From a virus, in IMG/VR virus record IMGVR_UViG_3300047392_000072, positions 1 to 28,883 of that record: 28,883 nucleotides of DNA. One strand, 5' to 3'. Of the stretch, positions 1 through 28,883 are shown piece by piece; position 1 is the first letter of the stretch, and each line of letters begins with the position of its first letter. The notes under the pieces were generated by a model. That model did not search any database, was not told where the DNA came from, and was given only the letters and a program-made list of their open reading frames with translations. The position numbers were made by a program, and so were the translations under genes.

Positions 1-3000
1 GTCACAAAAGATCGTCCTGATATTTTGAATGCGCTAGAAGAAGGATACTCTCTTGAAGAAATTGCAGATCATTTTGGTAAAAATGCCCCACCTAAACCAG
101 AAGCAGAAAAGCAAGAAGATCCAAGTTTAGGTCGTGTCGCTGCTGGTTTAGCTGCTGATATTGCTGTAGCGGAAGGTGCTAAATATGCTGGAGCAGGTGC
201 TGGGGCAGCTTTAGGTTCAGCTGGATTTTCTCTTGGACCTGTAGGAGTAGTTACCGTTCCCGCTGGAGCGGCGGCAGGATATGTAACAGGAGCATTAGGG
301 GGCGGATGGACTGGCTCTATTCTTGCCCAAAAGATTGAAGGAGCAAAAGAAATCAATTACGGCAGAGCTACTGTCGATACGCTTTTGAATCTTATCCCAG
401 CAGTTAAAGTTGGCAAGGCAGGTGGCAAGTTGCTCAAAGCATCAACAGCACTTGCGAAACGCCCTATTAGAACCGGCATGGCTCTTGGAGCAGTAGCAAC
501 TCCAACATACATGGCAGTTGACGAGATTCAAGATAGAAAAGATTACACGCTTGAGGACTATCTGAAAGCGACAGGAACAAGCATGGCTTTAGGTGCTGGG
601 CTTGGTCTTGCCGAAAGGAAGCTGACTAATGGGATATTGAAGATTAGGAACAAAACTCCAGATGAAATTAATCAACTGATTGCTAAGGGAGATCCGACAA
701 CCATTGAGCTAGTTGACACATTAACCGCTGGAGTCACTCCTCAAGACGTAAAGATGGCACCAGCAAGCGTTGCTGAATACATTCAAGGCATGATGAAAGG
801 TGGCACTGCAACTGTTGCTCCTAGCCGAGTGCTTGGATATGACGCTACCACTGCCGCTAAAAAAGCTCAGTCATCAATCGAAGCAGTTCAAGGCACAGCG
901 GGAAATGTCGGCAAGCAGATTGATGACTACCTTGCAAAGAATCCTCAATATCGTGATGATGCAATAGCCGTTCTTGATGGGAAATCTCGCCCCAATCTTC
1001 CTGCTGAGTTGCTTGACAATCTTCTGTATGGAAGAAACAAGATCAGAACTGAGCAGCAGAGGATGATCGACATGCACAATTCTGGCGAGAAGATTCTCCC
1101 AAATGACAGAGCAGAACTGATCGAGGATAGCTTGAATCGCGGAGATTACTTGACCAGAGCTTACAGATTTTTCCAAGATGCAAACTACAAGCCATCAAAA
1201 GAAAAGTATGACGCACTAAAGAACAGTCTTGTTGCGGATGGCATGGATGAAGCTGACGCAAACAAATACTTGGCAGAGCTTCAGGCTAAAATGAAAGGCA
1301 ATCCAGAAGACTTCTCTAATTTCATGCGAGGTACTGGAACTCCTAATGTATTAAAAAGAAGAAAAGATGTCTCTCCAGAATTAGAGGATTTTCTTGGTCT
1401 AATAAAAGAGCCTGGACAAAGAGTCGGCACCACTATGTCCATCCTAAACAGGATGAACGAATATGCTGAAGCTGATGCCAAAATTGCAAAAGCTCTATTC
1501 GACTCTGGAGCAGCAGTCAAAGCTGCTGATGTAAAACAAGGTCTTCAACCGTTAAGACTCAAGCGTGGAAACGCAATGCTTAATGGCGAGGAGTTGTATG
1601 TTGATCCAGCAGTCCAGACAGCAATCAACAAAATTTATGCTGGCGGAATAGATGAGCAAGCTAATCTTGCTGCCAAGCGTGTAATGCAAGACATTTATGA
1701 AACTGCTGTGTCTGGACTCAAGTCTGCCAAAGTAATTGGAAACGTTTCATCATATTTAATTCAGGCACCTAGCAACCTTGCTATTACTCTTGCAGCGGGA
1801 ATGAATCCATTCCTAGGTCTTGGCAATGCAGTCAGAATGTCTCTTGGGACGCTTGCTGGCACAAAAGCTGGAGGACTACCAATGATTAAGAAGGTAGCAA
1901 ATCAAGCCCCTCCGTTAACCATGGAGAAGTTTGAAGACTTGAAAAAACGTGGGATGATAACTGGCAACGTTGTTTTTGAAGACATTAAAGCTGGCTTGCA
2001 AGGAAAGCGTTTGGGTAAAGCATTCCAAAAAGCAACTGATGTTCCTGGTAGGGTTTACAGCTTGCCAGATAACATCTTCAGAATTGTCAACTATGAGAAC
2101 AATGCTCATGTCTTACAGAAGATGATGCCAACTGCAACTGAGGAGCAGATCAAAGAAATGGCAGCAAGGATGACAACAAAGTCATATCCAAATTACGACT
2201 CTGTAAGTCCTGAGCTAAAAGCACTTTCCAGAGCAGGTGTCATGCCGCAGTTTGTAACATACTCTCTTGAGTTTGTAAGAAGTCAACTTGGGCAAGCAAA
2301 GCTCATTAAGCAAATGGCAGATGGCACTCTTCCTGCGAAACTTGGAGATGAGTTTAAGAACATCCCAGTTAATGCGGAAGCAATGAAAAAAGAGGCAGCA
2401 AAACGCCTTGCTGCTATGACTACTGCATACGCTGCTGCCACATATGGCATTAATCAATTCAATCGAAACACGTTCACCGAAGAACAAGAAAGAGCTTATC
2501 GAGATACTGTTGCGGCAGACTTTGAGAGAGACAAGCCTCTTTTGCTTTACAAGAAAAAAGATGGTTCAATTGGATCAATCAACACTGCTTACTATCTTCC
2601 TCAAACTATTCCAGCAAACTTGGTAATGTCTGTTTTGAGGGGTGAAGACGTAGATGAAGGAACCGACAACCTGCTTAAACTACTTGGGGCTGAGCTTGTT
2701 GGTGAGGGGTCGTTTGCTGCTCAAGGATTAAGTTCTTTGGTTTCTGGAAGAGATTTCAAGACTGGAGACTTGGTATCTAACGATCCTAATATCGTTGGTA
2801 ATAGACTTGATCGACTTGCGGATTTCGGCAAAGAGTTTGTTCCGACAACGATTACAACTATGCAGAAGCCTGGCAAGACTATGCAGGAAAAGCTAACGCG
2901 CCAAGCTGGTATTCGCGAGGAAACAAGAACAATCCCAGAAGGATTTGGATTCAAGGCAAGAGGAATCCACGAAGCTCTTGGAAACATTAAGTCAACCATG

Positions 3001-3579
3001 TCTGGGCATGAATACAAACTTAGAGATGGGAAAATATCTCAAGAAGAATACAACGCTCTAATTGCCAATGAGCAAAACAACTATGCTGGCAATATGCAGA
3101 AAATGTTGGAGCATGTAAAAAACTTGCGCACTCTTGGTGAGACTGATGAAACTATTGTTCCAATGCTTCAGAAGGCTAAGTTCTCAAGCATCGACACATT
3201 GAATTTGCTTGAAGGCAAAATCGAACCATACAATCCAGTCAAAGAAAAAACCACATCTGAGGTTCTGGATGAATTGGTTGGAGCAAATGATTCTGAAACC
3301 CAAAACAACATTAGAGGTCTTGTAAAGAAAGATCCAATTATGGGTAATAAGGTTCTTGCTGCATACAAAGAAAGAGCAAGAACTAAAGGTATTGTCCTTA
3401 CTCCAAAAGAAACCCTTCTAGCTGGATTGCCAACAAACGAAAAAGTGGAAAGGGTTTTCCCGCAAATCCAAGCAAGCAACAATCCCGATGGTGAGATTAG
3501 AAGGCTATTCAAGAAAAAAATCTTGACTGAAACCGATGTAAAAGCCATTGAGATCAGGAGGAAATTGGGTTCAAATTGA
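1..3579 (+). CDS. Large internal virion / DNA-ejection protein, 5' truncated
   Basis: The reading frame is open from base 1, so the gene begins left of the window and about 1192 residues are visible; the first start-like codon (TTG at 25) is not the real start. Near the visible N-terminus is a short helical motif (ALEEGYSLEEIADHFG), followed by a long Gly/Ala-rich hydrophobic stretch at about residues 45-105 of the kind seen in membrane-interacting ejection proteins. The middle and C-terminal parts are long, helical and charged, without cysteine clusters or catalytic motifs. The segment YPNYDSVSPELKALSRAG resembles segments I associate with very large internal proteins of podoviruses. Size, the glycine-zipper-like segment and position directly before the small terminase suggest an internal or ejected protein. 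That role is inferred from context, and a large polyvalent protein is the main alternative. The gene looks more AT-rich than the portal and capsid genes. Confidence 0.6.
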   Translation, partial: VTKDRPDILNALEEGYSLEEIADHFGKNAPPKPEAEKQEDPSLGRVAAGLAADIAVAEGAKYAGAGAGAALGSAGFSLGPVGVVTVPAGAAAGYVTGALGGGWTGSILAQKIEGAKEINYGRATVDTLLNLIPAVKVGKAGGKLLKASTALAKRPIRTGMALGAVATPTYMAVDEIQDRKDYTLEDYLKATGTSMALGAGLGLAERKLTNGILKIRNKTPDEINQLIAKGDPTTIELVDTLTAGVTPQDVKMAPASVAEYIQGMMKGGTATVAPSRVLGYDATTAAKKAQSSIEAVQGTAGNVGKQIDDYLAKNPQYRDDAIAVLDGKSRPNLPAELLDNLLYGRNKIRTEQQRMIDMHNSGEKILPNDRAELIEDSLNRGDYLTRAYRFFQDANYKPSKEKYDALKNSLVADGMDEADANKYLAELQAKMKGNPEDFSNFMRGTGTPNVLKRRKDVSPELEDFLGLIKEPGQRVGTTMSILNRMNEYAEADAKIAKALFDSGAAVKAADVKQGLQPLRLKRGNAMLNGEELYVDPAVQTAINKIYAGGIDEQANLAAKRVMQDIYETAVSGLKSAKVIGNVSSYLIQAPSNLAITLAAGMNPFLGLGNAVRMSLGTLAGTKAGGLPMIKKVANQAPPLTMEKFEDLKKRGMITGNVVFEDIKAGLQGKRLGKAFQKATDVPGRVYSLPDNIFRIVNYENNAHVLQKMMPTATEEQIKEMAARMTTKSYPNYDSVSPELKALSRAGVMPQFVTYSLEFVRSQLGQAKLIKQMADGTLPAKLGDEFKNIPVNAEAMKKEAAKRLAAMTTAYAAATYGINQFNRNTFTEEQERAYRDTVAADFERDKPLLLYKKKDGSIGSINTAYYLPQTIPANLVMSVLRGEDVDEGTDNLLKLLGAELVGEGSFAAQGLSSLVSGRDFKTGDLVSNDPNIVGNRLDRLADFGKEFVPTTITTMQKPGKTMQEKLTRQAGIREETRTIPEGFGFKARGIHEALGNIKSTMSGHEYKLRDGKISQEEYNALIANEQNNYAGNMQKMLEHVKNLRTLGETDETIVPMLQKAKFSSIDTLNLLEGKIEPYNPVKEKTTSEVLDELVGANDSETQNNIRGLVKKDPIMGNKVLAAYKERARTKGIVLTPKETLLAGLPTNEKVERVFPQIQASNNPDGEIRRLFKKKILTETDVKAIEIRRKLGSN

Positions 3580-4190
3580 ACTTAGTTCCGCGATTAGCAA
3601 CACAACCTATGAGCGAAGAACAACTCCAGAAGCTGAAAGAAAACTACTACGACGAACGCGCGGATAAAGCCGAATGGTTCTTGGAGGTAAGGGAACGTGC
3701 AAAGTCCCTGCCTCGCAACAACATCGAACACTACGCTCCGAATAAGGCGGCGTTGGTGCTGTATCTGCTAGCGCAAGGAGCAAGGATTAGCGAGATTCAG
3801 AAGAAGACTGGAGTTGGTCGTGACATCATTCGCTCGCTGGAGTGGAGGCATAACGATACCCTAGAGACGAAGCGCAAGGAATTCTCCATGCGTTACGCTA
3901 TTGCAGCGCAGGAATACACCGACCTGCTGTTTGAGCGAGCCAATCAACTCTTCGATGACCCAGACAGTCTTGCCAAAATCTCCCCTGAAAAGCTAGCAAT
4001 CACTGTTGGCATCCTAACCGACAAAGCCGCCCAACTTACTGGCATGGCAACCACTGTTGTCGAACACCGCAAGGGAGCTAGCATTGATGACGCAGCGAGA
4101 ATCATTTCTGAAGCAAAAGCAAGGATTGCGAACAAAATAAAAGAAAGCGCAATCGACGTTGAATTTGTTGACGTTTCAAAAGAATCTTGA
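3576..4190 (+). CDS. terS: Terminase small subunit (probable)
   Basis: 204-residue protein. Residues about 64-90 contain a helix-turn-helix (ARISEIQKKTGVGRDIIRS) suited to binding packaging DNA, followed by a helical oligomerisation-type region. The start used is TTG at 3576, overlapping the previous stop (TTGA), with AGGAGG about 14 nt upstream. An ATG at 3609 in the same frame is the alternative but has no visible ribosome-binding site. Small terminase subunits recognise the phage genome and recruit the large subunit. The call rests on the HTH plus the position one gene before the large terminase, since these proteins are poorly conserved. Confidence 0.65.
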   Translation: MNLVPRLATQPMSEEQLQKLKENYYDERADKAEWFLEVRERAKSLPRNNIEHYAPNKAALVLYLLAQGARISEIQKKTGVGRDIIRSLEWRHNDTLETKRKEFSMRYAIAAQEYTDLLFERANQLFDDPDSLAKISPEKLAITVGILTDKAAQLTGMATTVVEHRKGASIDDAARIISEAKARIANKIKESAIDVEFVDVSKES

Positions 4191-4197
4191 TAAAAAC

Positions 4198-4232
4198 AAG
4201 CGTCAACCAGATGTGTGGTCTAGTTGACGCTT
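4198..4232 (+). terminator. Perfect hairpin after terS
   Basis: Arms 4198-4207 and 4223-4232 pair perfectly over 10 bp (AAGCGTCAAC with GTTGACGCTT) around a 15-nt loop, 8 nt after the terS stop. Only TTTAA follows, so termination would be weak. It may instead protect the mRNA end or mark the edge of the inserted HNH gene. Confidence 0.5.
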
Positions 4233-4247
4233 TAACACGATACATAA

Positions 4248-4772
4248 ATGAGTATGAAAAGTGCTGAAAAAAATAAGTCAGAACAATTGCTTGATGTCAA
4301 CGATATATTCAAGTATTTGGATTACAACCCCGAGTCTGGAGTCTTTGTCTGGAAAGTGAAAACTAAGACAAGCAATGTTGGAGATGTCGCTGGTAATACA
4401 AATTGGCGTGGATACACATCAATCTGGATCAATGGCGTTCAATACTATGCCCACAGATTAGCTTGGGCGTTTTGCAATGGTTGCTTTCCTCGCGGAGATA
4501 TTGACCATATCAACGAAAACAAATCAGATAACAGGATTGCGAATCTTAGAACTGCAAGTCGATCCCAAAACATGTTTAACCGAGGCAGGAATAAGAATAA
4601 TACATCTGGGATAAAAGGGGTTGCATTCTGCAAGGCTACAGGAAAATGGCGCGCGCAAATAACCGTTGATAGAAAAAACTTGAACATTGGGCGATTCAAG
4701 ACGAAAGAAGAAGCAGCGAATGCCTACATGGTAAAAGCTCAAGAACTTAGAGGAGAGTTTGCAAAATGCTAA
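4248..4772 (+). CDS. HNH homing-type endonuclease with AP2 DNA-binding domain
   Basis: 174 residues. An HNH_3-type core spans about 67-112, with YAHRLAWA (His69), DHIN (Asp86, His87, Asn89), Asn95 and NLR at 99-101, all in the expected spacing. A C-terminal AP2-type DNA-binding domain spans about 119-170 (SGIKGVAF, KWRAQI, GRFKTKEEAANAY). Such free-standing HNH-AP2 genes are mobile and cut intron- or intergene-less alleles to spread. It sits between the two terminase genes, which are usually adjacent, behind a hairpin. Its stop codon lies inside the start of terL (ATGCTAA), so terL translation is coupled to it. The catalytic residues appear intact. ATG at 4248 was chosen; ATG 4254 is equally possible. 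Confidence 0.9.
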   Translation: MSMKSAEKNKSEQLLDVNDIFKYLDYNPESGVFVWKVKTKTSNVGDVAGNTNWRGYTSIWINGVQYYAHRLAWAFCNGCFPRGDIDHINENKSDNRIANLRTASRSQNMFNRGRNKNNTSGIKGVAFCKATGKWRAQITVDRKNLNIGRFKTKEEAANAYMVKAQELRGEFAKC

Positions 4773-6367
4773 AATGGACAGAACACCCAGTTCTCCCTAT
4801 TCCGACTGATGAGGAGATTTGCTTAATGACTCCAGAGGAATTGATGGAGATTCATCAAATCCGCGAGGAAGCTATTCGCAATGCCATTAAAGATCCGTTC
4901 CGATATGGATGGAAGTTCGAGAACTGGAGAAAGCTAGAAAAGTGCCTTGAGACTAGGAATGAGGCACTTATCAGTGGTGGGAATCGCTCATCGAAAACGC
5001 AGGTCGGGGCTTACTTTGTGGTAAAAGCTGCTATCGAAAATCCAAACTCTGACATATTCTGCTTTGCTCAGAATGCCGAGGTATCTATTCGCCAGCAGCA
5101 AGCTGCCGTGTATGACTGGATGCCAGCCGAGTTTAAGAGTAAGCAGACAAGCCAGAACACCTATCTCTCTTACTCTAGGAAAAACGGATGGACTGACAAC
5201 TCGTTAATCTTGCCAAATGGATCGAGGATTTCATTTAAGACGTATGCTGCGTTTGCGAACAACCAGACCATCCTAGAAGGCGCGGAACTTGGTTCCAAGG
5301 AGGCGACATGGCTGAATATCGGTGCATGGTGCGACGAGATGCTTGGTGGTCCAGAACTAGTCGATACGCTCAGATTTCGACTCGCCACAAGGAATAGTAA
5401 AATGATGCTAACCTTCACTCCGATCTTTGGATATACGGAGCTAATCAAACAGTATCTTGACGGGGCAAAGGTCATTGAAAGCAGAGAAGCCGAGCTACTA
5501 GATGGTGAAATCGTCCCAACAATCCTTGAGTGCAAAAACATCAAGGGGACGGTTCATTACTTCCACTCACAGGACAATCCATTTGGCGGATATGAGCGTA
5601 TTAAGCAGACACTCGCTGGCAAAACGCGAGAGGAGATATTGATTCGAGCATACGGAATCCCGACTAAAGCTGCCGCCACCAAGTTCCCGAAATTCAACAA
5701 GGTGGTAAACGTAGTCGATCCAGAGAAGATCCCCACCACAAACGTCACCAGATACCACATCATCGACCCTGCTGGATCAAAGAACTGGTTCATGTGCTGG
5801 ATTGCCGTGGACGAAACTGGCACGATGTGGGTGTATCGTGAATGGCCTGGAGTCGATGTGGGTGATTGGGCTGAGTGGCGAGGTGGGAAGTGGGTGCCTG
5901 GAGATGGCGCCAAAGGGCAAGGCTACGGCATCCGAGACTACGTTGACCTCATCCAAGAGATGGAAGGCGACGAGGAGATATTCGAGCGTCTGATCGACCC
6001 ACGCCTAGGTGCTGCCAAGTATCAAGTGCAGGACGGATCATCGTCGATTATTGAGGATTTGAACGACATTGGCATGGTCTGCATCCCTGCTCCTGGGCTA
6101 GACATTGATGATGGACTGCAAGCATTGATCGGGAAAATGGCATGGGACACAACTAAGCCGTTGGATTCTGTCAATCGTCCCCATTTCTACGTCAGTTCCG
6201 ACTGTGAGAATATCATCCAAGCATTGTCGGAATACACTGGCGATGGTGGTCTAAAGGAAGCATGGAAAGACCCTATCGATGTTCTGCGCTATGCCGCAAT
6301 CTCAGGAATAGATCATGTTGACAATTCCGTCAGTTTTGTTACAACTCAGGGAGGTGGAGGTTATTAA
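4766..6367 (+). CDS. terL: Terminase large subunit (packaging ATPase/nuclease)
   Basis: 533 residues with both domains complete. The N-terminal ATPase has a Walker A at 71-78 (GGNRSSKT) and a Walker B at 182-191 (WLNIGAWCDE, acidic pair at its end). The C-terminal RNase H-like nuclease carries Asp334 (YHIIDPAG), Asp411 (RLIDPRLG) and Asp502/505 (DPIDVLRY). It pumps DNA into the prohead through the portal and cuts the concatemer. GAGGAG lies about 10 nt before ATG 4766, inside the upstream HNH gene, with a 7-nt overlap. The downstream start at 6369 is almost contiguous, so terL, the 86-residue gene and portal form one operon. Confidence 0.95.
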   Translation: MLKWTEHPVLPIPTDEEICLMTPEELMEIHQIREEAIRNAIKDPFRYGWKFENWRKLEKCLETRNEALISGGNRSSKTQVGAYFVVKAAIENPNSDIFCFAQNAEVSIRQQQAAVYDWMPAEFKSKQTSQNTYLSYSRKNGWTDNSLILPNGSRISFKTYAAFANNQTILEGAELGSKEATWLNIGAWCDEMLGGPELVDTLRFRLATRNSKMMLTFTPIFGYTELIKQYLDGAKVIESREAELLDGEIVPTILECKNIKGTVHYFHSQDNPFGGYERIKQTLAGKTREEILIRAYGIPTKAAATKFPKFNKVVNVVDPEKIPTTNVTRYHIIDPAGSKNWFMCWIAVDETGTMWVYREWPGVDVGDWAEWRGGKWVPGDGAKGQGYGIRDYVDLIQEMEGDEEIFERLIDPRLGAAKYQVQDGSSSIIEDLNDIGMVCIPAPGLDIDDGLQALIGKMAWDTTKPLDSVNRPHFYVSSDCENIIQALSEYTGDGGLKEAWKDPIDVLRYAAISGIDHVDNSVSFVTTQGGGGY

Positions 6368-6368
6368 T

Positions 6369-6629
6369 ATGCCAGCAAAGAAAGAAGCAAAAAAGCGTGG
6401 TCGCCCAGCAAGGATCGTGGACGAGGTCGTCGTAGACATCTTGGAAGCACCCTTGAAGGCGAGGATTATCGGTTCTTGTCCGAATCCATCGTGGGCAAGA
6501 GCTAGGATCGACGGATTCAACGTCAACATTAAATGTCCAGTCAACATATCAAAACGCTTGATTGGCAAGGAAGTTGATGTTATTCTCGTCAAATCCGACC
6601 CTGAAGATTATTACCAGTATTTAGCATGA
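6369..6629 (+). CDS. Small basic phage protein, unknown
   Basis: 86 residues. The N-terminus is Lys/Arg-rich with an AT-hook-like KKRGRPAR, followed by a beta-rich section (ARIIGSCPNPSWARARIDG and IGKEVDVILV). The start is ATG 6369, preceded by a strong GGAGG 8-9 nt upstream; an upstream in-frame ATG at 6315 lies inside terL and is unlikely. It overlaps portal by 4 nt (ATGA). The C-terminal part resembles a small beta-barrel fold, but I do not recognise the family. Its position between terminase and portal suggests a packaging- or head-related role only by association. Confidence 0.75.
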   Translation: MPAKKEAKKRGRPARIVDEVVVDILEAPLKARIIGSCPNPSWARARIDGFNVNIKCPVNISKRLIGKEVDVILVKSDPEDYYQYLA

Positions 6630-8692
6630 ATGAAGTCCAAGAACTAGAAGACGAATCTCTTATCTATGTGGATAAGAAGCCAGACATCAATGCTTTGGCG
6701 GATGCCTACGATACTTGTCTGGTAGATCTGGACTACTATTTCGAGTCATGCTTGCGCTCATACAATGACCGTCGAAACATCTGGGATGGCAAGTCCGATG
6801 ACCTTCGCAAGAATGGTGCAAACGCATTTCCATGGCAAGGCGCATCCGACCAAGAAGTGAACGTGGTTGGTGAGCGCATCGACATGTATGTCGCACTGTT
6901 CGACCAAGCATTGTCTCGCTCGCACATCAAAGCGTTTCCTACATCAATGGCGGCTATGCCCAAGGCAGCAGTTGTTTCTGGATTCCTGAAATGGATGCGC
7001 TCAACCTACATTCCCGACTTCAAGCGTCAAATGGAACTAGGTGGCAACTATCTCATGGAGAAGGGTATCATGGTGTCTTACGTTGGCTGGAACCGCGAGA
7101 AGCGCACCTACCTGCAAAGTGTAAGCCTAGAGCAAATCGCCCAAGCATCACCCGACCTTGCCGAGATGATTCTTAGTGAGCAAGACGATGAGATGCTGAT
7201 TGATATGCTTCAGCAGTCGTTCCCTGACCTCTCCGTTAAACGTGCGAAGAAAGCAATCAAAGACCTGCGCAACATGGGTGTGGCAGAGATTCCGCTTTCC
7301 CGCCAAACGGTGGACTGCCCTGTAGTCTATGCTTGCGCTCCCGATGGCGAGGTGATGTTCCCCTCCTACATCTCAGATCCGCAACGCGCACCATACATGT
7401 TCTGGCGAACATTCCTTACGGCTCAGGAACTTGAGAAGAAGGTGACAAACGAAGGATGGGATCGGAAGTGGGTGGACAATGCCATTGAAACACTTCGCGG
7501 CAAAGACTCCATGTATCTCGATGGCGAGAAGGTCAAGACCCAGACTCGCCTACCAATTACCGATGACAACGACCTTGTCATGGTGGTTTACGCCTACCAA
7601 CGTCTAATCGACGAAGAAGATGGCTCCGAGGGCATTTACTGCACCGTGTTCCATCCGCAGACCGATGGTTACGCCAAGCATGAACTGCTGAATGGCTATG
7701 ATGATTACCCATTCGTGGTGACTCGCCTAGCTAACGACCAGAAGCGCATGTATGAGGTGCAGACGTTCTCTGACATCCTCCGTGGTCCACAGATGCAAAT
7801 CAAGACGGAGCGCGACAGTCGCATCGACCGTGCTTCCTTGGCTACCCTGCCACCGATCATGCACCCCGCTGGTCGTCCACCTTCGGACTGGGGTCCTGGT
7901 CGTCGAGTCCCCTATCGTCGCCTAGGAGAAATCGCCTTCGGTCCAATCCCGCCACGCGATGACGGATCTGTCGAAAGCGAGATGTCCATGCGCGCACAAG
8001 CTGACCGTGCTGTTGGTCTGGATCTTCAGAATCCCCTCTCCGCTGCACGGCAACAATACTTCATCGGCAAGTTCCTCGACCATGTTAAAGACGTTCTCAC
8101 GATGGCATGGAAGCTGTATCAGCGCATGGGACCGGATGAAGTGTTCTTCCAAGTCACTGGCAATCCCAATCCCCAAGTGATGACCAAGGGCAGCCCCGAC
8201 GAAGACTTCTCCATCATGGTATCATTTGATTCCTTGTCGAGTGATCCAGAGACGGCAGAGACGCAGCTGAAGAACATGGTGTCCCTTACCCAGCTTGACC
8301 GCAATGGCATCCTCGACATCAACAAGATTCTCGAGTTTGCCGCATCGTCGATCAATCCAATCTTCGCTGACTACGTCCTGCAACCAGTGGAGGAAGCGCA
8401 GCAGAAAGTGGCTAAGAACGTCACGGACGACCTTGCCAAGATCTTCTCTGGCATTGAAGTCCCTGCTCAACCGAATGGCGCACAGATTGCTATGCAGATG
8501 GTGCAAGCCTACGTCCAGCAACCTGATGTGGCGGCGAGAGCGCAGTCCGATGAGGCATTTGCAACACGTTTGCAGAAATACATGTCCCAGTATCAGTTCC
8601 AATTACAGCAAGCACAGAATGCTGAGATTGGTCGAATCGGCACAGCACCTGCGCAGATGGGCGGAATGACAACTCAAGGAATCCAACAATAA
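6626..8692 (+). CDS. Portal protein
   Basis: 688 residues, in the range of podovirus-type (P22-like) portals. Visible family features are an N-terminal NAFPWQGASDQEVNVVGERI segment, a central block around QTFSDILRGPQMQIKTERDS, and a C-terminal helical region rich in Gln and Ala (from about 600) that would form the crown/barrel. The portal is the dodecameric ring at the capsid vertex through which terL drives DNA. The order terS - terL - portal supports the call. Start ATG 6626 overlaps the previous stop (ATGA). The gene is visibly richer in G/C-ending codons than the first gene of the window. Confidence 0.88.
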   Translation: MNEVQELEDESLIYVDKKPDINALADAYDTCLVDLDYYFESCLRSYNDRRNIWDGKSDDLRKNGANAFPWQGASDQEVNVVGERIDMYVALFDQALSRSHIKAFPTSMAAMPKAAVVSGFLKWMRSTYIPDFKRQMELGGNYLMEKGIMVSYVGWNREKRTYLQSVSLEQIAQASPDLAEMILSEQDDEMLIDMLQQSFPDLSVKRAKKAIKDLRNMGVAEIPLSRQTVDCPVVYACAPDGEVMFPSYISDPQRAPYMFWRTFLTAQELEKKVTNEGWDRKWVDNAIETLRGKDSMYLDGEKVKTQTRLPITDDNDLVMVVYAYQRLIDEEDGSEGIYCTVFHPQTDGYAKHELLNGYDDYPFVVTRLANDQKRMYEVQTFSDILRGPQMQIKTERDSRIDRASLATLPPIMHPAGRPPSDWGPGRRVPYRRLGEIAFGPIPPRDDGSVESEMSMRAQADRAVGLDLQNPLSAARQQYFIGKFLDHVKDVLTMAWKLYQRMGPDEVFFQVTGNPNPQVMTKGSPDEDFSIMVSFDSLSSDPETAETQLKNMVSLTQLDRNGILDINKILEFAASSINPIFADYVLQPVEEAQQKVAKNVTDDLAKIFSGIEVPAQPNGAQIAMQMVQAYVQQPDVAARAQSDEAFATRLQKYMSQYQFQLQQAQNAEIGRIGTAPAQMGGMTTQGIQQ

Positions 8693-8717
8693 TTTTTAAC
8701 AATAACCAAAATAAAAT

Positions 8718-8984
8718 ATGCCAAACAATAAGAAAAAAAAGACCGAATCTGTTAGATATTTGCCAGCAGCACATCCCGATCAAACGCACGTTGTCGGAAA
8801 CGGTTATACTATATATAATCAAGATATGCCAATTCCTGGAAAAAAAGGAAGCATCCAACAAGGACCGCCTGTTAGTGCTATGCCTTACAAAGATTATATG
8901 CAGCGAGTGGAAACCCATAAAGCTAAATACTACAATAAAGAACGAGGCACTCCTTCTTCTACGACTCGCAGGATCATCAAGTAA
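8718..8984 (+). CDS. Small hypothetical protein downstream of portal
   Basis: 88 residues, Lys-rich at both ends, with a Gly/Pro-rich middle and no clear fold or catalytic motif. The A-rich leader before ATG 8718 has no Shine-Dalgarno sequence. Composition is more AT-rich than portal. I do not recognise the family. It heads the run of small proteins between portal and the reversed island. Confidence 0.6.
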   Translation: MPNNKKKKTESVRYLPAAHPDQTHVVGNGYTIYNQDMPIPGKKGSIQQGPPVSAMPYKDYMQRVETHKAKYYNKERGTPSSTTRRIIK

Positions 8985-8995
8985 ATGGTGGTGCA

Positions 8996-9172
8996 ATGAG
9001 AAAGAAGTCCACAGTCAATGCGGCAGGGAACTACACCAAGCCCACCATGAGGAAAGCATTGTTCAAGAAGATCAAAGCTGGAACCAAAGGTGGTGATCCT
9101 GGAGAGTGGAGCGGAAGAAAAGCACAGCTTCTTGCTAAAGAGTATAAGAAGAAAGGCGGGAGCTACCGATGA
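8996..9172 (+). CDS. Conserved 58-residue basic phage protein
   Basis: 58 residues, encoded from ATG 8996 to TGA 9172. The protein contains VNAAGNYTKPTMRK, then IKAGTKGGDPGEWSGRKAQ and ends KGGSYR. This pattern (NAAGNYTKP, GKPGQWSARKAQ, GGGYR) is one I recognise from many cyanophage and other environmental phage genomes, where it is annotated as unknown. It is strongly basic and Gly-rich, consistent with a nucleic-acid-associated or head-linked role, but no function is established to my knowledge. It overlaps the next gene by 4 nt. Confidence 0.8.
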   Translation: MRKKSTVNAAGNYTKPTMRKALFKKIKAGTKGGDPGEWSGRKAQLLAKEYKKKGGSYR

Positions 9173-9399
9173 AACCATCTCAGCAATCACTGAAGAACTG
9201 GACTGCCCAGAATTGGCGAACCTCCGATGGCAAGCCTAGCAAGGGCAAGAAACGCTATCTGCCAGATGCCGCATGGAGTTCATTAACTCCCGCCGAGAAA
9301 GCTGCTACGAATCGCGCTAAAGCTAAGGGCAACGCCCAAGGCAAGCAGTTCGTAAAGCAACCTAAGAAGATTGCCAAAAAAACATCCGCATACCGATAA
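9169..9399 (+). CDS. Conserved basic phage protein (KWT..WRT type)
   Basis: 76 residues. The N-terminus has QSLKNWTAQNWRTSDGKPS, the middle RYLPDAAWSSLTPAEKAAT and the C-terminus GKQFVKQPKKIAKKTSAYR. These three blocks recur in small phage proteins of the DUF5872-like type that travel with the preceding gene. It is very Lys-rich. Overlap by ATGA with the gene before and by one base with the gene after implies coupled translation. The biochemical role is unknown. Confidence 0.8.
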   Translation: MKPSQQSLKNWTAQNWRTSDGKPSKGKKRYLPDAAWSSLTPAEKAATNRAKAKGNAQGKQFVKQPKKIAKKTSAYR

Positions 9400-9641
9400 T
9401 GGAAAAGAGATTTAAGAAAGTAATCACTAACCCAGCTACTGGTCGCAAGAAGACCATCAAGTATGGGCAAGCAGGTAAAGCCGCAGACGGTGGTGATCGG
9501 ATTCGCCCCTCCACGAAAAAGGCTGACGCTTACTGCGCAAGATCCAATGCAATTAAAGGAGATTGGCGCAGCGATAAGAACTCACCGAACAGCTTGTCGC
9601 GTAAAAAATGGCGTTGCCGAGGAAATAAATCAATGCGATAA
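9399..9641 (+). CDS. Conserved basic phage protein (YGQ..YCARS type)
   Basis: 80 residues with ITNPATGRKKTIKYGQAG near the start, then KKADAYCARSNAIKGDWRSD and a C-terminal NSLSRKKWRCRGNKSMR. The combination 'YGQ', 'YCARS', 'DPNSPN-LSRRKWKCRG' is a recognisable small phage family found next to the two preceding families. Two cysteines (in YCARS and WRCRG) could bind metal or form a bond, which is speculation. It shares one base with the upstream stop codon. Confidence 0.8.
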   Translation: MEKRFKKVITNPATGRKKTIKYGQAGKAADGGDRIRPSTKKADAYCARSNAIKGDWRSDKNSPNSLSRKKWRCRGNKSMR

Positions 9642-9645
9642 CTCT

Positions 9646-9831
9646 ATGAAAAAACCAAAGACAAAAGCTGCAAAGCAAGCTAAGGTAAAGAAGGTGATGG
9701 GCGAATACAAGTCTGGAACGCTGCATTCTGGTCGTGATCCCAAAGGACCAAAGAAAGCACCAGTTGTCAAGAACCGCAAACAGGCAGTTGCAATCGCATT
9801 AAATTCAGCAGGAATCTCCAAGCGCAAATAA
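9646..9831 (+). CDS. DUF6496-like basic protein
   Basis: 61 residues from ATG 9646, chosen over an upstream in-frame start inside the previous gene. The core KKVMGEYKSGTLHSG and VKNRKQAVAIALNSAG match the DUF6496 pattern (VM.E...G.L.SG / VK.RKQAIAIALSEAG). Proteins of this family are small, basic and found in phages and bacteria without a known function. It lies 4 nt after the previous gene and 3 nt before the next, in the same operon. Confidence 0.75.
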   Translation: MKKPKTKAAKQAKVKKVMGEYKSGTLHSGRDPKGPKKAPVVKNRKQAVAIALNSAGISKRK

Positions 9832-9834
9832 ACT

Positions 9835-9963
9835 ATGAAAAACATGAAATCAGGAAGTTGTGGTCACGATGGTAAAGGCAAAGGTAAACGCTACGTTGAG
9901 ATCGAGATCAAGATGGGCAAGATGCCTAAGAAAGCTGCTAAGAAAGTAGCCAAACGCAAGTAA
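9835..9963 (+). CDS. 42-residue Lys-rich mini-protein
   Basis: Starts ATG 9835, 3 nt after the previous stop, and ends TAA 9963. It has a Gly/Lys/His N-terminal half (SGSCGHDGKGKGK), a short beta-like YVEIEIKMGKM and a poly-Lys tail. I do not recognise the family. The tight spacing and the same basic composition as its neighbours are the reasons to accept such a short frame. Confidence 0.55.
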   Translation: MKNMKSGSCGHDGKGKGKRYVEIEIKMGKMPKKAAKKVAKRK

Positions 9964-9968
9964 TCTCC

Positions 9969-10223
9969 ATGAGAGACTACAAGAAAGAATACGAAGAGTA
10001 TCACGGCAAGCCCAAGCAGATTTCTCGCAGGGCTGGACGCAATGCTGCTCGAGCCAAAGCTGTAAAGCTAGGCATTGCATCTAACGGTGATGGGAAAGAT
10101 GTTCACCACAAGAACAACAATCCAAAGGATAACCGTGCAAGCAACCTAGCCTCTACGCCAGTAAGCAAGAACCGAGGATTCCCTCGCACATCAAAGAATA
10201 AGCCTAAAGGACGACTCAAATGA
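9969..10223 (+). CDS. HNH-like small phage protein
   Basis: 84 residues. The N-terminus MRDYKKEYEEYHGKPKQ and the later GDGKDVHHKNNNPKDN with ASNLASTPVSKNRGF follow the layout of small phage HNH proteins (DVDHKDGNP-NN-PSNLR-----NRS). His-His and the NxxSNL element are present, so a degenerate or minimal HNH fold is likely. It could be a packaging-associated HNH nuclease, as in phages where such proteins sit beside terminase and portal, but at 84 residues activity is uncertain. It ends with a 4-nt overlap into the next gene. Confidence 0.7.
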   Translation: MRDYKKEYEEYHGKPKQISRRAGRNAARAKAVKLGIASNGDGKDVHHKNNNPKDNRASNLASTPVSKNRGFPRTSKNKPKGRLK

Positions 10224-10432
10224 CACCACTACCCAAGCCAACAATCCAGCAGTCCATCGAAGCACTCTCCGACCGTGATGAGTTCAAAGCAATCGTGCAG
10301 TTTATCTCCGATGAGCGTGAACGATTCTTCGGTGACCTTCGCCAATGTATAGACAACAACGAAGTGATGAAGATCGTCGGAAGTGTTGCCACCCTGGACG
10401 AACTTCTCACTTTGTTAAAAAAACAGGCTTGA
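10220..10432 (+). CDS. Conserved 70-residue phage protein, unknown
   Basis: 70 residues, helical and acidic, unlike the basic proteins before it. The pattern ERERFFGDLRQCIDNNEVMK followed by VATLDELLTLL is one I recognise from small phage proteins near scaffold and capsid genes. The start overlaps the previous stop (ATGA). The gene is last in this plus-strand run, and its stop codon overlaps the TTGACA of a promoter-like motif. No function is known to me. Confidence 0.7.
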   Translation: MTPLPKPTIQQSIEALSDRDEFKAIVQFISDERERFFGDLRQCIDNNEVMKIVGSVATLDELLTLLKKQA

Positions 10433-10461
10433 CAAATTAGCGGGAATGTGGTTTCTTTCCC
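10429..10461 (+). promoter_or_regulatory. TTGACAA promoter-like motif before the reversed island
   Basis: TTGACA at 10429-10434 opens a 33-nt stretch that matches 23 of 33 positions of the motif at 12210-12242, including TTGACAA, TTA, CGG and a terminal TTTCCC at identical spacing. The -10 part is poor (GTTTCT at the expected place), so it may be a degenerate or specialised promoter. Any transcript would meet the hairpin at 10494 within about 70 nt. Confidence 0.4.
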
Positions 10462-10493
10462 TTGCTGTTTTGTTTCATCTGCTTGTGTTCAGG

Positions 10494-10532
10494 TATCCGT
10501 AGGGGGTCAAACCTCTACGGATATTCTTTTTT
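10494..10532 (+). terminator. Strong intrinsic terminator (+)
   Basis: Arms 10494-10505 and 10512-10523 form a 12-bp stem with one G-T wobble (TATCCGTAG against CTACGGATA at the base) and a 6-nt loop, followed by TTCTTTTTT at 10524-10532. It ends plus-strand transcription from the packaging genes. The stop codon of the minus-strand gene at 10515 lies inside its 3' arm. Confidence 0.85.
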
Positions 10533-10805
10533 CATCTTGTCCATTTTCTGATTAGCCAAGCTCAGATCGTCCTCCAGTTGCTTGATGCGCTTCAACTGAG
10601 ACTCGATGATCCCATCCGCCAAAGCATTGGTGAACAGTCGCTTGTTCTTAGCTAACGATTCATTGAGTCTGGCGAATGCTTCAATGCACTTGATTGCATC
10701 GTCGATTGCCACACCGATTGTAGTGGTATCGGGCTGGGGAATGCTCTCGTCACCTCTACGCCAAGCATTGAATCGACGTAGGATTTCTATTGTTTGTTGG
10801 TTCAT
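10515..10805 (-). CDS. Small phage protein (RRFNAWRR type), unknown
   Basis: 96 residues. The N-terminal block IEILRRFNAWRRGDESIPQP followed by IGVAIDDAIKCIEAF is a pattern I associate with small early phage proteins that co-occur with the LERELAEA family. The C-terminal half is a coiled coil (QLKRIKQLEDDLSLANQKMDK). The start overlaps the stop of the upstream DUF3310 gene (ATGA), and the RBS (AAAGGAG) lies within that gene's last codons. Function unknown. Confidence 0.7.
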   Translation of the reverse strand: MNQQTIEILRRFNAWRRGDESIPQPDTTTIGVAIDDAIKCIEAFARLNESLAKNKRLFTNALADGIIESQLKRIKQLEDDLSLANQKMDKMKKEYP

Positions 10806-11281
10806 TTCAGTTCTCCTTTCACTGCAGTTAGAAATATTGCTGCACGGTCAATGCTTTTTGGAGTTCCATCTTCATTGATAACATCCGTTAAAATATTTAC
10901 CAGCGCATCGCGTTGCTCCCACGCCTCGGCAAGCTCGCGTTCGAGTTGTTTGGCAAATCGCCATCCTTCGGCTCTCCATTCTTGATCGCACATGGTAACG
11001 CAAGTGATTTGTTTTTCATGCGTCCTTGAGGTTGTTCTGTTTGTATTCATGTTGTTTATTTTGTCATTTGGTTTTTCCATCAGCTTTCGTTTAGCAATCT
11101 CTCTGTCAATATACCATCTCGCCTTCTCCAAGTCTTCGATCGCATCGTTCTTTAAGTCAGCTCTCCAGATGTATTTGATTGCATTGCCAAGGCAAAAGTT
11201 CATGTGTTCCGTGACTTGGATGCACTCAATCTTTGATGGGTGTGCTGTGTAATGTAGTGGGTGATTTACTTTATCATTCAT
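10802..11281 (-). CDS. DUF3310 protein fused to an LERELAEA coiled-coil module
   Basis: 159 residues in two parts. Residues 1-65 match DUF3310 (VNHPLHYTAHPSKIECIQVT, then NAIKYIWRADLKN and DLEKARWYID), a widespread phage protein of unclear nucleotide-related role. After a polar linker, residues about 103-159 match the coiled-coil family encoded 11-12 kb away (AKQLERELAEAWEQRDALV), ending VKGELK. The DNA at 10899-10941 is 40/43 identical to 22224-22266, so the module was copied or shuffled. The C-terminal codons double as the RBS of the next gene. It is the first gene of the reversed island, and a GATAAT -10-like box lies at 11349-11354 without a good -35. Confidence 0.8.
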   Translation of the reverse strand: MNDKVNHPLHYTAHPSKIECIQVTEHMNFCLGNAIKYIWRADLKNDAIEDLEKARWYIDREIAKRKLMEKPNDKINNMNTNRTTSRTHEKQITCVTMCDQEWRAEGWRFAKQLERELAEAWEQRDALVNILTDVINEDGTPKSIDRAAIFLTAVKGELK

Positions 11282-11553
11282 AGTCGTTCATTTTATTTCT
11301 GTACACAGTTAGTCTCATAACCTCCCTAGAGCGCACACGATGAGAAACATTATCTACCATATGCTTTTATGATCCGAAAACCAGCCCCTTAGGAGTCAAC
11401 CTCCTGCCACCTCTGCTTAGGCTCATGGTGACAACACGATGGCAGCTTTCCCGCTTTTCGTGCCTAGTGATGAGTGTGGAAGATTTACGTCTTCTCGCGT
11501 AGCCCTTTCTTTTGGTCTGTAATCGGGGATCGAACAGGGGCATCCATAAAATG
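11282..11553. other. Non-coding stretch upstream of the DUF3310 gene
   Basis: About 270 nt without a credible gene. It contains small hairpins (AGGAG/CTCCT at 11391-11405, GAAGA/TCTTC near 11470-11495, CACGA/TCGTG near 11436-11462). A minus-strand GATAAT at 11349-11354 could be the -10 of the DUF3310 operon, though its -35 is poor. GCCCCT recurs four times between 11384 and 11952. No tRNA could be folded. It may be the long 5' leader of the minus-strand genes or a further small RNA. Confidence 0.4.
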
Positions 11554-11592
11554 AAAAACCCGCCCGAGCTAGCCCCTCAGACGGGTTTTTTT
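11554..11592. terminator. Bidirectional intrinsic terminator
   Basis: The arms AAAACCCG and CGGGTTTT pair, with an inner GAG/CTC stem and a CTAGCCC loop. Seven T follow on the plus strand and five T on the minus strand. The loop sequence GCTAGCCCC (11568-11576) is the exact reverse complement of 11628-11636, which would give a competing structure. Confidence 0.8.
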
Positions 11593-11636
11593 GCCCTCCG
11601 AAGATAGGCAGAAATTCTTATCACAGCGGGGCTAGC
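11568..11636. repeat. 9-bp inverted repeat linking a terminator loop to its flank
   Basis: GCTAGCCCC at 11568-11576 and GGGGCTAGC at 11628-11636 are perfect reverse complements. The first copy is the loop of the terminator at 11554-11592, so pairing would compete with the terminator on a minus-strand transcript that reads past 11700. Confidence 0.6.
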
Positions 11637-11699
11637 GCACGGACAAGAGAGAGATAGACGATAAATCAGAACTTGGCAAGAATTATTTTCAAGAAAGTG

Positions 11700-11744
11700 A
11701 AAAAAATATCCCCCAAGTGTGCTTCAGTGAGAGGCATGGGGGAT
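11700..11744 (-). terminator. Intrinsic terminator of the minus-strand RNA
   Basis: Read on the minus strand, ATCCCCC (11744-11738) pairs with GGGGGAT (11714-11708). An inner stem 11731-11736 / 11720-11725 has one G-T wobble. The sequence then runs ATTTTTTT through 11700. This is a textbook minus-strand terminator and has no T-run on the plus strand. Confidence 0.8.
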
Positions 11745-11966
11745 CTGCTAATAAGGCTGCACCGCCCGCTGAGAGATTCCCAACGCATAGACGATGCAGC
11801 CAGTGTGATGTCACCAAGCTGGAGCTTGTTACCATCAGTCGGAGTGAGATCAGGTCGCTACATCCCGCGATGAAAGCCCCTATGCTCTTGCGAGTCTAAC
11901 AAGGAGTCGGAAAACCGAACCCCGCGATACGTCTTAGTTACGAATGCCCCTCATTGCTCAAACGCA
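11703..11966 (-). ncRNA. Candidate structured non-coding RNA, ~265 nt (or ~445 nt from distal promoter)
   Basis: No gene fits this interval, yet it is bounded by sigma70-like promoters (11972-11999 proximal, 12152-12179 distal) and a minus-strand terminator (11700-11744). In plus coordinates the visible helices are as follows. 11755-11761/11795-11801 is a 7-bp stem enclosing 11763-11766/11790-11793 and 11767-11771/11781-11785. 11806-11810/11833-11837 encloses the 6-bp stem 11815-11820/11823-11828, with a GTAA/GTGA internal loop able to form G-A pairs. 11861-11864/11869-11872 is a short hairpin. 11885-11894 gives a GCAA (GNRA) tetraloop on the minus strand. 11903-11910/11915-11922 is a stem with a four-base loop. 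Most of the RNA can therefore fold into local helices. I cannot match it to a named RNA family. An extended leader for the DUF3310 genes is the main alternative, but the terminator argues against it. Confidence 0.5.
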
Positions 11967-11971
11967 AGGCA

Positions 11972-11999
11972 ATACTATTGCATGGCGCGATATTGTCAA
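11972..11999 (-). promoter_or_regulatory. Proximal minus-strand promoter of the RNA
   Basis: On the minus strand, TTGACA (11999-11994) is followed after 16 nt by TAGTAT (11977-11972), with ATGCA just upstream of the -10. Start of transcription would be near 11965. It shares TTGACAAT-N8-ATGCA-N-TA-NN-AT with the distal promoter 180 nt away. Confidence 0.55.
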
Positions 12000-12151
12000 T
12001 ACCTGATCGAGTGAATGATTCTCCACGCTAGGTACAAAGTTTTATCAGTTTTAGCATTGCCAACAAACAGCCGAATTAACAAGCCGCGCCTTCTCGCACT
12101 CGCAACTCTCAGCATTGTGCGCCTGATGAATGGGTGAATCTTCATGCCGCG

Positions 12152-12179
12152 ATGTTAGTGCATCGAGAACGATTGTCAA
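12152..12179 (-). promoter_or_regulatory. Distal minus-strand promoter of the RNA
   Basis: On the minus strand, TTGACA (12179-12174) is followed after 16 nt by TAACAT (12157-12152), again with ATGCA before the -10. Predicted start near 12145. It lies back-to-back with the plus-strand promoter at 12210. Confidence 0.55.
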
Positions 12180-12209
12180 CATAAGATGAGCATGGGTTGA
12201 TATTTGCTA

Positions 12210-12239
12210 TTGACAAGTTAACGGAATTAGTGCTAATTT
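12210..12239 (+). promoter_or_regulatory. Promoter for the scaffold-capsid operon
   Basis: TTGACA at 12210-12215 is followed by GCTAAT at 12232-12237 (16-nt spacer) or TAATTT at 12234-12239 (18 nt, with an upstream TG). It lies about 40 nt before the scaffold start and is the only good promoter seen for the capsid operon, which is cut off from the packaging genes by terminators. Confidence 0.6.
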
Positions 12240-12279
12240 CCCCTCGATCGCACCGCCGAGCGTAAATGGCGTTTCCATT

Positions 12280-13296
12280 ATGAGTAATCCAGAAGCTACC
12301 GCTGAAGCTATTGAATCAGTGTCCAACCTGTCATTTGAAGAGCTTGTAGCTCAGAGAACGGCAAGACATAATCCAGAACCCGAATCTGAGGAACAACCCG
12401 AGGAAGCGGAAACCGAAAGCGAAGAGGAAGAGATTCCTGCCGAGCCAGAGGAAGCCGAAGCCGAAGAAGAAGCCGAGGAGGAAGAAGAGGAGCCAGAAAG
12501 TGAAATTGATCTACTGTCGCTAACTACGGAGCAGATTCAATCTTTAGCCAAAAAGGGTAAGAGCCGATTGCTTCAACGCATTGGCGAGCTAACCGCTCAG
12601 AAGAAAGCCCTGGAGGAGAAGTTGCAATCCCAACCGCCAGTTAAGGAAGTCCCTCAAGAACAGAATCCGTTTCGTGAAATTTCATCCTTCGATGACCTTA
12701 AAGCGAAATACCAAGAACTTGAGCAAACCCTTGAGTCTACAGATGCGCTACTTGAGGAATACGAAGATTATCGTGGTGAAGACATAATCCTAGTAGGAGA
12801 CAAGGAGTTCACTAAGCAGCAGATCCGTAAAGCTAACCGCAACTCTAGGGACGCATTGACTAAATACCTTCCTGCCCAGCAAGCGCATCTCCAGCAGATC
12901 GCCCAGATGGAGCAACTGAAGGGACAATACATCGCTGCGGCTCAAGAAGAAGTTCCAGACATCAATGACGAAACCACTGCTGTCGGGAAACAATTCAAGG
13001 ATTTAATGTCTGATCCGCTTATCGAAAAGCTACGCAAACAAGTTCCTGAAATTGGCTACCAAATCGAATACATTTTGGCTCATGCGTCAAACTCCATCCA
13101 TGGAGGAACGAGAATTAGGAAGCAACCTGCGGTGGGGAATAAACTGAAAGTCAGTCCATCCTCTTCCCCATTTGGAGCAGGTGCAGCTAAATCCTCTGTT
13201 TCCGCCAAGGCTAAAGGTTCAGATGCGTATTCTCGCTTTGAAAAGAGTGGGAGTCCAGAAGAATGGGTTGCTGCTAGAATCGCCAGATACAAATAA
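12280..13296 (+). CDS. Capsid scaffolding protein (probable)
   Basis: 338 residues. Residues about 30-80 are an extremely acidic Glu-rich low-complexity stretch, followed by a long predicted coiled coil (LTAQKKALEEKLQSQ, KYQELEQTLESTDALLEEYE) and a basic Ser/Lys-rich C-terminus. Highly charged, helical protein with a basic C-terminal tail immediately before the major capsid gene is the standard profile of a scaffold, which templates the prohead and is then removed. No protease motif is visible. The leader has no Shine-Dalgarno sequence; ATG 12280 follows a short C/T-rich stretch. Confidence 0.75.
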   Translation: MSNPEATAEAIESVSNLSFEELVAQRTARHNPEPESEEQPEEAETESEEEEIPAEPEEAEAEEEAEEEEEEPESEIDLLSLTTEQIQSLAKKGKSRLLQRIGELTAQKKALEEKLQSQPPVKEVPQEQNPFREISSFDDLKAKYQELEQTLESTDALLEEYEDYRGEDIILVGDKEFTKQQIRKANRNSRDALTKYLPAQQAHLQQIAQMEQLKGQYIAAAQEEVPDINDETTAVGKQFKDLMSDPLIEKLRKQVPEIGYQIEYILAHASNSIHGGTRIRKQPAVGNKLKVSPSSSPFGAGAAKSSVSAKAKGSDAYSRFEKSGSPEEWVAARIARYK

Positions 13297-13315
13297 CTTT
13301 TAACCGACTAAAACA

Positions 13316-14311
13316 ATGCCTATCTCAAATACTTATCAACCGTCAGCCCCAGCCGCTAAAACTGGCACGGGTTCCGCCGTTTCCAACCGCGAGGATCTCA
13401 GCAATGAACTTGCTATCCTTGCTCCAGAAGAAACTCCCATCCTGTCCCTTTGCAGCAAAGGCAAAGCAAGTGCCACTTACACTGAGTGGACTGTTGACTC
13501 CCTTGCTTCTCCTGCTACCACTGGTATCAGCGAAGGTTCGGATGTGACTTCGTTCTCGGACAAGTTCGCAGATCGCGCTCGCCTTGGTAACTACATCCAA
13601 TTGATGCGCCGTGACTACATCGTGTCGAACCTGCAACAAGCTGTGTCAAGCGTTGGTCCTGCTAACGTGGCACAAGCCGAAGCTAAGTCCATGCGCGAAA
13701 TCAAACGCGACATCGAAGCAACCATCGCCTCCGATAACGAAATGACGGTTGAGAACGGTGCTGGCACTCCTTACGGAATGCGTGGTCTTGGCAAGTGGAT
13801 TCAGTCCTCCGCCCAAGCAACGAACCCAGTTCCTGCTGCATACCGCACTCCAACTGGTTCGATTATCTCGTCCACCATCAGCGAAAGCTCCTTCAACTCC
13901 TTGATTGGTTCGATCTTCGCTAAGAACGGTGAGATGAACAGCTTGACGCTTGTTGCTAACGTGGCACTTCGCCAGCTTATCAGCAACTTCACCCGCGCCC
14001 AACCTTCGTCTGCTGGTGTTACCTACCACGTTAACCAAGAAGCCACGAGCAAGCAGATCACCTTGTCGGTGAACCTGTATGACTCCGACTTCGGTCTGGT
14101 TAAGATCGTGAACGGCAACCCAAGCTGTATGCCAACTGGTTCGACCAACGTAGGCTACGTCCTCAATCCTAAGTATCTGGGCTTCAACACCCTGATCCCG
14201 ATGGGTGCTACTCGCCTTGAGAACCAAGGTGGTGGTGAGCGTGGATTCGTCGATGTTGCTGGCACCCTGTGCGTCAAGCATCCCCAAGCCCACGGCAAAA
14301 TCGCTTACTAA
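13316..14311 (+). CDS. Major capsid protein, SU10/DUF5309 type
   Basis: 331 residues, HK97-fold capsid family of the phage SU10 type. Recognisable blocks are LAILAPEETPILSL near residue 35, then ATYTEWTVDSLASP, the middle MREIKRDIEATIASDNE, and a C-terminal YLGFNTLIPMGATR. It builds the icosahedral shell. Strongly biased toward C-ending codons compared with nearby genes, as expected for a highly expressed product. It has an A-rich leader without Shine-Dalgarno and sits directly after the scaffold and before a terminator-bounded decoration gene. Confidence 0.88.
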   Translation: MPISNTYQPSAPAAKTGTGSAVSNREDLSNELAILAPEETPILSLCSKGKASATYTEWTVDSLASPATTGISEGSDVTSFSDKFADRARLGNYIQLMRRDYIVSNLQQAVSSVGPANVAQAEAKSMREIKRDIEATIASDNEMTVENGAGTPYGMRGLGKWIQSSAQATNPVPAAYRTPTGSIISSTISESSFNSLIGSIFAKNGEMNSLTLVANVALRQLISNFTRAQPSSAGVTYHVNQEATSKQITLSVNLYDSDFGLVKIVNGNPSCMPTGSTNVGYVLNPKYLGFNTLIPMGATRLENQGGGERGFVDVAGTLCVKHPQAHGKIAY

Positions 14312-14330
14312 TCTCAACTAACGAAAATAC

Positions 14331-14765
14331 ATGAAACTTACTATTCAAGAAGGATTCAACGGATTCACCGACATCTACAAACTCACTGCTGCTGACATCA
14401 CTGCCCTTGGCACTGGTAATCAGAAAACGATTGCCTTGCTGCCTCCTGGCGGCGTGGTAACTGCTTGCGGAGTGTTTGAAGCTGTCACATCCGCAGGAAC
14501 ATCGGCAGACCTCACTCTGGACGTAGGCACGACTACTGCCGACCCAGATGAATACATCGATGCCCTCGACCTCGACGGTTTGACCAAAGCTGCCTTCAAC
14601 ACTGGAGATGTGCTGGTTAACACCGCTGCTGGTTATGCAATCAACAACACTGCATCCGCTGTGCCTATCGTCCTTGAAGTTAACTTCACTGGAACGGTTA
14701 CCGCAGGTGAGTGGTATATCGGTGTCAAGATCCTTGATCTTGGACTGCTTGCATCCAACGCTTAA
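14331..14765 (+). CDS. Probable capsid decoration / minor head protein
   Basis: 144 residues, rich in Thr, Ala, Gly and beta-branched residues, predicted all-beta. The C-terminal segment VNFTGTVTAGEWYIGVKIL looks like a beta-sandwich edge. No catalytic motif. It follows the major capsid gene by 19 nt and is followed by a strong terminator, so it is co-expressed with capsid at high level. That fits a head decoration protein, though a small structural or fibre-base protein is possible. I do not recognise the family. Confidence 0.6.
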   Translation: MKLTIQEGFNGFTDIYKLTAADITALGTGNQKTIALLPPGGVVTACGVFEAVTSAGTSADLTLDVGTTTADPDEYIDALDLDGLTKAAFNTGDVLVNTAAGYAINNTASAVPIVLEVNFTGTVTAGEWYIGVKILDLGLLASNA

Positions 14766-14774
14766 TCCCTAACT

Positions 14775-14807
14775 GGGGAGGGAGGGTGAAATCTCCCTCT
14801 CCTTTTT
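14775..14807 (+). terminator. Strong terminator after capsid genes
   Basis: Arms 14775-14784 and 14793-14802 form a 10-bp stem with one G-T wobble around an 8-nt loop, followed by five T. It should lower expression of the connector and tail genes relative to capsid. Confidence 0.85.
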
Positions 14808-14810
14808 CTT

Positions 14811-15089
14811 ATGTTCGCAGAAGAAGAAATTAACGCAGCACTTATCCGTGAGCTATGCTCTGGTCGCAAGTTCGTCGAGAGCTTGGAGAAACGCAGAGAG
14901 ATTGAAGCAGCGGCAGAAGCAAGGAAGATGCGCGAAGTGAAGTCCATCGCAGGTAAGCCTGTCGGAGCTATCCCGCAACGCGAATATCTACTCCTTGCAA
15001 ACAAATACGGAGCAGAATGCTGGGATGACCGAGGATTCGTCCGTGACTTTTTCAAATCACAATCACACCTAAAAGCAGGTAACATTTAA
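14811..15089 (+). CDS. Small phage head/packaging-region protein, unknown
   Basis: 92 residues, mostly helical and charged. The C-terminal pattern QREYLLLANKYGAECWDDRG resembles short phage proteins with REY..L..KYG..C..D..F. The start lies only a few bases after the capsid terminator, in its T-rich flank. It shares one base with the next gene. Role unknown; its location suggests a head-completion function. Confidence 0.6.
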   Translation: MFAEEEINAALIRELCSGRKFVESLEKRREIEAAAEARKMREVKSIAGKPVGAIPQREYLLLANKYGAECWDDRGFVRDFFKSQSHLKAGNI

Positions 15090-15703
15090 TGCAAACGAAG
15101 ACCTACGCCGAATTGCTTTCTCTGATTCAATCACTGTGCGGGGTCGTCTTCGCAACGCTGGAGCTTGGGCGCATCAAGGCACTCATCAATCGTCGTGCGC
15201 TGAGGGCATATCGCTCAACGAACTACTGGACTCGATACCTCAAGATCGGGGAAGAGAGGGCAGTGACTGGCAATGTCGTGCCTTACACCGAAGCTGGCAA
15301 AGACCCGATTGATACGTTTCTGCGTGTTCATCGACAAGCCCCCTGGATCACCGCTGCCGTGCAGGAATACGACATCATGGTGACCGCTGATGGTGCTACA
15401 CTAGTTGCTGGCAATAGCAATCCAACGGAAGCCTTCGTCACTTACAAGAAGCAGTTCTCCGACACTTACGGTGATGGGCAAGGCGAGACTACGGCAATCC
15501 CTGCTGAGTGGTTTCAATACATGGCGCATGGAACATATGCCGACTATCTCCGCGCTGAAGGGCAGCAAGAGAAAGCAGTCGTGGCAGACCAAGAGGCAGA
15601 CCTGCTGCTTCAAGAGGAAATGATTCGCATTGACGAACAGCACACTTTACAGATGGTTGCGAATAGGATATTTACCAACGCGAACATGCAAATGCGATAC
15701 TGA
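15089..15703 (+). CDS. Head-tail connector / tail accessory protein (probable)
   Basis: 204 residues. An N-terminal helical part (TYAELLSLIQSLCG) and a long helical C-terminus (EKAVVADQEADLLLQEEMIR) flank a mixed middle. This size and layout match gp4-like tail accessory or connector proteins that bind below the portal in P22-like phages, and it lies after the capsid genes and before a fibre. Sequence identity to a named family is not certain. One-base overlaps with both neighbours. Confidence 0.6.
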   Translation: MQTKTYAELLSLIQSLCGVVFATLELGRIKALINRRALRAYRSTNYWTRYLKIGEERAVTGNVVPYTEAGKDPIDTFLRVHRQAPWITAAVQEYDIMVTADGATLVAGNSNPTEAFVTYKKQFSDTYGDGQGETTAIPAEWFQYMAHGTYADYLRAEGQQEKAVVADQEADLLLQEEMIRIDEQHTLQMVANRIFTNANMQMRY

Positions 15704-16689
15704 TGAATTACTCACTTTCAAATATGCTTCGTGCAGCCTGTATTGGTGGTCCTCCAGTCATCAGTGGTTTTGCTTATCCGATGGAGACACTTACCAGCAC
15801 AAAAGCTGACCAGTGGTATATTGATGGTTCTCCTGTATCTGGTCAAACTGGATCAACATTTCAAGTTCCCCTACTTGCTTACGGGACACAAATTACTTGT
15901 GGCGAATCCGCAGCGGTAACCGTATGGAAACCGTGGGATATTGCTGGTGTTGTTAGTGTGCGTATTGCGAACCAGAGAGCATGGAATAGCATCTCTCCAA
16001 ACGTAGCCGCCACAAATGGTCAAACAGTCAGAAGGTGGGGTGACTTGGTGAACAGTTACTCCGCTGACAATGCAACATCGGTTCAACAACCATTGTTTAG
16101 AAGCACGGGGCAAGGATCTTATCCTACAGTAGAGTTCGATGGAACAGATGATGTCTTGGCACTTTCAGGGAGTGAGCTTGATGTTTACAGAGACAAGGGT
16201 GCTTGTTACGCATTCATTGGTTTTAGAGCAACAACCCCGACATCAGGAAATCCCGAGCAAGCCATTTTGTATATTGCTACAGGTGTGAGCAACTCAAGAC
16301 TTTTGTATCACGCTAGATTCGGTGGAGCAAACAATTTTGGATTTTTGACAAGAAGACTAGATACAGACAGTTCTGCTCAACTAACTTATGCAAATGATTC
16401 AAACTACCACGTTCATGGCGCGGAGTTGCTTTTTTCCAGTGGCTCCTTTAGGCTTCGCATTGATGGCACTCAAGTAGGTTCGGGTAATTACGCATCTGGT
16501 TCTGGAAGTTCATCCAATACAGCTTCGGCTGCTGCTTCAATCGGTAATAATGGAAACGTACCCACACAGAGGGCTGGTGGTCATTATACCTGCGTAATAC
16601 TTGCAAACCAAACAATATCCAACACGGATAGAAGTAGGATCGAAAGATTTATAGGTTTATTTGGAGGTCTTAACATTCCACTTGTATGA
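15703..16689 (+). CDS. Tail fibre / adhesin with Ig-like and LamG-like domains
   Basis: 328 residues. Residues about 35-70 have the Ig-like pattern (DGSPVSGQTGSTFQVP, then TQITCGESAAVTV). From about 105 to the end is a concanavalin/LamG-like jelly roll, with YPTVEFDGTDDVLAL, VHGAELLFSSGSFRLRIDGT and the ending NTDRSRIERFIGLFGGLN often seen in such phage adhesins. It probably binds the host surface. Very Ser/Gly-rich and visibly less G/C-biased than the capsid genes, consistent with exchange of adhesin genes between phages. Confidence 0.75.
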   Translation: MNYSLSNMLRAACIGGPPVISGFAYPMETLTSTKADQWYIDGSPVSGQTGSTFQVPLLAYGTQITCGESAAVTVWKPWDIAGVVSVRIANQRAWNSISPNVAATNGQTVRRWGDLVNSYSADNATSVQQPLFRSTGQGSYPTVEFDGTDDVLALSGSELDVYRDKGACYAFIGFRATTPTSGNPEQAILYIATGVSNSRLLYHARFGGANNFGFLTRRLDTDSSAQLTYANDSNYHVHGAELLFSSGSFRLRIDGTQVGSGNYASGSGSSSNTASAAASIGNNGNVPTQRAGGHYTCVILANQTISNTDRSRIERFIGLFGGLNIPLV

Positions 16690-16952
16690 GATATTTCTTA
16701 GGAACTGCACAGCAATTTGACCATATGCGCTCCACCGTCATGGTTGAACTTTCTATGCCTAATCAATACGCAGATGAACCATGGAAAGAAGGAGTTTCCT
16801 CACTCGCTCTTGGTCCACATCATTACGAGCCTGAGCAATATGCTGCAATGATTAGCCAAGCTATTAGCATGGGTATCCAAGAAGTTACAGAATCTGAATA
16901 CATCGCAGCGCAACAATCTTCTGAAGAAAATCAAGCCAATCAATTACCATGA
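16686..16952 (+). CDS. Small protein downstream of fibre, unknown
   Basis: 88 residues, acidic, with Met-rich segments (AAMISQAISMGIQEV) and a Gln/Asn-rich end. It overlaps the fibre stop by 4 nt (ATGA), and its own stop overlaps the first holin-like gene. No domain recognised. A fibre chaperone or fibre-associated protein is possible from position only. Confidence 0.65.
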   Translation: MRYFLGTAQQFDHMRSTVMVELSMPNQYADEPWKEGVSSLALGPHHYEPEQYAAMISQAISMGIQEVTESEYIAAQQSSEENQANQLP

Positions 16953-17101
16953 AAACTACCGTATTAGGAATCCTTACAATCGTCGCAACTGTTTCCAATG
17001 TTGCCATCCAAGTTATCTCTGGAGAAGCGCCTGACTTTGCCGCAGCGTTTGCTGCCGTGGTCGCTGGCATTGGTCTAGTCAAAGCTGCTGACGACAAATG
17101 A
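16949..17101 (+). CDS. Holin-like small membrane protein 1
   Basis: 50 residues, ATG 16949 to TGA 17101, overlapping both neighbours by 4 nt. Two hydrophobic segments (VLGILTIVATVSNVAIQVI and FAAAFAAVVAGIGLVKAA) are separated by a short polar turn and followed by a charged C-terminus (ADDK). This is a two-helix holin or holin partner layout. It lies in a chain that ends with the endolysin. Confidence 0.65.
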   Translation: MKTTVLGILTIVATVSNVAIQVISGEAPDFAAAFAAVVAGIGLVKAADDK

Positions 17102-17262
17102 ACAAGGACTTCCTCCACAGCACGATTGGGACGATTGCTCCGCTCCTCGGGGTGATTACATCCTTTCAAGAGCAGATCGAATACTGGCTTCGGATTAGCG
17201 GTCTGGTAGTCGGTCTGATCGTTGGGTTGCTGAGTATGTGGCAACTCATCAAGAAGTTATGA
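17098..17262 (+). CDS. Holin-like small membrane protein 2
   Basis: 54 residues, ATG 17098 to TGA 17262. A first moderately hydrophobic segment (IGTIAPLLGVITSF), a polar bridge (QEQIEYWLR) and a second strongly hydrophobic helix (ISGLVVGLIVGLLSMW) end in a basic tail (KKL). Its stop overlaps the endolysin start. Holin/antiholin pairs are common, and which of the two membrane proteins makes the pore cannot be told from sequence. Confidence 0.7.
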   Translation: MNKDFLHSTIGTIAPLLGVITSFQEQIEYWLRISGLVVGLIVGLLSMWQLIKKL

Positions 17263-17756
17263 GCAAATTCGTCCAAGAGATCATCCGTATCGCCAAGGCT
17301 GAAGTCGGGGTGAAGGAGGTTGGTAATACGAATTGCGGCGAGAGAGTCGATCAATACAAGGCAGCTACATGGCTTAATCCGAAGAAGGGATGGGCGTGGT
17401 GCGCTGCCTTCGTCTGTTGGGTGGTGCGTGAGGCAATGGCATCCGCTGAAGTGAAGCAGACCAAGACGTTCAAACGCCCGAGGACTGCTGGGGCATGGGA
17501 CTTCGAGAACTGGTCAAGAGCGCAGGATAAAAGCACATGGACGCTGCGTGATCCTGAGCGTGACATTCTCCCTGGAGACATCGTGATCTTCACGTTCTCC
17601 CACATTGGCTTCGCTATTTCCGCGCCCGACAACGATGGGTTCATCCGAACAGTGGAGGGGAATACTGACGCTGCTGGATCTAGGGAAGGTGGAGGAGTCT
17701 ACACCAAGTCTCGCCACATCTCTAAGATTCGCTCCCGCATTCGGTTTACGATCTGA
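17259..17756 (+). CDS. Endolysin, CHAP-type peptidase/amidase
   Basis: 165 residues, essentially one CHAP domain. The catalytic Cys is Cys48 in WAWCAAFVCW, His115 lies in FSHIGFAI, and the third residue may be Asn135 in VEGNTD. PGDIVIF just before the His is also typical. It cleaves peptidoglycan peptide bonds for lysis. No signal peptide, so it depends on the holin. ATG 17259 overlaps the holin stop (ATGA); an upstream in-frame GTG at 17238 lies inside the holin gene and is less likely. Confidence 0.88.
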   Translation: MSKFVQEIIRIAKAEVGVKEVGNTNCGERVDQYKAATWLNPKKGWAWCAAFVCWVVREAMASAEVKQTKTFKRPRTAGAWDFENWSRAQDKSTWTLRDPERDILPGDIVIFTFSHIGFAISAPDNDGFIRTVEGNTDAAGSREGGGVYTKSRHISKIRSRIRFTI

Positions 17757-17808
17757 TATTTCATACGAAAGTGGGCGATGATGTCCACGATAACCGACAT
17801 TACACGCA

Positions 17809-18609
17809 ATGAAACCAATAAAAAGCAAGTCCAAGATTATTGTCCTGTTGTCAGACCTCCATATCGGCTCCGTGGTTGGTCTATGGCTTCCAGACTTTGT
17901 GTCCAACGAAGGAGTCCCCATCGGTCAGAATGCCTTCCAGAAGTGGTTATGGGCTTGCTGGCAAGACTGCCATGAGTGGATTGCTAAGATCGTGGGAGAT
18001 GAACCCTATGAGCTTGTCATCAATGGCGACTTGGTCGAGGGCATCCACCACCGCACGACTCAAGTCATGAGTGCCGATCTAGGCGACCAGTCTGCTGCTG
18101 TGATCCAGATCCTTGAGCCTGTGACCAGCAAGGCAGCGGGAGTGCATATCATCAAGGGGACTGAGTGCCACACGCGAAACGATGAGATCCGTCTGGGCAA
18201 GGTGCTAGGCGCATCGAGGAATCCTGAGAACGGACAGAACGCATGGGACAGTCTCGACATCGAGATCAACGGAACGCTTGTGAACTTTGCTCACCATATC
18301 TCCGCGACATCCCGACCGTATCTTGAAGCTGGAGCGCATAGCATTGCCCTGGGTGTCATTACCCATACCCGCGCCCGAGTCGGCAAGCGTGTGCCTTCTG
18401 TCATCTGTCGAGCGCATCGCCATCGCCATGGAATCTGGACGGATGGCAACCAAGCATCGCTCATAACTGGCGCATGGCAGGGGCTTACTCGCCATGGCTA
18501 CAAGGTAGTCCCCGATGCTATCTCCGAACCTTCGTGTATCATTCTTGATGCGAGGTCGACCGACAAAGGCGACCTCCCTCTGTTTCATCAACGCAAATAC
18601 GTCCCATAA
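17809..18609 (+). CDS. Calcineurin-like metallophosphoesterase
   Basis: 266 residues. Metal-binding motifs are in order: SDLHIG (Asp16, His18), INGDLVEG (Asp74), KGTECH (His121, replacing the usual GNHE), FAHH (His162/163) and RAHRHRHG (His203-207). GTE.H in place of GNH is something I associate with phage members of this superfamily. It hydrolyses phosphate esters, probably of nucleotides or nucleic acid, with two metal ions. It lies between the endolysin and a small DNA-binding protein at the end of the late strand, an unusual place for an enzyme that presumably acts on nucleic acid. Confidence 0.85.
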   Translation: MKPIKSKSKIIVLLSDLHIGSVVGLWLPDFVSNEGVPIGQNAFQKWLWACWQDCHEWIAKIVGDEPYELVINGDLVEGIHHRTTQVMSADLGDQSAAVIQILEPVTSKAAGVHIIKGTECHTRNDEIRLGKVLGASRNPENGQNAWDSLDIEINGTLVNFAHHISATSRPYLEAGAHSIALGVITHTRARVGKRVPSVICRAHRHRHGIWTDGNQASLITGAWQGLTRHGYKVVPDAISEPSCIILDARSTDKGDLPLFHQRKYVP

Positions 18610-18845
18610 TGGCAAAAAGCATACCCAAAGTAACAGGCATGGACTGGATCGTGGAGAAGTTCTCCTATGAACCAATGACTCCAGAGGAGTTCACCGCAGA
18701 GATGGTAGCAAAGCAATCTGGTGCTAACATCAACACGGTGAGAAGCAAGCTGAAACGGATGGAAACGAATGGCGAGATCGTCGGGCGAAAGTTGCTCATA
18801 GACGGCAGGCATTTTGTCGTCTACAAGCAAGCCGAGGCGGGTTAG
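18609..18845 (+). CDS. Small winged-helix DNA-binding protein
   Basis: 78 residues. The middle TAEMVAKQSGANINTVRSKL followed by METNGEIVGRKLL and RHFVVYK is a winged helix (recognition helix plus a two-stranded wing). It could regulate late transcription or be a structural DNA binder. It is the last plus-strand gene and its stop overlaps that of the converging minus gene by a few bases, with no terminator between the two transcription units. Confidence 0.7.
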   Translation: MAKSIPKVTGMDWIVEKFSYEPMTPEEFTAEMVAKQSGANINTVRSKLKRMETNGEIVGRKLLIDGRHFVVYKQAEAG

Positions 18846-19027
18846 ACTGGGCGGATTCCATACAGAACTCCATCTTGCTTTTGGAGTTCCCATCCGTCAT
18901 CCTCTGCGTTGCTGATTCCTACGCGCCCGCAGTCGGAGTAGTGTTCCATGTGAATAGCGCACCAAGGCTCTCCGCAGCAGTCGCACTCTGGGAGGTCAGC
19001 AGCGAAGACAATGCGGATTCGTTCCAT
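18842..19027 (-). CDS. Cys-rich small protein, probable zinc-binding
   Basis: 61 residues from ATG 19027 (a longer 79-residue frame begins at 19081). It contains CDCCGEPWCAIH and HYSDCGRVG, giving a C-x-C-C-x4-C-x2-H...H-x3-C arrangement that suits a zinc ribbon, and ends DGVLYGIRP. Short phage proteins with CGEPWCAVH..H..DC and a final DG.LY.RP are familiar to me but unannotated. It overlaps the last 36 codons of the methyltransferase frame, so one of the two C-/N-termini is odd. Confidence 0.6.
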   Translation of the reverse strand: MERIRIVFAADLPECDCCGEPWCAIHMEHYSDCGRVGISNAEDDGWELQKQDGVLYGIRPV

Positions 19028-19605
19028 TGCTCTGCCATTGCTTTCGCAATACCTTTGTATGTCGTTGATCTGATTTTCCATCTGTCGTCCGAAGGTCCTA
19101 GTTTGTTTTGCCCTCCATCAGTTTGATTTGCCCATCGTGGCTTGCCGTTCACGATTCTTGGTGAAATCTCATTAGTTGGCAATAGTTTTGGCAAGTTTTT
19201 TAGCCACAGGCACGTTGCTTTGCTGGCGTCATGCCCGAAATGATACGGTTGTATGATTTGGTCTGGCTTACGAATCCTGCTGGAGATAATCGAAACTGGA
19301 TTCTCTAAAGCAATGTGCTTGATGTCAGCATCCAGCAGTTGCTTGACAAACGCCAGTGCTTTGTCTGTCTCCTCCCATCCGCGACCTCGATCATTCCAGT
19401 GGATGCCAGAGACGCTAAGGTATGTGCATGGGGGATGGCAGATCATTAAATCCCATCCATCTCCCAGCACATCCCGAACGTCACCTTGGTAGTGGTGTCC
19501 TGGAGTATCGGTGGGCAGTAAGTCACAAGACATTGCATCGTGACCTGCGGCGATAAAAGCCTCACGCACCGTCCCTGAATACTCGCAAGCAACCAGAACT
19601 TTCAT
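18919..19605 (-). CDS. DNA cytosine-C5 methyltransferase
   Basis: 228 residues. The N-terminal VLVACEYSGTVREAF is the AdoMet-binding strand-loop, CHPPCTYLSVSG (Cys60) is motif IV with the catalytic Pro-Cys, and ALENPV (101-103) is motif VI. The target-recognition region is short, as in phage types that often end near RSTTYKGIAKAMAEQW (about residue 194). Here the frame continues some 34 residues, overlapping the next gene. It probably methylates phage DNA against restriction. The start overlaps the upstream stop (ATGA). Confidence 0.85.
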   Translation of the reverse strand: MKVLVACEYSGTVREAFIAAGHDAMSCDLLPTDTPGHHYQGDVRDVLGDGWDLMICHPPCTYLSVSGIHWNDRGRGWEETDKALAFVKQLLDADIKHIALENPVSIISSRIRKPDQIIQPYHFGHDASKATCLWLKNLPKLLPTNEISPRIVNGKPRWANQTDGGQNKLGPSDDRWKIRSTTYKGIAKAMAEQWNESALSSLLTSQSATAAESLGALFTWNTTPTAGA

Positions 19606-19799
19606 AGCACATCCTGTGGTAGTATCTCCGTTTCTGGAAACTCATACACCTCGTTAATCCGCTCCATGATCGCAGTGTAGACTGCTGCCTCAATCTGCTC
19701 ATATGATGGATCTTCGGTATGTTTGTGCGCCCGAGAGACGCCGTAGCGGCATCCCTCTTCAACGCAGTTGCTTAGTATTGTGTAGTGTTTTGCTCTCAT
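19602..19799 (-). CDS. Small early protein, unknown
   Basis: 65 residues from ATG 19799, which overlaps the stop of the upstream gene (ATGA); the longer open frame upstream is not needed. Mixed charge with two Cys (SNCVEEGCRYGV) and a helical middle (YEQIEAAVYTAIMERINEV). Coupled also to the methyltransferase downstream. No family recognised. Confidence 0.6.
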   Translation of the reverse strand: MRAKHYTILSNCVEEGCRYGVSRAHKHTEDPSYEQIEAAVYTAIMERINEVYEFPETEILPQDVL

Positions 19800-20083
19800 T
19801 GGTCTTCTGGTAGTTTGAATTTGATAATGTCTTTCAGTCGTTTGAGTGTGCAATCATCGCCATCTGCTAAGTGGAGGTTTTTAGCAATAGTGGAGTGAAT
19901 CGCTTCTTGCAGTTCACGGTATGCGGCGGCAAGGATTGCTGCTGATGCTGCGTATCTATCCGCAAGAAGATTGTTGACGCATTTCTTTTGCTGCCATGCG
20001 TCAATAATTTCGTTGTCCCATGCGGTTTCGTTATCAGCAGCATAAGCCAAAGCTGCGTCGATTTGTTCTTGTGTTGGTTTCAT
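19796..20083 (-). CDS. Small helical early protein, unknown
   Basis: 95 residues, almost entirely helical and Ala-rich (QIDAALAYAADNETAWDN, DRYAASAAILAAAYRELQEA), with no enzyme motif. The start follows the leader TTTACCAAC-ATG-AAA, a non-Shine-Dalgarno context shared with two other genes in this block. It begins a coupled trio with the next gene and the methyltransferase. Confidence 0.65.
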   Translation of the reverse strand: MKPTQEQIDAALAYAADNETAWDNEIIDAWQQKKCVNNLLADRYAASAAILAAAYRELQEAIHSTIAKNLHLADGDDCTLKRLKDIIKFKLPEDQ

Positions 20084-20094
20084 GTTGGTAAATT

Positions 20095-20679
20095 TTATAA
20101 GTAATAAACATAAGTATGCTTTCCTGCGGTTTGCTTGTAAAATGCCTCACCTGTTTCTAAAAGCAATTTAAGTCTCTTTGCAAAAGGCTTTAGTTTTCCT
20201 TTGTATGTAGTGCGTATGGTCTTATCGTGAAACTTTTTTTCTCCATAATAGATAACCTTAGCACCTTTAACATCTTCTAATTGTTTAAAATTGCTGGCTT
20301 TATAGATAATCCCAGAGTGTCCATGTTCTTTATCTGCATAACTTACAACAATTTTGCCTCCCCAATCCTTCCTGAGGAGTCTTAACGATTTTCCGATAAA
20401 GAAACTTTCAGCATTGCGAGGAGTAGCATCAACGCAGCAAAGTCTGCGAAGTTCAATCACTTGGCTTGGATCTGAAGAGAATCTTTTCCATTGGTTTGCC
20501 ATAGCCATTTTGCCATAGAACATAGCTCCCTTCATTGCGCCATACGCATCAAATAAGGCATAACAATAATCTGCTATGCACCCATTTATGCTTTTAGAGT
20601 AATGCCATGTTTCTATAAAATTCGCAATATCGCTTCTGCTGACGAGTCTAACTTTCCAATTTTTCAAAGTTGTATTCAT
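20095..20679 (-). CDS. Mom-like DNA modification protein (GNAT fold)
   Basis: 194 residues from ATG 20679. In-frame starts at 20766 and 20799 would add up to 40 residues that look less conserved. Family blocks in order are FIETWHYSKSINGC, GAMFYGKMAM, VIELRRLCCVD, RNAESFFIGKSLRLLRKD, VVSYADKEHGHSGIIYKASN. This is the pattern of phage Mu Mom-type proteins, which add a carbamoylmethyl group to adenine in DNA and protect against restriction. The gene is distinctly AT-rich against its neighbours and has no coupled overlap at its 3' end, so it looks like a recent acquisition. Confidence 0.75.
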   Translation of the reverse strand: MNTTLKNWKVRLVSRSDIANFIETWHYSKSINGCIADYCYALFDAYGAMKGAMFYGKMAMANQWKRFSSDPSQVIELRRLCCVDATPRNAESFFIGKSLRLLRKDWGGKIVVSYADKEHGHSGIIYKASNFKQLEDVKGAKVIYYGEKKFHDKTIRTTYKGKLKPFAKRLKLLLETGEAFYKQTAGKHTYVYYL

Positions 20680-20771
20680 TTCAGGATTGCGTTTTTGCTC
20701 TTGCCAGTCAAAGATGCCTCCATCTGTGAATATCAAATCATTGCAATATGTATCATTATTTAGCATACCGT

Positions 20772-21353
20772 TTATGATTTTCTTCTGAATGATTCCCATG
20801 TGAATGCCAGCTTTGCTCCGTTCTCCTCGATCCTGTCAATCACGGCAGGGGATAGCGTGGATGCTAGCTTCTCCCATGAGTAGTTCGAGATGAGGATCGT
20901 CGGCATATCTGCGGCGTATCGCGCATCAATGATGGCAGTGAGTTGTCTGTCTTCGTATGGCGTTTCACCACGCTCCTGGACTTCATCAATAACCAGCAAT
21001 GCTGCCTCGCAATAATCCGATACCACTTCCTTCTCTGACTTCTTTGCCCCAGAGATGTAGGTGGACTTGATCGTCGAGAACAGATTGACTGCTGTTGTGT
21101 AGACCATCGGACGCTTCTTGTATGTCGTCGTCCATCCCTGCTCGCCTGTGCTGATGTTAGGACGCTTGGACTTATGCGCCCGAGCTACCTCCCATGCCAT
21201 GCGGGTCTTGCCTGTGCCGTATCCTCCGTAGAGAATCGTGATCCCACCTTCATCCGTGGTAGCGAGTGCCTTGGCGTAGTTTGCCAACCACCCTGCTCCC
21301 CCTGCTGGCGGAGCATCGTCGTATCGTTTCGGAAATCCTCTGAGTGTATTCAT
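20772..21353 (-). CDS. DnaC-like helicase loader, AAA+ ATPase
   Basis: 193 residues. Walker A at 43-50 (GGYGTGKT), Walker B at about 119-124 (LLVIDE), sensor-1-type Asn in PTILISNYS and an Arg-containing DRIEE near the end. Size and motif spacing match DnaC/IstB-type loaders that place the replicative helicase. No helicase or polymerase is visible in this window, so the phage may use host ones or carry them elsewhere. The start overlaps the stop of the upstream ribbon-helix-helix-like gene. Confidence 0.85.
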   Translation of the reverse strand: MNTLRGFPKRYDDAPPAGGAGWLANYAKALATTDEGGITILYGGYGTGKTRMAWEVARAHKSKRPNISTGEQGWTTTYKKRPMVYTTAVNLFSTIKSTYISGAKKSEKEVVSDYCEAALLVIDEVQERGETPYEDRQLTAIIDARYAADMPTILISNYSWEKLASTLSPAVIDRIEENGAKLAFTWESFRRKS

Positions 21354-21634
21354 TGTTCGGGCAGGTTAAGGATTTGTGACACAGTGTAGCCAACACCTTT
21401 CTTGAGTAGGTGTGAGTAGTCTACAGGCATTGTTGGTTCGATCTTCTCAGACTCCTGGGTGCGTATGAGTAACTCCGCCGCCTGACTGATCGAGCATCTC
21501 CTGCGATTGGCTAGCCTCCTGAGACGCTGATATGTCTCTTGCTCCAGTCGCAGTGCCACAGTTGCTTTCTGCTCCCATGGCTTCTTCCGTGGTCGTCCAC
21601 TGACCATGCTGAATCCTTTGTCGCTGACTCTCAT
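21350..21634 (-). CDS. Ribbon-helix-helix-like DNA-binding protein
   Basis: 94 residues. After an AT-hook-like GRPRKKPWEQ comes ATVALRLEQETYQRLRRLA and RRCSISQAAELLIR, a beta strand plus two helices typical of CopG/Arc-type folds. It may regulate the early operon or assist the loader gene downstream. The start at 21634 overlaps the previous stop; ATG 21607, with AAGGA about 7 nt upstream, may be the real start. Confidence 0.65.
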   Translation of the reverse strand: MRVSDKGFSMVSGRPRKKPWEQKATVALRLEQETYQRLRRLANRRRCSISQAAELLIRTQESEKIEPTMPVDYSHLLKKGVGYTVSQILNLPEQ

Positions 21635-21831
21635 GCTAGGTGGTATTGGGCGAAGGTTTTACCGTTGCGAGTGATTGGTGTTGTGCGGATGTCCATCCCT
21701 GCTCTCCGCAGATCCAGAATCCGTGCCGATAGTCTCATGCACCCCCATTTCTCTAGGGCTTGCAGAGGAGTGATCTTATGCCCCCGAAGGAGCCATGCTT
21801 GTATTTTTTTCGTTGTGCTTTGTGTATTCAT
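21631..21831 (-). CDS. Helix-turn-helix protein (HTH_39-like)
   Basis: 66 residues from ATG 21831. KKIQAWLLRGHKITPLQALE followed by CMRLSARILDLRRAGMDI and TTPITRNGKTFAQYHL is the usual layout of small phage and bacterial HTH_39 domain proteins. Possible transcription regulator. A longer upstream extension is open but low in coding quality. The stop overlaps the next start (ATGA). Confidence 0.7.
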   Translation of the reverse strand: MNTQSTTKKIQAWLLRGHKITPLQALEKWGCMRLSARILDLRRAGMDIRTTPITRNGKTFAQYHLA

Positions 21832-21903
21832 TTTGTTGTTCTGTTGATATTCACCCTGCCCTCCGTAATCAGATTTTGGGAGGACAGGGCTTACCATGCT
21901 CCA

Positions 21904-22104
21904 TCAGCACCCGCTGAGGGAAATTTTTGCGCTGCGTATCTCGCTTGGAGATGCGAAGCTGCGAATCTCGGTGTAATAGCCTGTGTCCTCCGCCAGTGCT
22001 GGCGACCAGTCACACCCACACTGCGTGGCGATCTCCACGTCGTAACGCTCGCACAGGTCAGCCAGCTCCGCGATAAAGCGCGTGATGCGTTCTTGCTTAG
22101 TCAT
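21904..22104 (-). CDS. Small early protein, unknown
   Basis: 66 residues from ATG 22104, preceded by GGAGG that lies in the last codons of the upstream gene (8-nt overlap). The sequence TRFIAELADLCERYDVEI and ATQCGCDWSPALAED suggests a helix and a short Cys-containing loop. Function unknown. It is the last gene of the tandem coupled array. Confidence 0.6.
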   Translation of the reverse strand: MTKQERITRFIAELADLCERYDVEIATQCGCDWSPALAEDTGYYTEIRSFASPSEIRSAKISLSGC

Positions 22105-22387
22105 CGGAGCCTCCTTTTGCTGTGGCAATTGCTTTGCGTAGTGCGCTGATCAGCTTGGCTGTTGGCTCTAGCTCTTTCCAAGTAGGAGCTTCCCAGCGAT
22201 CGACGACTGCTTGGGCAGCCTCCACCAGCGTGTCGCGTTGCTCCCGCGCCTCGGCAAGCTCGCGTTTACACTGAGTCAGTTCATACTCCACTTGCGCGGC
22301 ATCTTCGTATGGGACGATGTATTTTGGCAAATTTGGATTTTCATATTGGCATCGCCTAGCGGATACCATTCTTGGCGCATCACTCAT
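22097..22387 (-). CDS. Tandem LERELAEA-family protein, copy 1 (divergent)
   Basis: 96 residues beginning MSDAPRM and ending AKGGSDD. The middle has VEYELTQCKRELAEAREQRD, a coiled coil related to the two adjacent copies and to the DUF3310 fusion at 10802. The start is preceded by GGAGG embedded in the upstream gene. The family (N-terminal TPRTDA, then LERELAEA) is familiar from environmental phages but has no assigned role. The C-terminal KGGSDD is read from the RBS/start region of the next gene. Confidence 0.75.
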   Translation of the reverse strand: MSDAPRMVSARRCQYENPNLPKYIVPYEDAAQVEYELTQCKRELAEAREQRDTLVEAAQAVVDRWEAPTWKELEPTAKLISALRKAIATAKGGSDD

Positions 22388-22762
22388 CGCTCCCTCCTTT
22401 CACAGAGGCTAGGGCTGCTTTGTATTTTGCAATGGCGGCGCTGAATTCTGGCGTGTTGCAATTCGGATGGTCGTCTTCCTCGATGAATGGCCACATTAAC
22501 TCCAAAGCATGCGCCAGCAATCGCTTTGCCGCCCGTGCCTCGGCCAGCTCCTTTGATTGAAGTGCGTAAAGATCGCGGCGGAATTGCAAATCAAATTTCG
22601 CCTCGGTAAGCTCGCGTTCGAGTTGCTGGCATACGTCTTCATGAACTACATTGCATGGTCTGCTTGCAATCGTGTCTAACCGATCAATCGGCATTGCAGC
22701 GGCATCCGTCCTTGGTGTATCACTCATCGCTCCCTCCTTTCACAGAGGCTAGGGCTGCTTTG
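22379..22762. repeat. 44-bp exact direct repeat pair in the tandem array
   Basis: 22379-22422 and 22719-22762 are identical, 340 nt apart. Each copy covers the end of one family gene (encoding ..KAALASVKGGSDE) and the RBS/start of the next. A partial third copy lies at 23013-23034. Confidence 0.9.
22380..22727 (-). CDS. Tandem LERELAEA-family protein, copy 2
   Basis: 115 residues beginning MSDTPRTDAA, with CQQLERELTEAKFDLQ and a second KELAEARAAKR, then a helical region and the ending ASVKGGSDE. Start ATG 22727 overlaps the stop of copy 3 by 8 nt, with AAAGGAGG just upstream. DNA around its start and its end is exactly duplicated (see the 44-bp direct repeat). Predicted coiled coil; partner unknown. 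Confidence 0.75.
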   Translation of the reverse strand: MSDTPRTDAAAMPIDRLDTIASRPCNVVHEDVCQQLERELTEAKFDLQFRRDLYALQSKELAEARAAKRLLAHALELMWPFIEEDDHPNCNTPEFSAAIAKYKAALASVKGGSDE

Positions 22763-23022
22763 ACCTCGTCCTTGCAAGCCATGTAATCATTCCTGACTTC
22801 GTCAAGCACGGTTTCTAACGCCTCCGCCAGCGTGTCGCGTTCATCTTGGAATTGAGACGACATTTGCTCATGTAGTATCATGTCGGTAATTAGCTTTTTG
22901 TTTTCTTTCTTTGCCTCGGCAAGCTCGCGTTCAAGTTGGCGACAATCCTCTATCGGGACATATTCCGTTGCTCCAGCCTGCCTAATGCGAGGCAAGGCAT
23001 CTGTCCTCGGCGTATCACTCAT
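22720..23022 (-). CDS. Tandem LERELAEA-family protein, copy 3
   Basis: 100 residues from ATG 23022, with AAAGGAGGGAGCC immediately upstream inside the preceding membrane-protein gene. N-terminal MSDTPRTDALPRI, then CRQLERELAEAKKENKKL and a helical tail ending ASVKGGSDE. Clearly paralogous to copy 2 in its first and last segments while the centre differs, suggesting exchange of the middle. Function unknown. Confidence 0.75.
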   Translation of the reverse strand: MSDTPRTDALPRIRQAGATEYVPIEDCRQLERELAEAKKENKKLITDMILHEQMSSQFQDERDTLAEALETVLDEVRNDYMACKDEVKAALASVKGGSDE

Positions 23023-23170
23023 GGCTCCCTCCTTTCTTCTCATTCTGTTCGCATTCCCACTCACACTCCCTGCCAAGTTTGAATAGATTGCAGAGGAAGA
23101 TGGACACCACCGATGACAAGATCAGTGCCAAGATTAGGAAAACCACATTCAATAATGATAAAACGATCAT
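23015..23170 (-). CDS. Small single-pass membrane protein
   Basis: 51 residues from ATG 23170 to the stop at 23015. Residues 1-30 are a continuous hydrophobic segment (VVFLILALILSSVVSIFL), followed by a charged tail with three Cys counting the one at the membrane edge, and ending KKGGSHE. The end is read through the RBS of copy 3 with an 8-nt overlap, as in the genes after it. No family recognised. Confidence 0.65.
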   Translation of the reverse strand: MIVLSLLNVVFLILALILSSVVSIFLCNLFKLGRECEWECEQNEKKGGSHE

Positions 23171-23181
23171 ATTCTTGTTGG

Positions 23182-23523
23182 TTAGATTGCTTCGATATGT
23201 GGGATGTTGCCTCCGAAGTGCATCGTCTTAACCCATGTGTCACAGTTTAGGTAGCAGATGATCCGATCGCTATAGAAGCAGTATTCTTCATCTGCCATGT
23301 AGTCGAAGTCGCCACGATACACCCAGCGAGTCTTGCCCTCTGGGAGTGGTGGCGGCTCGGGGAGATCACCCCATGGCAGTTCCATCTGTGTGCGGTCTGT
23401 TACCTCTGGGACTTCCAGTTTCACAACTGGTTCTTCATGCGCTACGTCATTGTCAAGCAGTGACCCGATGTTTTTTAGCACCTCTGCTGCGAGGTGATCT
23501 GGTATTTCTATTGTCAGTTTCAT
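23182..23523 (-). CDS. Hypothetical early protein
   Basis: 113 residues from ATG 23523 (an upstream in-frame start would add 12 poorly conserved residues). The N-terminus KLTIEIPDHLAAEVLKNIGS is strand-helix; a Pro-rich acidic linker (LPWGDLPEPPPLPEG) follows, and the end is Trp/Tyr/Cys-rich (RWVYRGDFDYMADEEYCF). The leader lacks a Shine-Dalgarno sequence. No domain recognised. Confidence 0.6.
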   Translation of the reverse strand: MKLTIEIPDHLAAEVLKNIGSLLDNDVAHEEPVVKLEVPEVTDRTQMELPWGDLPEPPPLPEGKTRWVYRGDFDYMADEEYCFYSDRIICYLNCDTWVKTMHFGGNIPHIEAI

Positions 23524-23536
23524 GTGCTGTGTGTGT

Positions 23537-23962
23537 TTACTTTGTTTGTGTTTGCCCATACTTAGCTATGAGCAAGGAATCTGCTGTCGCGTGAGTCACT
23601 TTGATGCTCGGGAAAAGCTCTTGTGCCTTACGCTTGGTTATATTTTTATCACCTTTCGTCATACATCCAAGTTCTTTCTGCCATACTTGTGGACGAATTC
23701 TAGTAAAAGGTATCCCCGCTGCCGTCAATGCCATCTCCAGATTGCCATATCCGCGCCCGAAGGTGAAGGCGGAGACGACACCCATCTGAGGACTGGAGGA
23801 GATTTGCTCTAGGAACGCATGGCATTCACCGTTGCTGGCAATATCCTGCACTAGCTCCCAGAGGTCTTGAAGGGTGTCTGGCATCTTCTCGACGCATGGT
23901 TTGCCGTCCATGATCCATGCAATGCCGCCGTTAACCCCTGGATCTATGCCTATCGTTGTCAT
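23537..23962 (-). CDS. RuvC-like Holliday junction resolvase
   Basis: 141 residues from ATG 23962, which overlaps the previous stop (ATGA). RNase H-like fold with GIDPGVNGG (Asp7), FLEQISSSPQMG (Glu52) and HATADSLLIAKYG (His124, Asp128), the acidic set of RuvC-type nucleases. The middle FTFGRGYGNLEMAL is also typical of phage RuvC homologues. It cleaves four-way or branched DNA, useful before packaging, and fits with the ERF and RecE-like genes upstream. Confidence 0.85.
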   Translation of the reverse strand: MTTIGIDPGVNGGIAWIMDGKPCVEKMPDTLQDLWELVQDIASNGECHAFLEQISSSPQMGVVSAFTFGRGYGNLEMALTAAGIPFTRIRPQVWQKELGCMTKGDKNITKRKAQELFPSIKVTHATADSLLIAKYGQTQTK

Positions 23963-24162
23963 TCTTGCCACAGTTTGATTTTGAGTTTCTTCGCCAGTCC
24001 GACCACGGCATCAATCTCGTTTTCATGCCTGAAATTGTGCTGCGTCTCGCTTTTGTATGCTACCCACTGGTTGTCTTTGGTCTTGAGCGTGTGAATGTTG
24101 CGCTCTTGCATCCATTTCAGTCGTGGGGACGGTTCCTCGGGAAGATCTGGGAATAGGTTCAT
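23959..24162 (-). CDS. Small early protein, unknown
   Basis: 67 residues from ATG 24162 (ATGA overlap with the upstream stop). Contains EEPSPRLKWMQERNIHTL and NQWVAYKSETQHN, then a basic helical tail. It is coupled to the RuvC-like gene. No family recognised. Confidence 0.65.
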   Translation of the reverse strand: MNLFPDLPEEPSPRLKWMQERNIHTLKTKDNQWVAYKSETQHNFRHENEIDAVVGLAKKLKIKLWQE

Positions 24163-24368
24163 AGCAGTTCGATCTTGAGTCTTCCGACCTCTAGTCCGTA
24201 GGCGGATTCGATAAGGCAATGCTCCAGCCCGACCATGTCTTGTAAGACTCGTTCTAGCTGTTCCATCTCTCTCTTGCTGCCCTTAGCGTATGGTGTGGTG
24301 ATTGATTGATAACCGATCTTCTCGGCATCGATCTGCGTGTATGTTTGTGGTCGTGGTGGTTGTTTCAT
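24159..24368 (-). CDS. Small early protein, unknown
   Basis: 69 residues, preceded by the non-Shine-Dalgarno leader CTTTCCAAT-ATG-AAA. N-terminus Pro/Gln-rich (KQPPRPQTYTQID), C-terminus helical (EMEQLERVLQDMVGLEHC). It starts a coupled run that continues to the RuvC-like gene. Function unknown. Confidence 0.6.
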   Translation of the reverse strand: MKQPPRPQTYTQIDAEKIGYQSITTPYAKGSKREMEQLERVLQDMVGLEHCLIESAYGLEVGRLKIELL

Positions 24369-24426
24369 ATTGGAAAGTTTGCCCTGTTGCGATTCTCAGG
24401 GCTTGAGTGTTTTCTACTGTCGCAAC

Positions 24427-24672
24427 TCAGTCTGTTCGGGTGCGGAAATAGCGTGTATTGTAGCTACTTCCTGGTCTTGCTTCGCGGAACTCGACACCTT
24501 CCAGCAGACTGCTGCCGTGGTCGCCTTCCACCTTCTCTCTAGATAACCAGAGGTCTTTCTTGAATTTCGGAGAGGAGACGAGATACTTCTGAGTCTCAGC
24601 ATCCCAGCCTATGACGGTTTTGTCATAGTATTGGGTGCCGATCTCCAGAGGAGTGTCATCGAAGATACTCAT
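24427..24672 (-). CDS. Small early protein after SSB, unknown
   Basis: 81 residues from ATG 24672; a TTG at 24678 overlaps the SSB stop. Contains DTPLEIGTQYYDKTVIGWD and SPKFKKDLWLSREKVEGD, then an Arg-rich end. Mixed alpha/beta, no recognised domain. Directly after the SSB-like gene, so replication-related by association. Confidence 0.65.
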   Translation of the reverse strand: MSIFDDTPLEIGTQYYDKTVIGWDAETQKYLVSSPKFKKDLWLSREKVEGDHGSSLLEGVEFREARPGSSYNTRYFRTRTD

Positions 24673-24674
24673 GA

Positions 24675-24908
24675 TCAAAAGGGGATCTCAGAATCGTCTT
24701 GTGCTGCTCCGCCACCGTAGGGTTTTGGCTCATAGAATGAAATCCATCCGCTCCAGTCTGGCGCTACAGGCATCCCATCGAGTTTCAGAGACAGCTTGCC
24801 TCCTTCACCTTCGAAGACTGCGCCGACCGTGAGGTAGCGTTTCTTCTCCGTGCCGTCCTTTGCCGTGTATTTGCCCACGGTGGCTACTGCGTCATATTTC
24901 TTTTTCAT
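24675..24908 (-). CDS. Single-stranded DNA-binding protein (probable)
   Basis: 77 residues. A beta-rich body (DAVATVGKYTAKDGTEKKRY, GKLSLKLDGMPVAPDWSGWI, FYEPKP) is followed by a Gly-rich linker and the acidic tail DDSEIPF. A final DD-x-IPF is the hallmark by which SSBs recruit partner proteins. At 77 residues it is shorter than bacterial SSB, as many phage versions are. It has a TTTTACCAAT-ATG-AAA leader. Next to the nuclease and annealing genes, consistent with a role in recombination-replication. Confidence 0.75.
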   Translation of the reverse strand: MKKKYDAVATVGKYTAKDGTEKKRYLTVGAVFEGEGGKLSLKLDGMPVAPDWSGWISFYEPKPYGGGAAQDDSEIPF

Positions 24909-24950
24909 ATTGGTAAAAGTGTGCGTGTAGGATGCGCACCCCCCATAGTT

Positions 24951-25757
24951 TTACAGATAAGCAGGTTTCTCGATCATGGTGATTCCCTCATGCTGGCGTG
25001 TCCAATAGTCGGTCGCGCAACACGCTTGCCATTTAGCAAGAGCATTCATGTAGCCAACTCGCCCCGCCTCGATCAGTTCGGGGGACACCTCGACCCATGC
25101 CGTCTCATGCGGTGCATCCACCTCGATGAAGCAGATGACAAAGCGTGTGCGTTTCTCTCCGCTGGCAGCGTTCCAGAGGTCGAGGTAGAGTGCTGCTTGC
25201 CAGTGGTATCCCCTGGAGATGATCGTGTTCGTGATGTCCCGCACATTCCCGATCCGTGAGGTGGTCTTGAGATCCACCAGTAGGTCGAGGTCGTCTGGCA
25301 CAAGGTCGATCATGCCCTTGATCTCGGTAGCTCCGATGGTCGCAAAAACTGCCACCTCGGATTTGTATCCACCTTTGAATCGTTGCGCATAGTCTTCGGA
25401 GAAAACCATCTCGCATCCCGATGCTGCGCGGATGTCGTCATCGGTGGCGATCATCTTGCCCATCTCGCGCTGCTCTGCCTTCCACTCCTGCGCTGCCTTC
25501 GTTCTGAAGTCAGCATAGGGAGAGACTGCTGCGATGTCTTCTAGGGGCAAATTTGGCTCAAGAATGGCAGCATGGATAAGTGTGCCGAGATCCATTGCCT
25601 TGGTGGGTTCTTTTCCAGTGCTGTGTCTCCACTTGTATGGGGATTGATTGAACTCCCAGAGCAGGGATTTCGACACTGGAGCGTCGAGGTTCCGAGGGTT
25701 TGCCGAACGCATGTAATACGCCCGACCCAGATTGTATTCTATCGTTGCGTTTTGCAT
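24951..25757 (-). CDS. RecE-like / PD-(D/E)XK exonuclease
   Basis: 268 residues. GTLIHAAIL (His62), an intervening Glu134, MIDLVPDD (Asp151) and LLVDLKTTS (Asp162, Lys164) form the PD-(D/E)XK nuclease set; YHWQAALYLD (Gln187, Tyr191) is the QxxxY motif of the RecB/exonuclease VIII class. It resects double-stranded ends to give 3' overhangs for the annealing protein. It follows the ERF gene with no real gap (stop and start separated by one base), the usual pairing of a two-component recombination system. Confidence 0.85.
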   Translation of the reverse strand: MQNATIEYNLGRAYYMRSANPRNLDAPVSKSLLWEFNQSPYKWRHSTGKEPTKAMDLGTLIHAAILEPNLPLEDIAAVSPYADFRTKAAQEWKAEQREMGKMIATDDDIRAASGCEMVFSEDYAQRFKGGYKSEVAVFATIGATEIKGMIDLVPDDLDLLVDLKTTSRIGNVRDITNTIISRGYHWQAALYLDLWNAASGEKRTRFVICFIEVDAPHETAWVEVSPELIEAGRVGYMNALAKWQACCATDYWTRQHEGITMIEKPAYL

Positions 25758-25758
25758 T

Positions 25759-26367
25759 TTAAGCGTTCGTTTGATTTTCGATGTTGCGGTTTACCTGCGC
25801 GGATTTCGCAGCGAATGCACGGTCGATGGCAGGGATCTTGTCGGTGGTAAGCTGTCCGATGGATTTGACTCCGTAGTGCTTCAAGAATGCTGCCTCATCG
25901 ATTCCGAGGAACTCGACATTCTCCTTGATTCGTGCGGCTTCTGCGCTGGTGATGAGTGGGTAAGTGACAGCTGGCTTGTTGTGTGCTGCGGTGTTGCCGT
26001 CATCATCCTCCTGGGCGACTCCACACACTGCGGCGAGGGAGTAGCGTCGAAGGTAAGTCGTTGCTGCGCCAATGCCCTGCGCGTCCTGTTTTGCAGGAAT
26101 GCAGGACATTTTCCCGCTGATGTAGCCTCCGCTGCTGTGAGCAATGGTCGTAGTAACGTGGCAAGCCCCATCTTCGAATGACGGTGATTGCACGACTGAC
26201 AATCCATTTGCGGCGAGGACTGGGCGAACGGTATTCAAGACCTCCGCTAGATCTGCGTATCTGGATTTGAAGTGGGGATTGACGCTCCCCTTGGTGGCGT
26301 TTTCCACCTCTCCTTGCATCTTGGCAAGTGCGGTGAAAAGCTCTGGTGTGCTGTGTTCTAGGTTCAT
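25759..26367 (-). CDS. erf: ERF-family single-strand annealing protein
   Basis: 202 residues. The N-terminal domain has ALAKMQGEVENATKGSVNP, HFKSRYADLAEVLNTVRPVL and GIGAATTYLRRYSLAAVCGV, all typical of ERF proteins; the C-terminal part (SAEAARIKENVEFLGIDE) is a variable helical domain. ERF anneals complementary single strands in phage recombination and genome circularisation. The leader is A-rich without Shine-Dalgarno. It partners the RecE-like nuclease immediately downstream. Confidence 0.9.
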   Translation of the reverse strand: MNLEHSTPELFTALAKMQGEVENATKGSVNPHFKSRYADLAEVLNTVRPVLAANGLSVVQSPSFEDGACHVTTTIAHSSGGYISGKMSCIPAKQDAQGIGAATTYLRRYSLAAVCGVAQEDDDGNTAAHNKPAVTYPLITSAEAARIKENVEFLGIDEAAFLKHYGVKSIGQLTTDKIPAIDRAFAAKSAQVNRNIENQTNA

Positions 26368-26421
26368 TGTATGTATCGTGTTTGTGGTTTGGCAAGGGTT
26401 TAACGCCTTGCCGTGATTGGT

Positions 26422-26739
26422 TTAGTGGTTTTCTGGTGATTGGGCAAGAATAATTTCTGAGTATTTTTGCAGGATCTTCCTGACCCTCTCCTTCGTTGCC
26501 TCGCAGTATTGCAGACGCTCATGGATTGCTCTCCTAGCGTAGTATGCTGCGGTATGGTGCGTTCTCCCCACGATCTCGCAGGAATGTTGCAGACTGTGGG
26601 AGTCGCTCCAGATCGCCATGACAATTTGCCGTGCGAGGGATTCGGCGTATCGTTTGCGGCGACCAGTGATTGCTTCGGGAGTGACCCCCATGACAATGGC
26701 GGCGGCTGTGATCAATGCTTTTTCGTCATCGACTAGCAT
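26422..26739 (-). CDS. DnaA domain-IV-like DNA-binding protein
   Basis: 105 residues. The layout LITAAAIVMGVTPEAITGRR, RYAESLARQIVMAIWSDS and EIVGRTHHTAAYYARR closely follows the DnaA C-terminal helix-turn-helix (origin-binding domain IV: RKRE...AR.IAMYL.RE, G.RDHTTVLHA). It has no ATPase domain. It could bind a DnaA-box-like phage origin or interfere with host DnaA. The start overlaps the upstream stop by 7 nt with GGAGG in place. Confidence 0.75.
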   Translation of the reverse strand: MLVDDEKALITAAAIVMGVTPEAITGRRKRYAESLARQIVMAIWSDSHSLQHSCEIVGRTHHTAAYYARRAIHERLQYCEATKERVRKILQKYSEIILAQSPENH

Positions 26740-27038
26740 GATGCTGCCTCCTTTCTATAGAACTTGAGCAGTTTTGCGACATCGCGCCTGTCGCAGGTCA
26801 AATGTGGTTCCCTGGAGTGTTTTCCCATCATTAGAATCATGGCGTATTTGATCCATGTGCTGCGATGGGTGATGATCGTGCGTCCCTCCATGCGGTATGC
26901 TTTGCTTCCGTCTCCAGTGCGAACCATTTCGAATGGTAGCGGTTTCCGTGTGGGCTTGGGTTCTGGGTGATCCATTGCTGGGTCATATTCCAAGCGTGGC
27001 GGTGCTAGTTCGTATGCTGTTTCGTATATCGTATTCAT
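26733..27038 (-). CDS. Hypothetical early protein
   Basis: 101 residues from ATG 27038 (ATGA overlap). The N-terminal half is Pro/Glu-rich (PPRLEYDPAMDHPEPKPTRK), then LPFEMVRTGDGSKAYRMEG and a helical, basic C-terminus with Cys (HLTCDRRDVAKLLKFYRKE). No domain recognised. It precedes the DnaA-like gene by a coupled start. Confidence 0.65.
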   Translation of the reverse strand: MNTIYETAYELAPPRLEYDPAMDHPEPKPTRKPLPFEMVRTGDGSKAYRMEGRTIITHRSTWIKYAMILMMGKHSREPHLTCDRRDVAKLLKFYRKEAASC

Positions 27039-27178
27039 GGTTTCATTAGTATTAGGCGTTGGTCGAGTAGTTCGTTGATTTTGTCCATCCAGTGCTGCTT
27101 GCGCTCGGGTTTTGCGTCGAGGTAGCTCTCGCGCAGGATGGCGAGTTTTTCGTCTATCTGTTTGATTTCTGGGTTCAT
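27035..27178 (-). CDS. 47-residue helical mini-protein
   Basis: From ATG 27178, overlapping the stop of the membrane protein upstream and with its own stop overlapping the next start (both ATGA). One amphipathic helical hairpin or coiled coil (QIDEKLAILRESYLDAK, WMDKINELLDQRLIL). No family recognised; accepted because both ends are coupled. Confidence 0.6.
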   Translation of the reverse strand: MNPEIKQIDEKLAILRESYLDAKPERKQHWMDKINELLDQRLILMKP

Positions 27179-27324
27179 GCGTTGAAGTAGATCGTGGCAA
27201 GGGTTGCGATGATAGTGAGCAACAAAACCCACTTGTGCCACCTTGGGCGGCGTGGCGGGTATTGTGCGAGTAGCTTCATGGCGAGCCGATGCTCGATCAT
27301 TTTGGAGTCGAATGGTTTGTGCAT
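27175..27324 (-). CDS. Small single-pass membrane protein
   Basis: 49 residues, ATG 27324 to the stop at 27175. A basic N-terminal half (RLAMKLLAQYPPRRPRWHK) precedes one hydrophobic helix (WVLLLTIIATLATIYF). Probably N-in membrane anchor. Coupled to the 47-residue gene. Unknown role. Confidence 0.6.
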   Translation of the reverse strand: MHKPFDSKMIEHRLAMKLLAQYPPRRPRWHKWVLLLTIIATLATIYFNA

Positions 27325-27368
27325 TTTGTTTATTGGCTTGTGCCAGACCGCCGAAGCGGTTTCGATCC

Positions 27369-27548
27369 TTAGCCTGGGATCTCGTCAGTGGCGATTTTGT
27401 CCATGATCATGCAATCAAGCCTTGCAAGCTCATTTGCGGCGATTGTGCCTAGGTTGTAATGGCGGGTGCATCGCGCTTCCAGTGCGTCCAATTCCGCGCG
27501 GGTTGTTGCCTCGCGGATCATTTGGGCTAATGTTTGTGATGTGGTCAT
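27369..27548 (-). CDS. Small helical early protein
   Basis: 59 residues, ATG 27548 to TAA 27369, overlapping the upstream stop (ATGA). Helical, with QTLAQMIREATTRAELDALE and AANELARLDCMIMDK. No recognised family; coupling at its 5' end supports it. Confidence 0.55.
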   Translation of the reverse strand: MTTSQTLAQMIREATTRAELDALEARCTRHYNLGTIAANELARLDCMIMDKIATDEIPG

Positions 27549-27727
27549 GGTTTGCTGGTTTTGGGTTGGATTCTGCGCAGGATAGCTATTGCATCGCGGA
27601 CGTTTTCCACCTTGGTGTAAAGTCCGTAATGCGTGTGATGTCTGGTTTTGAATTCGTAAGAGATCGCCATTCTGAGGGATTGAATGAATGAATCAGTGAT
27701 TGCCATGTTGCCTGTGATAGTGGTCAT
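27545..27727 (-). CDS. Small early protein with MTTITGN leader
   Basis: 60 residues from ATG 27727, or 53 from ATG 27706. The first 21 nt match the first 21 nt of the gene at 28050-28301 at 19 positions (both encode MTTITGN), after which the proteins differ. The remainder has FIQSLRMAISYEFKTRHHTH and VENVRDAIAILRRIQ. The stop overlaps the next start. Function unknown. Confidence 0.55.
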   Translation of the reverse strand: MTTITGNMAITDSFIQSLRMAISYEFKTRHHTHYGLYTKVENVRDAIAILRRIQPKTSKP

Positions 27728-27751
27728 GTGATTCTTGTGATTGTGTAGTGA

Positions 27752-27991
27752 TTAGAGGTATTTAGTCCATTTTCCGCCTTTGTATTCGATTGGCTCGAGC
27801 CATAGAAAGTGGCGGGCTAGGTTGATCAATTGCTTGGAACGGTTTAGTCTGGCAGCGTGGTAGCTGCGCGGGCTAATTTCATTCCATGTGCTGCAGCTGT
27901 AGTCATAGACGGCATTTTTATAGCCTCCTGCGCAGCGTGTGAGTTTCCTCACGCAAGCGCGCGTTTGTCTGATTGCTTCTTTCTTGGTCAT
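27752..27991 (-). CDS. Hypothetical early protein
   Basis: 79 residues from ATG 27991; the frame is open further upstream but that part lies over the preceding gene. Basic, with KKEAIRQTRACVRKLTRCAG at the start and a Tyr/Trp-rich end (FLWLEPIEYKGGKWTKYL). Two CCACTATCA repeats sit 11-32 nt before the start in place of a Shine-Dalgarno sequence. No domain recognised. Confidence 0.6.
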   Translation of the reverse strand: MTKKEAIRQTRACVRKLTRCAGGYKNAVYDYSCSTWNEISPRSYHAARLNRSKQLINLARHFLWLEPIEYKGGKWTKYL

Positions 27992-28021
27992 TTGGTTTGG
28001 GTGATAGTGGTGAATGATAGT

Positions 28022-28043
28022 GGCAGGGGATTTCTCCCCCGCC
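28022..28043. other. GC-rich hairpin between early genes
   Basis: GGC-A-GGGGA, loop TTTC, TCCCC-C-GCC: eight pairs with one mismatch, just after the stop at 28050 on the minus strand. No T-run follows, so it is more likely an RNA-processing or stability element than a terminator. Confidence 0.4.
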
Positions 28044-28049
28044 TGGGGT

Positions 28050-28301
28050 TTAGAATGTGCAGCATCCGCAGCATGGCGCATCTTCGCAGATTCCGTTTTT
28101 GTTGCGGTAGAATGTGCCTCCGCTGGTTCGGATCTCGTATGATATGTAATCATCCGATGGTCGCCGCCTGTTGACCAGTGCCTGAGCCTCTTCGGCTGTA
28201 TCGTCTGGCATCTCCCATTGTTTCTGGGCTGCGTTCCATCGCCCGCCGAGTGATTTGAGGGCGGCGCGGTGCGGGTAGGTGTTTCCGGTGATAGTGGTCA
28301 T
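28050..28301 (-). CDS. Phage small protein with ALKSLGGRWNA-type domain
   Basis: 83 residues. ITGNTYPHRAALKSLGGRWN with QKQWEMPDDTAEEAQALV is a short domain I recognise from many phage and plasmid proteins (TYP.r.aLK.LGgrWd...r.W.vP...a.eA..lv), function unknown. The C-terminus is Cys-rich (CEDAPCCGCCTF), possibly metal-binding. Start ATG 28301 lies between two CCACTATCA repeats. Confidence 0.75.
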   Translation of the reverse strand: MTTITGNTYPHRAALKSLGGRWNAAQKQWEMPDDTAEEAQALVNRRRPSDDYISYEIRTSGGTFYRNKNGICEDAPCCGCCTF

Positions 28302-28321
28302 GATAGTGGGCGGCTGATGGT

Positions 28322-28534
28322 TTACAGGGTTGCGCGGTTTGCTAGCTTGTCGGAGATTGCGCCGGATCTGTGGAGTTGATCCACAAAGTCAACGAAAGCG
28401 GTGCGCGTCTCGCACAAGTGGCGGTTGTGTCCCGCCGTTACGATTTCCCACTTTCGGGCGTATTCGTAATGCTCTGGGTGTGATTGCCAGAATGCGCGGC
28501 GGATTTGTCGTTGGCTAGTGTATTGTGTTTTCAT
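28322..28534 (-). CDS. Conserved small phage protein, unknown
   Basis: 70 residues. QIRRAFWQSHPEHYEYAR, then TRTAFVDFVDQLHRSGAISD and LANRATL follow a small phage family pattern I recognise (FW..HP...., FVD.L.RSG.I...LA.R.TL). No known function. A-rich leader without Shine-Dalgarno. Confidence 0.7.
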   Translation of the reverse strand: MKTQYTSQRQIRRAFWQSHPEHYEYARKWEIVTAGHNRHLCETRTAFVDFVDQLHRSGAISDKLANRATL

Positions 28535-28555
28535 GCTGTTTCTGTTTGTGTGGTT

Positions 28556-28783
28556 TTAGTTGGCAAGGTTAATGGCGGCGCGCCGGAGAGACTCTGGCAC
28601 GGTGGGCGAGTAAAGATCTGCTTCATCGATGGTGGAACGATCTCCCCTGATGAAATCACGGACGCGCGTTACTGGATCTCCGGTTGGTTCGTATGGTATC
28701 GGCGTTGGCGTGTCCTCTGGCAGGATTGCGAGTGATAGTGCAATGCCGGAGAGAATTGCAAGGAATTGGAGGAATGATTTCAT
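28556..28783 (-). CDS. Small exported or membrane-anchored protein
   Basis: 75 residues. Lys2 followed by a hydrophobic segment (FLQFLAILSGIALSLAIL) gives a signal-anchor, then a Pro/Thr-rich stretch and a hydrophilic, acidic tail. No lipobox or clear cleavage site. Function unknown; the leader AACATG has no Shine-Dalgarno sequence. Confidence 0.6.
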   Translation of the reverse strand: MKSFLQFLAILSGIALSLAILPEDTPTPIPYEPTGDPVTRVRDFIRGDRSTIDEADLYSPTVPESLRRAAINLAN

Positions 28784-28806
28784 GTTTGGATGATTTGAGA
28801 TGATTT

Positions 28807-28833
28807 GGCGCGCGCCTGGTAATGACGCGCGCC
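28807..28833. other. GC-rich 8-bp hairpin
   Basis: GGCGCGCG at 28807-28814 pairs with CGCGCGCC at 28826-28833 around an 11-nt loop. It lies between the stop at 28842 and the start at 28783 on the minus strand. On that strand no T-run follows, so a terminator is not supported in the direction the genes run. Confidence 0.5.
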
Positions 28834-28841
28834 TAGTTTTG

Positions 28842-28883
28842 TTATGCCATCGCGGCTGCAGTTGCTTTTTTCACTGTGGAGCC
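28842..28883 (-). CDS. C-terminal end of a truncated gene
   Basis: The last 13 codons and stop (TAA at 28844-28842) of a minus-strand gene that continues beyond the right edge: GSTVKKATAAAMA. Ala/Lys-rich tail; nothing can be said of its function. Accepted as real only because it is in line with the operon. Confidence 0.35.
   Translation of the reverse strand, partial: GSTVKKATAAAMA

Follow-up and report, generated by a model that had tools for sequence, protein, structure and literature searches.

A predicted two-part phage RNA gene combining a new structured module with an orphan abiF antitoxin hairpin

The RNA locus and its surroundings

The analysed DNA (the window) is the entire IMG/VR virus record of 28,883 bases and encodes a phage with a large terminase at 4766-6367 and an SU10-type major capsid protein at 13316-14311. 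The stretch at 11282-12279, flanked by a DUF3310 gene and the capsid operon, lacks convincing genes, in agreement with the initial claim; it holds no open reading frame of at least 70 amino acids, and neither tRNA nor tmRNA genes were found in the window. The original prediction, which placed a structured minus-strand RNA here, had named a conserved reading frame as evidence against it. No such frame was found across the RNA locus, neither in the list of open reading frames nor in a near relative with out-of-frame indels at this site. Direct BLAST of the noncoding region against phage and plasmid records gave no match.

The wider interval between a 70-aa gene (10220-10432) and the capsid operon, 10433-12200 in the window, varies from about 160 to more than 1000 bp among relatives and carries different minus-strand genes, i.e. 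it represents a cargo hotspot. In the relative L103 the RNA cassette is absent altogether. The noncoding part at 11291-11530, which shows no energy signal, is nearly identical in L103, and the neighbouring part at 11535-11700 about 72% identical. A terminator-like, probably bidirectional 15-bp inverted repeat, AAAAACCCG...CGGGTTTTT, lies at 11554-11590. On the plus strand, the 5' leader of the capsid operon contains CGCACCGCCGAGCGTAAATGGCG (12249-12271) just 3' of a TTGACA promoter with its -35 box at 12210. This sequence is almost identical in about 100 relatives, while promoter spacer and flanks diverge, and the ATG has no preceding SD sequence; it is possibly a leader element. The early region of the window harbours a Mom-like DNA modification gene (PF25680) at 20095-20799 on the minus strand.

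Judged from its sequence, the minus strand from 11999 to 11700 is a structured two-part RNA gene. All elements named beforehand, comprising both promoters, the nested stem, the GTAA/GTGA hairpin, the terminal hairpin and the T7 tract, were found on the minus strand where they had been placed. The inner sigma-70-like promoter TTGACA-16-TAGTAT lies at 11972-11999, and a second, weakly supported promoter-like site TTGACA-16-TAACAT at 12152-12179. The number of promoters of this design is not above chance (3 found, 3.0 expected). Comparative support exists for the inner one only, of which TTGACA is kept 47-48 nt upstream of the conserved 5' module (see below) in L083/L167 and L160. Of the two transcript lengths that had been considered, the RNA of about 265 nt is backed by compensatory base changes and by homologues in unrelated phages, whereas the RNA of about 445 nt is unsupported, because no structure was detected by folding energy in 11966-12145.

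Compared with shuffled sequences, the folding energy of the 271-nt minus strand corresponds to z -3.3 and that of the plus strand to -0.8. This signal is due to 11748-11840 (z -5.2), a region with the hairpin GAUGGUAACAAGCUCCAGCUUGGUGACAUC with its GUAA/GUGA internal loop (about 11807-11836), which occurs with one loop change in the relative L002, and the nested stem GGCUGCAUCGUC...GGCGGUGCAGCC (11755-11801), in which a C-G pair of the window is replaced by U-A in L002 (11764/11792). The 5' part at 11840-11962 reaches a z of only 0.15, hence it would be missed by folding energy alone and is supported by covariation instead. The RNA is predicted to end in a stem at 11744-11708 followed by a T7 tract at 11706-11700, the GC-rich stem and U tract of an intrinsic terminator.

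The terminal hairpin as divergent abiF RNA

This terminal stem had been described as a clean terminator, which holds for the stem and the U tract; its identity as an abiF antitoxin hairpin had been missed. An Rfam search at a permissive threshold matched abiF RNA (RF03085) over its full length at 11743-11708 of the minus strand with 33.0 bits (E 4.9e-4), i.e. below the curated cut-off of 37 bits. The alignment spans positions 1-37, all consensus pairs are standard, and the outer stem, the inner 3-bp stem and the conserved letters are present. The loop deviates, with the triplet ACU for AAC and GAAGC for GAUGC. Matches to CRISPR-DR29 and sok in the permissive search were at chance level and have been dismissed.

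The corresponding hairpins of relatives scored 33.0 (L002), 29.5 (L083), 44.4 (L193) and 42.4 bits (L210). The hairpin of L083 has a different stem sequence that is still paired by compensation. The hairpin of L210, ATCCCCCATGCCTCTCAACGATGCACACTTGGGGGAT, exceeds the cut-off and is situated at another genome position than that of the window, which differs from it solely in the loop (CACTGAAG for CAACGATG). L210 lies on the same contig as L045, and the capsid protein of L045 is 95% identical to that of the window. The 33.0-bit match together with the near-identical L210 hairpin above the cut-off identifies the terminal hairpin as a divergent abiF hairpin. The deviant loop may make the window copy less effective, and in the window terminator use is probably a second function of the stem.

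A new 5' module and its coupling to the hairpin

The 5' part of the RNA (11835-11970) folds into a three-way-junction module. This GAGGG module comprises the stem P1, which is weak in the window (UGAG/CUCA, only about 4 bp), an internal loop of CAAU-GAGGG opposite AGCGACCUG, the stem P2 (GCAU/AUGU), the hairpin CGU-AACUAA-GACG, P3 and a variable domain. Comparison of homologues revealed the conserved core GAGGGGCATTCGTAACTAAGACGT at 11929-11952 and the conserved AGCGACCTG at 11851-11859, the latter on the 3' side of the internal loop. A scan with GAGGG-N4-TCGTNACTAAGACGT yielded 14 viral stretches, mostly from unrelated phages, and the set was widened by three further scans; after removal of chance matches to looser patterns (L173-L178, L183), 25 distinct sequences were kept, mostly from unrelated uncultivated phages. 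CANNGAGGG, the CACUAAG hairpin and AGCGACCUG are near-invariant.

The original prediction had asked for compensatory base changes in homologues, and such changes were found in P2, in the nested stem and in the abiF stems. The full module structure has a covariation score of 0.593, compared with 0.200 for shuffled and at most 0.25 for slid controls. In P2, 99% of the cells are paired, and a single position can show as many as five pair types; for instance, GCAU/AUGU of the window is replaced by CAUC/GAUG in L002 with pairing kept. Each of the eight pairs of P1 has changed on either strand of the stem, and RNAalifold recovered P1 and P2 unaided. A covariance model of the module (R1) gives 88.3 bits for the window and 80 bits for L194, a sequence outside the training set. 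The Rfam covariance search with the module found no family over cut-off, which agrees with the earlier statement that the RNA could not be matched to GOLLD or ROOL. By its homologues and their covariation, the 5' module represents a hitherto undescribed family of phage RNAs whose core is near-invariant, in line with the expectation that a structured RNA new to phages would be found. When 84,980 bacterial genomes were scanned twice with exact patterns, no match was obtained, the zero of the second scan having to be taken cautiously, because about 7 chance matches were expected.

The module and the abiF hairpin recur together in at least 14 further viral contigs. The succession of AGCGACCTG and, 18-48 nt later, the abiF core was found in 14 contigs, with less than one expected, and all 14 are matched by the module model. 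In L193, a phage with a different terminase, the module is followed about a dozen bases past P1 by its abiF hairpin with an own U tract. Three of these contigs, L331, L335 and L336, retain of the module only P1, P2 and the internal loop between them, and this suggests that the functional core is the GAGGG/AGCGACCUG internal loop. The composite RNA lies just upstream of prohead protease, decoration and capsid genes in L327, L334 and L339, as read from the translations by inspection, and it likewise precedes the capsid operon in the window. In L083 the two parts seem to be separated: the module ends at a stem equivalent to the nested stem, with TTTTT directly after it, and upstream of the abiF hairpin there is an additional TTGACA-17-TAGTGT motif. 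In L329, two module copies are present (5841-6003 and 8833-8996, minus strand), and only the first precedes an abiF hairpin in the stretches read.

It could be argued that AbiF is not the target and that the composite RNA instead addresses another conserved factor, such as a host RNase, the ribosome or the packaging motor, its resemblance to abiF RNA being due to a shared RNA-binding protein. The near-invariant internal loop would fit this explanation, and so would the occurrence of the module without abiF hairpin in 28 of the 32 searched records that have it, including copies that sit within tRNA clusters in several phages. However, the hairpin motif is defined by AbiF loci and was found at such a locus in our plasmid control (see below), and the module copies share neither a common gene neighbour nor a consistent association with packaging. 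We consider this explanation unlikely.

Orphan abiF hairpins among phages

The abiF hairpin is not restricted to the composite RNA. The 17-base abiF core was found in at least 120 viral contigs, with about 7 expected, and the number of viral contigs with an orphan abiF hairpin is at least 111. Among the 120 matches listed, 94 have a flanking stem of at least 6 bp, compared with 7.5% of random positions, and these stems comprise 52 distinct arm pairs. The inner pair, which was outside the selection pattern, forms in 56 of 63 distinct hairpins among these listed matches as U-A, A-U or C-G, and in five hairpins the C-G pair of the loop becomes U-A. A search of 49 hairpin-bearing viral records, among them the window and many fragments, revealed no Abi_2 (PF07751) toxin gene. 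As a control, the Phocaeicola plasmid L325 carries an abiF hairpin (59 bits) with an Abi_2 gene (E 6.9e-50) 20 nt downstream.

The abiF consensus is matched by 75 phage records of GenBank, and Acj61, S-SZBM1, Thibault, CRP-143, PZL-Ah8, T7-Ah and CGphi29 all exceed the cut-off with 50-58 bits. The isolated carriers, lytic phages with hairpins above the cut-off among them, include Acinetobacter T4-like, Aeromonas T7-like and Roseobacter phages as well as cyano- and mycobacteriophages, with several copies among capsid genes. The hairpin of CRP-143 lies between the scaffold and capsid genes. In the Aeromonas T7-like phages a T7-type promoter (...CTATAGGG) is followed by the hairpin and then by the capsid assembly gene, and the hairpin of PZL-Ah8 is located 3' of the T7-type promoter CCCTGACTATAGGG and 5' of its capsid assembly gene. 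AbiF proteins are encoded by temperate phages of Streptococcus, Clostridioides, Lactococcus and others in GenBank, and by organism name these phages are nearly disjoint from those with the abiF hairpin. According to the title of a reference cited in PMC12737573, the lactococcal phage sk1 carries a region protecting against AbiF; an abiF hairpin was not found in sk1.

Two other explanations have to be weighed against this distribution. The hairpin might have been taken from AbiF loci and now do no more in phages than terminate transcription or direct RNA processing, with an unrelated role of the 5' module. Several hairpins are situated directly 3' of a gene, and in the window, L083, L193, L203 and L210 a U tract follows. 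However, a strong U tract was found in just 37 of the 120 viral copies listed, some copies lie in 5' leaders, and the stems vary freely around conserved letters of loop and bulge, a conservation that a terminator would not need; hence, we regard this explanation as not very likely. Alternatively, the phage might once have captured an AbiF toxin-antitoxin locus, of which the toxin gene is gone and the window RNA is a decaying remnant, as its degenerate loop and sub-cut-off score would suggest. This possibility is disfavoured and appears highly improbable, because many unrelated phages without toxin remnant have orphan hairpins that reach or exceed the cut-off, their stems are maintained by compensatory changes, and their placement among capsid genes is repeated.

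A putative antitoxin mimic and its relation to known systems

The occurrence of a toxin-less antidote hairpin in many unrelated viruses suggests that bacterial immunity is disarmed by a decoy RNA. Our best reading of the sequence evidence is that the RNA probably is an antitoxin mimic neutralising a host AbiF-type toxin. The abiF RNA is the antitoxin of the HEPN RNase AbiF, and in C. difficile it binds the toxin directly and thereby neutralises it both in cis and in trans (PMC12373285); a PbAbiF-RNA structure has been described in a review (PMC12737573). The window hairpin is phage-encoded, antitoxin-like and has no cognate toxin gene, the features of an antitoxin mimic, its function being putative. 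Mimicry of a type III antitoxin by a phage RNA has been proven for pseudo-ToxI of phage PhiTE (PMC3475682), which serves as precedent for the present proposal by comparison.

In such a scenario, the phage would make the RNA of about 265 nt during infection, and its 3' hairpin would copy the antitoxin RNA that normally keeps the ribonuclease toxin inactive and would thereby bind AbiF. An abundant decoy might hold a putative host AbiF bound and inactive once infection disturbs the host antitoxin supply, so that abortive infection would fail to the benefit of the phage. The same hairpin would also terminate transcription. The 5' module represents a separate phage RNA domain that has repeatedly travelled with the hairpin; it may act as decoy for a second defence factor or as a stabilising or protective 5' cap. 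More tentatively, the composite could be a modular RNA counter-defence gene of many lineages, in which an orphan antitoxin hairpin of the AbiF type, frequently located between capsid genes, is combined with a module decoying a second RNA-dependent defence. The suggestion of a virion role found no support; the counter-defence role, which had not been considered initially, fits better. Arguments against antitoxin mimicry are the sub-cut-off score of the window hairpin, its deviant loop triplet and the frequent occurrence of the module without the hairpin. Moreover, a single abiF motif is present here, compared with two in the natural AbiF antitoxins studied so far (PMC12373285).

AbiF is the proposed ancestor of Cas13, and to our knowledge little is known about how phages escape from it. 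If the proposal is true, RNA mimicry of abortive infection would be a general strategy instead of one example, since toxin-less hairpins span T4-like, T7-like, cyano-, myco- and uncultivated phages and in some cases have the most strongly expressed genes as neighbours. The abiF RNA, the AbiF antitoxins, RNA antitoxin mimicry and a solitary abiF in cyanophage S-CREM1 (PMC9964418) are already known. With regard to the open-access literature searched, three points are apparently new, namely the 5' module, the fact that it is coupled to abiF, and how widely and at which sites toxin-less abiF hairpins occur in phages.

GOLLD and ROOL are likewise structured phage RNAs that sometimes occur near tRNA genes, but the window RNA is far smaller, has another architecture and no match to them in Rfam. 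The lytic cyanophage S-CREM1 also carries an orphan abiF hairpin, which was found by Rfam; the part of its description considered here mentions neither a 5' module nor a decoy proposal nor recurrence across phages (PMC9964418). The AbiF/AbiFr type III toxin-antitoxin system shares the hairpin of 36-37 nt with its outer stem, inner 3-bp stem and the letters CCUCU...GC.CA, whereas the phage RNA occurs without Abi_2 gene, in single copy and fused to the new 5' module, with the window copy below cut-off. Finally, pseudo-ToxI of PhiTE is likewise a non-coding RNA of a phage, is similar to a type III antitoxin and has been shown to suppress abortive infection (PMC3475682). It differs in addressing the ToxN toxin family by a pseudoknot repeat, whereas the RNA described here comprises one hairpin that is very widespread and is known from sequence alone.
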